Assembly: GCF_014696385.1 (NCBI RefSeq)
Contig: NZ_JACJQB010000002.1
Span: 186,001-250,000 of the forward strand
Source of the DNA: Pseudanabaena mucicola FACHB-723
GTDB lineage: Bacteria > Cyanobacteriota > Cyanobacteriia > Pseudanabaenales > Pseudanabaenaceae
Direction: 5' to 3'
Length of the DNA stretch: 64,000 nucleotides
Positions 1 through 64,000 of the stretch are shown piece after piece (position 1 is the stretch's first letter; every line of letters begins with the position of its first letter). A model generated the notes under the pieces. That model ran no database searches, had not been told where the DNA came from, and saw only the letters and a program-made list of their open reading frames with translations. The position numbers and the translations under genes are program-made.

Positions 1-59
1 CTGGCAAAACGTCAGAACTAAGTAACGAAGTCATTCAAACATTTCTAGCGGTTTAATAT

Positions 60-94
60 TGTAATAAAGGGCAGCATAGCTGCCCTTTATTACA
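60..94. terminator. Perfect hairpin upstream of ureD
   Basis: A 16-bp perfect stem with a 3-base loop (ATA) lies between an unseen upstream gene and ureD, ending 19 bases before the ureD start codon. No T-run follows, so it may be a terminator of the upstream gene or an mRNA end-protecting hairpin. Confidence 0.6.
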
Positions 95-113
95 CGATGA
101 GGATACTTTCTTT

Positions 114-938
114 ATGGTTGCATCTTGGGCAGGAGAATTAGAACTAGAATTTAGCAAACGGAGTCAACAAACAATATTAAATCGTAGCTATACCGTAGCA
201 CCTTGGAAAATCCAGCGATCGTTATATCCTGAAGGTGAAGAAGTTTGTCATTGCATTCTCTTACATACCGCAGGTGGTTTAGTCGGTGGCGATCGCCTAT
301 CAGCCAAAATTCATTTACAACCGCAAACCCAAGCCCTAATTACTACTGCTGCCGCCAGTAAAATCTATCGCAGTACAGGTGCAGAATCCTTACAAAATAT
401 CCATATTCAAATTGATGAAGGCGCAAATTTGGAATGGTTTCCCCAAGAGACAATTGTGTTTTCCAAAGCGCAATATCGTCAGCAAACAAGAATTGAACTA
501 GCCCCAACTGCTACCTGTACAATGTGGGAAATCATTCGGTTTGGTCGTACAGCTAGAGGGGAAAAATTTCTAGAAGGTAACTGGCGATCGCACACAGAGG
601 TATGGCGAGACCAAAGCCCCTTGTGGATTGATCGACAACATCTTCATGGAAATATTGACATATTAGGCAGTCCTAACGCTTTAAATGGTTTTGCGATCGC
701 AGCAAATTTTATCTTTGTCGGCACAACCGTAGAACCTGAATTAATTACCCAGATTCGTTCTACTTGGGAACATGGCAATTATCAGGGAATGTCAGGAGTG
801 ACGCGATCGCAATCAGGTTTAGTCTGTCGCTATTGTGGTGATTCCTCTGGTGATGCGCGTAAATGGTTTCAAGAAATTTGGCAGCTTTTGCGTGTATCCT
901 ATAGGGATAGAAAGATATGCGTACCTAGAGTTTGGTAA
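114..938 (+). CDS. ureD: Urease accessory protein UreD
   Basis: UreD (UreH) is the scaffold that binds apo-urease and, with UreF and UreG, helps load nickel into the active site. The 274-residue product has the family's usual length and its features: an [10 protein letters not shown] segment near residue 51, an [12 protein letters not shown] segment near residue 76 and an [10 protein letters not shown] segment near residue 107. The ATG at 114 follows a GAGGA about 12 bases upstream. The stop lies 7 bp before ureA, so the genes are probably co-transcribed. ureE, ureF and ureG are not in the window and must be elsewhere, as is common in cyanobacteria. Confidence 0.95.
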
Positions 939-945
939 TTATCCC

Positions 946-1248
946 ATGCAACTTACGCCTCAAGAAAAAGATAAATTATTGATTTTTACGGCTGCATTAC
1001 TAGCAGAACGTCGTAAAGCTAAAGGCTTGAAGTTAAATTATCCTGAAGCAGTCGCGTTCATCACTGCCGAGATTTTGGAAGGAGCAAGGGAAGGTCGCAC
1101 GGTTGCTGAGCTAATGTCCTATGGCGCGACTTTGCTCACCCGTGATGATGTGATGGAAGGCATTCCCGAAATGATCCATGATGTGCAAGTGGAAGCAACT
1201 TTTCCCGATGGAACTAAGCTTGTGACAGTACATAATCCTATCCGCTAA
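946..1248 (+). CDS. ureA: Urease gamma subunit
   Basis: Smallest structural subunit of urease, which hydrolyses urea to ammonia and carbamate in the cytoplasm. The 100-residue product begins [14 protein letters not shown] and ends VTVHNPIR, the family's standard termini. An upstream in-frame ATG at 835 would add 37 residues read from the ureD coding region, so the ATG at 946 is preferred. It is 7 bp downstream of ureD. The next gene is not ureB but a Uma2-family gene. Confidence 0.96.
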
Positions 1249-1280
1249 CCAGCAATCCAAATACATTATGGAGGTCTGAG

Positions 1281-1925
1281 ATGATTGCGATCACTACACC
1301 CCAAAACAAACAAAAGTTGGCAGATGGCAAACCTAAATTAACCTTTGACCAGTTTTTAAAAATATATCCAGAATATGGACATTTTGAACTGATCGATGGT
1401 GAGGTAGTTGAGATTTGTGAAATGGCATTTACACGCAATCATGATGATGTTGGTGAATTCATTGATAGACGCTTTTATCGAGAGGTGGAACGTTTGTCTC
1501 TCAATTATGTAATTAAAAGAGCTATTCCCATCAGAACTATTGACCAACAAGGCAATGAACGCGGACGGATACCTGATTTAAGCGTAATTGATGCAACTAT
1601 TTGGCGATCTAATCGTGGTGACTATAGGGGTTTACGCGAAACAATTCAGCTAGCTGTTGAAGTCATTTCTACAAATTGGGAGGATGATTATATTGACAAG
1701 TTTGAGGAATATGAACGGATTGGTATTCCCGAATATTGGATTGTCGATTATTTAGCGATCGCAAGCCGTGAGTTTCTTGGTAACCCTAAAATACCGACTG
1801 TGTTTGTTAATTTACTAGATGAAAATGGCAAATATCAAACAACTAAATTTACAGGAGATGACAAAATTATTTCACAGACTTTTCCTGAACTAGACCTAAC
1901 TGCTGCTCAAATTCTGAACATTTAG
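1281..1925 (+). CDS. Uma2 family (DUF820) endonuclease-like protein
   Basis: A 214-residue protein of the Uma2/DUF820 family, a PD-(D/E)XK nuclease-fold family greatly expanded in cyanobacteria; its biological role is unknown. The core is visible: an FELIDGEVVE strand near residue 38, PDLSVI near residue 100, and an EVIS...DDYIDKFEEYERIGIPEYWIVD block near residues 128-158 that carries the putative metal-binding Glu and Lys. It lies between ureA and ureB, 32 bp after ureA and 55 bp before ureB, in the same direction and with its own GGAGGT ribosome site. It is probably an insertion into an older ureABC arrangement and co-transcribed with it. A direct link to urease is not implied. Confidence 0.85.
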   Translation: MIAITTPQNKQKLADGKPKLTFDQFLKIYPEYGHFELIDGEVVEICEMAFTRNHDDVGEFIDRRFYREVERLSLNYVIKRAIPIRTIDQQGNERGRIPDLSVIDATIWRSNRGDYRGLRETIQLAVEVISTNWEDDYIDKFEEYERIGIPEYWIVDYLAIASREFLGNPKIPTVFVNLLDENGKYQTTKFTGDDKIISQTFPELDLTAAQILNI

Positions 1926-1980
1926 GATGTATAGCTGCATCCCAATTAAATAAAAATCAAATAAAAATGGAGATAAGTCT

Positions 1981-2292
1981 ATGATTGTTGGTGAAATCAT
2001 TACTCAAGAAGGTGATATTGAATTGAACGCTGGGCGCGAAGTGATTACACTCAAGGTTGCTAATTCAGGCGATCGCCCAATCCAAGTTGGTTCACATTAT
2101 CATTTTTATGAAACCAATCGAGCGCTGATATTTGATCGCGATCGCTCTAAAGGTACACACCTTGATATTCCTGCGGGGACTTCCATCCGCTTTGAACCAG
2201 GGGATGAAAAGGAAGTAAATCTCGTTCCCTATGTGGGGACTCGCGAGATTTATGGATTTAATGCTTTAGTAGAAGGCAAATTGGAGAATTAA
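1981..2292 (+). CDS. ureB: Urease beta subunit
   Basis: The second small structural urease subunit, 103 residues. It has the family's [19 protein letters not shown] start, a [11 protein letters not shown] motif near residue 37, and [10 protein letters not shown] near residue 71. A GGAG lies 8-10 bases before the ATG. It ends 4 bp before ureC, indicating tight coupling with the catalytic subunit. Together with UreA and UreC it forms the (alpha-beta-gamma)3 enzyme. Confidence 0.96.
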
Positions 2293-2296
2293 ACGA

Positions 2297-4009
2297 ATGA
2301 GTTACAGAATGTCCCGCCGCGCCTACGCAGAAACCTATGGTGCAACCGTTGGTGATAAAGTTCGCTTAGCCGACACCGAACTATTTATTGAAGTGGAACG
2401 CGATTACACCACCTATGGCGATGAAGTCAAATTTGGTGGTGGGAAGGTGATCCGTGATGGCATGGGACAATCGCCAATTACCAATGCCAATGGAGCTGTT
2501 GATTTAGCAATTACCAATGCACTGATTCTTGATTGGTGGGGCGTAGTCAAGGCAGATGTGGGGATTAAAGATGGCAAGATTGTCGCGATCGGGAAGGCGG
2601 GAAATCCCTATATTCAGGACAATGTAAACATCATCATTGGTCCAGGTACAGAAATCATTGCAGGGGAAGGACGAATTCTCACCGCAGGGGGGATTGATAC
2701 GCATATCCATTTCATCTGTCCGCAACAAATCGAAGTTGCGATCGCATCGGGGATCACAACAATGATTGGTGGTGGAACTGGCCCTGCCGTTGGCACAAAT
2801 GCTACCACCTGCACCCCCGGTCCTTGGAATATTTATCGAATGTTGCAAGCTGCCGATGCTTTTCCGATGAATATAGGTTTTTCGGGTAAGGGCAATAGCA
2901 GCAAGCCCGAAGGACTAATTGAGCAAGTAGAAGCTGGGGTAATTGGGTTGAAACTCCATGAAGATTGGGGAACCACTCCTGCCACGATTGATACTTGTTT
3001 AGGTGTTGCCGATGAGTACGATGTGCAGGTTGCCATCCACACGGATACGCTCAACGAAGCGGGATTTGTGGAAGATACGATCGCAGCATTTAAAAATCGC
3101 GTGATCCACACTTACCACACCGAAGGCGCAGGTGGTGGTCATGCTCCCGACATTATCAAAATTTGTGGGGAAGCAAATGTGCTGCCGTCTTCCACTAATC
3201 CCACTCGTCCCTATACTTTAAACACGCTCGATGAACATTTGGATATGCTGATGGTCTGCCACCATCTCGATCCGAGCATTCCCGAAGATGTATCTTTCGC
3301 AGAATCAAGAATTCGTCGCGAGACGATTGCGGCTGAAGATATTCTCCATGATATCGGGGCATTTAGTATGATTTCCTCTGATTCGCAAGCAATGGGAAGA
3401 GTTGGCGAAGTGATTATTAGAACTTGGCAAACTGCCCACAAAATGAAGGTACAGCGAGGCGTGCTTGCCAGTCCAGAGAGTACAAGGGCGGATAACTTCC
3501 GCGCTCAGCGTTATGTGGCAAAGTACACGATTAATCCTGCAATTACCCATGGTATTGCTGAATATGTCGGTTCCATTGAAGTTGGCAAAATTGCCGACCT
3601 TGTTCTCTGGCATCCTGCTTTTTTTGGAGTCAAGCCTGAAATGGTGATTAAGGGAGGATTTATCGCATGGTCACAGATGGGTGATGCCAACGCCAGTATT
3701 CCTACACCACAGCCTGTGTACATGCGTCCGATGTTTGGCAGTTATGGCGGTGCGATCGCAAAAACATCCTTTACCTTTGTTTCTCAAGCGGCGATGGCTC
3801 TGGGCATACCAAATCAGTTGGGCTTGCATAAACAAGTGCTGACGGTTAAGGGTACGCGCAATATTAGCAAACGTGACATGAAGCTCAATGATGCGCTGCC
3901 TCGGATGGAGGTTGACTCGGAAACCTATGAAGTGAGGGCAGATGGCGAATTGTTGACCTGCGAACCAGCCTCGGTATTACCGATGGCTCAGCGCTATTTC
4001 TTGTTTTGA
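2297..4009 (+). CDS. ureC: Urease alpha (catalytic) subunit
   Basis: Catalytic subunit, 570 residues, the standard bacterial length. The nickel-site elements are present: [11 protein letters not shown] near residue 132, the carbamylated lysine in GLKLHEDWG near residue 220, [10 protein letters not shown] near 249, [13 protein letters not shown] near 274, the mobile-flap CHHLD near residue 323, and [12 protein letters not shown] near 363. All ligands look intact, so the enzyme should be active. It is the last gene of the cluster and ends near the 3' end of the convergent dedA-like gene. Confidence 0.97.
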
Positions 4010-4024
4010 AATATTTTTGAGGCG

Positions 4025-4642
4025 TTAACGAGGTTGCGATCGCTTCCACAAGCGATAACCAATAAACGAAGCGATTGCAATAAACAAAATAGCCCCAACA
4101 ACCTTAGTGATTACATCAATATAGTCTTCGACTAGCTTGTAATTTCTACCTAGAAAATAACCTGCATAGGTTAATAGAGATACCCAGCCCAATGTGCCGA
4201 AGGTGGAATAGAGAAAGAAAGGTATTAGCGGCATTTTGCTAATTCCTGCGGGAATAGAAATCAATGTGCGAATTCCTGGAACTAAACGACCAAAGAGAAC
4301 TGCCTTTGAGCCATGCTTGTGAAACCAGTTTACTGACTTATCAATATCATCGCCAGAGATACCAATCCACTTGCCATAGCGACTTGCTAATAGTTGTAGG
4401 CGATTTTGCCCCAAAAGTAATCCCGCATAGTACCAAGGGATCGCACCTAAAATAGTTCCTAATACTCCCACGATAATCGCAGGAATAACTTGAATTTGTG
4501 TATTAGGGAAAGTTGCTGTATAGCCAGCCAAAGGCATGATTAGCTCAGAGGGAATTGGCGGAAATAAATTTTCTAAAAACATCAACAATCCGATCCCCAA
4601 GTAGCCAAGGGAGTTCATCGTGTTAGTAATCCATTCTGTCAT
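4025..4642 (-). CDS. DedA family membrane protein
   Basis: A 205-residue inner-membrane protein of the DedA/SNARE-associated family, members of which take part in lipid-carrier recycling and membrane homeostasis. The N-terminus has a helix followed by FLENLFPPIPSE near residue 23, a DedA hallmark. The central GRLVPGIRTLISIPAGISKM segment near residue 118 is the conserved arginine and re-entrant motif. Further hydrophobic segments follow. It is convergent with ureC (15 bp apart) and lies downstream of the exoD-like gene on the same strand. Confidence 0.9.
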   Translation of the reverse strand: MTEWITNTMNSLGYLGIGLLMFLENLFPPIPSELIMPLAGYTATFPNTQIQVIPAIIVGVLGTILGAIPWYYAGLLLGQNRLQLLASRYGKWIGISGDDIDKSVNWFHKHGSKAVLFGRLVPGIRTLISIPAGISKMPLIPFFLYSTFGTLGWVSLLTYAGYFLGRNYKLVEDYIDVITKVVGAILFIAIASFIGYRLWKRSQPR

Positions 4643-4676
4643 TGCGTTCGCTCAATCTATCGGATTTTTTCTATAA

Positions 4677-4711
4677 GCTTGTGCGCTCACATAGTGAGAA
4701 TGGCACAAGCT
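4677..4711. terminator. Hairpin between exoD-like and dedA-like genes
   Basis: Outer arms of about 9 bp (AGCTTGTGC / GCACAAGCT) enclose a smaller CTCAC/GTGAG stem. It lies just past the stop of the - strand exoD-like gene and upstream of the dedA-like gene, so it is a plausible terminator or attenuator. Confidence 0.4.
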
Positions 4712-4725
4712 CTCAAACTACTGGT

Positions 4726-5361
4726 TTATCTACCTAATAAGCTCTTGATGGTCAGGCGTAACCAGTCATAGAGACTTGTACCACCAACGGCGATCGCATA
4801 GAGGATCGAAATGGTTAAGGTTGCACCACATACGCATAAAAGCATCCCGCCTAAACTAATTGCGCCATCATCATCTAATAGCCCAAATCCTGTCACAAAG
4901 ATTCCCATGGCAGGCAAAGTATTGGTACCAGGTATGGGGATCATCATCGAGATTGACATCAGTGCGATCGCAATTCCAATTATGATTTGACCTAATCGAC
5001 TGGTACAAACTGGGGTAAGCCGTGGTTTCGAGAGTCGTTCAATCTTTTGCATCCAAGGAATACCGAGTTTGACAATTCCCTGCGCTCGCTGGATGGAAAT
5101 GGGACGGTGCATAATTTTTGAGGGCAACCAAGGCGTTTTTGCACCAATAATTAACTGTGAGGCTAGTAATAGCATCACGATACCGAAGGGGACAGAATAG
5201 CCTGCGGCGGGAATCGGTAAAGCTGAGGGCAATGCTAGCAATACAAACAAAAAACCAAAGGTACGCTCACCCGCTAGCTCTAGCACTGCCGCGAGGGTCA
5301 CATGCTCATCGGGAGGCTCTTCAATAAAAAAGTTATGCAAGTCTTGAGAAAGTTGAGCCAT
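4726..5361 (-). CDS. ExoD family exopolysaccharide synthesis protein
   Basis: A 211-residue integral membrane protein of the ExoD family. ExoD was first linked to exopolysaccharide production and alkali tolerance in rhizobia; its biochemical role is not settled. The FGFLFVLLALPSALPIPAAG segment near residue 35 and the SMMIPIPGTNTLPAMGIFVTGFGLLDDDG segment near residues 137-165 are typical. At least three further hydrophobic helices are visible. The gene is divergent from the DUF4278 gene. Confidence 0.85.
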   Translation of the reverse strand: MAQLSQDLHNFFIEEPPDEHVTLAAVLELAGERTFGFLFVLLALPSALPIPAAGYSVPFGIVMLLLASQLIIGAKTPWLPSKIMHRPISIQRAQGIVKLGIPWMQKIERLSKPRLTPVCTSRLGQIIIGIAIALMSISMMIPIPGTNTLPAMGIFVTGFGLLDDDGAISLGGMLLCVCGATLTISILYAIAVGGTSLYDWLRLTIKSLLGR

Positions 5362-5562
5362 AATTTCGTAAATGTTAGCGCTGACTGAATCCTATTCAAA
5401 ATCGTAGCGAATATTGCGATCGCAATCATCAATAAACGTTATGTTAATAGAGTATGTCGCTAATTGTATTTGTAAGCAGATCTAGATAAGCACCGATGTT
5501 TAGGATGCAATTAGGCAAAGTTAATTCAAAGTAACTGTTAAAGTAACTGTGGCTAATCGTCC

Positions 5563-6054
5563 ATGAAAAAGTCTTTTGTTTATCACACTTTGCAAGTCGG
5601 CTCACTCATTGCCGTCTGTTCGATGCTGTCGCTATGGGCATCTAATCAACATGTGGAAATGATTTCTAACCTTCTAAACGAGATCGATTCGCTGTTGCTG
5701 ATTCTCATGATTGCCGTGGCGTTACCTTACTTTTGTTTTAAGGTGCTAGGTAAACTATACACCCCGCCCAAAGCTCGAAATTCCAATAATTTCGCAGACA
5801 CCGAGCAAGAGATCGAGCAAGGAATGCTCTACCGAGGCAGTTGGTACAAGCCAGAAGAAATGCCCAAAAATAGCGATCGCGAAAATGATTCTCTTGAGTC
5901 TCCCATGCCGATTAAATATCGAGGAGCTAACATTGCCAATCATGACGAGCAGTCTTCTCAAGGTATTTCCAGTTCCTTCGCAACCGAAAGAGATAGTCAA
6001 AAATCGGCAAAGCCCAAAGAAAGAATTAAATACCGTGGAGCCTACGTTGATTAA
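5563..6054 (+). CDS. DUF4278 domain-containing membrane protein
   Basis: A 163-residue protein with two predicted transmembrane helices (about residues 11-27 and 42-60) and a cytoplasmic tail. The tail carries three short YRG motifs: LYRGSWY near residue 86, IKYRGANI near 118 and IKYRGAYV near the C-terminus. YRG-type repeats define DUF4278, a cyanobacterial family of unknown function. The spacing between motifs is rich in Ser, Asp and Glu and probably disordered. It stands alone between a divergent exoD-like gene and the aminopeptidase gene. Function cannot be assigned. Confidence 0.75.
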   Translation: MKKSFVYHTLQVGSLIAVCSMLSLWASNQHVEMISNLLNEIDSLLLILMIAVALPYFCFKVLGKLYTPPKARNSNNFADTEQEIEQGMLYRGSWYKPEEMPKNSDRENDSLESPMPIKYRGANIANHDEQSSQGISSSFATERDSQKSAKPKERIKYRGAYVD

Positions 6055-6076
6055 TCGCAACAAAATAATTCAAACC

Positions 6077-6113
6077 AAAACCCAGAAGCGTGAGCCGCCC
6101 GCCTCTGGGTTTT
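6077..6113. terminator. Hairpin after DUF4278 gene
   Basis: A 14-bp stem with one mismatch (arms AAAACCCAGAAGCG and CGCCTCTGGGTTTT) and a 9-base loop, 22 bp after the DUF4278 stop codon. It ends in four T residues, a usual intrinsic-terminator layout. Confidence 0.65.
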
Positions 6114-6219
6114 AAGGTTATTTATACTGAACTACTTACACTCTCTGACTTGGATCTGTAGCAGCCGATAGCGATAGGCTAAAATCTGGATAATCCTATT
6201 GCTATACAGAGACAACTTC

Positions 6220-8133
6220 ATGGTTTTATTGCAGAGCTTGCCCACTCAATCCCCTCATCAATCTGCTGAATTAAACGGAACTGCTCAGAAATTTGCGGTA
6301 CTGCGATCGCAACTGGCAAAATATAAACTAGATGCCTATTTTGTCCCTTCTGCCGATGAGCATCTTAACGAATATTTGCCCGAAGCGAAACAGCGTCGTC
6401 AATGGATTAGTGGATTTACAGGTTCGGCAGGTGATTTTTTAATTAGCACTGATAAAGCTTGGGTATTTGTGGATTCGCGCTATTACGAGCAAGCGGATAT
6501 GCAAATAGATGCCAATCTGCAAAAAGTCTGCAAAGTTGGTTTAGAAGATCACCAAACTGTCGAAGAAGTGCTTGCAGAATTGGGGCAACAGGCTAGCGCC
6601 AATTCTCAAATTGTACGACTAGGGATCGATCCATTTACGATTACTGTCGCCCAATATCGCCGCTTTTCTGAACGCCTCAGCAGTTGTGGTGTAGAAATTG
6701 TGCCAATTATTGACAACCTCGTAGATGCCGTGCGATCGCAAAATCCTTGGGCATCCAACGAGCCTGTGCCATCCTTTGGGGATCAACCCGTGATCGCCCT
6801 GCCTGACACAATTACTGGGGAAAGTCTTACCCAAAAATTAGGACGAGTCCGTGAGTCCATGGACAAAAAGAAAGCCGCGATTTTACCTGTGACCAAGCTT
6901 GACCAAATTGCGTGGCTTTATAACTTGCGTGGTCGTGATGTTGAATGCAATCCTGTTTTCATTAGCTATGCCATCGTTACTCAAAATGAGGCATATTTAT
7001 TCACTAATACAGCCCGAATTGACGAACCTGTGCGCCAATCTCTAGCGGGACAGGTGCAAATTCTTGATTACGAGCAATATATCCCCATTTTGCGATCGCT
7101 AGTGCAAGAACAGCAAGATGCACAAAATGTATTAATTGCGATCGCGCAAACCACCTACGGCACATATCTCCAACTTCAGGAAGTCAAGGCAAAAATTGTC
7201 GAAGCTGAACATCCCGTGGAGATGTTTAAGTCTCATAAAAATGCTGTAGAAATTGCTCAAATGCAGCAAGCCAATCTCAAAGCTAGCTGGGCAAAGACAC
7301 TCACCCTCAAATGGATAGAAGAACAAATTGATGCTGGACATAGCATCAGTGAACGAGATGTTGCCAATAAAATTGAAGGCTTGTACCGCCAACAAGAAGG
7401 ATTTTACGATCTTAGTTTCCCAACGATTGCAGGTACTGGGGCGAATGGTTCAATCGTTCATTACAGCAATCCTAATCCTGCTTGCCAACTTCTCAATGGT
7501 GACTTACTACTCTTAGATTCTGGAGCGCAGTTTTATGGTGGAACTACTGATGATACGCGCTCGATTAGCCTTGGCACACCGACAGAAGAACAACGAAACT
7601 TCTATACCGAGGTTCTCAAATCCCATATTAATTGTGCCATGCAGAGATTCCCTAAAGGCACAACTGGTAGTCAAATTGATGGGATTGCCCGTTCTTCGAT
7701 GTGGCAAAGTGGTCTAGATTTTGGGCATGGCACTGGGCATGGTGTGGGTGTGTTCCTCAATGTCCATGAGGGGCCCAATGGCATTAGCAAGCGCGTCAAT
7801 CAGTCCCTCGATCTTGGCACGATTAATAGTATCGAACCAGGTTACTACAAACCGAAATGGGGCGGTATTCGCTTGGAGAATCTCTATTTTGTCAAAGCAG
7901 CTAAAAAACAGGATTCAGAGAGTTCTCAGGAGTCAGATACCGATGCGACACTTTGGTACGAGTTTGAATCTTTGACCTATATTCCCTTTGACAAGAAGTT
8001 AATTGATCGCCACAAGCTCAATTCTCAACAGATTGCATGGCTAGAGAATTACTATGCTGCTGTGGTGCAGAAGCTATCACCGATGCTCTCTGATGCAGAA
8101 ACAGCATGGCTAAAACAAGCTTGTAGCATTTGA
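6220..8133 (+). CDS. Xaa-Pro aminopeptidase (M24B family)
   Basis: A long-form aminopeptidase P of 637 residues that removes N-terminal residues preceding proline. Two creatinase-like N-terminal domains come first (DAYFVPSADEHLNEYLP near residue 40, FTGSAGDFLI near 66), then the pita-bread catalytic domain. Metal-site motifs are present: LLLDSGAQFYGGTTDDTRS near residue 428, GHGTGHGVGVFLNVHEGP near residue 507, and INSIEPGYY and GIRLENL further on. The ATG at 6220 is preferred to a TTG at 6199. It is monocistronic, followed by a strong hairpin. Confidence 0.93.
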   Translation: MVLLQSLPTQSPHQSAELNGTAQKFAVLRSQLAKYKLDAYFVPSADEHLNEYLPEAKQRRQWISGFTGSAGDFLISTDKAWVFVDSRYYEQADMQIDANLQKVCKVGLEDHQTVEEVLAELGQQASANSQIVRLGIDPFTITVAQYRRFSERLSSCGVEIVPIIDNLVDAVRSQNPWASNEPVPSFGDQPVIALPDTITGESLTQKLGRVRESMDKKKAAILPVTKLDQIAWLYNLRGRDVECNPVFISYAIVTQNEAYLFTNTARIDEPVRQSLAGQVQILDYEQYIPILRSLVQEQQDAQNVLIAIAQTTYGTYLQLQEVKAKIVEAEHPVEMFKSHKNAVEIAQMQQANLKASWAKTLTLKWIEEQIDAGHSISERDVANKIEGLYRQQEGFYDLSFPTIAGTGANGSIVHYSNPNPACQLLNGDLLLLDSGAQFYGGTTDDTRSISLGTPTEEQRNFYTEVLKSHINCAMQRFPKGTTGSQIDGIARSSMWQSGLDFGHGTGHGVGVFLNVHEGPNGISKRVNQSLDLGTINSIEPGYYKPKWGGIRLENLYFVKAAKKQDSESSQESDTDATLWYEFESLTYIPFDKKLIDRHKLNSQQIAWLENYYAAVVQKLSPMLSDAETAWLKQACSI

Positions 8134-8148
8134 TGCCCCCTTTCCAGT

Positions 8149-8193
8149 CAAGAAACAATGGTGCGCGGCTGCGCCGCACACCATTGTTTCTTG
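8149..8193. terminator. Long hairpin after aminopeptidase gene
   Basis: A stem of about 21 bp with one mismatch and a 3-base loop (TGC). The outer arm is AAGAAACAATGG and the inner arm GC-rich (TGCGCGGC). It lies 15 bp after the stop codon. It belongs to the set of long gene-end hairpins seen throughout the window. Confidence 0.7.
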
Positions 8194-8338
8194 GTTTTAG
8201 AGGTCGATTTCTTCGGCGAGAAGGGAGCAGCAAATCTAAAAAGTTTGAAAAGAGGATTAGTTTAGTTTTATTATTTGATTATTCGGGGAAAGATAACCAA
8301 AAAACTAAATCATCTGGATCATTTAGATCATTTTAAAC

Positions 8339-9478
8339 ATGATAAAAACATTTTCAATTCTGGTTGTCGATGATGAGCCTAGGAACTTTGATGTAATCGA
8401 AGCTCTTTTAGGGTATCAAGGCTATCAGTTGCACCATGCGATTAGTGGCAAAGAAGCAATCGCGCAGCTTGAAGAATTACGACCTGACTTGATTTTGTTA
8501 GATATGATGATGCCAGAAATGAATGGTATTCAGTTTTGTCAGCACATTAAAGCTATTCCTAGGTGGCAGACTATTCCGATCATTATGGTAACAGCCCTCA
8601 ATGAAAAATCTGACCTTGCTAATTGCCTCAATGCGGGAGCCGATGATTTTGTTAGTAAACCCATAAATAGTATAGAGTTACGGGCGCGTGTCCATTCCAT
8701 GCTCCGCATCAAGCAACAATATGATGATATTCAAGGATTATCTGCACTGCGTGCCGAGACCGTTGCGGTTTTAGAGAGAACACTCAATGAGCTAAGGGGG
8801 AATTTAGCGTCGCGGTTATCCCATGAAATCAATACGCCGCTCAATGGCATTGTCTGTACGATTGAGCTGCTTAAATCTGACTTCCAAAATATGGAAGTCG
8901 CGGAAGTGCAAGAGATTTTAGGCTGGGCGGATGAATCGGCTCAACGTCTTGAAAAATTGACGAAGAAGTTACTAATTTACTTAGATTTAGAAGTATCAGC
9001 CCACCGCCAAAAATCATTTCAATCCGCCCATACCAAATTTTCTAGTACAACGATCGCCACGAACTTAAATTCCTATATCAGCCGCCTGAATCGAAGTAAT
9101 GATTTGTGCCTCGAGCTAGAGGAAGCCGAGATTCCCTTATCAGAGAAGGATATTTTGATTGTTTTGTTGGAATTGCTAGACAATGCGGTTAAATTTTCGG
9201 ATATCGGGACAAAAATTATCGTGCGGAGTCAAGTGATTGGAGAAAATTTGCTTTTGTCTGTACAAAACTCAGGGGTGGGGATGACAGAAAAACAAATTCA
9301 GCTTGTTGGGGCATTTATGCAGTTTAATCGCGAGAATTATGAGCAGCAGGGGACTGGCTTGGGGTTGAGAATAGTTAAGAAAATTGTGGAACTAGCGGGT
9401 GGACAATTTGCGATCGCAAGTATCCCCAACCAAGACATATCCATTAATCTCACCCTACCGATCATTGCGATCGCCTAA
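8339..9478 (+). CDS. REC-first histidine kinase (mini-kinase 1)
   Basis: A soluble 379-residue protein with an N-terminal receiver domain (residues 5-122, phospho-acceptor D55 in LILLDMMMPE), a short linker, a HisKA segment (LSHEINTPLNG, H162) and a HATPase domain (N-box LLDNAVKFS near residue 280, GTGLGLRIVKKIVELAGG near 339). No transmembrane or sensory domain is visible, so it probably takes its input as phosphate through its receiver. Mini-kinase 2 at 21753 has D55 and H162 at the same residue numbers, indicating duplication. It opens the island and is followed by its own terminator. Confidence 0.9.
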   Translation: MIKTFSILVVDDEPRNFDVIEALLGYQGYQLHHAISGKEAIAQLEELRPDLILLDMMMPEMNGIQFCQHIKAIPRWQTIPIIMVTALNEKSDLANCLNAGADDFVSKPINSIELRARVHSMLRIKQQYDDIQGLSALRAETVAVLERTLNELRGNLASRLSHEINTPLNGIVCTIELLKSDFQNMEVAEVQEILGWADESAQRLEKLTKKLLIYLDLEVSAHRQKSFQSAHTKFSSTTIATNLNSYISRLNRSNDLCLELEEAEIPLSEKDILIVLLELLDNAVKFSDIGTKIIVRSQVIGENLLLSVQNSGVGMTEKQIQLVGAFMQFNRENYEQQGTGLGLRIVKKIVELAGGQFAIASIPNQDISINLTLPIIAIA

Positions 9479-9499
9479 TGGTTGTATCAAATTCCACTC

Positions 9500-9530
9500 A
9501 AAAATCCTAAGCTATCGTTTAGGATTTTTT
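9500..9530 (+). terminator. Intrinsic terminator after mini-kinase 1
   Basis: An 11-bp stem (AAAAATCCTAA / TTAGGATTTTT) with an 8-base loop and a T-run, 21 bp after the stop codon. It separates the first unit of the island from the next. Confidence 0.75.
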
Positions 9531-9609
9531 CTTAAAATCCTGATCTGCGGGTAATATATAGGAAATTCTTTTGAGATTTTGCCCGTATTTTATGGATTAA
9601 ACAAAATCT

Positions 9610-12579
9610 ATGCCTATATCTACAGATACTTTAACGGCAGATCAGATCGGTTCAGCCATGATTGCGAATCCATTGCTGGCAAACAGGGACACACCAGTAA
9701 TTACCGCAATTACACTAATGAGAGATGCACGTCAGCAGGGAGGATCTGACGCTGCCAGAGCTAGCTGCGTACTAGTGCTAGAGTCCAACCAAGTTGTGGG
9801 CATTTTTACGGAAGCAGATGTGGTGAGAATGATTGCTCAAAGGCAATCCCCAGAAAACATGACAATGGATGCAGTGATGACCAAGCCTGTCATCACCACA
9901 AGGGCATCAGCATTTACAGACCTATCGACCATAATCCATCTGCTGCAACACCATCGCATTCTGCATTTACCTGTTGTGGATGCTCAAGACCAACTCATCG
10001 GGTTAGTCACAGCCGCTAGCCTGTGGGAATCGATCGGCATTAAGACAAAGTTGCTAAATGAACATCAAACAATCCTGCAAGGATTACAGGAAAATGAACA
10101 TGATTTGCAGGTACAGCGTGAATTTAACCAATTAATTGCCGAAATTACCAGCCGATTTGTCGATTTACATCCCGAACATCTAGATGCAGAAATTCAATCT
10201 ACGCTACGGTTGATCGGGGAAACTACCCAAGTCGATACCTGTTATATATTCCAGTACGACATAGAAAAACAGACTTCGAGCATGACCCATGAATGGGTGA
10301 AGGAGGGCTGCCAGTCGCAAATTGCGATCGCACAGGAAATCGACTGCTGGCGATTATTTCCTTGGAGCAGTAACCTGCTAGACCAATGCGAAGTAGTATA
10401 TATCCCGAACATTGCCGACCTCCCGCCCGAAGCCGCCATCGATCAAGCAAATTGGCGACAGGCAAATATCGCGGCTATTTTGCTAGTCTCCCTCACCCAA
10501 AAGTCGGGCATGATCGGCGCAATTGGCTTTGCCTCCTTTAGTCAACCAATCGTGTGGCGAGAAGACACGATTCGGCTCTTGCAAGTGATGGGACAGGCAA
10601 TCACGAATATGCAGGAGCGCATCCAGAATGAGCAGAAGTTAATCGAAAGTGAGGAGAGATTGCGTCTAGCGCTGATCTCGGCAAATCAAGGCATGTATGA
10701 CCTGAATATCCAGACAGGTATTGCGATCGTTAATTCCGAATATGCCCTGATGCTAGGGTATGATCCTGCCACCTTTGTCGAAACTAATGCAAAATGGATT
10801 GAACGTCTGCATCCAGATGATCGAGAACATGTTGCTCAAATCTATCGTGACTATGTAGCAGGTATATTGCCAGACTATAAAGTGGAATTTCGGCAACAGA
10901 CTACCACAGGTGAATGGAAGTGGATTCTGTCAATTGGGAAGATCTTGGCTTGGGATGAGATGGGGAATCCGTTGCGGATGTTGGGAACGCATATGGATAT
11001 CAGCGATCGCAAAAAGGCGGAAGCTGAGCGTTTATTAGCCAAACAAGTCCAGCAAGAACTGAATTTGTTAGAAAACATCCTTGATGTCGTCTTGGCGGGA
11101 TATTGGGATTGGGATTTGCAAACCAATCAGGAATATTTGAGTACAGGCTTTAAGCGCATGTTTGGCTATGCTGAGCATGAATTAGCTGACTCGCCCGAAA
11201 CATGGCAAAGATTAATTTTTGCAGAGGATTTGCCGTCGGTTTTAGAATGCTTTGAGCGGCATGTGCAGAGCCATGGCGAAATTCCCTATTACAATGAAGT
11301 GCGCTATCACCATAAAGATGGCTCTACCGTCTGGGTAAACTGCTCTGGCAAGATCATCGAATGGGATCAAGATGATAAGCCTGTACGCATGATTGGCTGT
11401 CATATCGACATTACCAAACAAAAACAAGCGGAAATAGAACTATTAAATCTATCCGATCGCCTGACCTTGGCTGTGAAATCGGGAAATATTGCAATTTGGG
11501 ATTGGAATGTGACTGATAACACCCTGATTTGTAATGACCGTATGTATGAACTATATGGCATTGTCAGAACTCAGCTTTTCAGTGTTTATGATACTTGGGT
11601 AAGCAGAATCCATCAAGACGATCAACCTATTGTGGAAGCCGCAATTCAAGAAGCATTGGCAGGCAGGAAAGACTACGATTCTGAGTTTAGGGTTATGCTT
11701 GATGATGGTTCTATTCGCTATGTCAAAGCTTATTCCCTAGTGCGGCGCAATGCTGTTGGGGAAGCAATTCGCATGATTGGTATGAATATTGATATTAGCG
11801 ATCGCAAACAGTCCGAAGCTCAACTACTCCAAACCACAGCCCAACTTGCCGCCTCTAATCGCGAGCTAGAAGCCTTTGCCTATTCCGTTTCCCATGACTT
11901 GCGATCGCCATTACGAGCCATTGATGGATTTAGTCAAGCCCTTCTCGAAGACTATGGAAATAAGTTGGATGCAGAGGGCAAAATCTATTTCGATCGCATT
12001 CGGCACAATGTTGAGCGCATGGGAAACCTGATTGATGATTTGTTGCGCCTATCGCGTCTATCTCGTTCAGAAATGCGCTATAGCCAAGTCAACCTCAGTC
12101 TGTTGGTGCAAGAACAAATTGAAGAATTGCAAATGGCAGAACCAGAGCGACGGGTAGAAATTGCGATCGCATCCGATGTGTACGTCTCCGCCGATATCAG
12201 TCTGATGCGCGTTGTAGTCAATAACTTGATTCAAAATGCATGGAAATTTACGAGCCACCATACCACTGCTCGCATTGAATTTGGCATTGCCACCAATGAC
12301 AAACAACAAGAATATCAACAAGAGCAACCGATCTACTTTGTCCGCGATGATGGCGCAGGCTTTGACATGAAATATGCCGACATGCTATTTGGCGTGTTTC
12401 AGCGCTTGCACAACACCAATGAATTTGCTGGCACAGGCATTGGACTCGCCACTGTCCAACGGGTCATTCATCGGCATGGTGGGCAAGTCTGGGCAGAAGC
12501 CGCCGTCGAACAAGGCGCAACCATCTATTTCACAGTGCCGCAGACCTTAGCAAATACTTCTAATCTCAAAGGAGCTTAA
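9610..12579 (+). CDS. CBS-GAF-PAS3 sensor histidine kinase
   Basis: A 989-residue soluble sensor kinase. Domains in order: a CBS pair (about 10-143), GAF (about 170-340), three PAS/PAC repeats (about 345-470, 485-608, 615-738), a phytochrome-type HisKA (YSVSHDLRSPLRAIDGF, H762) and HATPase (about 860-977; N-box NNLIQNAWKF, G-box GTGIGLATVQ). CBS pairs usually bind adenine nucleotides, so energy state may be one input. The GAF domain lacks the Cys-His motif of bilin-binding domains. The next gene, 4 bp downstream, encodes an Rcp1-like regulator and is its likely partner. The CBS part resembles that of the 22940 kinase. Confidence 0.92.
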   Translation: MPISTDTLTADQIGSAMIANPLLANRDTPVITAITLMRDARQQGGSDAARASCVLVLESNQVVGIFTEADVVRMIAQRQSPENMTMDAVMTKPVITTRASAFTDLSTIIHLLQHHRILHLPVVDAQDQLIGLVTAASLWESIGIKTKLLNEHQTILQGLQENEHDLQVQREFNQLIAEITSRFVDLHPEHLDAEIQSTLRLIGETTQVDTCYIFQYDIEKQTSSMTHEWVKEGCQSQIAIAQEIDCWRLFPWSSNLLDQCEVVYIPNIADLPPEAAIDQANWRQANIAAILLVSLTQKSGMIGAIGFASFSQPIVWREDTIRLLQVMGQAITNMQERIQNEQKLIESEERLRLALISANQGMYDLNIQTGIAIVNSEYALMLGYDPATFVETNAKWIERLHPDDREHVAQIYRDYVAGILPDYKVEFRQQTTTGEWKWILSIGKILAWDEMGNPLRMLGTHMDISDRKKAEAERLLAKQVQQELNLLENILDVVLAGYWDWDLQTNQEYLSTGFKRMFGYAEHELADSPETWQRLIFAEDLPSVLECFERHVQSHGEIPYYNEVRYHHKDGSTVWVNCSGKIIEWDQDDKPVRMIGCHIDITKQKQAEIELLNLSDRLTLAVKSGNIAIWDWNVTDNTLICNDRMYELYGIVRTQLFSVYDTWVSRIHQDDQPIVEAAIQEALAGRKDYDSEFRVMLDDGSIRYVKAYSLVRRNAVGEAIRMIGMNIDISDRKQSEAQLLQTTAQLAASNRELEAFAYSVSHDLRSPLRAIDGFSQALLEDYGNKLDAEGKIYFDRIRHNVERMGNLIDDLLRLSRLSRSEMRYSQVNLSLLVQEQIEELQMAEPERRVEIAIASDVYVSADISLMRVVVNNLIQNAWKFTSHHTTARIEFGIATNDKQQEYQQEQPIYFVRDDGAGFDMKYADMLFGVFQRLHNTNEFAGTGIGLATVQRVIHRHGGQVWAEAAVEQGATIYFTVPQTLANTSNLKGA

Positions 12580-12583
12580 ACCC

Positions 12584-13018
12584 ATGACCATTCCACCAAT
12601 TATCCTTGTCGAAGATAATCCCGATGATGAAAGATTGACTCTGCGAGCTTTGCAGCGCGGCAACATTGCCAATAAAATTCTGGTGGCGCGGAATGGCGAA
12701 GAAGCATTAACGCTCATCTTTAACAGCAATCCCTTACCCAGTGTTGTTTTACTAGATCTCAAGCTGCCAAAAATCAGTGGACTAGAAGTATTACGTCAGA
12801 TCCGTGCTAACGAACGCACTAGTCTTCTGCCCGTTGTCGTGCTGACCTCCTCTAGCGAAGAACAGGACATCCTCGATAGTTATAACTTGAGAGCCAATAG
12901 TTATGTCCGCAAGCCCGTCGGCATCGAAAAATTTACAGAAGCTGTCCGCCAACTCGGTCTGTATTGGGCTGTTATTAATGAAGTAATTTCCCACGAAATC
13001 CCAGAATCATCTCTGTGA
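12584..13018 (+). CDS. Single-domain response regulator, Rcp1-like
   Basis: A 144-residue stand-alone receiver domain with the acidic pocket ILVEDNPDDERL near residue 6, a phospho-acceptor Asp in VVLLDLKLP near residue 50, a Thr in VVVLTSSS near residue 86, and the Lys in YVRKPVG near residue 107. This form (EDNPDD start, RKP near the end) is that of Rcp1, the partner of cyanobacterial phytochrome kinases. It has no output domain. It starts 4 bp after the upstream kinase gene, and its stop is 10 bp before the next kinase, so all three should be co-transcribed. Confidence 0.93.
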   Translation: MTIPPIILVEDNPDDERLTLRALQRGNIANKILVARNGEEALTLIFNSNPLPSVVLLDLKLPKISGLEVLRQIRANERTSLLPVVVLTSSSEEQDILDSYNLRANSYVRKPVGIEKFTEAVRQLGLYWAVINEVISHEIPESSL

Positions 13019-13028
13019 ATGAGCAATT

Positions 13029-15494
13029 ATGAATGAGCAATTAAGTGCATTAGATACTAATTCAGACAACCAGATCAAGATTTTAAGCATTGAAGATTCT
13101 GAAGATGATGCTTTGTTGGTACTTCGCGAACTGCGACAGTCGGGGATGCAAATCCTTTGGGAACGGGTGGAAGGCTCAGAGGATTTGCAGGCAGCCCTAA
13201 ATAGACAAACTTGGGATGTGGTAATTTCCGATTATCATCTACCACATTTTAATGCTCCTGCGGCGCTCAAAGTCGTGCAAGCACACGATCCAATGCTACC
13301 TTTTGTGGTGGTTTCTGGCACAATCGGAGAGACGGCAGCAGTGAAATTGATGAAGGCTGGCGCTAATGATTATGTGGCGAAAGCAAATTTGACAAGATTG
13401 CCTGAAGTTATTCGGCGGGAAGTACGTGAGGCAAAGATCCGATTGGAACGGCAACAAGCTCAAATAGAACTAAATCTAGTTAAGGAAAGGCTACAACTTG
13501 CGATTGCAGGTTCGGGAATAGGGCTATGGGACTGGGAAGTACAAACTGGGGGCTTGATGGTAAATGAGCAATGGGCAACCATGATTGGCTATCACCCTGC
13601 TGAGTTAGAGCCAATTAATTTTGACACTTGGCAAAGCCATGTCCATCCAGAGGATTTAATCAAGGCTACGGCAGCACTAGAAACGCATTTTCGCCAAGAA
13701 ATAGATAACTATGAATGTGAATTGCGAATGCTCCATAAATCGGGGAACTGGATTTGGATATTTTGCCAAGGGCGGGTAATTGAACGAAGCGAAAGCGGCA
13801 AACCATTACGAATGCTCGGTACAAATTTGAATATTAACGATCGCAAGCAAGCAAACCAAGCCCTAGAACAACTCAATCATGAGTTAGAAACCAGAGTAGA
13901 ACAGCGCACCAAGGAATTACAAACTAGTGAAGAACGTACTCGTGCGACATTGCTTGCCTTGCCAGATCTCGTCTTTCGGGTCGATTGCCAAGGTACTTAC
14001 CTCGACTTTTTAGCATCACCCCAAGGTCTAAATCTAGTCGATCCCCAACAAGTAATCGGCAAACGCATGTATGAGGTAGTCATTGAGGGGACTGAAAAAG
14101 AATATATAAATCGCAAATATGAGGCACTTCACAGAGCCATCACCACCCAAACCGTCCAAATTTATGAGCATCAAATCCAATTAGGCGATCGCATTCATTA
14201 TGAAGAGGTGCGGGTGTCGCCCTGTGGCAATGATGAAGCTGTCTTTTTCATTCGCGACATTAGCGGTCGTAAACAGGCCGAAGTCCAGCTTCAACAAACC
14301 TACCAAGAACTAGCCCAAGCCACTCGCCTCAAGGATGAATTTCTTGCCAATATGAGCCATGAACTCCGCACCCCTCTAAATGCAATTTTGGGCATGACCG
14401 AAGGGCTCCAAGAGCAAGTATTTGGCACAATTTGCGATCGGCAACTCAAAGCATTACAAAACATCGAGTCAAGCGGCAGCCATCTATTATCGCTAATCAA
14501 CGATATTCTCGATGTTGCCAAAATCTCCGCAGGGAGAGTTGAACTAGAGTACAGCAGCACTTCACTACAAGTTCTCTGCAAACTGCCCCTCACCCTCGCC
14601 AAACAACAGGCTAGCCAGAAAAATATTCATATCCATACGCAAATTCCCCATAATCTGCCTGACCTAAACATCGATGAACGCCGCATCCGTCAAGTATTGA
14701 TTAATCTTCTAAATAATGCCGTCAAATTCACTCCCGAAGGCGGACACATCACCCTTGCTATCACGCAAGTGACCCATTTAAAAACAGAAAAATCTACACA
14801 GGAATATGTCCGTATTAGCATCACTGATACAGGCATTGGTATTTCCCCAGAAAATCTCACCAAGCTATTTCAGCCCTTCAGCCAAATTGATAGCGCCCTC
14901 AACCGTAAATATCAAGGCACAGGCTTAGGACTTGCTCTAGTCAAAAGTTTAGTAGAAATGCACGGTGGCATGGTTAGCGTCACTAGCGAGTTAGGCGTAG
15001 GTAGCTGCTTCTCGATTATGCTGCCCTGCACGGAAATATCCAGTCCATCGGCAATTCTCAATCCATCTGAGCTAAATCCCAATTATCTTGATCCCTCCAC
15101 TAGCTCTCCCGATGCTTTAATATCACCGCTCATTTTATTAGTCGAAGACAATGAGTCTAATATCATCACTTTTTCGAGTTATTTGACCGCCAAGGGCTAT
15201 CATCTCATCACAGCCAATAATGGTCTAGATGCGATCGCAATTATCCAAACCGAACATCCCGACTTAATTTTGATGGACATTCAAATGCCCCATATGGATG
15301 GCATCGAAGCAATGCAACTTATTCGCCAAAACCCCCAATTTACTGACACCCCAATTATTGCGATTACGGGTTTAGCGATGGCAGGCGATCGCGAGCGCTG
15401 TATCGCCGCAGGAGCAAACGATTATCTAACTAAGCCAGTAAAATTAAAAGAATTAGTCACGACGATTCAAAAATTTTTATCATGCAATAAATAG
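13029..15494 (+). CDS. Hybrid kinase REC-PAS-PAS-HisKA-HATPase-REC
   Basis: An 821-residue soluble hybrid kinase. It has an N-terminal receiver (about 15-135, acceptor D68 in VVISDYHLPH), a PAS/PAC domain (about 150-275), a coiled coil (about 275-305), a second PAS (about 305-420), HisKA (FLANMSHELRTPLNAI, H444), HATPase with RRIRQVLINLLNNAVKFTP and GTGLGLALVK, and a C-terminal receiver (LILMDIQMPHMDG; YLTKPVKLKEL). Being bounded by receivers at both ends, it can in principle both accept and pass on phosphate. The kinase cassette is closely shared with the proteins at 16865 and 22940. It is the last gene of its unit. Confidence 0.93.
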   Translation: MNEQLSALDTNSDNQIKILSIEDSEDDALLVLRELRQSGMQILWERVEGSEDLQAALNRQTWDVVISDYHLPHFNAPAALKVVQAHDPMLPFVVVSGTIGETAAVKLMKAGANDYVAKANLTRLPEVIRREVREAKIRLERQQAQIELNLVKERLQLAIAGSGIGLWDWEVQTGGLMVNEQWATMIGYHPAELEPINFDTWQSHVHPEDLIKATAALETHFRQEIDNYECELRMLHKSGNWIWIFCQGRVIERSESGKPLRMLGTNLNINDRKQANQALEQLNHELETRVEQRTKELQTSEERTRATLLALPDLVFRVDCQGTYLDFLASPQGLNLVDPQQVIGKRMYEVVIEGTEKEYINRKYEALHRAITTQTVQIYEHQIQLGDRIHYEEVRVSPCGNDEAVFFIRDISGRKQAEVQLQQTYQELAQATRLKDEFLANMSHELRTPLNAILGMTEGLQEQVFGTICDRQLKALQNIESSGSHLLSLINDILDVAKISAGRVELEYSSTSLQVLCKLPLTLAKQQASQKNIHIHTQIPHNLPDLNIDERRIRQVLINLLNNAVKFTPEGGHITLAITQVTHLKTEKSTQEYVRISITDTGIGISPENLTKLFQPFSQIDSALNRKYQGTGLGLALVKSLVEMHGGMVSVTSELGVGSCFSIMLPCTEISSPSAILNPSELNPNYLDPSTSSPDALISPLILLVEDNESNIITFSSYLTAKGYHLITANNGLDAIAIIQTEHPDLILMDIQMPHMDGIEAMQLIRQNPQFTDTPIIAITGLAMAGDRERCIAAGANDYLTKPVKLKELVTTIQKFLSCNK

Positions 15495-15866
15495 ATTCTA
15501 CATAACTCGATTAACTAAACTATAAAATTCTAGTATGATGCTTATATTAGAGATATTGGTTAGTCCCGTAATCTAAACTAAAACCATGGGGGAATTAGTT
15601 ATATTTACCTAAACTACTCAAAGTCAATTGATTTTCTCCCTTAAAATTTAGCCGCTAGAGTTTGCTTGCACGGGGGGAATCCTCAAGCTAACTTTTTTCT
15701 TTGATTTTTTTCATTTTTGCAATTTAATTTTAATTCAAGGTTTTTCAATCGCAAAAAACTCATTTTAAGCATCAATGATTAGAGAATGTCCTGTATATTT
15801 TCCTAGCAATCCTAACAATTTGAGCTAGATCTTATCAATAATTAATTTAACAATCTTCTAAAATCT
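15495..15866. other. 372-bp non-coding leader before the binding-protein gene
   Basis: No convincing reading frame. The DNA is AT-rich. A short stem GCTTG/CAAGC around 15664-15690, with the loop CACGGGGGGAATCCT, is followed by a run of T residues, which looks like a terminator or attenuator upstream of the 15867 gene. No known riboswitch consensus, including the TPP (thi-box) one, was recognised by eye. Confidence 0.4.
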
Positions 15867-16868
15867 ATGAAATCAAAATTTATTAAAGGATTACTCCTTT
15901 CACTATGTGTAGTTGTAACTGCGATCGCAATTAAAGCCTGTAGTAACCCTGCTCAAAATCTCCAAACTTTTAAAGTAGGAATTAACAGTTGGCCGGGCTA
16001 TCAAATCGCCCTCTATGCCAAAGAAGCAGGACTATTTAGCAAACGGGGCTTAGATGTTGAATTCATCCGTTTTAACAATCAGCAAGACAATATTCGCGCC
16101 ACCATGCGTGGTTCCCAAGATGCCAGCTTTACCCCACTATCGGAAGTAATGCAAGTAGATGCAAACCAAGAAAATCCTGTCATTATTATGGTTTGTGATA
16201 TCTCGGCAGGTTCTGATGGCATTGCCGCCGCCCCTGACATCAAATCCGTCAAAGACTTAAAAGGCAAGAAGGTCAGCGCCAAACTCAGCACGGTTTCCCA
16301 TTTGGTTCTCTTAGAAGCTCTCAAAGCCAATCAACTCAAACCAAAAGACGTAGAAATTGTTGATGTCGCCAACGAGCGCGGTGCAGCCATGCTCAAAGAT
16401 GGCAAAATCAGTGCCTCCGTCCTATGGGAACCTCTCATGTCCAATGCCGCTAAAGCCGCTAAAGGCAAAGTAATTCATACCACCGCCGATGTTGATAGTG
16501 TCGTCATCGATTCTTTAGCAACTCGTTCCAGCGTACTCACCAATCAAGAAGATATACTAGTTAAGTTTATTGAGGCATGGTTCGAGACTATTCAAGCCGT
16601 AGAAACAAAACCAAAGGAAGTTTTCGCCTCCGTCGCTAAGCAACTGAATATGCCCATTGAAGTATTTGAAGAAGACTATAAAGGGCTAAAAAAAGGAGAT
16701 CTTGCCATGAATCAACGCATGTTTGCAGGTGGGCGTTTATTAGAAGCATCAAAGCAAACCAGAGAACTATTAATTACCGATCCTCGTCATGGACGTAAAG
16801 TACGAGACAATGTGGATATTGTTAATGCTTCTCCGATCACCAAAGCAACTAAAAATTGGCAATCATGA
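15867..16868 (+). CDS. NMT1/SsuA-type ABC substrate-binding lipoprotein
   Basis: A 333-residue periplasmic binding protein. The N-terminus is a lipoprotein-type signal peptide ending near IAIKACSN, with the acylated cysteine predicted at residue 25. The mature part fits the NMT1/THI5-like/SsuA family, which binds sulfonates, taurine, nitrate or pyrimidine precursors: KVGINSWPGYQIALYAKEAGLFSKRGLDVE near residues 37-66, then TPLSEVM near 89 and SVKDLKGKKVSAKLST near 131. No permease or ATPase gene is adjacent. Its TGA stop overlaps the ATG of the following membrane kinase, so the protein is more likely a ligand-sensing partner of that kinase than part of a transporter. The ligand is unknown. 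Confidence 0.88.
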   Translation: MKSKFIKGLLLSLCVVVTAIAIKACSNPAQNLQTFKVGINSWPGYQIALYAKEAGLFSKRGLDVEFIRFNNQQDNIRATMRGSQDASFTPLSEVMQVDANQENPVIIMVCDISAGSDGIAAAPDIKSVKDLKGKKVSAKLSTVSHLVLLEALKANQLKPKDVEIVDVANERGAAMLKDGKISASVLWEPLMSNAAKAAKGKVIHTTADVDSVVIDSLATRSSVLTNQEDILVKFIEAWFETIQAVETKPKEVFASVAKQLNMPIEVFEEDYKGLKKGDLAMNQRMFAGGRLLEASKQTRELLITDPRHGRKVRDNVDIVNASPITKATKNWQS

Positions 16869-19309
16869 ATGCACAAATGAAACTACCTAAATATCAACTA
16901 GCTCATCAACTATTAGGTGGATTTGCAGTTTCACTGCTTGCTGTTGGTGTAGTTTCTTTGTCCATCACCTACACCACTCTCCGCCAAAATTTACAACACC
17001 AAATTCAGCAACGGGCTAGGGGAATTACACAGGGGCTAGAATTTGCCACCGAAGGTTTAATCGAAGATAAAGAGGTGTTCCTGCTAGAGCGGATTGTCCA
17101 AAACTACGCCACCTTACCCACCGTTATCGAGATATCGATTGTCTCACCTGATGGGAATTTACTTGCCCATAGTCGGACTATGGATATCAAAGAAACCAAT
17201 ACTAAATACGCATCTTTACACCCCGAACTTGCCTCATTTGCTCAGCAAGCTTCCCAAAGCGGCATCGAGAAAAATATCCAGACCGTTATCAAAGGTAAGC
17301 ACGTGGTGGTGCAGATCTTACCCTTCAGCAGCACCCTATTTCAAAAAGATAATACTGAATTTGCCAACAACCAAGGTAACGGCATTGTCATCGCCATTAT
17401 GAATTTGCAGGAAATGGAAGAGGAAGCTCTCCAGAATACGAGCTATGCAATCTATCTGATGATCTTTAGCCTTGGGCTAATGCTTGCATTTATGGCTTGG
17501 TTATTACGGAAATTAGTGCTTAGTCCACTCACCAAGATGACCCTTGCTGTATCTAATAGCCAGAAGCAAGGCAATTTGACCTTACCTGCCATGCCCAATA
17601 ACGAAATTGGATTTTTAGGGGATACCTTTGCTTCTGTATTTGAGCAACTCAAAACCTATAAACAAAGGGAAATGGATATAGTCGAGAAAAAATATGCCGA
17701 GGTGGCACAGCGCTATGAACTAGCAACCCGTGCCGCCAAAGTCTGGGTGTGGGACTGGGATATCACAACCGACTACTTTGTAATGGATTCTGTAGTTAGA
17801 GAATGGCTAGGCTATACCCAGAGTGCATTGCCAGTTAATCTTGCCAGTTGGCTCAATTACATCTACACCGAAGATCGCAGCTTATTTCTCAAAAATCTCC
17901 AGAACCATTTAGACGGCAATAGCCCCGAATTTAACTGTGAGCATCGCCTCATGGATGTGGATGGCAATCTGCAATGGTTCTTGTCCCGTGGGCAAGCATT
18001 TACAGGTGCAGACAACAAAGCAATCAGAGCCATTGGCACAATTACCGATATCAACGATATTAAGCACTACGAAGCTCAACTCCAACAAACCAATCAGGAA
18101 CTTGCCAGAGCTACCCGTCTCAAGGATGAGTTTCTGGCAAATATGAGCCACGAGTTACGGACTCCTCTCAATGCCATTTTAGGTATGACCGAAGGCTTGC
18201 AAGATCAGGTATTCGGTACAGTCAGCACTGCCCAGATCGAATCATTACGGGTTATTGAGCGTAGTAGTTCGCACTTGCTCTCCTTGATTAATGACATCCT
18301 TGATGTTGCCAAAATTGAATCAGGTCAGCTAGAACTCGATTACAGCTCTACAAATGTCGCCCTACTTTGTCAATCCAGCTTAGCCTTTGTCAAACAACAA
18401 GCCCTCAGCAAAAGCATTCAACTAGAAGTCAAAATTCCTCGCTATATTCCCGAATTGCAGGTGGATGAAAGACGGATTCGCCAAGTGTTGATCAACCTAC
18501 TCAACAATGCTGTCAAATTCACGCCTCAAGGTGGACGCATTACCCTCGAAGTCCGACTCCAAGACTCTATAAGTCTTGACAATTCCACCTCAGCCCCCCA
18601 CGACAAATTGGCGATCACCTTACCCCAAAAGTATCTATGTATTGATATCACCGACACAGGCATCGGTATTGCACCCGAAAATATCAATCGTCTATTTCAG
18701 CCCTTTATGCAAATCGACAGCGCCCTGAACCGTCAATATGAAGGAACGGGACTAGGGCTAGCCCTTGTCAAACGGCTTGTCGAAGTACATGGCGGCAAGG
18801 TTAGTCTCCGCAGCCAAGAAGGGGTCGGCAGTTGTTTTACCATCGCACTCCCCTGTAATAATTCCTATCAAGAAGAAAATAACCCCATATTTATCAGCAC
18901 CCAAGACGTACATACTGCCTCAACCGATGACACTCCCGAGGCAATGCCCTTAATTTTATTAGCTGAAGACAATGATGCTAATGTCGTCACTATATCCAGC
19001 TATCTCAAGGCAAAGGGCTATCGCATGGTTTTGGCACAAAATGGGAGAGATGCGATCGCAATGGCAAAAGCCGAGCAGCCCGATTTAATCTTGATGGACG
19101 TACAAATGCCGATTATTGACGGTTTAGAGGCAACTAGACAAATTCGACAGATTCCTGCTTTAGTTAACGTTCCGATAGTTGCCCTGACGGCTCTGGCGAT
19201 GACTGGCGATCGTGAGCGCTGCATCGCCGCAGGTGCGAATGAATATCTCTCGAAACCTGTTAAGCTAAAGCAACTGGTGAAAACTATCCATCAACTTTTA
19301 GCGACTTAA
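16865..19309 (+). CDS. Membrane hybrid kinase coupled to the binding protein
   Basis: An 814-residue membrane-bound hybrid kinase. It has a transmembrane helix at about 17-39, a periplasmic domain of about 150 residues (40-193), a second helix at about 194-216, a HAMP-like linker (217-268), PAS (about 285-400), HisKA (FLANMSHELRTPLNAI, H429), HATPase and a C-terminal receiver (LILMDVQMPIIDG; YLSKPVKLKQL). The ATG at 16865 overlaps the upstream stop (ATGA); a TTG at 16856 is less likely. The periplasmic domain is the natural docking site for the lipoprotein encoded just upstream. The next kinase gene starts 12 bp downstream. Confidence 0.92.
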   Translation: MNAQMKLPKYQLAHQLLGGFAVSLLAVGVVSLSITYTTLRQNLQHQIQQRARGITQGLEFATEGLIEDKEVFLLERIVQNYATLPTVIEISIVSPDGNLLAHSRTMDIKETNTKYASLHPELASFAQQASQSGIEKNIQTVIKGKHVVVQILPFSSTLFQKDNTEFANNQGNGIVIAIMNLQEMEEEALQNTSYAIYLMIFSLGLMLAFMAWLLRKLVLSPLTKMTLAVSNSQKQGNLTLPAMPNNEIGFLGDTFASVFEQLKTYKQREMDIVEKKYAEVAQRYELATRAAKVWVWDWDITTDYFVMDSVVREWLGYTQSALPVNLASWLNYIYTEDRSLFLKNLQNHLDGNSPEFNCEHRLMDVDGNLQWFLSRGQAFTGADNKAIRAIGTITDINDIKHYEAQLQQTNQELARATRLKDEFLANMSHELRTPLNAILGMTEGLQDQVFGTVSTAQIESLRVIERSSSHLLSLINDILDVAKIESGQLELDYSSTNVALLCQSSLAFVKQQALSKSIQLEVKIPRYIPELQVDERRIRQVLINLLNNAVKFTPQGGRITLEVRLQDSISLDNSTSAPHDKLAITLPQKYLCIDITDTGIGIAPENINRLFQPFMQIDSALNRQYEGTGLGLALVKRLVEVHGGKVSLRSQEGVGSCFTIALPCNNSYQEENNPIFISTQDVHTASTDDTPEAMPLILLAEDNDANVVTISSYLKAKGYRMVLAQNGRDAIAMAKAEQPDLILMDVQMPIIDGLEATRQIRQIPALVNVPIVALTALAMTGDRERCIAAGANEYLSKPVKLKQLVKTIHQLLAT

Positions 19310-19321
19310 CCAAGATAGGCA

Positions 19322-21685
19322 ATGAATCTAGCATCTGTTTTAATCATTGACGATGAAGCTGATAATTTTGATGTGATTGAAACGCTATTGAGCGATCAAG
19401 ACTACCAATTACACTATGCCGCTAGTGGTCAGGATGCGATCACCTATCTGGATACATTTCAGCCAGATCTGATTTTGCTAGATGTAATGATGCCCGTCAT
19501 GGATGGGATCGAGGTTTGTAAACTAATCAAGACCCTGCCCAAGTGGCAAGAAGTCCCCATCATCATGGTGACGGCACTAAACTCCAAAGAAGACCTTGCT
19601 AAATGTTTGAATGCAGGGGCTAATGATTTTATTAGTAAGCCCCTTAGCTCTCTAGAATTTCGCGCTAGAGTGCAGTCGATGCTACGCATCAAAGAACAGC
19701 ACGATCGTCTAGAACGGGCTAATGCGATGATCCATGCTCAACTAGAGGCAAGTTTGGAGGGAATTATTGCCGTTGATGAGCAAGGCAAACTAGTTGCCTA
19801 TAACCAAAAAATGTGTGAAATATGGGACATGAATGCGATCACCGCCCATGTTAATTATCGAGAACTGCCCCTAATTCCACTATTGATACAGGAAAATTTT
19901 CCCGAGGAAATTATTCAAATTTTAGAAGAAACCTACGATGAGCCAGAGGAAGTTAGTCACGGCGAAATCATCATCAATAACAATAACTATGAATACTTTA
20001 GTAGTTCTGTTACTTCGCCCACGGGAAAATTTTGGGGATTTGTCTGGCGATTTCGCAACATCACCCATCGCAAGCAGTATGAAACTAATCTCCAACAAGC
20101 TAAAGAAGTTGCCGAATCTGCGCTGAGAGTTAAGTCGGACTTCTTAGCGATGATGAGCCATGAAATTCGGACTCCCATCAACGGAGTCTTGGGTATGACC
20201 GAGCTACTCGCCACAACAACACTCGATCAAGAGCAAAATCGCTTTGTGCAGTCGATTCAAACCAGTGGCGAAATTCTGCTCACGGTGATTAACGACATTC
20301 TCGACTTCTCCAAATTAGAATCCCAAAAGCTTTTGTTAGAGCATCTTCCCGTTGATGTCTATGCAATTATCATCGACACCTGTGCTCTGCTTAGCACTCA
20401 AGCTGAATCGAAGGGAATCAAAGTTCAATATCAAATTGACGAAAATACCCCTGCCTATATCCTCGGTGATGCGATTAGGTTACGCCAAATCCTTCTTAAT
20501 TTAACGAACAATGCTGTCAAATTTACCCATGAAGGAGTAGTCCAAATTTCTGTATCCCCTACCACTGACGCAGACAATCAAACAACGCTCTTATTTGCAA
20601 TTAAAGATTCAGGAATCGGACTCTCTCCTGAACAATTACAAAAACTATTCCAGCCCTTTACCCAAGCATCGATTGCCACTACTCGTCAGTATGGCGGTAC
20701 GGGGTTAGGGCTGGTCATCTGTCAGAAGCTTGTACAAATGATGGGGGGTAAAATTTGGGCAGAAAGCGCCCTCAATCAAGGTTCAACTTTTTCCTTTGTC
20801 ATCCCCGTGACTGTCACCGATGAAGCGCCACAGGCAATGACTCCCATTGAGCGGCGCAATATGCTGCGTCCCACCAAACCACTTCGCACCGATCTCGCCA
20901 CTCAATTACCTCTGAATATCTTGGTTGCAGAAGATAATCTGATCAATCAAGAAATGGTGCTGGCAATGCTGAGCAAAATGGGTTATGTTCCCAAAATAGT
21001 GAATGATGGCATTGAGGTATTAGAAGCGATTAAGGAACAAGATTTTGATATTGTATTTTTGGATGTGCAAATGCCCCGTATGAATGGACTGGAAACTGCT
21101 ACGCACATTGTCGGCGAATGGTCACAACTCTCGAATAATCCCTTGCGTCCTAAATTGATTGCGATGACTGCAAGTGCAATGCAGGGCGATCGGGAGATGT
21201 GTCTGGGGGCAGGGATGGATGACTACATCAGTAAGCCCGTATCCTTTGAAACGCTCCAAAGAATTATCGATCGCTGGGGACATTTCCCTAAAGAACAAGA
21301 ACCAGAACCATCGATCCTCGATGTTAATTCAGACTTTGATGATCGCTCTCTCCAAGAGATTGAGCAAGTCTCTCTGAGTTTACCTAAACGGATGATTAGT
21401 ATCTTCTTAAATGAAGAATGTCCCATTCTATTAGATAAATTACATCAGGCAATATTAGAACAGGATGCTTCACAAATTGAATATGTAGCACATACTTTAA
21501 AGGGAAGTAGCCGCATGTTGGGGGCAAGAGCCTTTGCGGAACTTTGCTTTGGTTTAGAGGTGGCAGGACGCAATAAACAACTGGATGGCAGTGAACAAAT
21601 AATGGAGCAGATTGATGCGACTTTCCCTGTGGTAGTTACTTATTTAGAAGACTATCTGGCAAAGGAAAATTCTAATTTGGTGTAG
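19322..21685 (+). CDS. Hybrid kinase REC-PAS-HisKA-HATPase-REC-Hpt
   Basis: A 787-residue soluble phosphorelay protein. Domains: receiver (5-120, D54), PAS-like segment (about 135-250), HisKA (FLAMMSHEIRTPINGV, H280), HATPase (N-box LNLTNNAVKF near 393, GTGLGL near 459), second receiver (about 532-650, D581), and a C-terminal Hpt domain (AHTLKGSSRMLGA, H724). It is the only Hpt domain seen in the island, so it is a likely hub passing phosphate to other receivers. The first receiver is close to those at 8339, 21753 and 27754. It is 12 bp after the membrane kinase and ends at a hairpin. Confidence 0.92.
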   Translation: MNLASVLIIDDEADNFDVIETLLSDQDYQLHYAASGQDAITYLDTFQPDLILLDVMMPVMDGIEVCKLIKTLPKWQEVPIIMVTALNSKEDLAKCLNAGANDFISKPLSSLEFRARVQSMLRIKEQHDRLERANAMIHAQLEASLEGIIAVDEQGKLVAYNQKMCEIWDMNAITAHVNYRELPLIPLLIQENFPEEIIQILEETYDEPEEVSHGEIIINNNNYEYFSSSVTSPTGKFWGFVWRFRNITHRKQYETNLQQAKEVAESALRVKSDFLAMMSHEIRTPINGVLGMTELLATTTLDQEQNRFVQSIQTSGEILLTVINDILDFSKLESQKLLLEHLPVDVYAIIIDTCALLSTQAESKGIKVQYQIDENTPAYILGDAIRLRQILLNLTNNAVKFTHEGVVQISVSPTTDADNQTTLLFAIKDSGIGLSPEQLQKLFQPFTQASIATTRQYGGTGLGLVICQKLVQMMGGKIWAESALNQGSTFSFVIPVTVTDEAPQAMTPIERRNMLRPTKPLRTDLATQLPLNILVAEDNLINQEMVLAMLSKMGYVPKIVNDGIEVLEAIKEQDFDIVFLDVQMPRMNGLETATHIVGEWSQLSNNPLRPKLIAMTASAMQGDREMCLGAGMDDYISKPVSFETLQRIIDRWGHFPKEQEPEPSILDVNSDFDDRSLQEIEQVSLSLPKRMISIFLNEECPILLDKLHQAILEQDASQIEYVAHTLKGSSRMLGARAFAELCFGLEVAGRNKQLDGSEQIMEQIDATFPVVVTYLEDYLAKENSNLV

Positions 21686-21709
21686 GGGCAATTAATGAAT
21701 TGCCCCTAC
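21682..21709. terminator. Hairpin overlapping stop of the Hpt kinase
   Basis: A perfect 12-bp stem (GTAGGGGCAATT / AATTGCCCCTAC) with a 4-base loop that includes the TAG stop of the 19322 gene. It probably ends the 15867-21685 unit. There is no T-run. Confidence 0.6.
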
Positions 21710-21752
21710 GCTGAAATATGGCTGATATATTGAGTTTAATAAAAGCAAGGTA

Positions 21753-22904
21753 ATGACACATACATTTTCAATTTTGATTGTCGATGACGACCCCAATAAC
21801 TTCGATGTAATCGAAACTTTGTTGGGCGATCAAGACTACGAGTTACATTACGCTGCTAGTGGTAAAAATGCGATCGCAGTGCTTGATGCCTGTCAGCCAG
21901 ATTTAATCTTGTTAGATGTGATGATGCCAGAGATCGATGGCATCGAAGTTTGTAAGCGCATCAAGGCGATTCCCAAATGGCAAACAGTACCAATCATTAT
22001 GGTGACAGCCCTCAATAGTAAATCTGATTTGGCAAATTGTCTGAATGCTGGGGCTGATGACTTTTTGAGTAAGCCAATCAATAGTGTCGAACTGCGAGCA
22101 AGGGTTAACTCGATGCTCCGCATTAAGCAACAGTACGACAATATCCAAACTCTTTCTAGTATTCAATCTAATACAATTAATATCCTCGAAAGCACTCTCA
22201 ATGAATTACGGGGTACTCTCGCCGCCAAGATGTCCCACGAGCTGAATACTCCCCTCAATGGCATCATCGGTACAATTGATGTATTGATGGCAGATCTCGA
22301 AAATATGGATCTTAGCGAAATTCGGGAAATGTTAGGTTGGGCAGATGAATCAGCACAACGCTTAGAGGGATTGACTAGAAAGTTTTTAACTTACCTAGAA
22401 TTAGAGGTATCGCCCAATCATCAGAAATTATTTAAATCAAAACATACCAAATTTGTCAAAGACATAGTTGAGTCAAAGCTGAGAGCAGATGCTAGTCGAG
22501 CGCAACGTAGTGATGATCTAATCTTTGAGCTAGAGGAAGCTGAAATTACAATACCAGAGAATTATCTTTGGACGATTTTGTATGAGTTACTTGATAATGC
22601 TATGAAATTCTCGGCAGCAGGATCAATAATAAAAGTAAGGAGTCAAGTTGTTGATCACGTATTTCATTTGTCAGTACAAGATTTCGGGCGTGGCATGACC
22701 GACGAACAAATCGCTCTTGTTGGTGCTTTTATGCAATTTGAGCGCAAAATCTACGAACAACAAGGTGTTGGTTTGGGTTTAAAAATCGTCAAAAAAATTG
22801 TAGAACTAGCAAGGGGACAGTTTTCGATCGCAAGTATCTGCCAAGAGCAGACAACAGTAAATATTTCACTGCCAATTGCCCATATGCCAATTGTTCATGA
22901 TTAG
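21753..22904 (+). CDS. REC-first histidine kinase (mini-kinase 2)
   Basis: A 383-residue soluble protein with the same plan as the 8339 gene: receiver (5-122, acceptor D55), linker, HisKA (MSHELNTPLNG, H162), HATPase (LLDNAMKFSA; GVGLGLKIVKKIVELARG). The nucleotide-binding G-box reads GVGLGL rather than GTGLGL, a mild deviation. Both active residues sit at the same numbers as in mini-kinase 1. The two copies are 13 kb apart and bracket the large kinases. It is 35 bp upstream of the 1528-residue kinase and probably co-transcribed with it. Confidence 0.9.
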   Translation: MTHTFSILIVDDDPNNFDVIETLLGDQDYELHYAASGKNAIAVLDACQPDLILLDVMMPEIDGIEVCKRIKAIPKWQTVPIIMVTALNSKSDLANCLNAGADDFLSKPINSVELRARVNSMLRIKQQYDNIQTLSSIQSNTINILESTLNELRGTLAAKMSHELNTPLNGIIGTIDVLMADLENMDLSEIREMLGWADESAQRLEGLTRKFLTYLELEVSPNHQKLFKSKHTKFVKDIVESKLRADASRAQRSDDLIFELEEAEITIPENYLWTILYELLDNAMKFSAAGSIIKVRSQVVDHVFHLSVQDFGRGMTDEQIALVGAFMQFERKIYEQQGVGLGLKIVKKIVELARGQFSIASICQEQTTVNISLPIAHMPIVHD

Positions 22905-22939
22905 AGCTGGGCTAACTTCACTAATTTTTTCCTAAATCT

Positions 22940-25900
22940 ATGTTCTCTCATCCTAATCCACTTACCAAATCAGAACTAAATGCGGCAATCATTCGCGATC
23001 CGATTGTAGTGTCGACTGAAACTACAGTGATGGTGGCAATCCATAGGATGAGTGACTTGCGATCGCAATGTGAAGTTCAACAAGACCAATCGAACAGGCA
23101 AGAGAAACTGCACATAGATGTGCGATCGAGCTGCGTGTTAGTTGTCGAGAATGAACAGATTGTGGGGATTATGACCGAGCGGGATGTGGTGCGCCTCAGT
23201 GCTGAGGGGCAACCGATCGATCTCTTGCCAATCCGTGAAGTGATGACGCAGAAAGTTACCACCATGCGTGAGTCAGCCTTTACAGACTTATTTATGGCGG
23301 TGAATCTGATTCAGCAGCAGGGCATCCGCCATCTGCCCATTGTCGATGAGCAAGATCGGCTTGTGGGCATCATTACCCATGAAAGTTTGCGTCAAACTTC
23401 CCGCCCGATCGACCTTCTGCGCTTGCGAATGGTCTCTGAGGTGATGACCCGTGAGGTGGTTTGCGCTCGTCACGATCAATCGATGCTGGCGATCGCCCAA
23501 CTCATGGCAAGCCATCGCATCAGCTCCGTGATCGTTACTGCCGATCGCGAACAGGAGAATGCTAATCCCCAAAACCAACCACAAGTACCGTTAGGAATTA
23601 TCACGGAGCGCGATATTGTTCAGTTTCAAGCTTTGGGCTTAAACCTTGCAAACAGCAATGCTCACGAGATGATGAGCAGCCCCATCTTTACCGTGCAACC
23701 AACGGATACATTGTGGTTGGTCTATCAGTTGATGGAGCAATATTTCATCGGTCGCCTTGCCGTGACCGATAGCCAGAATCAACTTTTAGGGATCGTTACC
23801 CAAAGCAGCTTACTCCAAGCTCTCAACCCCATCGAGCTTTACAATTTGGCAACAGTGCTAGAACAAAAAGTCCTGCGCCTAGAGGCTGAAAAAATTGCGT
23901 TCCTCGAAAGTCAAAATCTAGAATTAGAACAAAAGCAAGTCTTAACTTACCAACAACTACAGGAAGAACTGCAAGAACGCCAAAAAGCCAAACTTGCGCT
24001 GATTGCCCTCAATCACTCCTTAGAAGCAAAGGTTGCCGAACGTACTGAAGCATTGCAAAACAGCAAGGCCAGACTGCGCGCCATCATCGAAGCGATACCT
24101 GATATGTTGCTCCGCATAAATCGTCATGGCGAGTGCCTAGAATACATCAACGATACCGACTATCACGATAACTTTGTCCCGATTAAGTACCATATTTCCG
24201 AGGTCTTACCGCCAGATTTATGCCAACGTCAACTGGATGTCATCGATCGAGCGCTGACTACAGAACAATTACAGGTCTATGAACATCAGTTGTATAACAA
24301 GTTCGATCGCCTAGTTTTTGAAGAAGTGCGGGTCGTGCCGATCGATGAAGATGAGGTGATGGTAATTATTCGCGATCAAACCGATAAAAAGCAGACTGAA
24401 TCGGAACTAAAAGCCAGTGAAGCAAGATTTCGGGGCATATTTGAAGCCAACGTAGTGGGGATGCTATTTGTCAATTTGCAAGGTGACATTCTTGATGCCA
24501 ATGATTGTTTCTTAGATTTGATTGGCTACAGTCGCAGCGATCTCGAAGGGCATGAACTGCATTGGACAAAGATGATTCCTCTCGAATATCTGCCCATCGA
24601 TCTGCACACGCTCGCCCATGTCAAATTAAGTGGCGTGATTGAACCTTGGGAAAAGGTTTACTATCACAAGTCTGGTCATCCTCTTCATGTGTTGATTGGG
24701 CTAGCGATGCTTTCGGAAGAGGAATGCGTCTGTGTGATTGTCGATATTAGCGATCTCAAGCGTACCGAAAAAGATCTTCAACAAAAACTAGCGGCGATTG
24801 AGAGTGCCATCGATGGCATTGCTGTGTTGGAAAATGACAAATACATCTACATGAACCATGCCCATGCGGAGATATTTGGCTATGCCAATGTGGAGGATCT
24901 GTTGGGCAGAAATTGGCAAATTTTATATTCGCCATCGGAGATAGAGAGATTTGGGCATGAGGTCTTTCCTGTGTTGGGACGCGATAAATCTTGGAGTGGT
25001 GAAGCGATCGCAACTCGCAAAGATGGATCTACCTTTGATGAAGGGCTATCGCTGACCTTAACCAATGATGGGCTATTAATCTGTGTCTGCCGCGATATTA
25101 GCGATCGCAAACAGGCGAATCAGATCATCAAGCGGCAAGCACAGCAGGAAACACTACTGCGGGAAATTACCCAACGCATTCGCCAATCCCTAGATCTGCA
25201 AACAATCTTTGATACAGCTTGCCAAGAAATTCGCCAACTGCTCCATGCCGATCGCGTTGGTATTTTCAAATTCGATGTTGACTCTCACTACGATGACGGT
25301 GAGTTTGTTGCCGAATCCTCTGTGGCAGGGCTGCGATCGGTACTGAGGCGACCCGTCCATGATCATTGTTTTGGCGAAGACTATGCCCAGTTATACCTAG
25401 AGGGTAAATTTTCGGCAATCAATGATATTTACAATCATGGCTTAACGCCCTGTCATATCGATGTTTTGGCACAGTTCCAGATCCGTGCCAACCTAATTAT
25501 TCCCTTGCCCTGTGGCGAAAAACTATGGGGATTGCTATGCGTCCATCAATGCGATCGCCCCCGTCAATGGCAAGAATTTGAGATTAGTTTGACGCAGCAA
25601 ATCGCTATCCAACTAGCGATCGCCATTCAGCAAGCGAGCCTATACGAGAAGGTGGAAAGTGAATTATTAGAGCGCAAACAGAAAGAAGCTGAGATTGAGC
25701 AGCAACTGCGGCGGCAGCAGGCTATGGCGAATATTACCCAACAAATTCTTCAGCAATCGCTTGACCTACCGCATATCCTCGAAACGGCTGTACAACAAGT
25801 AAAAGAAGTTCTTCATGGCGATCGGGTACTTATCTTTAGAGTATTTCCCAATGGTAATAGTCAGATTGAAGAAGAAGCCGTATCCGATGGTTTGCCTCAA

Positions 25901-27526
25901 CTAAAAAACTTGCACTGGGATGATGAAGTTTGGTCTCAAGAAATCTTAGAACTTTATTGGCAAGGTCAACCTCGAATTGTGCCAGATGTCATGAATGATC
26001 GTTGGACAGAATGCCTAATGGAATATTCTGTTGAAGGAAAAATTCAATCCAAAATTGTTGCTCCCATTTTGCAGGAAATCAGAGCCGACGAAAGTCATCG
26101 CTGGGTTTCTCCCTATGTCGGTAATAAGCTTTGGGGAGTGCTAGTCATCCATGCCTGTTCAGAAAAACGGGTGTGGCTTGATACAGATGCTCAACTGCTA
26201 CAACAAGTTGCCAACCAACTTGCGATTGCTATTCAGCAGGTCAACCTCTTCGATCAGGTACAACAAGAATTAGGCGATCGTCAGCAAGCCCAACAACAAC
26301 TCACCGAGCGCAACGATCAACTCGCCCTCTCCAATCAAGAACTTGCCAGAGCCACTCGCCTTAAAGATGAATTTTTGGCAAACATGAGCCATGAATTGCG
26401 TACCCCCCTCAATGCCATCCTCGGCATGACTGAAGGGCTAGAAGAAGGAGTCTTTGGCAATGTCACCGAATCCCAAATTAAAGCATTAAAAACCATTGAA
26501 CGCAGTGGCTCCCACTTACTAGAGCTAATCAATGACATTCTCGATGTTGCCAAAATTGAGTCAGGACAGATCGAACTAGAATACAGCACCGTTACCGTCG
26601 AATCACTCTGTCAATCGAGTCTTGCCTTTGTCAAGCAGCAAGCCCTCAAAAAACGGATTCAACTACATACCAAATTCCCCAATAACCTCCCAGAATTAAA
26701 CGTCGATGAGCGCCGCATTCGCCAAGTGCTGATTAATCTGCTCAACAATGCCGTGAAATTTACACCAGAGGAAGGCTCAATCAACTTAGAGGCGAGTGTA
26801 CTGCCCCTTGACAGCCCCGAACAGAATGATCACTCCGACATTCAAGGCTATCTTCGCATCGCCATCACCGATACAGGCATTGGCATCTCCGCCGAAAATA
26901 TCGGCAAGCTATTCCAACCATTTATTCAAATCGATAGCGCCCTCAACCGTCAATATCAAGGCACAGGCTTAGGACTTGCCCTCGTCAAAAGGATCGTGGA
27001 AATGCACGGTGGTAAAGTCAGCTTGACCAGCAAGTTGGGGGGGGGCAGTTGCTTCATGATTGATCTTCCCTGTATCACCACGCATCCTGAACTCTTGCCG
27101 CCCAGTCAAAATAATAACTCCAGAACCTCTAGCCAAACTAGTACGCGAATTTCCCACATTCCCATCATCCTCTTGGTGGAAGATAGCGAAGCCAACATCA
27201 TGACCATCTCTAGTTATCTGATTGCCAAAGGCTATGAAATGATCATTGCCAATAATGGACAACAAGCCCTTGATATTTTGCAATCGGTACAACCTGACTT
27301 GATTTTGATGGATATTCAAATGCCGATCATGGATGGATTAGAAGCGACTCAAAAAATCCGCCAATTGCCTGCTCTCGCCAATACACCAATTATTGCGCTC
27401 ACGGCTTTGGCAATGGAAAGTGATATTGAGCTTTGTCTTGCCGCAGGCGCAACTAGTTATCTTAGTAAACCCGTCAAATTACGGGAGCTAACTACAACCA
27501 TTCAAAGGCTGTTGAGTTCTCACTAA
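22940..27526 (+). CDS. Large CBS-PAS-cyanobacteriochrome GAF hybrid kinase
   Basis: A 1528-residue soluble hybrid kinase. Two CBS pairs (about 10-155 and 160-300), coiled coil (300-375), three PAS domains (375-485, 490-610, 612-730), GAF1 (740-900), GAF2 (925-1105), HisKA (FLANMSHELRTPLNAI, H1151), HATPase (to about 1377), receiver (1408-1525, D1458). GAF1 has D-H-C-F at 808-811 and the canonical Cys838-His839 followed by QFQIRANLIIPL. This is the dual-cysteine signature of DXCF cyanobacteriochromes, which bind a phycobilin and sense blue/green-range light. GAF2 has Cys1025 at the equivalent position but followed by Leu, so bilin binding there is uncertain. Light and nucleotide sensing may be combined. 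The chromophore assignment is inference. Confidence 0.93.
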   Translation: MFSHPNPLTKSELNAAIIRDPIVVSTETTVMVAIHRMSDLRSQCEVQQDQSNRQEKLHIDVRSSCVLVVENEQIVGIMTERDVVRLSAEGQPIDLLPIREVMTQKVTTMRESAFTDLFMAVNLIQQQGIRHLPIVDEQDRLVGIITHESLRQTSRPIDLLRLRMVSEVMTREVVCARHDQSMLAIAQLMASHRISSVIVTADREQENANPQNQPQVPLGIITERDIVQFQALGLNLANSNAHEMMSSPIFTVQPTDTLWLVYQLMEQYFIGRLAVTDSQNQLLGIVTQSSLLQALNPIELYNLATVLEQKVLRLEAEKIAFLESQNLELEQKQVLTYQQLQEELQERQKAKLALIALNHSLEAKVAERTEALQNSKARLRAIIEAIPDMLLRINRHGECLEYINDTDYHDNFVPIKYHISEVLPPDLCQRQLDVIDRALTTEQLQVYEHQLYNKFDRLVFEEVRVVPIDEDEVMVIIRDQTDKKQTESELKASEARFRGIFEANVVGMLFVNLQGDILDANDCFLDLIGYSRSDLEGHELHWTKMIPLEYLPIDLHTLAHVKLSGVIEPWEKVYYHKSGHPLHVLIGLAMLSEEECVCVIVDISDLKRTEKDLQQKLAAIESAIDGIAVLENDKYIYMNHAHAEIFGYANVEDLLGRNWQILYSPSEIERFGHEVFPVLGRDKSWSGEAIATRKDGSTFDEGLSLTLTNDGLLICVCRDISDRKQANQIIKRQAQQETLLREITQRIRQSLDLQTIFDTACQEIRQLLHADRVGIFKFDVDSHYDDGEFVAESSVAGLRSVLRRPVHDHCFGEDYAQLYLEGKFSAINDIYNHGLTPCHIDVLAQFQIRANLIIPLPCGEKLWGLLCVHQCDRPRQWQEFEISLTQQIAIQLAIAIQQASLYEKVESELLERKQKEAEIEQQLRRQQAMANITQQILQQSLDLPHILETAVQQVKEVLHGDRVLIFRVFPNGNSQIEEEAVSDGLPQLKNLHWDDEVWSQEILELYWQGQPRIVPDVMNDRWTECLMEYSVEGKIQSKIVAPILQEIRADESHRWVSPYVGNKLWGVLVIHACSEKRVWLDTDAQLLQQVANQLAIAIQQVNLFDQVQQELGDRQQAQQQLTERNDQLALSNQELARATRLKDEFLANMSHELRTPLNAILGMTEGLEEGVFGNVTESQIKALKTIERSGSHLLELINDILDVAKIESGQIELEYSTVTVESLCQSSLAFVKQQALKKRIQLHTKFPNNLPELNVDERRIRQVLINLLNNAVKFTPEEGSINLEASVLPLDSPEQNDHSDIQGYLRIAITDTGIGISAENIGKLFQPFIQIDSALNRQYQGTGLGLALVKRIVEMHGGKVSLTSKLGGGSCFMIDLPCITTHPELLPPSQNNNSRTSSQTSTRISHIPIILLVEDSEANIMTISSYLIAKGYEMIIANNGQQALDILQSVQPDLILMDIQMPIMDGLEATQKIRQLPALANTPIIALTALAMESDIELCLAAGATSYLSKPVKLRELTTTIQRLLSSH

Positions 27527-27587
27527 AAATTATCACTATAGCTGTAGCCATGTATGTTACGACAAAAGCAAACCCCAAAAGAACCCC

Positions 27588-27626
27588 AAAAGAGAGTCGC
27601 AGCGCGACGCGCAACGACTCTCTTTT
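27588..27626. terminator. Hairpin after the large kinase
   Basis: A perfect 12-bp stem (AAAAGAGAGTCG / CGACTCTCTTTT) with a GC-rich 15-base apex. It lies 61 bp after the kinase stop and upstream of the REC-GGDEF-EAL gene. The preceding bases contain a short direct repeat of ACCCCAAAAGA type. Confidence 0.65.
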
Positions 27627-27753
27627 GAGTTTTGGTCTTAGCTATAAAACTATTGATAATGGTGAAAATTCATGAATTACGATTACGATCAACTTCATCA
27701 CTGTCCAGCAAATTTCTAGATACCCAATTTGTAGTGTCCCAGCAATACTAACT

Positions 27754-29502
27754 ATGAGCAAACCATCTATTTTAGTCGTCGATGATGAACCTGATAACTT
27801 TGATGTTATTGAAACGCTTTTGAGTAATAGCGAAGATGTCGATCAAGACAATCAGGATTATCACTTACACTATGCTGCTAATGGCAGAGATGCAATTGAA
27901 TCCCTAGATGTATTTCAACCCGATCTAATTTTGCTGGATGTGATGATGCCAGAGATGGATGGCATTGAAGTTTGTAAGCGCATTAAAGCCATCCCCAAAT
28001 GGAGTCCCGTGCCAATTATTATGGTAACGGCTCTCACCACCAAAAAAGACCTTGCTCAATGTCTATTTGCAGGAGCCGATGACTTTATCAGTAAACCAGT
28101 CAATCGTTTAGAAATGATGGCTAGGGTTAAGTCGATGATTCGCATTCATCAGCAGTATAAGCAACTAGCAGAATTTAATACTAAATTGGAGTCGATGGTG
28201 CAAGACCGCACCGCCCAATTACAAATTATGATTTCTGAGGATGCGCTCACCAAGTTACCTAGTCGCGCCTATTTGCTGCACAATTTAGCAGATAGATTAA
28301 AACAAGGAGATTCTTCCCTCGCTTTAGTTTATTTAGATTGCGATCAATTCAAATTGGTTAATGGTTCCTTTGGGCATCATGTGGGCAATCAATTATTAGT
28401 TGCGATCGCAGATCGGTTGCGACAACATTTACGATCTGGCGATATCCTTGCCAGAATGGGAGAAGATGAATTTTGCTTTCTGCTTGATCAAGTGGAAGAT
28501 GAGTCACAGGTCGAGCCATTTTTGCAAGATATTCTCCAAAGCTTTGTAGAACCATTTGTGGTTGCCAATTGCGAAATTTACATCACCGTTTGCATGGGAA
28601 TTGCCCTAGGCAAAAATAGCGATCGCAAACCTGAAGAGCTATTACAAGATGCCGATACTGCCATGTATCAAGCCAAACTGCGGGGCAAAGATAGTCATCA
28701 AGTCTTTGATCGCCAAATGCACCTAACCATGTTCAATCGCCTGATTTTAGAAAATGATCTACAACGGGCGCTAGAGCAGCAAGAGTTTGTGTTGTTTTAC
28801 CAACCCATCATCAATTTGCAAACAGAGCGCCTAGCAGGGTTTGAAGCCCTAGTACGTTGGCGGCATCCCGAACGCGGTATGGTTGCGCCAAACGAATTTA
28901 TTCCCTCCATGGAGACAACGGGCTTGATCGTGCCTGTGGGCATGGTGGTGTTCCGTCAAGCTTGCCAACAACTCCACGATTGGCAACAGCAGGGCTGGAC
29001 AGATCTAACGATGAGTGTCAACCTTTCGGTGCGCCAGTTTGCTTCATCGACCCTACTGGCTGATATTGATCAAATCCTTGCGGAGACTAGCGCAAACCCT
29101 GCCAACATCAAGCTAGAGATTACCGAAAGCGCGATTATGGACAATGCGGAGGCAGCGATTGCCCTCACCAAAGAATTGCGATCGCGACATATCCAAATCA
29201 GTATTGATGACTTTGGCACAGGCTATTCTTCCCTTGGCTATCTCCATCGTTTCCCCGTCGATAATCTCAAAATTGATCGTTCCTTTGTTAACCAAATTTA
29301 CGCTGAAAACAACAATTATCACGTTGTTGATACGATCATTGCCCTCAGCAATCAATTGGGAATATCCGTAATTGCCGAAGGCATCGAAACCAAGGAACAG
29401 CTCCAATGGTTACAAAATGCTGGCTGTCAGTATGGGCAGGGCTATCTATTTAACCGCCCTCTCCCTGCTGCCGAGATTACCAAAATCTATATGGGAAGTT
29501 AA
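27754..29502 (+). CDS. Response regulator with degenerate GGDEF and intact EAL
   Basis: A 582-residue REC-GGDEF-EAL protein. The receiver (5-130, D62) is close to those of the neighbouring kinases. In the cyclase domain the signature reads GEDEF (236-240) instead of GGDEF, while the RxxD inhibitory-site motif (RSGD, 227-230) is kept. The EAL domain looks catalytic: EAL at 364-366, [40 protein letters not shown] and [10 protein letters not shown]. It is therefore probably a phosphorylation-controlled c-di-GMP phosphodiesterase, with the GGDEF-like domain as nucleotide sensor. The gene closes the island and overlaps the convergent lipB by 4 bp. Confidence 0.93.
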
Positions 29503-30197
29503 CTTTTAAGCCATTGATTGGGGATGGATCGGGGCTGTATTTCTAAATTAAAGATGTCGGCAAAAGTCTTTGCGATCGCAATTTTTACCTGCTCAACTTC
29601 CAGATTCGGCACAAATTGATTGAGATTACAAACTTGGCAATCCGCGATACCACAGGGGACAATCCGTTCAAAACCAGATAAATCCATGGATACATTCAGC
29701 GCAAAACCATGCATCGTAATCCAGCGACTAATCTTGATTCCCATTTGTGCAATTTTTTGATATTGACCACCCTGATTAATCCATACCCCCGTTAAGCCAT
29801 CAATGCGTTGAGAAGTTAACCCATAGCTAGCCAACACCTGTATGATCACCTCTTCCAGTTGTCGCAAATACCAATGCAAATCATGCTGATGATGGTCAAG
29901 ATTGAGAATGGGATAGACAACTAACTGCCCAATCGCATGATGGGTAACTTCGCCACCGCGTTCAATGCGATGACATTCAATATCGGGATCATCAGGACTA
30001 AATTTTAAAAACTCTAAACTTGAACCTTGCCCTAAGGTATATACAGCAGGATGCTCAACCAATAACAACACATCGGGCAAATCTTGCCCATTGCGTTTTG
30101 CTTGCTTACGTTCTTCCACTAATGACTTTTGCCATTCCCATGCAGTTAGATAGGGAACAGGTCGATCACATTGATAAAGTAAGCAATTACGGAGCAT
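29499..30197 (-). CDS. lipB: Octanoyltransferase LipB
   Basis: Transfers octanoyl groups from acyl carrier protein to lipoyl domains, the first step of de novo lipoylation. The 232-residue protein has [17 protein letters not shown] near residue 40, the [20 protein letters not shown] block near residue 68 and a GLTGVWI segment near 122. [11 protein letters not shown] near 154 and the catalytic Cys/Lys region (PCGI) follow. The ATG at 30197 ([13 protein letters not shown]) is preferred to an upstream start at 30233, which would add an unrelated hydrophobic stretch. Confidence 0.93.
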
Positions 30198-30226
30198 ATG
30201 AACATTCCAAATAAAAATAAAATACA

Positions 30227-30269
30227 TAAACATTTTTAATCCCGCCGAAGGCGGGATTAAAAATGTTTA
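30227..30269. terminator. Perfect 20-bp hairpin after FecR-domain gene
   Basis: A 20-bp perfect stem with loop GAA. The outer arm is AT-rich (AAACATTTTTAAT) and the tip is CCCGCC/GGCGGG. It includes the stop codon of the - strand FecR-domain gene and lies just upstream of lipB. Confidence 0.75.
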
Positions 30270-31235
30270 AAAGGGAAAGCTCGGAAAACTTGGAATAGGA
30301 ATACTTGGTGTAGGAATATTAGGAATAGAAATAGGAAAGTTAACATTAGGGAATAGATTGCTAAACGCAGAGCGCACATTATCGATTCCCGGAATTTGAC
30401 TGCTAAAGCCTTGAAACAAATTGCCTTGCAATAAACTCACAAACTCATCGGCAGTGAGTTTCTCGATGATGCCAACTTCGCCCTGCCGATCAACCTCGAC
30501 TTTTTCACCAGCTTGCAACACAACTTCATCTTGATCTTGAGTTTCTGTCTCTAAATTCTGATCTGGCATCAGATCATCATCAAACTCCTTACCCTTGGGT
30601 GCAGTGCTTGGAGGGTTGGAAGATTTTTGATCTAAGGGAGAGATAGGCATTAATAGATTTGTATCGTCATCTGACTGATCATCAATATCTAAATCTTCTT
30701 CCTCAAACGTGGGGACGGCATTGCGCTTGACCACGACCGTACCCTCTAACACCTTCACTTCCTGATTGCCCGCCTCATCAATTTCCAAGACATAGGTTGT
30801 GCCGCGTACCCCCGTCGTGATCGAAGCCGAGCAAGCATTGACTGCACCGTTTATTAAAATTGTGCCTCGACTCAGCCGAGCGCAATCACCAATTTTCAAG
30901 ACGGCATTTTTTGATAGCCTTGCCACTGCACCAGTATTAAACAAAAGGGCTGTTCGCGAATTGCCTGTCCGCACCTGCTGCTGTTTGCGGGCAACATCCC
31001 TGAGTGCAGCTTGTTTGTTTTGAATAAAAACTTGATTACCATCCAAAATTTCCTGCACAGTCGCCTGTGTTGCTTGAGCCGATGCTGGGGCAATCTGCGG
31101 CGTAGCTAAGGAAGCAACACATAAACTTGTCAGAAAAAAGGCAAGGCGCTTTTGGTGAGATATTTTCCTAGGATTTTGCAACGTTGTTTCTAAAATATGC
31201 TGTGAAAAATTTTGTGAAAGATGTGATGCAGACAT
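30267..31235 (-). CDS. FecR-domain secreted protein
   Basis: A 322-residue exported protein. The start at 31235 follows GGAGA at 9 bases; a GTG at 31319 would give a longer form. A long basic N-region precedes a signal helix ending in APASAQA near residue 50. A FecR-type beta domain follows (QVRTGNSRTALLFNTGAVARL; the SITTGVRGTTYVLEIDEAG segment; VKVLEGTVVVKR), then an acidic linker. The tail is Pro/Ile/Phe-rich, with IPNIPTPSIPIPSFPSFPF at the end. FecR proteins often work with extracytoplasmic sigma factors, but none is nearby. In cyanobacteria FecR-like proteins are common and of unknown role. Confidence 0.8.
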   Translation of the reverse strand: MSASHLSQNFSQHILETTLQNPRKISHQKRLAFFLTSLCVASLATPQIAPASAQATQATVQEILDGNQVFIQNKQAALRDVARKQQQVRTGNSRTALLFNTGAVARLSKNAVLKIGDCARLSRGTILINGAVNACSASITTGVRGTTYVLEIDEAGNQEVKVLEGTVVVKRNAVPTFEEEDLDIDDQSDDDTNLLMPISPLDQKSSNPPSTAPKGKEFDDDLMPDQNLETETQDQDEVVLQAGEKVEVDRQGEVGIIEKLTADEFVSLLQGNLFQGFSSQIPGIDNVRSAFSNLFPNVNFPISIPNIPTPSIPIPSFPSFPF

Positions 31236-31332
31236 ATGTGTTGGTTCTCCACAATTTAGCTTGAGAAAAGGTTTAATAGTTTGAAGGCTATCTTGATCGT
31301 TATGATCGTTAAACCGCACAGACAGTTACATC

Positions 31333-32130
31333 ATGCAAAAGGTTTCATCAGTATCTCAGATACTCCTGCCCAATGTTGCGATCGCAACAGATCAGGTCAG
31401 CTACCAGACTAAGTTTCGGACACTTTTATCAAATATATCGGTTGCGATCGCAAAAGGTAGCAAAACTGCTGTAATTGGTGCAACAGGCTCAGGTAAAACC
31501 ACATTTTTGCGCTTGCTAAATCGCCTCACCGATCCATCGGTTGGCACAATTTCCCTCAATGGTAAAAACATCCAAGATATTCCCATTCAAACCTTGCGAC
31601 GACGAGTGTTACTTGTTCCCCAAGAACCAAGCCTGTTAGGCATGACTGTTGCCGAAGCAATCACCTATCCCCTCAAACTACAGAAATTTCCCCAGCATGA
31701 AATTGATCTGCGATCGCAAAAATGGCTAGAGAAACTACAAATTGAATCAAAACTATTAAATCGCTCCGAACTAGAGCTATCCCTTGGTCAAAGACAATGG
31801 ATAGCGATCGCCAGAGCCTTAATGCTCGAACCAGAAATATTATTGCTTGATGAGCCAACATCTGCCTTAGATCGTGGGCTTTCACATTTATTACTAGAAA
31901 TCTTAACCGAGTTAACCCAATTACCAGATCCCGTTACCGTAGTAATGATCAATCACCAACTCGATTTAGTACAACCATGGTGCGATCGACTTATCTGTCT
32001 GCATCAAGGGCAATTAACTCAAGATGCTGAGGCTAATCTGGTCAATTGGCAAGACATTGATAACTTATTAAAACGAAACCCTCTTTCTCAACCAAGTGAT
32101 CAATTTGATCAAGAAGAAGAATGGGACTAG
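31333..32130 (+). CDS. Lone ABC transporter ATP-binding protein
   Basis: A 265-residue ATPase with Walker A GATGSGKTT near residue 49, Q-loop VPQEPSLLG near 95, signature LSLGQRQWIAIARAL near residue 149, Walker B ILLLDEPTSALD near 169 and an H-loop INHQ near residue 205. The sequence resembles PstB/FetA(YbbL)-type ATPases. The signature starts LSLGQ instead of LSGGQ. No permease gene adjoins it; the next gene is convergent and overlaps it by 4 bp, so its membrane partner must be elsewhere. Substrate unknown. Confidence 0.85.
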   Translation: MQKVSSVSQILLPNVAIATDQVSYQTKFRTLLSNISVAIAKGSKTAVIGATGSGKTTFLRLLNRLTDPSVGTISLNGKNIQDIPIQTLRRRVLLVPQEPSLLGMTVAEAITYPLKLQKFPQHEIDLRSQKWLEKLQIESKLLNRSELELSLGQRQWIAIARALMLEPEILLLDEPTSALDRGLSHLLLEILTELTQLPDPVTVVMINHQLDLVQPWCDRLICLHQGQLTQDAEANLVNWQDIDNLLKRNPLSQPSDQFDQEEEWD

Positions 32131-33134
32131 CCAATTTTATAGGTTTGATCGCGTCCCAATTCCTTCGCTCGATACAGAGCATAGTCCGCCGCCGTCAGCA
32201 ATATCGCAGGGCTAGAGTCAACAATCGGGATCAAAGATGTTACACCCATACTCAAAGTTACAAACTTACTCACCGCAGAATCTTCATGGGGAATTTTCAA
32301 ATCCAAGAGATCTTGGCGAATTGCCTCAGCAATCTGCATCGCTCCATCAATATCCGTATTCGGCAATACCACCACAAACTCCTCACCACCATAACGTGCT
32401 GGCAAATCCGCAGGACGACGCACTGACTGCTTAATAACCATGGCAACCTTGCGTAAGCAGTCATCACCTGACACATGCCCATAGGTGTCATTATAGTTTT
32501 TGAAAAAATCAATATCACACATAATCAAAGACAACGGTAGTTGCTCCCTTGCCAATCTAGGCCACTCTTGTTCTAAATACTCATCAAAACAGCGCCGATT
32601 TGCAATCTGGGTCAAACCATCCATATTAACGAGTCTGCCTAGTTTCTCATTTGCTTCTTGCAGCAAAGTTTCGGCAATGATGCGATTACTAATCTCCAGT
32701 ACCAGTCGCTCATTTTGTTCCTGCAATTGCTTTTGCAGTCTGCGTAAGGTTAGCTGGTTCTCAATTCGAGCCAATACTTCCGCAAGTTGAAATGGTTTAG
32801 TGATGTAGTCAACTCCACCGACTGCAAAAGCCTGCACCTTATCCAACACCCCATCACGCGCACTAATAAAAATTACAGGAATTTCAGCAGTGAGTGGATT
32901 TGACTTTAACTGAGTACAAACCTGAAACCCATCCATATTAGGCATATTAATATCTAATAAAACCAAGTCGGGGGCTTCTCTCTCAATATCTATCAAAGCT
33001 GCTGCACCACTATCCACACCGCGAGTATCGTAGCCTTTGCGGGTTAGCATCGTAACTAGCAAATGCAAGTTGGGTGGCGTATCATCTACGACTAGAATGT
33101 ATTCTTTTTTAAGCGCAGATTCGGGCGATTGCAT
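32127..33134 (-). CDS. REC-GGDEF diguanylate cyclase
   Basis: A 335-residue response regulator with a PleD-like plan: receiver (about 12-130, acceptor D61 in LVLLDINMPNMDG), coiled-coil linker (130-168) and cyclase domain (170-333). The active signature GGEEF (249-253) is intact and is preceded at the proper distance by the RxxD inhibitory site (RPAD, 240-243), so it should make c-di-GMP with product feedback. It lies 2.6 kb from the phosphodiesterase at 27754, giving the region both synthesis and degradation functions. It is divergent from ccmO. Confidence 0.94.
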   Translation of the reverse strand: MQSPESALKKEYILVVDDTPPNLHLLVTMLTRKGYDTRGVDSGAAALIDIEREAPDLVLLDINMPNMDGFQVCTQLKSNPLTAEIPVIFISARDGVLDKVQAFAVGGVDYITKPFQLAEVLARIENQLTLRRLQKQLQEQNERLVLEISNRIIAETLLQEANEKLGRLVNMDGLTQIANRRCFDEYLEQEWPRLAREQLPLSLIMCDIDFFKNYNDTYGHVSGDDCLRKVAMVIKQSVRRPADLPARYGGEEFVVVLPNTDIDGAMQIAEAIRQDLLDLKIPHEDSAVSKFVTLSMGVTSLIPIVDSSPAILLTAADYALYRAKELGRDQTYKIG

Positions 33135-33290
33135 TTTTCTAAGAGCAAGACATCTTGGGCTTGCTTGGCTATTTTATCAAGCATTTAATTACAGAATAGC
33201 AGGGAGAATCGCTGCCAACTGAAAACTTAGTCTTTTAGACTTCTCTCAAGTTTTTGAGTGGGAAGAGAGTAAAATACACTGGTATGGTTA

Positions 33291-33307
33291 AGACTTTCGC
33301 GAAGTCT
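33291..33307. other. Short palindrome upstream of ccmO
   Basis: AGACTT / AAGTCT around the centre TCGCG, 35 bp before the ccmO start codon, in the divergent promoter region between the cyclase gene and ccmO. It could be an operator or the base of a leader hairpin. Nothing more can be said from sequence. Confidence 0.3.
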
Positions 33308-33341
33308 GTTACAAGTTTTTTTAGTTTCATAGTGTTAGCTA

Positions 33342-34097
33342 ATGAGTAGTACATCTCAAAGAATCGATCTCTCTGGAAGTGCTTTGGGGATGGTCTCAAC
33401 TATTAGTTTTCCTGCAATTGTTGGTACTGCTGACATGATGCTCAAATCAGCAACCGTCAGACTAGTTGGCTACGAAAAAGTTGGCAACGGCTTCTGCACA
33501 GCAATTGTCCGAGGGCAAATTACCGATGTGAGAATGGCAGTAGAGGCTGGAGCCGAAACTGCGAAAGAATTTGGGCAGTTAGTTTCTACGATTGTGATTC
33601 CGCGTCCCTATCCTAATTTAGAAGCAATTTTACCAATTAGCACCCGCTTGAGTCAGCTTACCGACGGTAGATATAGTCGCCTTAGCAATCAAGCCATTGG
33701 CTTGCTAGAAACTCGCGGATTTCCTGCCATGGTCGGTGCTGCCGATATGATGCTCAAATCATCGGATGTGCATCTAGCGGGCTATGAGACCATCGGTGCA
33801 GGGCTATGCACGGCAATTATTCGCGGCAATGTTGCTGATGTTGCGATCGCAATCGAAGCAGGCATGTATGAAGCCGAACGAATTGGGGAATTCCATACAT
33901 TAATGATTATTCCTCGCCCTCTCGACGATCTCGAAGAAACCTTGCCCACATCGGAATATTGGATTGAGACTCCGATCCCCGTAAATATACCGATGATGGC
34001 ATTACAGCAACAAGAGCAAGAATTGGTGCAGTTACCAAACTTAGAAATTGCTGAAGTCGAAACTATCCCTCTTAATGTCCCTCTTAATGATCGTTAA
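33342..34097 (+). CDS. ccmO: Carboxysome shell protein CcmO (two BMC domains)
   Basis: A 251-residue protein with two fused bacterial-microcompartment (BMC) domains: about residues 11-98 (ALGMVSTISFPAIVGTADMM, VGYEKVGNGFCTAIVRG) and about 120-206 (AIGLLETRGFPAMVGAADMM, AGYETIGAGLCTAIIRG). It ends in a glutamine/glutamate-rich tail. Tandem BMC domains in a beta-carboxysome locus identify CcmO, a shell component required for assembly in Synechococcus elongatus. Here it sits upstream of ccmK2 rather than after ccmN and is separated from it by 510 bp, so it probably has its own promoter. Confidence 0.93.
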   Translation: MSSTSQRIDLSGSALGMVSTISFPAIVGTADMMLKSATVRLVGYEKVGNGFCTAIVRGQITDVRMAVEAGAETAKEFGQLVSTIVIPRPYPNLEAILPISTRLSQLTDGRYSRLSNQAIGLLETRGFPAMVGAADMMLKSSDVHLAGYETIGAGLCTAIIRGNVADVAIAIEAGMYEAERIGEFHTLMIIPRPLDDLEETLPTSEYWIETPIPVNIPMMALQQQEQELVQLPNLEIAEVETIPLNVPLNDR

Positions 34098-34607
34098 TCT
34101 GCGATCGCATTAGTGAACAGCAAATTGGGGATCAAGTGACCCCAAATAAATTGCAAATAAGCCAGATTTATATACGTTATTTAGATTTATCATGACGGCT
34201 TATATTGTCAAATGTACCGCCACTCGTTATCGTATATATAAAGATAGATTTGGATATATTTATATTATTCATTTTCTCTGATTGTTCAGGTTTATAATGG
34301 CTATATCTTTAGTAATAAATACTTATCTACTACTTTATTGAAGTAATTAGTTAAGAAATGCGTTACAACAGAAAGTCATAAATATCTGGAAATTAGCTGC
34401 GAAAAGCCATCTGCCATAAAGCAGGGGCATAAAGTGCGCCGAGCGTCATCTCATTTTTATTTTGTATTAAAAATTTAAAATTTGATGTTTGAAGCGAACC
34501 GATCGTAGCTAAGATCAATAGTTGCGCTCGTGCATCTACATATGATTGATAGATAAATCGCGAGAACTTCAATTTTTTAGAGATTCGTAAGGATACTGGC
34601 TTAAATT
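34098..34607. promoter_or_regulatory. 510-bp regulatory region between ccmO and ccmK2
   Basis: No plausible gene. A TTGGGG/CCCCAA hairpin around 34125-34145 may end ccmO transcription. The rest is AT-rich, with a TATAAT at 34293-34298 and several TATATA tracts. This is the likely promoter and long 5' leader of the ccmK2-ccmN operon. No -35 element could be fixed with confidence. Confidence 0.45.
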
Positions 34608-34916
34608 ATGCCAATCGGTATTGGAATGATCGAGACTAGAGGCTTCCCCGCGATCGTAGAAGCGGCGGATGCCATGGTCAAGGCAGCTCGCGTTACCCTT
34701 GTGGGTTACGAAAAGATCGGTAGTGGACGGGTAACTGTCATCATCAGAGGTGATATCTCTGAGGTGAGAGCATCCATCGACGCTGGTGTTGATGCTGCAA
34801 ATCGTGTCAATGGGGGCGAAGTTGTTTCGACCCACACTATTGCTAGACCACACGAAAACCTAGAGTATGTCCTACCTATTCGCTACACGCGAGAAGTAGA
34901 ACAGTTTGCTTTTTAA
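34608..34916 (+). CDS. ccmK2: Carboxysome shell hexamer protein CcmK2
   Basis: A 102-residue single-BMC shell protein. It has [20 protein letters not shown] at residues 6-25, the pore segment [12 protein letters not shown] near residue 34, and [16 protein letters not shown] near residue 79. The short C-terminus (REVEQFAF) matches the CcmK2 type. Such hexamers tile the facets of the beta-carboxysome. A second, longer paralogue follows, the ccmK2-ccmK1 order known from Synechocystis. Confidence 0.93.
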
Positions 34917-35030
34917 ACATGACTTTTGGCAACTATTTTTGTAATTATCTCAAAAAGATTTTTCCAAAAAAGTATCAAAAGACTAAATTTTCACTATTTT
35001 CATTATTTGTTTTTTAGGAGAACATTAATT

Positions 35031-35372
35031 ATGGCGATCGCAGTTGGAATGATTGAAACCCTTGGTTTCCCTGCCGTTGTAGAAGCAGCAGATGCCATGG
35101 TCAAGGCAGCTCGCGTAACCTTAGTTGGATACGAAAAGATCGGCAGTGGTCGTGTCACCGTTATCGTTCGTGGTGATGTATCCGAAGTGCAAGCTTCAGT
35201 AGCAGCAGGTACTGAGTCTGTCAAGCGTGTCAACGGCGGACAAGTTCTTTCCACCCACATCATTGCGCGTCCTCACGAAAACCTCGAATACGTTCTACCT
35301 ATTCGCTACACCGAAGAAGTCGAGCAGTTCCGTGACAATGTTAACTCCATCCGTCCTATGAACCGCCCATAG
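35031..35372 (+). CDS. ccmK1: Carboxysome shell hexamer protein CcmK1
   Basis: A 113-residue BMC shell protein, nearly identical to the upstream copy through the BMC fold. It has the CcmK1-type C-terminal extension ([15 protein letters not shown]). The ATG at 35031 has AGGAGA 9 bases upstream. A longer in-frame reading from 34926 adds a basic, non-BMC N-terminus and is rejected. It is 114 bp after ccmK2 and 104 bp before ccmL. Confidence 0.93.
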
Positions 35373-35476
35373 TTAGGGCTTAACTAGCGCGATCATGCTC
35401 TGCTTAACGAGCGATCGCACTGGTTTAGCAATTGACTTGCTAGCGCATTCATCACCATTCACGTACTTATAACAAT

Positions 35477-35785
35477 ATGCAAATCGCTAAAGTTTGCGGT
35501 ACGGTCGTCAGTACCTACAAAGAGTCCAATTTGTCTGGGACTAAGTTTTTGCTTTTGCAATTAGTTGATCTGCAAGGTCAACTACTCCCCGACTATGAAG
35601 TTGCCACTGATACAGTTGGTGCTGGCGTAGATGAGTGGGTACTGTTTACCCGTGGTAGTGGCGCAAGACAAGTGCTAAACAGCGAAAACCGTCCGATTGA
35701 TGCCGCAGTGATTGCCATCATTGACACAGTTAGTCTCAGCGATCGTACTCTCTACAGCAAAAAATATAGCGAGAGAATGCAATAG
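35477..35785 (+). CDS. ccmL: Carboxysome vertex protein CcmL
   Basis: A 102-residue EutN/CcmL-family protein. Pentamers of this family cap the vertices of the carboxysome shell. Motifs include MQIAKVCGTVVSTYKE at the start, GAGVDEWVLFTRGSGAR near residue 53 and DAAVIAIIDTV near 75. It sits between ccmK1 and ccmM in the standard order. Confidence 0.95.
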   Translation: MQIAKVCGTVVSTYKESNLSGTKFLLLQLVDLQGQLLPDYEVATDTVGAGVDEWVLFTRGSGARQVLNSENRPIDAAVIAIIDTVSLSDRTLYSKKYSERMQ

Positions 35786-36004
35786 TACGCATCTACACTA
35801 ATTTCAGAGTATTGCCCAAAGCATTGCCTAGATCTAATTAGATGCAATCTAAATCTTGAATGAGCAGCGCTAGTAATTAATAGTTCTTAATAGTTCTCCG
35901 ATGTTGTAGCTTAAGTTGTTATTTGGAGGAGTGCTTCTAAGGTACTTATATTCTTGGTTTTGATGACCCAGTTATTAAGTAAAGCCTAGAAGTACAGATT
36001 CACT

Positions 36005-38053
36005 ATGGTAGTTAGTAGCTTTGCTGCCCCCCCTACGCCTTGGTCTAGGAAATTGGCAGAACCCACAATTGACCCATCCGCCTACGTTCATTCTTTTTCC
36101 AATCTAATTGGGGATGTTCATATTGGCGCTAATGTTTTGATTGCTCCTGGCACTTCAATTCGTGCTGATGAGGGCAATCCTTTTCACATTGGTGATAGTA
36201 CGAACGTTCAAGATGGAGTCGTTATTCATGGTCTTGAAAAAGGTCGTGTAATTGGTGGTGACGGGAAAGAATACTCCGTCTGGATTGGCGATCGCACCTC
36301 AATCACGCACATGGCTCTTATCCATGGGCCGGCTTTTGTTGGCAACGACTGCTTTATTGGGTTCCGCTCAACCGTATTTAATGCGCGAGTCGGTGACGGC
36401 TGCGTTATTTCTTTACATGCCCTTGTCCAAGATGTAGAAATTCCTGCGGGTAAATATGTTCCTTCTGGTGCAGTGATTACGACGCAGCAACAAGCCGATC
36501 TGCTACCGAATGTACGGGAATCAGAACAAAATTTTGCGAGTCATGTTGTCGGTATCAACGAATCCCTGCGACAAGGGTATCGCTGTGCTGCTGATATTGC
36601 CTGCATTACCCCGATTCGCCAACAACAGAACTCGCCGAAACCAAACAGCCACTCTGCTGAAGATCTTAATACGCGAATTAATAAGCAAGATTTTAATCAA
36701 ATTAATCAAACCAGTCACAGTTTTACAAGCACAAATACAAACGCACAGAGGAACGAACCTATGAATGGGGATTTAGCACAGCAAATAAGACAACTTTTAG
36801 CTCAGGGCTACCATGTTGCCGCCGAGTATGCCGATGAGCGTCGATTCCGCACTGGCTCTTGGCAGTCCTGTGCAATTCCACACACATCTGAAGCCTCAAC
36901 TGTAATTTCAGCAGTCCAAAATGCACTTGTGGAAAATGAAGGTGATTACGTCCGCCTATTTGGCGTTGATCCCAAGGCAAAGCGTCGCCTTTCAGAAACA
37001 ATCATTCAACGTCCTAGCGATAAACCTGCGGTGATCAGTAATACCACCGCTGCTACAGCTAGCTATAGTGCGCCTAAGGCAACCTCTAATGGTGGTACTG
37101 CTAGTGCTAATAACACCGATGTTGCTGGTCAAGTTCGTCAACTGCTGTCACAGGGCTTCCGCATCAGCACTGAGTTCGCTGATGTGCGTCGTTTCCGATC
37201 TGGTTCATGGCAAACTGGTGCAGCCATCGATGCTACCAATGAGTCCAGTGTCATTGCTGCCCTCAATAATATTCTTGCTGAACATGAAGGCGAGTATGTC
37301 CGATTGGTGGGCGTAGACCCCAAGGCAAAACGTCGCGTTGTCGAAACAATTATTCAAAATCCTACTAGCGCTGCTGTCAGTATCGGTAATGCTAGTAGCA
37401 ATGGCTCTAATGCGAGCTATAGCGCTCCTCGTGCAGGTAGTAATGGTGTAGCCAATGATGCCGCCACTACTATTAGCCAACTGTTGGCACAAGGTCATCG
37501 CATTAGTGTTGAGCATGCCGATGAGCGTCACTTCAGAACTACCTCTTGGCAAACTCTACCCGCAATTACCGCTAGCAATGCTGCGGCTGCGATCGCAATT
37601 TTAGAAAATTACATTGCTGAGTATAGCGATGAATATATTCGTCTAGTTGGCGTTGACACCAAGGCAAAGCGCCGCGTTGTGGAAATCCTCGTGCACCGTC
37701 CTGGTGGACAGCCCGTAACCGCGACCCGCACTGCCGTTAAGGTTAGCAATACTAGCAGCAATGGCTCCTATGGCGGAGCTGTTGGCAAGATCAGTGCCGA
37801 AATGATGTCCCGCATTCGTCAGCTTCTATCACAAGGCTATCGCATTGGCACAGAACATGCTGACGAACGTCACTTCCGTACTAGCTCTTGGCATAGCTGC
37901 TCACCCATTGCCGCAGCCAATGAGTCCGAAGTAATTCGTGCCTTAGAAGCCTGTTTAGCTGAGCATGGTGATGAGTATGTGCGATTGCTCGGTATTGATA
38001 CCAAGGCAAAGCGTCGCGTATTTGAAGGAATTATTCAACGCCCTGCTAAATAG
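36005..38053 (+). CDS. ccmM: Carboxysome scaffold and gamma-carbonic anhydrase CcmM
   Basis: A 682-residue scaffold. Residues 1-210 are a left-handed beta-helix gamma-carbonic anhydrase with the three zinc ligands H75, H102 and H107, and the pair C194/C200 that forms the activating disulfide in Thermosynechococcus CcmM. After a linker come four Rubisco small-subunit-like (SSUL) repeats at about 255-338, 372-452, 484-565 and 597-680. The fourth repeat holds two cysteines 18 apart (C632, C650), the spacing of the redox pair known in S. elongatus. The first three repeats lack the full pair. The protein links Rubisco to the shell through CcmN. An in-frame internal start at 36761 should give a short, repeat-only form. 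Confidence 0.95.
36751..36763 (+). promoter_or_regulatory. Internal ribosome site and start for short CcmM
   Basis: An AGAGGA-like element lies about 8 bases before an in-frame ATG (36761, Met253) exactly at the boundary between linker and first SSUL repeat. Short CcmM (M35-type) arises by internal initiation in S. elongatus. Here it would be about 430 residues with four repeats. Confidence 0.65.
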
Positions 38054-38067
38054 TGACTAAATTAATG

Positions 38068-38106
38068 CCTAATAGAGAACCTCGCTGTGCGAGGTTCTCT
38101 ATTAGG
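38068..38106. terminator. Perfect 18-bp hairpin after ccmM
   Basis: An 18-bp perfect stem (CCTAATAGAGAACCTCGC and its complement) with loop TGT, 14 bp after the ccmM stop. It may terminate or stabilise the ccm transcript before ccmN; no T-run follows. Confidence 0.65.
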
Positions 38107-38110
38107 ATCA

Positions 38111-38191
38111 CAGAAAGTGTAACAACGATTTTGTGAATCAAAACTCAGTAAAGCTTTTTAAAACTAAAAATGGCTACGCCATTTCTAGTTT
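38111..38191 (+). repeat. Dispersed repeat, copy A
   Basis: About 80 bp starting CAGAAAGTGTAACAACGATT and ending in the near-palindrome AAACTA-aAAATGGC tac GCCATTTcTAGTTT. Related copies lie at 51953-52040 and 59858-59946. Here it occupies the ccmM-ccmN gap, immediately after a perfect hairpin. Confidence 0.6.
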
Positions 38192-38221
38192 CGGTATTTA
38201 GAGAATTTAGAAAAGAATGTA

Positions 38222-39067
38222 ATGCAATCGAACTACCTACCACCTTTAGAACCGATCGGAGATTTTCGCTCCTACGTTTGTGGGGATGTAGTAATCGATC
38301 AAACTGCAGCAATTGCCGCAGGTGTACTGATCCAAGCCGATCAGGGGGGACGCATCATGATTGCTGCTGGTGTTTGTATTGGCATGGGTGTGGTACTTCA
38401 TGCCCAAGGTGGAATTCTAGAAATTGGGGCAGGGGCAAACTTAGGAGCGGGAGTCCTAGTTTATGGCACTAGCAAAATTGGTGAAGGCGCTTGTATCGGC
38501 GCTTCTAGTTCAATTGTCCGTGCTGTAATTGCCAAAGGCGCAATTGTACCTCCCTGTTCCTTAATTAGTGGGTTAGAACAAAGCAGTATAGAAAAAGAAG
38601 CAAGTCCTGCTATTGCTCAAGAATTACCCCCCCATAGCAATCCTACTTCCCCGACCAATTATTCCTTTACCCATACCTACTCACCCGCAACTCCTTTAAA
38701 AAATAACCCCAACCCTATTACCGAAATCCCCAATAATTCTGACAATATTATTGAACGCTCAACAACTGAAACCTATGTCCACACAAGCGTGACGGCAACT
38801 CCAGATAATATCGTTGCCAACTCCGTTGAGCGCACAGTTACGGAAACTCAAGTAGAAATTTCCGCTGAAAAATTTGCTGAATCCTCAAATATATCCGAGT
38901 CATCAGATATATCCGAGTCATTGGAAGATGAACCAGTTAATTCCAGTATTGATCCTGTAAGTGGTACTGATCTAGCAACCCTAACGGCAGCTAATTCAGC
39001 ACAGGCTAAGGCATATGCTCAATCACAAATCAATCGCTACATCAAAAGACTGTATCCACAAAATTAG
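38222..39067 (+). CDS. ccmN: Carboxysome assembly protein CcmN
   Basis: A 281-residue protein. An N-terminal left-handed hexapeptide-repeat domain (about 15-125) binds CcmM. It is followed by a long low-complexity linker rich in Ser, Thr, Asn and Glu (about 130-260), and a C-terminal amphipathic peptide (AYAQSQINRYIKRLYPQ). That peptide corresponds to the encapsulation peptide that docks to CcmK shell proteins. The linker contains two adjacent near-identical ISESS-type units. It is about 170 bp after ccmM and is the last ccm gene. Confidence 0.9.
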   Translation: MQSNYLPPLEPIGDFRSYVCGDVVIDQTAAIAAGVLIQADQGGRIMIAAGVCIGMGVVLHAQGGILEIGAGANLGAGVLVYGTSKIGEGACIGASSSIVRAVIAKGAIVPPCSLISGLEQSSIEKEASPAIAQELPPHSNPTSPTNYSFTHTYSPATPLKNNPNPITEIPNNSDNIIERSTTETYVHTSVTATPDNIVANSVERTVTETQVEISAEKFAESSNISESSDISESLEDEPVNSSIDPVSGTDLATLTAANSAQAKAYAQSQINRYIKRLYPQN

Positions 39068-39097
39068 TTGGTTAAGTATTTCAGCATATCAATAAGC

Positions 39098-39137
39098 AAA
39101 AAGGAGTGCGCCCAAAAAGTGGGCGCACTCCTTTTTT
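39098..39137. terminator. Terminator after ccmN
   Basis: A perfect 16-bp stem (AAAAAGGAGTGCGCCC and complement), loop AAAAAGT, followed by a T-run, 31 bp after ccmN. A strong intrinsic terminator that probably closes the carboxysome operon. The rest of the gap to 39338 shows nothing recognisable. Confidence 0.85.
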
Positions 39138-39338
39138 GATGTGATCAAAATCATATAAAACTTGATGTTTAGATTACATTCTCATGATGGTTTACCGATT
39201 ACTATTACTGTCAATCAAAGTAAATTCTGAAGCTAAGCTTACTTCACTAAATCTACAGGAAACAAAAAAGCCTGTGTCTTAGTCATTTGCTGCACTAAGT
39301 CAAACTTTGAACTAACCTGCGTGGGAGGAATGCAAAAG

Positions 39339-39521
39339 ATGAATAGCACCTTTAGACTTAAATCTAGTATTGCTTTACTAGCTTTGGGAACTGCTATGCT
39401 TTTAGCCCCTAAACAACCCACAAGAGCGACATTATCAAATGCCATTAGGGCTTATCAACCTGCGATCGCAGCTTCCGCCGTTGGGGCAATCGCCACAACT
39501 ATGTTGGATGAAATTGTCTAG
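39339..39521 (+). CDS. Small exported or membrane protein, unknown
   Basis: A 60-residue reading frame with a GGAGGA ribosome site 9 bases before the ATG, supporting translation. The product has a basic start, a hydrophobic helix (about residues 10-25) ending in a possible signal-peptidase site (TRATLS), and a second apolar segment AAASAVGAIATT-like near residue 45. No family was recognised. It lies between the ccm terminator and the RNase gene. Confidence 0.5.
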   Translation: MNSTFRLKSSIALLALGTAMLLAPKQPTRATLSNAIRAYQPAIAASAVGAIATTMLDEIV

Positions 39522-39663
39522 GTATCAATTTATAAACCTAAAATCCAAAAACTAGAGTTAGCACATCTTCACAACTCTGGTTTTTAGGTTTTATATGGAG
39601 ACAGCTATATAAAAAGGTAGAATATTAAAGAAGAATTTTGGCTTTGCTGAATAAGGGGCAATT

Positions 39664-41745
39664 TTGGAAAAAGGTACGCTAGTTGAAGTGAAATTGCATG
39701 GCGATCGTCGCCTTGTTGTGATTGATCGCCCTGAAGGCAAAAAACACTTTCAATCAATTGATGAAAATGGCAATACCCATACTATCCATCCTCGAGAAAT
39801 CAACTACACCATCAAATCTAGTGGGGATGATGCAAGCTTCACCCATTCACAAATTCCCTCATTTTTACAAAAAGTTGAGAATTTTCTCGATCCATCCAGT
39901 CTCGAAGTGGCTTGGGAAATTCTCATTGAAGACAATCAGACAACTAGCCCTAAAGATTTAGCTAACCTACTTTTTTCCGAAAGTTCCGCAATTACCTCCT
40001 ATGCCGCCTATTGCTTATTAAGTAATGACAAAATTTACTTTAAGCAAAAAGGAGATCTCTATGAGCCTCGTTCTAGCTCACAGGTGGCAGAGCTAAAACA
40101 CCAAGCGGCAGCAGCAGCACAACGGGCAAAATTAATTGAAGAATTTCAAAATAAACTAACCACAAAACTTTCAGGCGAAGATGTTACTTGGACAACTAGC
40201 GATCGCAGTCGTTTAGATTGTCTAGAGCGCTATGCCCTCTATGGCGATGAATCATCCGATAAAGCGGCGGCACAAGAGCTATTGACTTTTGCCAAGCGCT
40301 CTAAAAATGAGCAATCAGCATTCCAAATGTTAGTAGATTTAGGCATTTGGAGTGAACATGAGAACTTAAATTTACTCCGCAGTCAAATTCCGATCCGCTT
40401 CGCCAATGAGTTAATTGTGGCAGCGCAAGAATGTCTAAACTCGCCAATTCCTGACAGTATGCAAGATCTACGGCAAGATCTTACCCATTTACATGTCTAT
40501 ACGATCGACGATATTACCACCACTGAAATTGATGATGGTCTGAGCATTGAGACTTTAGCTGATGGTAATAAGCGGATCTGGATTCACATTGCCGATCCAA
40601 CGCGATGGCTTGATCCTGAGAGTCCTCTAGATAAGGATGCGCGTAAACGTGGTACGAGTGTCTATCTACCAACGGGAGTGATTCCGATGTTCCCCATTGA
40701 GTTGGCGGCAGGGCCAATGAGCTTAATTGAGAACAAAGTCTGTCATGCTCTGTCCTTTGCGGTTGATCTGGATGAAGTGGGCGCAGTCACCCACTATGAA
40801 ATTGTAGCTAGCTTGGTTAAGCCGAACTATCGACTTACCTATGAAGATGTCGAAGAAATGTTGCAACTCGGTGTCGAGGACGATCTTGAGCGTCTTGCTG
40901 ATTTTGCGAGATTGCGAAAAAAATGGCGGGTTGCTCAGGGGGCAATCGAAATTCATTTACCTGATACAAGTGTTAAGGTCGATTCTAAAAATGGCGATCG
41001 CCTTACCTTAGAACTAATGGAGGACACTTTCTCGCGGCAACTAGTCGCAGAGATGATGATTCTGGCAGGAGAAGTCGCTGCCAAGTTTGCTCAAACCCAT
41101 AGTATTCCGATTCCCTATCGCTATCAAGAACAACCTGAATTACCACCCCTAGACACCCTGATGCAGTTACCATCAGGACCTGTACGCGAGTTTGCCATTT
41201 GCCGATGTATGACTAAAGGTTCACTGGGTCTTTATGCCTCACGCCATTCAGGTTTAGGACTTGATGCTTATGCACAGGTAACTTCTCCAATTCGTCGTTA
41301 TAGTGATCTACTAGCGCATTGGCAAATCAAAGCCTTTTTACGCAATGAGCCTTTACCATTTACGGCGGAGATGTTAACGGGTATTTTACAAGCAATCGAT
41401 CCTGCAATCTGGGATGCCAATCAGGTTGAGAAGCAGTCGGTGCGGTATTGGAGTTTAGAATATCTGCGTCGCAACAAAGATGTGGTTTGGGAAGCCTTGA
41501 TGTTGGATTGGTTACGTGAAAATGAAAAGCTTGCCCTCGTACTAATTGAAGATCTGGGCTTAAAGTTGCCGATGCGAATTAATCGACAAATTCAAGTTGG
41601 TGATAACTTGCGGATTAAGACTGGTGAAGTTGACCCTCGCAAAGACATTATTTATTTTCAGGAGGCGCAACAATCTACTTCAATTCTAGAAATGGAAATG
41701 GAGCGAGATAGCGATCGCATAGAATCTGAAATGATAGACTTCTAA
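39664..41745 (+). CDS. RNase II/R family 3'-5' exoribonuclease
   Basis: A 693-residue exonuclease of the RNB family (VacB/RNase II type) that degrades RNA from the 3' end. The N-terminal part is cold-shock-like. The RNB domain begins near residue 268 with DLTHLHVYTIDDITTTEIDD, the aspartates coordinating the catalytic magnesium. It continues through HIADPTRWL and SVYLPTGVIPMFP to TSPIRRYSDLLAHWQ near residue 540. The start is a TTG, chosen because MEKGTLVEVKLHG resembles the family's start in other cyanobacteria. No adjacent operon partner. Confidence 0.9.
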   Translation: MEKGTLVEVKLHGDRRLVVIDRPEGKKHFQSIDENGNTHTIHPREINYTIKSSGDDASFTHSQIPSFLQKVENFLDPSSLEVAWEILIEDNQTTSPKDLANLLFSESSAITSYAAYCLLSNDKIYFKQKGDLYEPRSSSQVAELKHQAAAAAQRAKLIEEFQNKLTTKLSGEDVTWTTSDRSRLDCLERYALYGDESSDKAAAQELLTFAKRSKNEQSAFQMLVDLGIWSEHENLNLLRSQIPIRFANELIVAAQECLNSPIPDSMQDLRQDLTHLHVYTIDDITTTEIDDGLSIETLADGNKRIWIHIADPTRWLDPESPLDKDARKRGTSVYLPTGVIPMFPIELAAGPMSLIENKVCHALSFAVDLDEVGAVTHYEIVASLVKPNYRLTYEDVEEMLQLGVEDDLERLADFARLRKKWRVAQGAIEIHLPDTSVKVDSKNGDRLTLELMEDTFSRQLVAEMMILAGEVAAKFAQTHSIPIPYRYQEQPELPPLDTLMQLPSGPVREFAICRCMTKGSLGLYASRHSGLGLDAYAQVTSPIRRYSDLLAHWQIKAFLRNEPLPFTAEMLTGILQAIDPAIWDANQVEKQSVRYWSLEYLRRNKDVVWEALMLDWLRENEKLALVLIEDLGLKLPMRINRQIQVGDNLRIKTGEVDPRKDIIYFQEAQQSTSILEMEMERDSDRIESEMIDF

Positions 41746-41765
41746 AAATTGTCTAATTAGAAATT

Positions 41766-42428
41766 CTAGCGTTCTACCATAACATTGTTGTTAGTGGCTT
41801 CAATATCGCGCTCTTCTTTATAGAGACTAGCTGGCTCGCCACACATCGATCGCAATTTATCGACAAACATCGAAGTTTCTGCGAGTAAAGTCATATTTGC
41901 GTAGGCTGACTCATACACCAGTGAATATTCAGATGTTGATGTTGATCGGGGGGCTATTATTGATGTGGTTGTTCCCGATGGCATGGTGTGGCGGGGATAC
42001 TTAAAGGGGCTGTGGGAGTTAGTAGTTTGTTTACCTAGGTTCCCTAGCATTGCTCGTTTGGGGAATGGAATTGGTGAGATAGCCTCACTAACTGGCCGAA
42101 AGGGGGCAATTTCTGTAATCGCCGCATCTTGTACAGAAGTGCGTGGAGGTGTGTAATAAATGCGATCTTCGTAAATTACAGCGACATCGCCACAGACTAA
42201 ACGCTCAAACTCATGGTTGTAGCGGCAGTGAGGTTCCCCCTTACGCTGCCATAGTTGCAAAATTTGATTAACGGAAATTGCTTTATATCTACCTTGGAAT
42301 AGTGATTCGATTACGGCTTGACGTACCCATTCAGGTTTAAAAATGCGCCATGCATGGGTTAAATCTTGGATGCTATAGCCCCCAAGGTCAAAACTGTAGT
42401 GTTGCAAGAGTGCGATCGCAATTTCCAT
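41766..42428 (-). CDS. Conserved hypothetical protein
   Basis: A 220-residue soluble protein. The first 90 residues are ordered and helical (QDLTHAWRIFKPEWVRQAVIESLFQGRYKAISVNQILQLWQRKG region), include a CRYNHEFERLVCG segment with two cysteines, and resemble a cyanobacterial family of unknown role. The middle (about 105-165) is rich in Pro, Ser and Thr and probably disordered. The last 45 residues are again ordered. It is convergent with the RNase gene (20 bp apart). Function not recognised. Confidence 0.7.
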   Translation of the reverse strand: MEIAIALLQHYSFDLGGYSIQDLTHAWRIFKPEWVRQAVIESLFQGRYKAISVNQILQLWQRKGEPHCRYNHEFERLVCGDVAVIYEDRIYYTPPRTSVQDAAITEIAPFRPVSEAISPIPFPKRAMLGNLGKQTTNSHSPFKYPRHTMPSGTTTSIIAPRSTSTSEYSLVYESAYANMTLLAETSMFVDKLRSMCGEPASLYKEERDIEATNNNVMVER

Positions 42429-42518
42429 GGGGGCAATAATTTCTAAAATTATGTATCACGATCCTACATTTAAAAACGAGAAATGTGAAGGGGCTAAGCT
42501 TTTTTCTAGCAATTTTCA

Positions 42519-42562
42519 CAAACAAACAGGCTACTCAAAGATATGAATAGCCTGCTTGTTTG
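42519..42562. terminator. Hairpin after the Ycf35-like gene
   Basis: A 15-bp stem with one mismatch (CAAACAAACAGGCTA / TAGCCTGCTTGTTTG) and a 14-base loop, 27 bp past the - strand stop codon at 42590. Likely terminator. Confidence 0.6.
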
Positions 42563-42589
42563 CATATTTAGATCGCAAGATTATGCCTC

Positions 42590-42940
42590 TTACTGCAAGA
42601 CAAGTTTGACGTTGGCATTGCTTAGCCCAGGACGCTTCACTTCAGTCAAAGCCTTGTTGACAGCATACTTCTGGTTGATTGAGTTGATCAGCTCAGTCTG
42701 ATTGTGCTTTTTGGCAACACCCCAAAGATCGGCAATTAGATCAAAGGAACCGTCAGCATTGCGCGACCAACCTAAATCATAATCACCTTCAAGGGTTGCC
42801 ACGATGTCGGCACGAATGCGTTGGCTGTTATAGCCACGAACATCAGCTTCAGTCTTAACACTGATACCTAAATCGCGCAAAGACGACTTGAGGACTTCGG
42901 CATCAGTAATTTTTGTGCGAAGTGTGCTGAAATGAGACAT
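42590..42940 (-). CDS. ycf35: Ycf35 (DUF1257) protein
   Basis: A 116-residue protein of the DUF1257/Ycf35 family, found in cyanobacteria and algal plastids; its function is unknown. Typical segments are MSHFSTLRTKITDAEVLKSSL at the start, YDLGWSRNADGSFDLIADLWG near residue 54 and a basic C-terminus. It lies just downstream of the ycf46-like gene in the same direction, so a shared role is plausible. Confidence 0.88.
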   Translation of the reverse strand: MSHFSTLRTKITDAEVLKSSLRDLGISVKTEADVRGYNSQRIRADIVATLEGDYDLGWSRNADGSFDLIADLWGVAKKHNQTELINSINQKYAVNKALTEVKRPGLSNANVKLVLQ

Positions 42941-43127
42941 AATAGTTTTGCTCCTGTAAACAATTGTTAATTCAATGGTGAACTTGACGGTTGACTCAAA
43001 CGGGAGACATAAGAGTGTTGGTGGTTCTTGCTCCTATGTTAGCTGCTAGATAGACTGTCTTTTGATAAGACATTCTTTAGAATCTAGCCTTAAACCTGCT
43101 GACTACGAAACAGCAGGACTAAGCTTT

Positions 43128-44651
43128 TTAAAACTCCATACGCTGATATTCAGCGATAGAGGTGGCGGCGGGTCTAGCCCGCATCCTTGCCCAGTCACGC
43201 AAAGCAGCAACCTGCTCTGTCATCGTGCGTGAGAGGGGAGTTGTTGATTTCACAGCCGAAATGATGTCTAGCTGTGTAAACTCCCGATCTTGGGCAAAAG
43301 CTTCATACATGGCAGCAATGACTGCCTGTTCAATTTCCGCCCCCGAAAAACCATCGCTTACTTTCGATAGTTGTTCAAAATCGAATCTTTCTAATTTTTC
43401 AACATCTGGACGGCGCTTGCACAGATGGATTTTGAAAATGTCTCTGCGCTCTTCACTGTTAGGTAAATCCACAAAGAACAACTCATCAAAACGGCCTTTG
43501 CGAAGAAATTCACTGGGCAGTTTTTCGATACGGTTGGCAGTTGCCATTACAAATACAGGAGATTTCTTTTCCTGCATCCATGTCAGGAATGTACCAAAGA
43601 TCCGCGATGATGTGCCACCATCGGAATCTGCCGAACCTGCTCCACCTGCAAAGGCTTTATCAAGTTCATCGATAAATAGGATCATCGGTGAAATCGATTC
43701 AGCAACCTTGAGCGCATTCCGAAGATTTGCCTCTGACTTGCCGACGGTGGAGCCATCGTAGACTCGTCCCATATCCAGACGAATTAAGGGTAATGACCAT
43801 AGCCGCGCTGTAGTTTTGGCAATCAAAGACTTTCCACATCCTGGTACGCCGAGAATCAGCATTCCCTTTGGCTGAGGCAATCCGTAATTTCTAGCCCTCT
43901 GACTAAAGGCATTAGAGCGCTGTTGCAACCAGTGTTTTAGCTCTTCAAGTCCCCCAACATCATTAATGTCTTCTTCATCCTCCATATATTCGAGGATGCC
44001 ATTACGCCGAATTAGTTGTTGCTTCTCAGAAAGTACGATATCAACTTCTTCTTCAGTGAGCTTGCCATTAGTGACTCGCGCTTTGCGATAGACTTTTTCA
44101 GCTTCGTCTTGAGTTAGACCTAAAGTTGCTCTGACCAGTTTTTCGCGGGTCTCAGCAGATACTTTTTTGGTGTGGACTTGGTTTAGTTGTTGATCGAGAA
44201 CTTCTTCGATCGTTTTCATATCTGGTAGAGGAAAATCGAGAACGACAACTTCCTTTTCCAGTTCGATGGGAATGTACTGGACAGGCGACATCAAAATAAT
44301 GGTCTTTTGAGTGCCTTTAAAATTTGCGATCGCATCACGTAGACAGCGAACCGTTACTGGGTGATCTAAGAAAGGATGCATATCTTTAAAGATATAAATT
44401 GCAGCATCTTTCTGATCATTGCGAGTAATCCACTTCAGAGCGGCTTCCGCCGATTCGGTATTGTGCTGTGCTGCACCTGTAGTTTGTCCATACTCAATGA
44501 GTCCGTGGGTGACAGTCCAAGTAAACATGCGTCGGACTGGCTTCATTTGCGAGATGCTGGCGATCGCCCGTTCTGCTCTTTCTTCCTCTGGAGTGTTGAG
44601 GTAGATCAAGGGATATTGGGCTTGAATTAAAATGCTAAGTTGTTCTTGCAT
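43128..44651 (-). CDS. ycf46: AAA ATPase Ycf46
   Basis: A 507-residue AAA protein. The N-terminal 230 residues are family-specific. The AAA module has Walker A LGVPGCGKSLIAKTT near residue 268, Walker B MILFIDELDKAF near 323 and the second region of homology MATANRIEKLPSEFLRKGRFDE near 372. It matches Ycf46, a plastid and cyanobacterial family that has been linked to stress response and CO2 uptake control in Synechocystis. Its neighbours, a ribbon-helix-helix-like gene upstream and ycf35 downstream, are on the same strand and may form an operon with it. Confidence 0.92.
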   Translation of the reverse strand: MQEQLSILIQAQYPLIYLNTPEEERAERAIASISQMKPVRRMFTWTVTHGLIEYGQTTGAAQHNTESAEAALKWITRNDQKDAAIYIFKDMHPFLDHPVTVRCLRDAIANFKGTQKTIILMSPVQYIPIELEKEVVVLDFPLPDMKTIEEVLDQQLNQVHTKKVSAETREKLVRATLGLTQDEAEKVYRKARVTNGKLTEEEVDIVLSEKQQLIRRNGILEYMEDEEDINDVGGLEELKHWLQQRSNAFSQRARNYGLPQPKGMLILGVPGCGKSLIAKTTARLWSLPLIRLDMGRVYDGSTVGKSEANLRNALKVAESISPMILFIDELDKAFAGGAGSADSDGGTSSRIFGTFLTWMQEKKSPVFVMATANRIEKLPSEFLRKGRFDELFFVDLPNSEERRDIFKIHLCKRRPDVEKLERFDFEQLSKVSDGFSGAEIEQAVIAAMYEAFAQDREFTQLDIISAVKSTTPLSRTMTEQVAALRDWARMRARPAATSIAEYQRMEF

Positions 44652-44715
44652 ATAGTAATACCGAGGGTTATACCTCTGTCCTCACCTTGTCTACAGGAAA
44701 AAAGTATCTGGAAAG

Positions 44716-45033
44716 TTAGATGATAGAAACTAGCTCTTCATCCGTGCTGTCAGCTTTGCCAACAGTGACGGGTAAAGTCTGGTTTCGATTGCCCCCGATT
44801 GCTAGCAACTCACCATCACGGATAACAACAGTCTGAGAACAGCTCGGACAGTTATAGGTTTGGTGGGTATGCCCAATACCAGAAGATTCGACAATATCTG
44901 CATGAGCTAAGTAAAAGCTAATTGCTTTTTCTGCCAATTCTGACATCGAATCACCATCAATAGCTGAACGGATTTTAAGCTGTTGATGTAGTCGTTCGGG
45001 GAGATAGAAGGTTACCTTTTGCTTGTCTTGCAT
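44716..45033 (-). CDS. RHH-like small protein upstream of ycf46
   Basis: A 105-residue protein starting at ATG 45033; a TTG at 45048 would add five residues. The N-terminal QKVTFYLPERLHQQLKIRSA... SMSELAEKAISFYL segment fits a ribbon-helix-helix (CopG-like) DNA-binding fold. A YNCPSCSQTVVIRDGELL segment near residue 65 has one CxxC pair. It is 64 bp upstream of ycf46 on the same strand. A perfect 12-bp palindrome lies 18 bp before the start codon, which fits autoregulation. DNA binding is inferred, not shown. Confidence 0.7.
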   Translation of the reverse strand: MQDKQKVTFYLPERLHQQLKIRSAIDGDSMSELAEKAISFYLAHADIVESSGIGHTHQTYNCPSCSQTVVIRDGELLAIGGNRNQTLPVTVGKADSTDEELVSII

Positions 45034-45051
45034 AGTGGTTAAGAACAATGA

Positions 45052-45063
45052 ATACCCGGGTAT
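45052..45063. promoter_or_regulatory. 12-bp palindrome, possible RHH operator
   Basis: ATACCCGGGTAT, a perfect 12-bp palindrome 18 bp before the start codon of the RHH-like gene. RHH repressors bind short palindromes at their own promoters, so this is a candidate operator for the ycf46 cluster. Confidence 0.4.
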
Positions 45064-45499
45064 GCAACTAAACTACAGGCAGAATCTGATGCTGTCAAGC
45101 CACTATACCGTCATGACAGCAATATCTTAATATTTGTTTACAAAACTCAGTTTTGTTCCTATGGCAAATCAAAACTCAAGAGATGCGTTGCGGCGCGAAG
45201 CGGCGCAACGCATCTCTTACATCGGGAAGGCAGTACATTCCCAAGAAACTTATAGAGAAACGCTATTGGATGGATTTATTTTGGGAAATGTATAGCTAAT
45301 GACATTACTGTGATTTACAGGAACAAAGAGGTAAACAACTTAGTCCTGATCTATGTAATCTGCAATACAGCATCACACAATTAAGACATCTAGGGATTGA
45401 GCAAATATAAGCTGAAGTCTAGTTGTTACAAAGGTAATCAAGTTTGCTATCTGTACAATGCTTCGCAATGAACGCATTTCATCTTGAATGGAGTCAGTT
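45064..45499. other. Intergenic region with a GC-rich hairpin
   Basis: No gene is apparent. It contains a 14-bp perfect hairpin at 45179-45217 (arms AGAGATGCGTTGCG and complement, GC-rich apex). The remainder should hold the divergent promoters of the RHH-like gene and the 45500 gene, but no clear elements were identified. Confidence 0.5.
45179..45217. repeat. Isolated GC-rich hairpin
   Basis: A 14-bp perfect stem with an 11-base apex between two divergent genes. It cannot be a gene-end terminator for either neighbour, unlike the other hairpins of this style in the window. Confidence 0.55.
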
Positions 45500-45997
45500 A
45501 TGGATATTCACAAATTCAATAGTCAGTCAGTAATGACTAAATTGGGTTGGGGGGCTTTGACAATGATCCCTGTTGTGTTTGCGATCGCAGTACCAAGTTT
45601 TGCTCAGAGCGTAGTCTCCTTAGGGCGCAATTTTCGTCCTGATCCTGTAGCGATGCAGGCAAGCAGTGGGGGGAATATCAGTCTTGCCAGTATTGCGGGG
45701 ATTGCTGATAATTGCCGAGGGTTTGCGAACACCTTACCAAACCACACAATTAATCTAACTGAAACATTTCCGATGCTTGATTTGTTGGTTTATTCCAACA
45801 ATATTAATGATGATCCAACCATGCTGATTAAAGGCCCGAATGGTATTACTATTTGTGCTGATGACGAATCGGGAGGTCGTAATCCTCAAATTAGTCGTCG
45901 TCTGCCTAAGGGTAGTTATCAGGTTTGGGTTGGCTCCAAGACTGCTAATCAGCAGTTTAGTTATACATTGTCAGTGAGTGAGATACGTCAAAAATGA
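45500..45997 (+). CDS. Secreted protein, first of a tandem pair
   Basis: A 165-residue exported protein. The ATG at 45500 has GGAG 6 bases upstream; another ATG at 45488 is less well placed. A signal peptide ends in VPSFAQS near residue 33. The mature part has FRPDPVAMQASSGGNISL, the paired cysteines C70 region (ADNCRGF) and C117 region (ITICADD), then LPKGSYQVWVGSK and a terminal YTLSVSE strand. The layout resembles the PPC (pre-peptidase C-terminal) beta-sandwich. Its stop overlaps the start of the next gene (ATGA), which encodes a paralogue. Confidence 0.75.
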   Translation: MDIHKFNSQSVMTKLGWGALTMIPVVFAIAVPSFAQSVVSLGRNFRPDPVAMQASSGGNISLASIAGIADNCRGFANTLPNHTINLTETFPMLDLLVYSNNINDDPTMLIKGPNGITICADDESGGRNPQISRRLPKGSYQVWVGSKTANQQFSYTLSVSEIRQK

Positions 45998-46446
45998 AAC
46001 TGTTGAAATTGCCAATGACTTTGCTCGGATTGGCGCTAGCACCGATCTTAATATCAGTTGCGCCAACCATGAGCCAAGAGGCTTTAAAGCCAATTTCGCC
46101 AAAGTTTAGCCCTGACCCTCAAGTTTATGCTGGGCAAACAGGGGGCGATGTGCCTTTGCAGTCACTTGTGATCGGTCAGGCTGATGGCAAGTGCAAAGGA
46201 GTAACACAGCAAAGCCCCAGTCACTCTTTGACAATACAGAAAAATTTTGGATATTTGAATTTAAAAGTATTAGGCGATCGCAATTTATCTTTGTTAGTCA
46301 AAGGTCCCGATGGTATTTACTGTCGTAGTGGGAAAAGCCCTGAATTGGCAGGCGCTTGGTTAGCAGGGAAATATTCCATTTGGGTTGGCTCTGTCGATGG
46401 TGCGCCCACAAACTATAAATTGTCAATCAGCGAAACTAGCCAGTAA
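45994..46446 (+). CDS. Secreted protein, second of a tandem pair
   Basis: A 150-residue exported paralogue of the upstream protein. A signal peptide (hydrophobic run LLGLALAPILISVAP) ends near residue 28. Shared elements are FSPDP near residue 39, GGDVPLQSL, a cysteine in DGKCKGV, LLVKGPDGIYC, and LAGKYSIWVGSVD with a final YKLSISE strand. The overall fold is PPC-like. The four-base overlap with the preceding gene suggests translational coupling and joint function, perhaps as a secreted pair. Role unknown. Confidence 0.72.
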   Translation: MKLLKLPMTLLGLALAPILISVAPTMSQEALKPISPKFSPDPQVYAGQTGGDVPLQSLVIGQADGKCKGVTQQSPSHSLTIQKNFGYLNLKVLGDRNLSLLVKGPDGIYCRSGKSPELAGAWLAGKYSIWVGSVDGAPTNYKLSISETSQ

Positions 46447-46470
46447 TATGCCATCTTTTACTGAATTAAC

Positions 46471-46515
46471 CTAAAAATGCTGATTGCACGCGGCGCGTGC
46501 AATCAGCATTTTTAG
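46471..46515. terminator. Perfect 21-bp bidirectional hairpin
   Basis: A 21-bp perfect stem with loop GGC between convergent genes. The arm starts CTAAAAATGCTGATTGCACG. It includes the stop codon of the - strand binding-protein gene and carries A/T runs on both sides, so it should act in both directions. Confidence 0.8.
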
Positions 46516-48176
46516 ATCTTGGATAGATTCCAGTAAGGTAATTGCTGGTTTGGTTCGACTCTTGTACCCTTGACTCCTTTCTGAGCAAAGGCATATTCCT
46601 TGTTTTGCCATAGCGGAATAAACGGTACATCCTGAGCCAAAATGAGTTGAATTTTTTGGAGAATCTGTAAACGCTTGTTTTGATCAAGCTCTTTACGTTG
46701 GGCGGCAATTAACTGATTGACCTCTGGATTGCTATAAAATGAGCCTTGAAATTGACTACTACCCTTGGTACAGCGACCAGCTTCAGCTTCTTCACATTCT
46801 AAGAATGGTTTGATGTAATTGTCGGCATCAAGGATGTCTGGAATCCAATCTAACAGATAGGTCGGGTAGACTCCCTTATCGATAAAGGCATAACCGACAG
46901 TGTTTTCAACTCGTTCGGTTTTGATTTGCAAAATTTTGCCAACATTTTTTTGGATTGATGCTCTCAGGGTGCTAGCAATCAAGTCACCATTGCCACCATA
47001 TTTGGGAGAATACCAAATTGAAACTTGGACAGGGTTCGCGTCGCTATAGCCAGCAGACTCTAGGAGCTGTCTGGCAAGTTTGCCATTGCCATCGGAGCCA
47101 TAACGCTCGGCAAAGACAGGTTGGGACTCCGTAAAAGAGCTAGGAATAAGACTATAGAGCGGGGCGCGTTGATTGAAAAAGATGCGTGACTCTAGAGTGG
47201 GGCGGTCAATGGCGGCGGCGAGGGCTTGACGGACACGGACATCATTGAGTGGTGGCTGTTGGGTATTGATCACCATGTAGAGGATGGTTGCACCTTGACC
47301 AGAGGCAATTGTCCAGCCATTCTCTTGCGCGTTGGCTTGGACATTCTTGACTTGCGTTGGGGTCAAGGTTTGAAAGGCGACATCAACAGCACCTGTTTTG
47401 AAGGCATTCAGCAGATTGGAATTGGAAGAGAAAAATTGGATGTCAACTCCCTTATTGACTGGTTTATTGCCCCAATAGTCAGGAAAAGCATCAAGGCGCA
47501 GGTAGCTGCCTTCTACAAACTGAGTGACTTGATAGGGCCCTGTACCAACTAGCTTGTCGGGGAGAAAAGAAAGTGCGCCTGTTTTTTCATCTTTGATATT
47601 TTTATATACCTGTGGTGATACTGCGGCAGCTCCTGTAAAGGCAAGGAATTTCGGAAAAAATTGCAGGGGTTGTTTGAGTTTGAAAACCAGCTCAGTTGCA
47701 CTAGGCGCAAGGATTTCCGCGATTACATCACCTAATATGTATGATGGTGTTCCCTTGGCATTAATAAAACGGTCTAGGGAAAATTTCATCGCATAGGCAT
47801 TGAAATTAGTGCGATCGTGAAACTTAATGCCAGTACGGACGGGGATGGTATAGGTCAGACCATCTTCGCTCACCTTAGGCATGTCAGCCGCTAGCTGAGG
47901 AACAATTTCGTTAGAGCCTTCTTTGTAGGTATAGAGGCGTTCGAGGGTGTTGTAAAAAACGTTGCTGATAAAGAATTCGTTGGCATCGGCAGGATCAAGG
48001 GTGCGAATTTTGCTAGTTGTGCCTAAAACTATCCGCTCATTTGTGCGATCGCTAATTCCCAATTTATTGCTATTGATCGCTTTACCATTGTTGATGTTGT
48101 TACAAGCAACTAGGGTGGTTAGGGTAATTAGGGCGATTGCAAACCAAGTAAAAGAGCGACGCAGCAAATATTTCAT
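46512..48176 (-). CDS. Family 5 (peptide/nickel-type) ABC substrate-binding lipoprotein
   Basis: A 554-residue periplasmic binding protein of solute-binding family 5 (DppA/OppA/NikA type). The signal peptide ends in TTLVACNN, with the lipidated cysteine at residue 25. Typical blocks are DPADANEFFISNVFYNTLERLY near residue 61, LTYTIPVRTGIKFHD near 107, GTGPYQVTQF near residue 211 and DVRVRQALAAAIDR near 308. No permease or ATPase genes adjoin it. The ligand, probably a peptide or small organic molecule, cannot be read from the sequence. Confidence 0.9.
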   Translation of the reverse strand: MKYLLRRSFTWFAIALITLTTLVACNNINNGKAINSNKLGISDRTNERIVLGTTSKIRTLDPADANEFFISNVFYNTLERLYTYKEGSNEIVPQLAADMPKVSEDGLTYTIPVRTGIKFHDRTNFNAYAMKFSLDRFINAKGTPSYILGDVIAEILAPSATELVFKLKQPLQFFPKFLAFTGAAAVSPQVYKNIKDEKTGALSFLPDKLVGTGPYQVTQFVEGSYLRLDAFPDYWGNKPVNKGVDIQFFSSNSNLLNAFKTGAVDVAFQTLTPTQVKNVQANAQENGWTIASGQGATILYMVINTQQPPLNDVRVRQALAAAIDRPTLESRIFFNQRAPLYSLIPSSFTESQPVFAERYGSDGNGKLARQLLESAGYSDANPVQVSIWYSPKYGGNGDLIASTLRASIQKNVGKILQIKTERVENTVGYAFIDKGVYPTYLLDWIPDILDADNYIKPFLECEEAEAGRCTKGSSQFQGSFYSNPEVNQLIAAQRKELDQNKRLQILQKIQLILAQDVPFIPLWQNKEYAFAQKGVKGTRVEPNQQLPYWNLSKI

Positions 48177-48356
48177 TGATCTGTTTAGCCGAAAGTATAA
48201 CTGGATGTCTTACTGCTAAATCTTCTCACAATGTCGGAACGATTTTATGGTTTCTCAAGCCAAACCGTAAGGGCAGTCAACGGATGGTCTTTACCGTAAA
48301 GGATTTGTATTTTAAACTTTGCTATTCTAGATTATCTTCGCTCACTGGAGAAATTG

Positions 48357-48863
48357 ATGCTGCGTATTCTCAGTCTTTCTAATTTGTTCTTGGTGATCTG
48401 CATGAGTTTATCTACATGTACTGCGATCGCAAATCCGCCAAATAAACAAGATGCAATTGTCCAAGTTAGTAGTTCTGTCAAATCAAAGCAAAAACTTGCC
48501 AGAGATCTGCTGATTGAATTAGGTATTAGTACAAAGTATGATTTGTCGTTCTGGAATAGTGTGGATATTTCCTACGGCACAGGAACTAGAACCAAATTTA
48601 GCGAGTGGCTGTATCGGACTCTGGTAAAAGTTGCAGGATGGCAGTATGTAGAGGCTAAATATATAGAAAGATTGAGCGCTAATTTCTCGGAGCAGGAACT
48701 AAAGGAATTACTGGAATTAGCTAAACAACCATTGATGAAGAAGTTGTTGAAAACAGAGTTGCAAGCCTATGAAGATACGGCTGAGAAAAGAGCAAGACTT
48801 CTTTTTCAAGCATGGGAAGATTACAATGCAGGAAAAATCAATTTGCCCCCCGATCTCAAATAA
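48357..48863 (+). CDS. DUF2059-like exported protein
   Basis: A 168-residue exported protein. The ATG at 48357 follows GGAG at 6 bases. A signal peptide runs to about residue 25 (TCTAIANPP). The helical C-terminal half contains FSEQELKELLELAKQPLMKKLLK near residue 117, which resembles the DUF2059 pattern of tandem helices. Function unknown. It stands alone, divergent from the binding-protein gene and convergent with the A-type Fe-S gene. Confidence 0.7.
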   Translation: MLRILSLSNLFLVICMSLSTCTAIANPPNKQDAIVQVSSSVKSKQKLARDLLIELGISTKYDLSFWNSVDISYGTGTRTKFSEWLYRTLVKVAGWQYVEAKYIERLSANFSEQELKELLELAKQPLMKKLLKTELQAYEDTAEKRARLLFQAWEDYNAGKINLPPDLK

Positions 48864-48891
48864 ATGTAGCGTTTTGAGCTGAATTAAACCA

Positions 48892-48932
48892 AAAAAGAGA
48901 GTGGCGGCGCTTCACGCCGCCACTCTCTTTTT
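48892..48932. terminator. Perfect 18-bp bidirectional hairpin
   Basis: An 18-bp perfect stem (AAAAAGAGAGTGGCGGCG and complement), loop CTTCA, with A and T runs at either end, between convergent genes. A bidirectional terminator. Confidence 0.85.
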
Positions 48933-48945
48933 GAGCTTAAAGAAA

Positions 48946-49299
48946 TTAGCTGCAAGCTACTGGTGCGCCAACTTCTTTGGGCGTAGCAAAGGAAGTACCA
49001 CAACTGCAAGACTTGCTAGCATTGGGATTGCGAAAACGGAAGCCACCACCAAGTAGATCTTCGGTGTAGTCTAGTTCTAGCCCCTGCAATTGAGGCAAGT
49101 TGCTATTGTTGATCACAATCTGGACACCGTTATATTCATACTGAACATCATCGGTTTCTAGTTGATCCACAAAATCCATCAAGTACGACAGACCAGAACA
49201 ACCACCTTGCTTGATGCCTAAACGTAGGGGTGCTGTGGTAGCACGTTGGCTTTGCAGGTTTCTGACGCGAGCAATTGCCGCATCGGTGAGAGTAATCAT
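48946..49299 (-). CDS. A-type iron-sulfur carrier protein (HesB/IscA/SufA family)
   Basis: A 117-residue A-type carrier that binds or transfers Fe-S clusters during cofactor assembly. The three conserved cysteines are present in GGCSGLSY (near residue 33) and SCSCGTSF (near residue 97), together with GGGFRFRNPNA. The length and the start MITLTDAAIARV match the family. No suf genes are adjacent; a stand-alone copy is common in cyanobacteria. Confidence 0.93.
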   Translation of the reverse strand: MITLTDAAIARVRNLQSQRATTAPLRLGIKQGGCSGLSYLMDFVDQLETDDVQYEYNGVQIVINNSNLPQLQGLELDYTEDLLGGGFRFRNPNASKSCSCGTSFATPKEVGAPVACS

Positions 49300-49338
49300 A
49301 TGAAATTTTCCTATGGATGAACTGGGCTAAGAGCAATA

Positions 49339-49551
49339 TTAGTCTTCTAGTAGAACAAGTGCAATACTCGCTAGGGAAACATTGGTGTAGCCAGCAACTT
49401 TGGCAGCTTTATAAAAAGGCTTAGTAAGAGGACATTTGTGAACGCCGAATAAACGCACACCCTGATCTAACAAAAGTCCAGTTTTGAAATGAAAATTGCG
49501 ATGTAGTTTGATCGCCTTAGCCAGTGTGGATTTTGTTTTACAGCAGACCAT
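49339..49551 (-). CDS. Small conserved-looking protein, unknown
   Basis: A 70-residue frame preceded by GGAG at 8 bases. The sequence is basic in the first half (KTKSTLAKAIKLHRNFHFK), has one further cysteine in VHKCPLTK, and ends in a mixed hydrophobic segment (YTNVSLASIALVLLED). It lies between the A-type Fe-S gene (same strand, 39 bp downstream) and the divergent aminotransferase. No family was recognised. Ribosome site and composition favour a real gene. Confidence 0.45.
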   Translation of the reverse strand: MVCCKTKSTLAKAIKLHRNFHFKTGLLLDQGVRLFGVHKCPLTKPFYKAAKVAGYTNVSLASIALVLLED

Positions 49552-49684
49552 TATGTTTCTCCGAAATAATCTCGACTTTTGACAACTGTCTCTATGTTAA
49601 CGCTAGTTCGAGTGAAGCTGTAGATAATAGAATGGACGGCACTACGCGCCAGTTACTCTCTACTTACTTAATATTTGCGAAGTT

Positions 49685-50857
49685 ATGCAATTTGCCGATC
49701 GCCTTCAGCCTCTTCAGTCAAACGTATTTGCGGATATGGATATTGCCAAAAGTCGGGCTAAAGCCGCAGGGATGGCAGTCATTGACCTATCGCTAGGTTC
49801 GTCTGATCTGCCAACTGATCGGTTTATTTTAGATGCGATCGCAGAAGCACTCAATGATCCGCAGACCCATGGATATTCGCTATTTGGCAGCACTTTGGAC
49901 TTTCGGGAGGCTGTGGCAGCATGGATCAAGCAAAGATTTAATTTAGAGGTTGATTCAGAAACAGAAATATTGCCATTGATCGGTTCGCAGGAAGGTACAG
50001 CTCATTTACCATTGGCGCTACTCAATCCTAATGATTTTGCACTGCTGCAAGATCCCGGATATCCATCACATTATGGGGGCGTGCATTTGGCTTGTGGAGA
50101 GGTGTATGGGATGCCCTTGCTGGCAGAAAATAATTTTTTGCCAGTATTCACGGATATCCCTGAGACGGTACTAGCACAGTCAAAAATGATGGTGTTGAGC
50201 TATCCGCACAATCCGACTACGGCAACGGCTTCGCTGGAATTTTTGCAGTCGGCTGTAAGTTTTTGTCAGCAGCACCAGATTGCTTTGGTACATGACTTTC
50301 CCTATTTAGATCTAGTTTTTGGTAATTCCCCACCGCCCTCAGTTTTACAGGCTGATTGCGATCGCAAAATCAGTATTGAATTTTTTACAATGTCCAAATC
50401 CTATAACATGGGCGGTTTTCGGGTGGGATTCGCCGTGGGCAATCGGGATTTGATTAGAGCCTTGCGCCAAGTGAAAGCTGTTGTCGATTTCAATCAATAT
50501 CAAGGCATTATGAGGGGGGCAATCAAAGCCTTGGCAGCCGATCACGCTCCGATTGAGCAGGTGGTGGCAACCTTTAAAAAACGTCGTGATGTGATGATCG
50601 CTGCCCTCAATGCGATTGGATGGAAAGTACCAAAGCCCAACGCAACTATGTATTTATGGGCAAAGTTACCCGATCGCTATGCCGATGATTCGGTTAAATT
50701 TTGCTTAGATTTGATTGCTAGCAAAGGAGTTGCTTTGTCCCCAGGTTCAGGTTTTGGTAAACATGGTGAGGGTTATGTGCGCTTTGCCTTGGTACATTCC
50801 CCTGAAGTTTTGCAAACCGCCGCCGCAAAAATTGGCGAGTTTCTAACCCAAAAATAA
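49685..50857 (+). CDS. PLP-dependent class I/II aminotransferase
   Basis: A 390-residue fold-type I aminotransferase, closest in style to the LL-diaminopimelate/succinyl-diaminopimelate aminotransferase group. The start MQFADRLQPLQSNVFADMD and VIDLSLGSSDLPTD near residue 33 are typical. The PLP lysine is in FFTMSKSYNMGGFRVGFAVG near residue 234. SYPHNPTTATAS holds the cofactor Asn, and the substrate Arg lies in YVRFALVH near the end. The exact substrate is unsure. The 3' end lies within a long hairpin shared with the convergent M48 gene. Confidence 0.88.
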   Translation: MQFADRLQPLQSNVFADMDIAKSRAKAAGMAVIDLSLGSSDLPTDRFILDAIAEALNDPQTHGYSLFGSTLDFREAVAAWIKQRFNLEVDSETEILPLIGSQEGTAHLPLALLNPNDFALLQDPGYPSHYGGVHLACGEVYGMPLLAENNFLPVFTDIPETVLAQSKMMVLSYPHNPTTATASLEFLQSAVSFCQQHQIALVHDFPYLDLVFGNSPPPSVLQADCDRKISIEFFTMSKSYNMGGFRVGFAVGNRDLIRALRQVKAVVDFNQYQGIMRGAIKALAADHAPIEQVVATFKKRRDVMIAALNAIGWKVPKPNATMYLWAKLPDRYADDSVKFCLDLIASKGVALSPGSGFGKHGEGYVRFALVHSPEVLQTAAAKIGEFLTQK

Positions 50858-50897
50858 ATAAAGGCGGCGCGATGCGCCGCCTTTATTTATTTTTGGG
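50847..50897. terminator. Perfect 24-bp hairpin over the aminotransferase stop
   Basis: A 24-bp perfect stem with a 3-base loop (GAT); arms CCCAAAAATAAATAAAGGCG plus CGC and complement. It includes the last codons and stop of the + strand aminotransferase gene and ends 1 bp before the stop of the convergent M48 gene. Confidence 0.85.
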
Positions 50898-50898
50898 G

Positions 50899-51795
50899 TT
50901 AACGGAATCGTGAACGCCAAATTCTTTGATATTCGGTATCATTCAGACCACCCGCAGTTCTGAGATTGTTAGATTGAATGGTGCGATTGAGCGCAGAAAT
51001 ACGTTCGCCAGTCGCAGGGTGAGAGCTTAAAAATTCGGGGGGTCTACCACCTGCACTAGATAACTTTTGCATAAAGGTAGGCATAGCACTGGCGGCAAAA
51101 CCAGCTTTGGTGATATTTAGCAAACCACGGCGGTCGGCATCAAACTCCGCTTCACGACTGTTGGGCAATCTTAGTGCCAGATCTACACCGATACCAACTA
51201 AACGATCATCACCAACCCCTGCAATATTAGCGATTCCCTGTGCGATCGCAGTTTGGCGCATTTGCTCTAGGGCATGGCGACCTGAAATATGTCCCATTTC
51301 GTGACCAATAACACTCGCTAACTGTGCCACATTGTCAGCCGCAGAGATTGTTCCCGTATTGATATAGACAAATCCACCCATGGTGGCAAAGGCATTGATG
51401 TTGTTGTCGTCAACGACACGGAAGGTATAGGGAATATTGGGGCGATCGCTAGTGCGGACGAGCATCTGTCCGAGACGGCTGACCAAGGCATTGGCGGCGC
51501 GGTCTTGGCTAATTCTGACTTCTTGCTGGATTTGACGATCAATCTGTTGACCTAAGGAAACCTCATCATTGTCTCCAATATTGGAAAGCTGAATAACCTG
51601 AATTGCCGATGGCAAAACCCGCAACAGATCAGATAAATCAAGAGCCTTTGCCATCAATGGATTGAGGGACACCGCCACCAATAGTGACATAATCGCTGCG
51701 ATCGCAAACTTCCATGGCTGAAATCCTTGAAATTTGTGACTTTTGCCTATCGACTGTTTAATCAGACTTGTTAAATTTGCGATCGATCTTTTCAT
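50899..51795 (-). CDS. M48 family metalloprotease
   Basis: A 298-residue protein with an N-terminal hydrophobic anchor or signal (FAIAAIMSLLVAVSLNPLMAKAL, residues 31-53) and a periplasmic M48 zinc peptidase domain. The active site is VIGHEMGHISGRHALEQ near residue 164, with the third ligand Glu in SREAEFDADRRG near residue 214. It resembles the BepA/LoiP-type M48 proteases that act in envelope quality control, but lacks the TPR extension of BepA. It is convergent with the aminotransferase gene. Confidence 0.9.
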   Translation of the reverse strand: MKRSIANLTSLIKQSIGKSHKFQGFQPWKFAIAAIMSLLVAVSLNPLMAKALDLSDLLRVLPSAIQVIQLSNIGDNDEVSLGQQIDRQIQQEVRISQDRAANALVSRLGQMLVRTSDRPNIPYTFRVVDDNNINAFATMGGFVYINTGTISAADNVAQLASVIGHEMGHISGRHALEQMRQTAIAQGIANIAGVGDDRLVGIGVDLALRLPNSREAEFDADRRGLLNITKAGFAASAMPTFMQKLSSAGGRPPEFLSSHPATGERISALNRTIQSNNLRTAGGLNDTEYQRIWRSRFR

Positions 51796-52164
51796 AGTGT
51801 AATTACCTCAAGCTTTCCTAATCTTCTATGTATGCGATTTGCTTAACTGTGCGGCTGTTATTTCCCTATCACCCAAACCCCTCTCAGAAAATAAACTCTC
51901 AATACTAAATTCTATAATTTTCGCTTACTTATACCAATTCACGGACAAATTCACGAAAGTGTATCCATACTTTTGCAAATTAAAGACTAAACCCTGACAG
52001 GGTTTTCCAAACTAATAAATAGCATAGCCATTTTTAGTTTTTATTAGGCATATCTATTGACGTGCAAAGGTGAGAAAAGTTGCCAAATCTGAATTTATGG
52101 GATTCGATCATATTTTTGGTAATTTCTACTATAATTAAGTTCTAGTAAACAAGTGAGGCAAACT
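51796..52164. other. Intergenic region carrying repeat copy C
   Basis: The divergent promoter region between the M48 gene and nadA. It contains the dispersed repeat copy at 51953-52040 and no credible reading frame. Promoter elements could not be fixed. Confidence 0.5.
51953..52040 (+). repeat. Dispersed repeat, copy C
   Basis: About 88 bp related to copies A and B: starts CGAAAGTGTATCCATACTTT, continues GCAAATTAAAGACTAAACCC, and ends with TAGCATAGCCATTTTTAGTTTT. An internal CCCTG/CAGGG inverted repeat is peculiar to this copy. It is the most diverged of the three. Confidence 0.55.
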
Positions 52165-53154
52165 GTGTTTCTCACCGCTCCCCAGCCTAAACAACTTGAT
52201 CGACCAGTCGTTGAAACTCCTATTCCAAGGGACTTATTCGCTGCGATCGCCGATCTCAAAAAAGAACTTAATGCCGTCATTTTGGCGCATTATTACCAAG
52301 ATCCTGATCTCCAAGACATTGCCGACTACATTGGCGATTCTCTCGGTCTATCACAGGCGGCAGTTAATTGCCAAGCCGATGTGATTGTATTCTTGGGCGT
52401 ACATTTCATGGCAGAAACGGCAAAAATCTTGAACCCAAATAAATTGGTGTTGTTGCCAGATCTTGACGCGGGTTGTTCCCTAGCTGATAGTTGCCCCCCC
52501 GATCGCTTTGCTGCCTTCAAAGCCGAACATCCTGATCATTTGGTAATTTCCTACATAAATTGCTCGGCAGACATCAAAGCCCTTAGTGATATTATCTGCA
52601 CCAGTGCCAACGCCGTCTCCATCGTCAATCAAATCCCTGAAGATCAGCCAATTATTTTTGCACCCGATCGCAATCTGGGACGCTATGTGAGCGAGCAGAC
52701 AGGCCGAGATATGGTTTTGTGGGATGGAGCTTGTGTTGTCCATGAAATCTTTTCGGAACGCAAGTTGGTTGAGCTAAAACTGAGTCATCCACAAGCAGAA
52801 ATTATTGCCCATCCTGAATGCGAGGCAAATGTATTGCGCCATGCCGACTTTATTGGCTCGACGACAGGATTACTAAAATATGTACAAAGAAGCGAATGCC
52901 AAGAGTTCATCGTTGTGACTGAGTCTGGTGTGATTCACCAAATGCAAAAGGCAACACCGATGAAAAAATTTATTCCTGCGCCTCCAAATAGCAATTGTGC
53001 CTGTAATGAATGCCCCTACATGCGTCTCAACACCTTAGAAAAGGTATATTTGATCATGAAAAATCGCTCACCTGAAATCATCCTTGATGAATCAATTCGC
53101 CAAGCAGCATTGAAGCCAATGCAAAGAATGTTAGAAATGTCTAATACCAAATAA
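52165..53154 (+). CDS. nadA: Quinolinate synthase NadA
   Basis: Condenses iminoaspartate with dihydroxyacetone phosphate to form quinolinate in NAD synthesis, using a 4Fe-4S cluster. The 329-residue product has [26 protein letters not shown] near residue 31, a cysteine in [21 protein letters not shown] near residue 128 and a C-terminal [10 protein letters not shown] cluster motif near residue 276. The GTG at 52165 (MFLTAPQP) has GAGG at 6 bases; an upstream GTG at 52153 is possible. Length and motifs are typical. Confidence 0.93.
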
Positions 53155-53184
53155 AGAAATAATGCGCCATTTCTTTATCTGGTA
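53145..53184. terminator. Hairpin over the nadA stop codon
   Basis: A 16-bp stem with one mismatch (TACCAAATAAAGAAAT / ATTTCTTTATCTGGTA) and loop AATGCGCC; it includes the last two codons and stop of nadA. It is followed 33 bp later by an even longer palindrome. Confidence 0.65.
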
Positions 53185-53217
53185 TAAATGGCTATAGCCA
53201 TAAAAAATTTAGAAACC

Positions 53218-53268
53218 AATAAAAACAGGGATGCCATACTTACTAAGTATGGCATCCCTGTTTTTATT
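53218..53268. terminator. 51-nt perfect palindrome between nadA and the small gene
   Basis: A perfect inverted repeat with 25-bp arms around a single central base. The arm reads AATAAAAACAGGGATGCCAT then ACTTA. With A-rich and T-rich ends it is an excellent bidirectional terminator, downstream of nadA on + and of the 59-residue gene on -. Confidence 0.85.
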
Positions 53269-53297
53269 AGATTAGGCCTTTATATCACAATAGTGAA

Positions 53298-53477
53298 TTA
53301 TTTATACAAAACTGCGTTTTGGTTTTCCTGCTTCGTAAAATGCTTGTATTGCCGATGATGGATAATCAACTCGTCTAAAAGTTTCTGCACTAGGTTCCAG
53401 TCGGCAAAACCGTGACTAGTCTCGGCGATGATTTGTTGACGGAGTGTTCTCACTTGTTGCAGATTCGCTTGAGTCAT
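53298..53477 (-). CDS. Small 59-residue protein, unknown
   Basis: An open frame of 59 codons from ATG 53477 to TAA 53298. The translation begins MTQANLQQVRTLRQQIIAET and continues with helical, charged segments (GFADWNLVQKLLDELIIHHR) to a basic end. The composition is that of a folded helical protein. It is followed directly by the long palindrome at 53218-53268, which would be its terminator. The ribosome site is weak. No family recognised. Confidence 0.5.
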   Translation of the reverse strand: MTQANLQQVRTLRQQIIAETSHGFADWNLVQKLLDELIIHHRQYKHFTKQENQNAVLYK

Positions 53478-53688
53478 ATTTTCATCTGGTTATCTCAACT
53501 AAGATAAATCTACAGCCACATACCGATAATGTTTGGTATCGCAGGACTCAAAAAACGATATATGTATGCAGATCATCATATTTAACTGAATGGGCGGAAT
53601 GCTCTACTTGGCAATCCCTCCCCTTGATTGTCGATGCAATGGCATACTGGGAATTAGCAAGTTACTTTTAAGCAGGGAAACCTAATTA

Positions 53689-53952
53689 ATGCTGATGTAT
53701 ACAGTTGAAATCACAATCAAAAATAACCCCCTCTCTCTGTCTGTGCAACGTAAAGAGCAAGAACATGCAGAAGCTCTTTATCGGGAAATTGCCACTGCGA
53801 TCGCAGATGGTAACCCTAAAGTATTGGAACTAACCTGCGAGAAGCAAGAAGGTAAGAAGATTTCCGTGCTGACTAGCGAAATCTCGGCGGTGCAAGTCTC
53901 TGAAAAGTCAGGTACTTCGGCAAATATGGGCGCAGGTTTTATCCGTGGCTAG
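53689..53952 (+). CDS. UPF0367 family protein
   Basis: An 87-residue protein of the cyanobacterial UPF0367 family, function unknown. The pattern YTVEITIKNNPLSLSVQRKE, ALYREIATAIADGNPKVLELTCEKQ and ISVLTSEISAVQVSEKS fits the family throughout. The ATG at 53689 is 10 bases after AGGGA; an ATG at 53695 would drop two residues. It ends 102 bp before the CbiO-like ATPase gene. Confidence 0.88.
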   Translation: MLMYTVEITIKNNPLSLSVQRKEQEHAEALYREIATAIADGNPKVLELTCEKQEGKKISVLTSEISAVQVSEKSGTSANMGAGFIRG

Positions 53953-54054
53953 TTAAAACATCATCAAAGTGGTTGCTAATAGCGGCGCAAATTGTGGCTC
54001 TTGGCAGCCATTATTTTGATGCAGATTCAGAAATATTTTTTGGTAATTTAGATA

Positions 54055-54735
54055 ATGCCCACCGATCAAATTGTTACTACAGCTATCAATGTTCGTGATC
54101 TCAACTTCGCGTGGGCATCAGGCAAAACAGTTCTGAATAGCTGCACTCTATCTGTACCCAAAGGCGAATTTTGGATGCTCTTGGGTACAAATGGGAGCGG
54201 CAAATCAACGTTACTGAGACTATTAGCAGGTTTACTCCAGCCGCAGTCTGGGAGAATCGAAATTTGCGATCGCGTTGGCTTTGTATTTCAAAATCCAGAT
54301 CATCAGTTAGTCATGCCAACGGTGGGGGCAGATATTGCCTTTGGTTTAGTTTCCGAAAATCTTTCCTATCAAGAAACGCAACAAAGAGTCGAAGAGTCGC
54401 TCGGTGCAGTGAATCTCTCGCAAATGATCCGCCGCCCCATCTATGCACTCAGTGGTGGACAGAAACAGCGAATTGCGATCGCAGGAGCGATTGCTCGTCA
54501 TGCGGAAGTTTTATTACTCGATGAACCAACAGCGTTACTAGATGGTGAAAATCAAACCGATCTAGTTGCCTCGGTACGAGAATTGGTCAAACAAAAAAAT
54601 CTCACGGCTTTATGGGTAACCCATCGCTTAAATGAGTTGGACTATGCCGATGGAGCATTTTTATTGGAGCATGGTCAAGTAATTGATCAAGGTGATCCCA
54701 TTCGACTCAAGCAAGTATTGTTAGACCGTAGTTAA
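54055..54735 (+). CDS. CbiO-like ABC transporter ATPase
   Basis: A 226-residue ATPase of the energy-coupling-factor (CbiO/EcfA) type. It has Walker A LLGTNGSGKSTLLRL near residue 42, Q-loop VFQNPDHQL near 80 (the NPDxQ form typical of CbiO/EcfA), signature ALSGGQKQRIAIAGAIARHA near 130, Walker B EVLLLDEPTALLD near 150 and an H-loop VTHRL near residue 190. No T or S component is adjacent. Cyanobacterial and plastid stand-alone ATPases of this type (NAP14-like) have been tied to metal homeostasis, but the substrate here is not determinable. Confidence 0.88.
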   Translation: MPTDQIVTTAINVRDLNFAWASGKTVLNSCTLSVPKGEFWMLLGTNGSGKSTLLRLLAGLLQPQSGRIEICDRVGFVFQNPDHQLVMPTVGADIAFGLVSENLSYQETQQRVEESLGAVNLSQMIRRPIYALSGGQKQRIAIAGAIARHAEVLLLDEPTALLDGENQTDLVASVRELVKQKNLTALWVTHRLNELDYADGAFLLEHGQVIDQGDPIRLKQVLLDRS

Positions 54736-54775
54736 ATACACTTAACTTAACCGCAAATTTGGATGCTCAAAGCCT

Positions 54776-56209
54776 ATGTTGCCAGCCTTTTTAATATCTT
54801 TATTGACTCCCATTGCCCCTGTTTCCGCCACAACAAACTCAGTAAAAAACTTGGTAAATGTGCCTAGTTCAAAAAGTACATTAACTAGCCAAGTTGCCCA
54901 AGCCGCTAATCAACGTCAAATTATTTTAGAGCCGCAGGAAATGCGCCCTCTAAATGGCAGCCTTGATAACGTACCGATGTTTAATAGCAATAGTCCTGAA
55001 ATTGTGCAAACAGAAGGGATTTTGCTATCGGCTTTCCCGCCCCAAGGAATGGCATCGCCTCAAGCCCATTTAAACTTTCCGATGGAAGGGAGATTTGACC
55101 TATTTACGCATCATATTTCTAAAGCGCCACCACCAGAGGATCTCAGAACTTTATATATTGGTGCGATTGCCTATAATCCCACCGATCAACCAATCACTAT
55201 TGATGTGCTGCAAGCGGCTAGTTACCTTAGCCAACCCGATTCTCCATTTTATGAAGCCCCCAGCTTTAGCCTAAATAATGATGGCACTGTCTATCGTGGA
55301 CCTGGTGATCGTGCCATGCTCGATATTTTGCGTGGTCGTCGTCAGGACATCTTTCCTGCCCAGATTGTGATTCCGCCAAAGCAGAGCCGAATGCTGCTGA
55401 ACGTGCCAATTCCTGTAAAAGAGCTAGAGCCACCACTAAATGGTCGCTCAGGACTGTCCCGAATGCGTAGTAATGGCAAGGTCTATGTAGCAACATTGTC
55501 ACTTTATGCGCGACTCAATGACGACGGCTCAGAACGTGCGCCCACCCTTGAGGAATGGGAAAACATTCTCAAAACAGGACAATTAGCCAAGCCCCGTGAT
55601 GTTGTGCCAACTCCGCCAGATTTGACGGAAGGTAGATTTGAATATAGCCGAGTTGCAGGGATTCAAATTGGTTCTCAGTGGTTTGGACATTTGACCGATC
55701 GCGATCGCAATGATGAGCTAAATATTCCTAAATCTGGCGAATCCTATTCTTACGGATTAAGTCTTTTGCAGTACGGCACGATGGGTACAGGACAGGTACA
55801 GACTGCACCGTTGGTTGTGCGCTATCCTGACACCGCCTATTCCGCCCATGGCAATTATGGCGTGCAGTATAATCTCACCATGCCTTTACATAATCCGACC
55901 GATCAGACTCAAACCGTTGTCCTGACCTTTCAAAATCCGATCAAATACGATAAGCCCGTAGGCGGTTTGCAGTTTTTTGAGCCATTACCAGAGGATGTCT
56001 TTTTCCGAGGTTCAGTGCGCGTGAGGTTTCGTGATGATCAGGGCTTGGCGCAAACTCGTTATGTACATTTAATGATGCGTCGGGGAGAACGGGGACAGCC
56101 TCTCGTTACTTTAAACATGCCCCCTAGCGATCGGCGGGTGGTGCAGTTTGATTTTCTCTATCCTGCCGATGCTACGCCACCACAGGTTTTGACGGTGACT
56201 ACTAAGTAG
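54776..56209 (+). CDS. DUF3370 domain-containing exported protein
   Basis: A 477-residue exported protein with a short signal peptide (residues 1-19, LISLLTPIAPVSATT). It is followed by the family's conserved core: ILEPQEMRPLNGSLDNVPMFNSNSPEIVQTEGILLSAFPP near residues 51-90, then long beta-rich segments including GDRAMLDILRGRR near residue 180 and YGVQYNLTMPLHNPTDQTQTV near 360. DUF3370 is essentially cyanobacterial and has no known function; it resembles envelope or surface proteins. It starts 40 bp after the ATPase gene and may be co-transcribed with it. Confidence 0.85.
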   Translation: MLPAFLISLLTPIAPVSATTNSVKNLVNVPSSKSTLTSQVAQAANQRQIILEPQEMRPLNGSLDNVPMFNSNSPEIVQTEGILLSAFPPQGMASPQAHLNFPMEGRFDLFTHHISKAPPPEDLRTLYIGAIAYNPTDQPITIDVLQAASYLSQPDSPFYEAPSFSLNNDGTVYRGPGDRAMLDILRGRRQDIFPAQIVIPPKQSRMLLNVPIPVKELEPPLNGRSGLSRMRSNGKVYVATLSLYARLNDDGSERAPTLEEWENILKTGQLAKPRDVVPTPPDLTEGRFEYSRVAGIQIGSQWFGHLTDRDRNDELNIPKSGESYSYGLSLLQYGTMGTGQVQTAPLVVRYPDTAYSAHGNYGVQYNLTMPLHNPTDQTQTVVLTFQNPIKYDKPVGGLQFFEPLPEDVFFRGSVRVRFRDDQGLAQTRYVHLMMRRGERGQPLVTLNMPPSDRRVVQFDFLYPADATPPQVLTVTTK

Positions 56210-56265
56210 CTTGACACATCGAATTTCTCAATCTCGTGAAGTACGGAGTTGATTGAAAATTGCTA

Positions 56266-56310
56266 AATGAATACCCTGCCGCGCAAGCAGCAGGGTATTC
56301 ATTATTTTTT
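56266..56310 (+). terminator. Terminator after the DUF3370 gene
   Basis: A perfect 14-bp stem (AATGAATACCCTGC and complement) with a 10-base GC-rich apex, followed by a T-rich run. It lies 56 bp after the stop and about 140 bp before the glycosyltransferase gene. Confidence 0.7.
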
Positions 56311-56450
56311 AGATCAGGAAAGCGGCATTACTATTTTTCTAATCTGCGGCAATATCCCTAGCAAGTAGTGACTTGAAAAGTTATATATGTAGATAAGTAG
56401 ATCAGTTTAATGAGTAGATAAAAAGTAAATGCGTCTGGAGAAGAATTCCC

Positions 56451-57188
56451 TTGCGTGAATTTAAAGTTCTTGGTATGCCTGTGCATATCCATCCCCACTA
56501 CAGCGCTTGGCTAGCAGAAAGATTGCAGTCTAAACATGGTACTCATGTGGTGACTCTGAATGCCGAAATGACGATGCAAGCCCGTAAAAATAAGGCTCTA
56601 GCTAATGCAATCCAACAAGCCGAGCTAGTTGTGCCAGATGGTTCAGGTGTCGTCTTATATTTGCGATCGCAAGGGCAAAGAGTTGACCGTTGTCCGGGCA
56701 TTGAGCTATCGGAACAAGTAGTTAAGTTTGCGGCTGAGCATCAATGGCGCATTTTTTTGTTGGGCGGTGCGCCTCAAGTAGTCGAGCAGGTGGTCGATGT
56801 TTGGCGGCAAAAATGGGCAGATATTGCGATCGTAGGTACAAGACATGGTTACTTTGATGCCGAAACTGAGCAAGAAATCTGCAATCAATTACAAGCTTCT
56901 CAACCTGACTTGATCCTTGTTGGTTTAGGTGTACCGCGCCAAGAGCTATGGATTCAGCAGAATCGTGATCTCTGTCCTGATGCAGTGTGGATTGGTGTTG
57001 GTGGCAGCTTTGATGTGTGGTCTGGCACGAAAAAACGCGCTCCTGAGTGGCTGAGCAATAATCATTTGGAATGGCTATACCGTCTGTATCAAGAGCCTTG
57101 GCGATGGCGCAGAATGTTGTCCTTGCCACATTTTGTTTTATGTGCGCTGCAAGAGTCTGTCGCGAAATGTTTTGCCGTGCAGAAGTGA
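56451..57188 (+). CDS. WecG/TagA/CpsF family glycosyltransferase
   Basis: A 245-residue GT26-family glycosyltransferase, which adds N-acetylmannosaminuronate or related sugars to lipid-linked intermediates in surface polysaccharide synthesis. Typical motifs are TLNAEMTMQARKNK near residue 35, VVPDGSGVVLYLR near 60 (catalytic Asp), GIELSEQVVKFA near 82, IFLLGGAPQVVEQ near 98, and LVGLGVPRQELWI near 156. A GVGGSFDVWSGTKKRAPEW near 181 follows. The start is a TTG with GGAG 10 bases upstream. No polysaccharide cluster surrounds it, so the acceptor is unknown. Confidence 0.9.
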   Translation: MREFKVLGMPVHIHPHYSAWLAERLQSKHGTHVVTLNAEMTMQARKNKALANAIQQAELVVPDGSGVVLYLRSQGQRVDRCPGIELSEQVVKFAAEHQWRIFLLGGAPQVVEQVVDVWRQKWADIAIVGTRHGYFDAETEQEICNQLQASQPDLILVGLGVPRQELWIQQNRDLCPDAVWIGVGGSFDVWSGTKKRAPEWLSNNHLEWLYRLYQEPWRWRRMLSLPHFVLCALQESVAKCFAVQK

Positions 57189-57193
57189 AGTTA

Positions 57194-57222
57194 TTTGTGA
57201 CAGGGCAAAGCCGTGCCACAAA
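57194..57222. terminator. Hairpin between convergent glycosyltransferase and dihydroorotase-like genes
   Basis: A 13-bp stem with two mismatches (TTTGTGACAGGGC / GCCGTGCCACAAA), loop AAA, in the gap between two convergent stops. Probably bidirectional. Confidence 0.5.
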
Positions 57223-57237
57223 CCCAGAAAACGATGC

Positions 57238-58476
57238 TTATAATACTTTGCCGATTAGAGTTTGTCCGATGTAGTGGCTATTTTTTGACTGCGATGTGAT
57301 CGCCAGATCATTAGCTAACCATGATAAATTCGGGTCAAAGATGGTGGTAACAGTTGGTGTTTCTAAGCCTAAAACCTTGGAAGAATTAAGACTAAGGGCT
57401 TGCCAAAGCTGTGATGCGGTCAACAAATCGCAGCTAACTAGTTTTTGCCAAAGGACAGAGAGGGCAAACTGCAAGCCAATTGCACCCGTGGGGGCAACTT
57501 CAAAGGGGACAACTTTTTCTTCGTAAGCACAGGGTGTGTGGTCGATCGCAATGCTATCGATTGCCCCTGTGCGAATACCTGCAATCAGCGCTAGTCGATC
57601 GGCTTCACTACCGAGGGGTGGCATCAACCGCAAATTGGGGTCATAGCTGTCTAAATTGCGATCGCAGTGGCAGAGATGCAGCCAAGTCGTACTCGCGCTA
57701 ATGGGCAATCCATCATTTTTAGCTTGGGCAATTAGTTCTACACCTTGCGCGGTGGAAATTCGCATTAAATGCGTTGGAGCTTTGGTGAGCCGCACAAGCT
57801 CAATGATTGCCGCAATCGCTGAGGTTTCCGCCGCCGCAGGATATCCCGTCATTCCGTATTGCAACGACCATTTCCCCTCTCTAATTACACCATTACCAGC
57901 CAGTTCACTATTTTGAGGAAATAGCGCAATTGGTTTCCCCAAAGGCTTGACATATTCCATAGCACGGCGCACTAATAACAAATTGGCGATCGGCTTGCCA
58001 TCCGTAAACCCGACCACAGTTTCTACTAACTCGCCCATATCAGTGAGCTGTTTACCCTCTAGCTCTTTGGTAATCGCCCCCCAAGGCTGGAGAATATTGC
58101 TATGTTTTTGTTGGACATTGCGCCAAAATTCCAGCGCTGCAATGTCATCGATCGCAGGTTGGGTATTTGGCAAAATCCCCACCTTTGAAAAACCACCTAT
58201 TTGGGCGGCTTGGACGAGTTCACTAATTGTTTCCCTAGACTCATGCCCCGGTTCGCCACTGGTACTGTAAAGATCAACTAAACCTGTACCGCAGATGATT
58301 CCTGAGCCTTCATAAATACTAGTTTGTTCAGGAATTTGGTTCTGGTCAATGCCAATATGAATTTTGCGATCGCGATCGACCAAGACATTGGCAATCGTCT
58401 CTGTGGTGGTAGTCGCGTCAAGAATGCGTACCTGATTGAAGAGCAGGGGGTACGTTAGGGGATTTTCTAAGGACAT
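57238..58476 (-). CDS. Dihydroorotase-like protein lacking metal ligands
   Basis: A 412-residue amidohydrolase-family protein with dihydroorotase architecture (GTGLVDLYSTSGEPGHESRETI near residue 63, GILPNTQPAIDD near 100, RLMPPLGSEADR near 282, IAIDHTPC near 312). The zinc-binding DxHxH is replaced: D68-L-Y70-S-T72 holds Tyr and Thr where histidines are needed. The later PHHL-type and HxxH-type histidines are also altered (TWLHL; HLMRIST). The nearly universal NTQP and PPL segments remain. It is therefore probably a non-catalytic paralogue of the PyrC'/PyrX type, which supports aspartate transcarbamoylase. No pyrB lies nearby, so the partner is unproven. Confidence 0.88.
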   Translation of the reverse strand: MSLENPLTYPLLFNQVRILDATTTTETIANVLVDRDRKIHIGIDQNQIPEQTSIYEGSGIICGTGLVDLYSTSGEPGHESRETISELVQAAQIGGFSKVGILPNTQPAIDDIAALEFWRNVQQKHSNILQPWGAITKELEGKQLTDMGELVETVVGFTDGKPIANLLLVRRAMEYVKPLGKPIALFPQNSELAGNGVIREGKWSLQYGMTGYPAAAETSAIAAIIELVRLTKAPTHLMRISTAQGVELIAQAKNDGLPISASTTWLHLCHCDRNLDSYDPNLRLMPPLGSEADRLALIAGIRTGAIDSIAIDHTPCAYEEKVVPFEVAPTGAIGLQFALSVLWQKLVSCDLLTASQLWQALSLNSSKVLGLETPTVTTIFDPNLSWLANDLAITSQSKNSHYIGQTLIGKVL

Positions 58477-58520
58477 AGCAAAGGATTTTCTTTTTACTCT
58501 ATAGCGCTAGGGTCTCTAAA

Positions 58521-58553
58521 ACAAAGATTTGCTGCAAAGCAGCAAATCTTTGT
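58521..58553. terminator. Perfect 15-bp hairpin after the PLP lyase gene
   Basis: A perfect 15-bp stem (ACAAAGATTTGCTGC and complement) with loop AAA, 8 bp past the stop of the - strand lyase gene and upstream of the dihydroorotase-like gene. Confidence 0.7.
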
Positions 58554-58560
58554 GTGAAAG

Positions 58561-59814
58561 TTAAAGTTGATCGATGTTGAAATTTTCAAGGGCAATTGCC
58601 AAATGTGTCCAATGGGTTCCGCCCTGTAAAAATACGGTGTAAGGTTCACGCAAGGGGCCATCGGCAGAAAGCTCTAGGGTACTGCCATCAATGAATGTGC
58701 CACCCGCCATCACCAACTGACTAACATAGCCTGGCATTTCCCCAGGCACAGGATCAACATAGGAATCAATCGGAGAAAAGCGTTGGAGATTACGACAAAA
58801 CTCAATTAATTTTTTCGGATCACCCAGTTGAATTGCTTGGATGATATCTTGGCGCGTCTCCAATGGTTCTGGCTTGACGGCATAGCCCAATTTACTAAAT
58901 ACATAGGCAGCGAGGTGACTACTTTTCATCGCCTCCCCCACCATCTGCGGCGCAAGAAATAATCCTTGAAACAGTAACCGATTGAGATCAAAAGTCGCTC
59001 CACCTTCTAGTCCAATACCTGGGGCAGTCAGTCGTTGGGCAGCGAGTTCTACATACTCCTTTTTCCCCGCCACATAGCCACCTGCGGTAGCAATTGTCCC
59101 TCCTGGATTTTTGATTAATGAGCCTGCCATGATGTCTGCACCGACAGCCGTTGGTTCGCGATCGCTAATAAATTCACCATAGCAATTATCAACAAAGCAA
59201 ACTGTGTTGGGATTTTGTTGCTTGACCAAATTGACAATGCGCTCAATTTCATGAATTGATAGGCTCTGTCGCCATGCATAGCCACAGGAGCGTTGAATTA
59301 ACACCATGCGAGTTTGTGGCTTTACGGCTTTGGCGAGAGCAGCCCAATCCACACCACCCTCTGGGGTGAGATCGACTTGGCGATAGGTAATCCCGAAGTC
59401 CTTGAGCGAACCTGCATAGTTAGCACCCTGACTATCGCTGGTGAGAGGATAGCCGATCACTTCTTCGAGGGTGTCGTAGGGTGCGCCCACCACTGACAGC
59501 AGCTCATCAAGGGGACGCAAAATGCCAAATAAACAACAGGCGATCGCATGGGTTCCTGAAACAAACTGCACCCGCACAGCAGCAGACTCTGCTCCCATCA
59601 CCTGTGCAAAGACCTGATCCAGAACATCCCGCCCCATGTCTCCATGCCCATAGCCTGACACACTCGCAAAATGATGCGCCCCCACTCGACCATCACGAAA
59701 GGCTTGTAAAACCCGTTCGAGATTGTTTTTGACATGGAGATCGATATTTGTAAATGTTGGCGCGAGAGCAGTCACGGCTTCGGAAACCAACGCCTTCATA
59801 GTGTCAGAGGTCAT
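58561..59814 (-). CDS. Methionine gamma-lyase family / aluminium-resistance-type PLP protein
   Basis: A 417-residue fold-type I PLP enzyme of the family often called aluminium resistance protein or methionine gamma-lyase family (YnbB-like). Motifs: SGYGHGDMGRDVLDQVFAQ near residue 53, FVSGTHAIACCLFG near 83 (cofactor phosphate site), VCFVDNCYGEF near residue 206, and the presumed PLP lysine in AGSLIKNPGGTIATAGGYVAG near residue 231. The true reaction is not established for most members. It lies upstream of the dihydroorotase-like gene on the same strand. Confidence 0.88.
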   Translation of the reverse strand: MTSDTMKALVSEAVTALAPTFTNIDLHVKNNLERVLQAFRDGRVGAHHFASVSGYGHGDMGRDVLDQVFAQVMGAESAAVRVQFVSGTHAIACCLFGILRPLDELLSVVGAPYDTLEEVIGYPLTSDSQGANYAGSLKDFGITYRQVDLTPEGGVDWAALAKAVKPQTRMVLIQRSCGYAWRQSLSIHEIERIVNLVKQQNPNTVCFVDNCYGEFISDREPTAVGADIMAGSLIKNPGGTIATAGGYVAGKKEYVELAAQRLTAPGIGLEGGATFDLNRLLFQGLFLAPQMVGEAMKSSHLAAYVFSKLGYAVKPEPLETRQDIIQAIQLGDPKKLIEFCRNLQRFSPIDSYVDPVPGEMPGYVSQLVMAGGTFIDGSTLELSADGPLREPYTVFLQGGTHWTHLAIALENFNIDQL

Positions 59815-59857
59815 TTATTGCTTAGGAAATAGGGTGAGAAATGAGTAATACCAACTA

Positions 59858-59946
59858 ACGAAAGTGTGACAACACTTTTGTTAATTAAAAACCAAACCCA
59901 GTAAGAATTAGCAAATCCAGAAATGGCGTAGTCATTTCTGGATTTG
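59858..59946 (+). repeat. Dispersed repeat, copy B
   Basis: About 89 bp starting ACGAAAGTGTGACAACACTT, continuing TTGTTAATTAAAAACCAAAC, and ending in a perfect 14-bp hairpin (CAAATCCAGAAATG / CATTTCTGGATTTG, 59912-59946). Related to copies A and C. The terminal hairpin lies just past the WD40 gene and could also act as its terminator. Confidence 0.6.
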
Positions 59947-60002
59947 GGATAACAGAAACTTTGGGAGGGCTAACGATCCTACGTGAATGGCAAGGATTTT
60001 GT

Positions 60003-61118
60003 CTAGCGAAACCCCTTACCTTGCGAAGAGGCAGTCCATAGCATTAGCTCACCATCGGCATTAGCCGCAGCTAATTTCTTGCCCTGTGGATGCCAATGCA
60101 AAGCCGTAATTGCTGACATCGATGTATCGAGAGCCTGTACCCAATCCTTGGCATCTTTCCAAATCGCAATTCTGCCATTTTCATCGGCAGAGGCTAACAC
60201 TTCTGACTTGGGCTTAAAGGCAACCATACCCACGATGCTGTTATGCCCTTTGATTAATTCGCCCTCCCAGCCAATGTTAAGGTCGAGGTGCTTTGCCCAC
60301 ACCACAATGTCCGAGCCACTAGATGAGGCTAATAGCGGTGATGTTTTACTCATTGACCAGCTAAAGTCGCGAATTTTACCGGGGAAACCTTGCATCCGCC
60401 AAGGTGAAGCATCGAAGTCATGTCCCAGCCATTGCATGACTACAACTAGGTGATCGAGGGTACTGGCAACGAGATATTGCCCTGCATGATCCCAAACTAG
60501 TTTGGCGGTGGCAGTCGGCATTTCAAACAGGAGCGGATCAGCATACCAATCTGCGGATGCCCAGACCTTGAGTCCGCCATCGCCACCAACGCAGAGATGC
60601 TCACCCTCCGGATGCCATGCGATCGCAATTACGGTGGAGTTCTCAAAATGCAGAGTGGTGACAATATCTAAGGTGTCAGCGCTCCATACCTGCACATATT
60701 TCCCCAAGGTAAAGGCAAATTCATTGCGGGTGGGATGCCAAACGAGATGTTCAATCCATGTGTTACCGAGGTCAAGGGTGGCAGCAAGAGTTGGCGAGGT
60801 TTCAGGCTGATTTGAATGATCTTCAACTTTCCAAACACGTACCTTGCCATCCTGTCCGCCTGCCGCTAACCATGCCCCATTTGCCGAAAAGCCCAAACAA
60901 TCGATCGCAAATTCCGTGGGTGCTTGCAGCGTAATTTGTTTTTGTTCAAGATTGTTCCCTGCGATCGCATCATTAAATAAACATACTTCCCCTGAAGCAG
61001 TGGCAGCAGCCAGATAATTACCATTGCTTGACCATGCGATCGCAGTTATATATTCGCTGAGCATAACCCGTGACTGAGGCTGGGAATTGAGGATAGGACT
61101 GGTCTTGAGTTTAGGCAT
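60003..61118 (-). CDS. WD40 repeat protein
   Basis: A 371-residue protein made almost entirely of WD40 repeats, which fold into a single beta-propeller and serve as a protein-binding platform. At least six or seven repeats are seen, e.g. ITAIAWSSNGNYLAAATASGEVCLF near residue 24, IDCLGFSANGAWLAAGGQDGKVRVW near 72, VIAIAWHPEGEHLCVGGDGGLKVW near 163 and ITALHWHPQGKKLAAANADGELMLW near the end. No signal peptide or enzymatic domain is present. Its binding partner is unknown; the nearby genes give no clue. Confidence 0.9.
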   Translation of the reverse strand: MPKLKTSPILNSQPQSRVMLSEYITAIAWSSNGNYLAAATASGEVCLFNDAIAGNNLEQKQITLQAPTEFAIDCLGFSANGAWLAAGGQDGKVRVWKVEDHSNQPETSPTLAATLDLGNTWIEHLVWHPTRNEFAFTLGKYVQVWSADTLDIVTTLHFENSTVIAIAWHPEGEHLCVGGDGGLKVWASADWYADPLLFEMPTATAKLVWDHAGQYLVASTLDHLVVVMQWLGHDFDASPWRMQGFPGKIRDFSWSMSKTSPLLASSSGSDIVVWAKHLDLNIGWEGELIKGHNSIVGMVAFKPKSEVLASADENGRIAIWKDAKDWVQALDTSMSAITALHWHPQGKKLAAANADGELMLWTASSQGKGFR

Positions 61119-61241
61119 AGGGATTTGAAAAAATTTATTTTAAGTAATCTAAAAAATACTTTTGACGGACGTTGATAGATGTGGTAATGTGCGCTACGCT
61201 ATTAATCCAAATTGCTTAAGTAATTTAGTTGTTTGATCTCA

Positions 61242-61454
61242 ATGAGTTATCACTCCCACACATCTGCGATCGCAAATCGTCAGGAAGCTTTAGAAAAATA
61301 CTTGCTGGACTTGTCAGTTGTTGACCGCGAACAGTTGGCGGTTGCCAAGCGCTGGCAAGAACGTCAGGAGGGTCCATTACTAATGATCCTGCTTCAGCTT
61401 AGCTTTATTGATCTCCATCAATTTAGCGGATTGCTAGATTGGTCTTCTAACTAA
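61242..61454 (+). CDS. DUF2949 small protein
   Basis: A 70-residue protein of the cyanobacterial DUF2949 type, function unknown. Characteristic features are an N-terminal helix ending in EALEKYLLDLSVVDREQLAVAKR and the C-terminal segment GPLLMILLQLSFIDLHQFSGLLDW. The ATG at 61242 is preferred over an upstream TTG at 61233. It converges on the moaD-like gene with a gap of only 1 bp. Confidence 0.72.
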   Translation: MSYHSHTSAIANRQEALEKYLLDLSVVDREQLAVAKRWQERQEGPLLMILLQLSFIDLHQFSGLLDWSSN

Positions 61455-61455
61455 T

Positions 61456-61728
61456 TTAACCGCCACTAACAGGCGGTATCAGCGCCACCTCATCACCGTC
61501 CTTTAATACTGTCTGTGGTTCTACAAAATTAAGATTGACCGCATAACGAGTCACCGCTCGCCATCTATCTAAACTGGGGAATTGAACAGTTAGGTGGTCG
61601 AATATTTGGGATACCGTAGTCCCTGACTCCAGATTAATTTGCATTTGTTCAGTTGCCATCACCTCCTGAAAAATGGCAAATAGTTTGACGGTAACTTGAA
61701 TAGCTTCAGAGATTGGTTCGCGATTCAT
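61456..61728 (-). CDS. moaD: MoaD/ThiS family sulfur carrier
   Basis: A 90-residue ubiquitin-like sulfur carrier ending in the essential SGG. The VTVKLFAIFQEVMATEQMQI start, SGTTVSQIFDHLTVQFPSL middle and DGDEVALIPPVSGG end match molybdopterin synthase small subunit MoaD, which forms a C-terminal thiocarboxylate. A role as another MoaD-like carrier cannot be excluded. The phoH gene lies upstream on the same strand. Confidence 0.88.
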   Translation of the reverse strand: MNREPISEAIQVTVKLFAIFQEVMATEQMQINLESGTTVSQIFDHLTVQFPSLDRWRAVTRYAVNLNFVEPQTVLKDGDEVALIPPVSGG

Positions 61729-61761
61729 AGAGTTTGTTCTAACAAGACTGGCAGTATCTGT

Positions 61762-61798
61762 AGATTAAGAAACGGCTATGCCATTTCTTGATTTGGCA
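61762..61798. repeat. Palindromic repeat end D overlapping the phoH stop
   Basis: An imperfect palindrome (AGATTAAGAAACGGC tat GCCATTTCTTGATTT) of the same form as the end of dispersed repeats A-C. It spans the stop codon and last codons of the - strand phoH gene. Confidence 0.45.
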
Positions 61799-62771
61799 TG
61801 ACTGGGGGTGGCACATTTTCTGCCGACTCATAGGCGGCGATGATGTTATGCACCAATGGATGCCGCACCACATCGGTTTTATCGAATAAATTAAAGGAAA
61901 CACCCTCTACCCCCTGCAATATATTCATGGCAATGATCAGCCCTGATTTTTGGTGACGCGGTAAATCGATTTGGGTAATATCCCCCGTAACCACCATGCG
62001 CGATTTAAAACCAAGTCTGGTCAGTACCATCTTCATCTGAGCAGCAGTGGTGTTTTGTGCCTCATCCACAATAATGAAGGAATTGCTAAGAGTCCGTCCG
62101 CGCATATAAGCAAGGGGAGCAACCTCAATAATGCCGCGCTCCATCAATTGCGGGACTTTCTCTGCACCAATCATTTCGTGCATTGCGTCATAGAGTGGGC
62201 GCAGGTAGGGATCAATCTTCTGTTGCAAGTCCCCTGGTAAGAAGCCCAGACTTTCGCCAGCCTCCACCGCAGGTCGGGTGAGAATGATCCGCTCAAATTT
62301 ATTGCTTTGCAACGCACTCACAGCCGCCACCGCAGCTAGATAGGTTTTGCCCGTACCCGCAGGCCCCACCCCAAAGATCAGGTCATTGGTTTCCATAGCT
62401 TGCACATATTGCTGTTGGCGATAGGTGCGGGGCTGCACGGAGTCACCACGGCGATTGCGAGAAATCGTTGCCCGATTGCGCCATTCACCAGAGCGTTCCT
62501 CAGCAATGGCTTCACGGGCTGCTCGAATATCGACGGCTGCGATCGCTTTTTCCTGCAACCACATCGGTTTTAAGGCATTAATGACCTGTTCAATTAGCGC
62601 GATTTGTTCAGTAGTGCCATCGATTAATAGATCCTGTCCCCGCATTACGAGCCGTACACCTGTCATTTCGGCTAATAGTTTGAGATTTTCCTCTCGGCTT
62701 CCTGCTAAACAGATCGCACTACTAGGGTTTGGCAAGCTAAAGATATATGGTTCGTTACGGGGAGTACCCAT
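61776..62771 (-). CDS. PhoH family ATPase
   Basis: A 331-residue PhoH-like NTPase. After an N-terminal KH-like segment (LKLLAEMTGVRLVMRGQDLLIDG near residue 30) comes the P-loop domain with Walker A FGVGPAGTGKTYLAAVAAV near residue 132, TRPAVEAGESLGFLPGDLQQKIDPY near 165, and Walker B SFIIVDEAQNTT near 232, with the sensor MVVTGDITQIDLP near 258. PhoH proteins are linked to RNA metabolism and phosphate starvation. Its last codons overlap a palindromic repeat end. The cyclophilin gene lies upstream on the same strand. Confidence 0.93.
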   Translation of the reverse strand: MGTPRNEPYIFSLPNPSSAICLAGSREENLKLLAEMTGVRLVMRGQDLLIDGTTEQIALIEQVINALKPMWLQEKAIAAVDIRAAREAIAEERSGEWRNRATISRNRRGDSVQPRTYRQQQYVQAMETNDLIFGVGPAGTGKTYLAAVAAVSALQSNKFERIILTRPAVEAGESLGFLPGDLQQKIDPYLRPLYDAMHEMIGAEKVPQLMERGIIEVAPLAYMRGRTLSNSFIIVDEAQNTTAAQMKMVLTRLGFKSRMVVTGDITQIDLPRHQKSGLIIAMNILQGVEGVSFNLFDKTDVVRHPLVHNIIAAYESAENVPPPVMPNQEMA

Positions 62772-62841
62772 TAAATTAGTTGTCCTCTGATTAATTTCTG
62801 ATTATCTGATTAATTGTGGATGAGTTATAGCATTTGCCAGT

Positions 62842-62890
62842 CTAGAAACAGTTGTTTCCCCGCCGAGGGTGGGGGAACAACTGTTTCTAG
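62842..62890. terminator. Long hairpin after cyclophilin gene
   Basis: A 20-bp stem with one G-U pair (CTAGAAACAGTTGTTTCCCC and complement) and a 9-base loop GCCGAGGGT, immediately after the - strand cyclophilin stop codon. Confidence 0.75.
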
Positions 62891-63985
62891 CTACTTAACT
62901 AAATTCTCAGCACCACTAATGACACGGGCGGATAAAATTTTGTCGCCTAGTCTTAGTTTATCCAATGTTTCCTTGCCATCGGTGACATAACCAAAAACTG
63001 TATAGTTGCCATCGAGCAGATTTAAGCCAGCAGGGGTTAGTTCTGATTCAAAGAGATAGATAAAAAACTGAGAGGATCCCGCATTAGGATCATCGTTGGG
63101 ATGTGCCATGGCAACAGTTCCAAAGGCCGCGAAAGGAAGTACGGGCAATGTACCTGACAAGCCTTGCTCTTCAAAGGTTTTGCCGTAGGTAGGCACTTTT
63201 TGATCGGGTAGACGTACTTCGATGGGGACAGTGCGATATTTGCCAGTTTTCGGATCGACATAGCCATCAACTGCGCCTTCAGGATCGCCTGTCTGGAGAT
63301 AGTAGTTTTCATCGGCACGGGTAAATTTCAGCCCGTCATAAAAGCCATTTTGAACTAAATCAACAAACTGACCCGCATTGATGGGGGCATTGTAGCCATC
63401 AACGGTAATAATTGCGTTACCCTTTTCGGTGGATAGCTCTACTAAAGCGCGTCCTTTAAGTTGTGGTAATTGGGCATATTGGGCAGGCACTTCAAAGGGA
63501 AAAGCTTGAATCAAATCAGACTCAACTAAGCCTACATAGTCCAAAGCTTTCTCGGAGAGGCTTTTGACATTGTTACGGTCTTTGATGGCGATCGCTTCTT
63601 GCAATGGTACAAGTGCGGTGTTTAAGCTTGCCAAATGTGCTGTGACATCTGCCTGATGCTCACTACCAGCTTCAACTATCAACTGCGCTTGATTTTGAGT
63701 CAGGGATTGAGTAATCATGTCAACGTCTTTTTTGAGGCTACTCCAACGCTTGAGGTTAGCTTGACGGGGCATTTGTTCTAACGTGTGCTGCACCTCACGA
63801 ATCGCATCATTGTCGATGGGTAAACCATTTCGCAAAATAATTCGTGCATCCTTAATCGCGCTCCTTGTCGGTAGGGCTGCCATGCTCGGTGCGATTGCCG
63901 AGGTGAGGGTCAGACAAGTCACCATGACAAAGGTAACTGCGATCGCAATACCCTTAATCCAAGACTTCAAAACTAATTTACGCAA
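62891..63985 (-). CDS. Cyclophilin-type peptidyl-prolyl isomerase (CYP38/TLP40-like)
   Basis: A 364-residue exported isomerase. The signal peptide (about residues 12-36, IAIAVTFVMVTCLTLTSAIA) is followed by a helical N-terminal domain (about 40-165) and a C-terminal cyclophilin-type domain (about 180-360) with FVDLVQNGFYDGLKFTRADE, MAHPNDDPNAGSSQFFIYL and LDGNYTVFGYVTDGKETLDKL. This resembles plant CYP38/TLP40, lumenal factors for photosystem II assembly and repair, though the isomerase site of such proteins is often weak. The apparent start is a TTG at 63985, but the frame stays open to the window edge, so the true start may lie beyond it. Confidence 0.85.
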   Translation of the reverse strand: MRKLVLKSWIKGIAIAVTFVMVTCLTLTSAIAPSMAALPTRSAIKDARIILRNGLPIDNDAIREVQHTLEQMPRQANLKRWSSLKKDVDMITQSLTQNQAQLIVEAGSEHQADVTAHLASLNTALVPLQEAIAIKDRNNVKSLSEKALDYVGLVESDLIQAFPFEVPAQYAQLPQLKGRALVELSTEKGNAIITVDGYNAPINAGQFVDLVQNGFYDGLKFTRADENYYLQTGDPEGAVDGYVDPKTGKYRTVPIEVRLPDQKVPTYGKTFEEQGLSGTLPVLPFAAFGTVAMAHPNDDPNAGSSQFFIYLFESELTPAGLNLLDGNYTVFGYVTDGKETLDKLRLGDKILSARVISGAENLVK

Positions 63986-64000
63986 TCCCTCAGCATCAGT

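Follow-up and report, generated by a model that had tools for sequence, protein, structure and literature searches.

Results

A dihydroorotase-like gene carries an altered metal site

The gene under study lies on the minus strand at positions 57238-58476 of the window, by which we mean the whole 64,000-nucleotide stretch of DNA analysed, itself part of a contig (C12) of a genome of approximately 4.0 Mb. It is an open reading frame with an ATG start that encodes 412 residues. The product is a member of the NCBIfam family NF005614 (PRK07369, "dihydroorotase"), scoring 516.5 bits at a cut-off of 456, and barely exceeds the cut-off of the general model TIGR00857 (280.6 vs. 279.05); none of the Pfam models matched it. 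Dihydroorotases of solved structure (PDB) found with phmmer cover nearly its full length, with E values of about 1e-50 (best 4e-50). The features are as follows:

57238..58476, minus strand: putative pseudo-dihydroorotase (pDHO; PRK07369 family), 412 residues, from the open reading frame, NF005614 and PDB phmmer matches
58261..58275, minus strand: D68-L-Y70-S-T72, former DxHxH alpha-zinc motif, from alignment with the protein of locus L060
57919..57921, minus strand: F186, former beta-site His (equivalent to Aquifex H180), from alignment with the same protein
57760..57762, minus strand: R239, former beta-site His (equivalent to Aquifex H232), from alignment
57514..57543, minus strand: D312-H313-T-P-C316-A-Y318-E-E-K321, with the Asp305 and His306 equivalents kept, His309 lost and Y-E-E-K conserved

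Among 18 named loci matching the protein, 17 do so at 72-78% identity, and these loci are mostly titled Pseudanabaena. The gene's surroundings are not conserved at 20 loci of the genus, where three of its four neighbour proteins were found at 0/20 loci and the WecG-like neighbour at one (32%). The adjoining gene (58561-59814, minus strand) encodes a 417-residue PLP-type protein that methionine gamma-lyase models match weakly, scoring 50 bits where the cut-off is 666. As the initial annotation had stated, no pyrB is adjacent; it lies on another contig (C45). An AlphaFold2 model of the protein, computed with 17 locus proteins, reached a mean pLDDT of 52.9 and left the pocket unreadable; Foldseek with this poor model ranked 3d6n_A first, at a TM below 0.5.

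The active site was compared by alignment with the intact class I dihydroorotase of locus L060. Both histidines of the zinc-binding pair are replaced (H61 by Y70, H63 by T72), as are those of the beta-site (H179, the equivalent of Aquifex H180, by F186; H232 by R239) and three residues that we take to serve the substrate, namely Arg65 (G74), the Asn of the NPP motif (M285) and H309 (C316). D68, D159, D312, H313, N104 and E217 are kept. Hence, of the residues that mark an active class I dihydroorotase, the HxH pair and the substrate Arg, Asn and His309 are missing, while the equivalents of Asp153 (D159, beside a one-residue deletion in TDDG) and Asp305 (D312) are present. The alignment bears out the initial annotation, which had read the motif as D68-L-Y70-S-T72 and the other ligand histidines as changed too, though two acidic ligands persist. 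The beta-site histidines of the Aquifex dihydroorotase are dispensable and the metal-free enzyme is inactive (PMC3880350), and for this reason the loss of His61 and His63 weighs most.

The altered pocket is a family trait

NF005614 scored above cut-off in 128 of 386 genomes of the phylum, and 107 cyanobacterial homologues were aligned with the window protein to give a family of 108 sequences. The His61 column is Tyr in 104/108 members, the His232 column Arg in 104/108, and D305 is kept in 103/108; the His63 column is variable, with His in 63/108 and Thr in 23/108. Within the 87 members from outside Pseudanabaena, conservation is 0.98 at Y70, 0.97 at R239 and 1.00 at S262, Y175 and H236, Gly occupies the substrate Arg column in 80%, and the Asn of NPP is missing. 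The absence of the zinc site is a trait of the cyanobacterial family, not a peculiarity of the window genome, and the change reads as conserved re-tooling rather than decay. Three family members (L050, L059, L108), two of them Pseudanabaena relatives, have His at the Y70 position. Apparent N-terminal extensions in L096, L115 and L133 look like an upstream open frame rather than fusions.

Conservation of 97-100% at these pocket columns would also suit a regulatory or sensor protein, in which the re-tooled pocket (Y70, R239, S262, Y175, H236) binds a metabolite and association with PyrB is secondary or absent. However, pocket columns 285 (0.43) and 186 (0.59) are poorly conserved among the same 87 members and the conserved residues may be packing, and we regard this explanation as unlikely.

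Nearly all carriers encode another dihydroorotase

The initial annotation had proposed looking for a second, intact dihydroorotase, and one is encoded in the window genome (L005, PRK07575 type, C45:125315-126604), on the same contig as pyrB and about 76 kb from it. It has DPQVH in place of DxHxH and keeps the K, H, H and D ligands, so the window protein is not the genome's sole dihydroorotase candidate. The first zinc His of this presumably active PRK07575 enzyme is Gln in all five copies viewed (L005, L151-L154), with the other ligands kept. Across the 386 genomes, NF005751 (PRK07575) scored above cut-off in 105 and TIGR00856 (E. coli-type PyrC) in 81. One or the other is encoded in 126 of the 128 NF005614 carriers, which divide into 102 with PRK07575 only, 22 with TIGR00856 only, two with both and two with neither. 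Stop codons interrupt the PRK07575 copies of G185, G197 and G251; an E. coli-type PyrC accompanies the interrupted copy in G197 and G251 but not in G185. pDHO scored above cut-off in all 24 genomes made up of the 22 with E. coli-type PyrC only and the two that combine it with a stop-containing PRK07575 copy.

The two carriers with neither, G131 and G245, in which a further search found no PRK07575, TIGR00856 or other dihydroorotase candidate, are the main facts against catalytic inactivity of pDHO, and the G245 assembly comprises two contigs at 99% completeness. Together with the retained D159 and D312 and the second His of HxH, still present in 63 of the 108 aligned proteins, they would fit a protein that is still a dihydroorotase, working with a modified metal site or a different metal. 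Set against this are the near-invariant Tyr in the alpha-site His61 column, the Gly that mostly fills the substrate Arg column, the missing NPP Asn and the other dihydroorotase of 126/128 carriers; we therefore consider a retained activity improbable.

Lower still do we place the possibility that the partner of pDHO is the active PRK07575 dihydroorotase, or that PyrB, pDHO and the dihydroorotase form one assembly, rather than PyrB being the partner alone. It draws on proximity, the two genes lying at most 2.2 kb apart in 12/104 genomes from seven families, and on a partial rate correlation between DHO and pDHO of 0.27 (0.07 to 0.46) across 27 genomes. But the 22 carriers with E. coli-type PyrC only still keep pDHO, and at each of the three loci read, pDHO and the PRK07575 gene are separated by a signal-peptidase-like gene on the opposite strand. 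A phosphoglycerate mutase-like gene precedes pDHO in two of these three loci; both labels are our own reading.

Descent and degraded relatives

Group labels were inferred: f20 denotes small-genome relatives (g32 the smallest); f31, f38 and f40, non-photosynthetic lineages of the same phylum; and core, the rest of the class. Thirty further homologue loci were found: the eight from the non-photosynthetic lineages retain every ligand, the 19 from f20 genomes are more degraded, and the remaining three belong to another dihydroorotase type. The NF005614 search gave no match in 15 g32 genomes and one g42 genome. Eight non-photosynthetic genomes were tested for both genes. In five of them, which belong to another class (G190, G263, G339, G252, G009), pyrB and the intact homologue are neighbours, 13-44 bp apart; this adjacency is absent in the other three (G236, G077, G325).

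In a 64-row tree, the photosynthetic family and the f20 forms make up one clade (100/100), with alphaproteobacterial PyrC' and a Rufibacter protein nearest to it (93/92, not starred) and the intact same-phylum enzymes joining next (90/84). A 29-row tree recovered the same PyrC'/PyrX neighbourhood (90/77), and a topology test on that set did not reject a tree uniting the family and the intact same-phylum enzymes (p-AU 0.246). The missing catalytic residues, and a homologue that is more decayed or absent in small-genome relatives, might suggest a decaying pseudogene, but full-length open frames and many columns invariant across the phylum led us to reject this for the main family as highly improbable.

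PyrB of the carriers and its 240s-loop motif

The PyrB of the window genome is 45-50% identical to the pDHO- or DHO-linked PyrBs of Sinorhizobium, Azospirillum and Nonomuraea and 37% to Bacillus PyrB, and its best PDB scores are to class C-like chains, ahead of Aquifex. PyrI was found in 0/80 genomes (7/14 control genomes were positive). The pDHO gene was never close to pyrB in 44 genomes, 20 of which have both on one contig; the smallest gap was 18.6 kb.

For comparison of PyrB sequences, 61 of the 70 same-class PyrBs found were used together with that of the window genome, and the screen took in the 110 columns that are conserved across 42 core genomes and also in four or more of five class A-type PyrBs. 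Exactly three of these columns, P251, R254 and E255, are lost in all 18 f20 PyrBs counted, and they fall within five residues of one another (shuffle P 0.0008). The 18 come from 13 genomes with a degraded pDHO homologue and five with none; two f20 PyrBs left out of the count (G366, G217) likewise have no motif, making 20/20 viewed. Core PyrBs keep P251 in 42/42, R254 in 40/42 and E255 in 41/42 genomes, and the whole pattern, PSxREY, which was chosen post hoc and rests on one clade, is kept in 40/42 core genomes with pDHO (exceptions G177 and G374). Since it is also kept in 9/9 core genomes that combine pDHO with E. coli-type PyrC, the motif follows pDHO and not the type of dihydroorotase.

PSxREY corresponds to PSEY of E. 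coli PyrB (residues 237-240), that is, to the 240s loop, which we take to face the other trimer. E. coli PyrB is misregistered at the motif in the alignment and for that reason was not counted as without E-Y. Aquifex ATCase, which binds DHO, reads PS..SY, with P-S and Y present and R-E absent, and the operon-encoded PyrBs of the non-photosynthetic lineages lack the full motif.

Rate covariation in the 27 genomes gave a partial correlation of 0.23 between PyrB and pDHO (bootstrap -0.04 to 0.50), which is not significant; that between ArgF and pDHO was higher, at 0.50. Singling out PyrB as the special partner of pDHO on this ground is thus unsupported. Relative to ArgF, PyrB evolves faster in genomes with a degraded or missing pDHO, a weak trend from one clade: the PyrB to ArgF ratio stands at 0.71 (21 core genomes), 0.95 (nine genomes) and 1.05 (five), and at 1.07 and 0.99 in two further kinds represented by one genome each.

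Discussion

The cyanobacterial protein has lost its zinc and substrate residues, is retained across the phylum and, in nearly all carriers, is accompanied by another dihydroorotase. Because the zinc site is lost and yet the gene is widely kept, pDHO is probably a structural partner of aspartate transcarbamoylase. We think it likely that the window gene encodes a non-catalytic subunit of dihydroorotase fold belonging to a class-A2-like ATCase and unlinked from pyrB, with another enzyme serving as the dihydroorotase. Under this explanation, pDHO would assemble with the separately encoded PyrB, as PyrC' or PyrX does in class A2 ATCases, and would help to keep PyrB in an active oligomer, while dihydroorotase activity would come from a different enzyme, of PRK07575 type here and E. 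coli-type PyrC in others. Catalytic inactivity, partnership with PyrB and a dodecamer-like assembly are what we infer. The initial annotation had taken the protein to be probably dead as an enzyme yet retained in the manner of PyrC', a reading that fits the second dihydroorotase, the phylum-wide conservation, the best tree and the tracking of the PyrB motif.

The closest parallels are the PyrC'/PyrX proteins of Pseudomonas and Sinorhizobium, which are likewise dihydroorotase homologues without the zinc and substrate residues in genomes with a separate dihydroorotase; the PyrB of the window genome may also be of similar type (45% identical to that of S. meliloti). P. aeruginosa PyrB is described as monomeric and inactive until joined by pDHO in a dodecamer (PMC7053772), and disruption of S. 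meliloti smc01361, beside pyrB, as causing pyrimidine auxotrophy, its product being a proposed inactive PyrX (PMC5929573). The S. meliloti locus of our analysis is presumably smc01361, given its place beside pyrB. By annotation, the Sinorhizobium homologue is directly beside pyrB and that of Ruegeria one gene away; a PyrB frame was found in the stretch around the Azospirillum and Methylobacterium homologues, and no annotated pyrB stands beside the Rufibacter plasmid gene. In contrast, the cyanobacterial pDHO gene is not beside pyrB, although adjacency, usual in class A2, does not strictly define it. The replacements of the HxH pair also differ, with Y70 here (and R239 at the beta-site) as opposed to Arg/Gly followed by Phe/Leu/Lys in four alphaproteobacterial proteins.

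By sequence, the class A1 DHO-ATC of Aquifex aeolicus (PDB 3d6n, 4bjh) ranks with the nearest proteins of solved structure, and it was the best Foldseek match of our poor model, but its DHO is an active zinc enzyme, unlike the window protein. The pseudo-DHO domain of fungal CAD-like ura2 is described as an inactive dihydroorotase domain tied to ATCase (PMC7053772); it differs from pDHO in being fused and eukaryotic. No description of a cyanobacterial pDHO was recognised in the open-licence PubMed Central text searched, passages of PMC6737895 and PMC4581275 included.

A fuller version of the class-A2-like holoenzyme, with an unlinked pDHO across the phylum, can be put forward tentatively, although it is doubtful as a whole: the rebuilt pocket (Y70/R239/S262) might sense a metabolite, and the small-genome relatives might have taken the assembly apart, with pDHO and the PSxREY stretch of the PyrB 240s loop decaying or disappearing jointly.

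Cumulatively, pDHO has an ordinary fold and is unusual in its scale, being a pseudoenzyme spread across a phylum that, judging from sequence comparisons, most likely serves PyrB. The window protein is a member of NF005614, but its residues do not bear out the activity for which that family is named, and "dihydroorotase" is probably a misnomer for the family across cyanobacteria. If this explanation is true, pathway models that rely on the PRK07369 name would select the wrong gene, oxygenic phototrophs would rely on a pseudoenzyme partner for the first committed step of their pyrimidine synthesis, and the small-genome relatives would represent a natural experiment on the loss of such a partnership.
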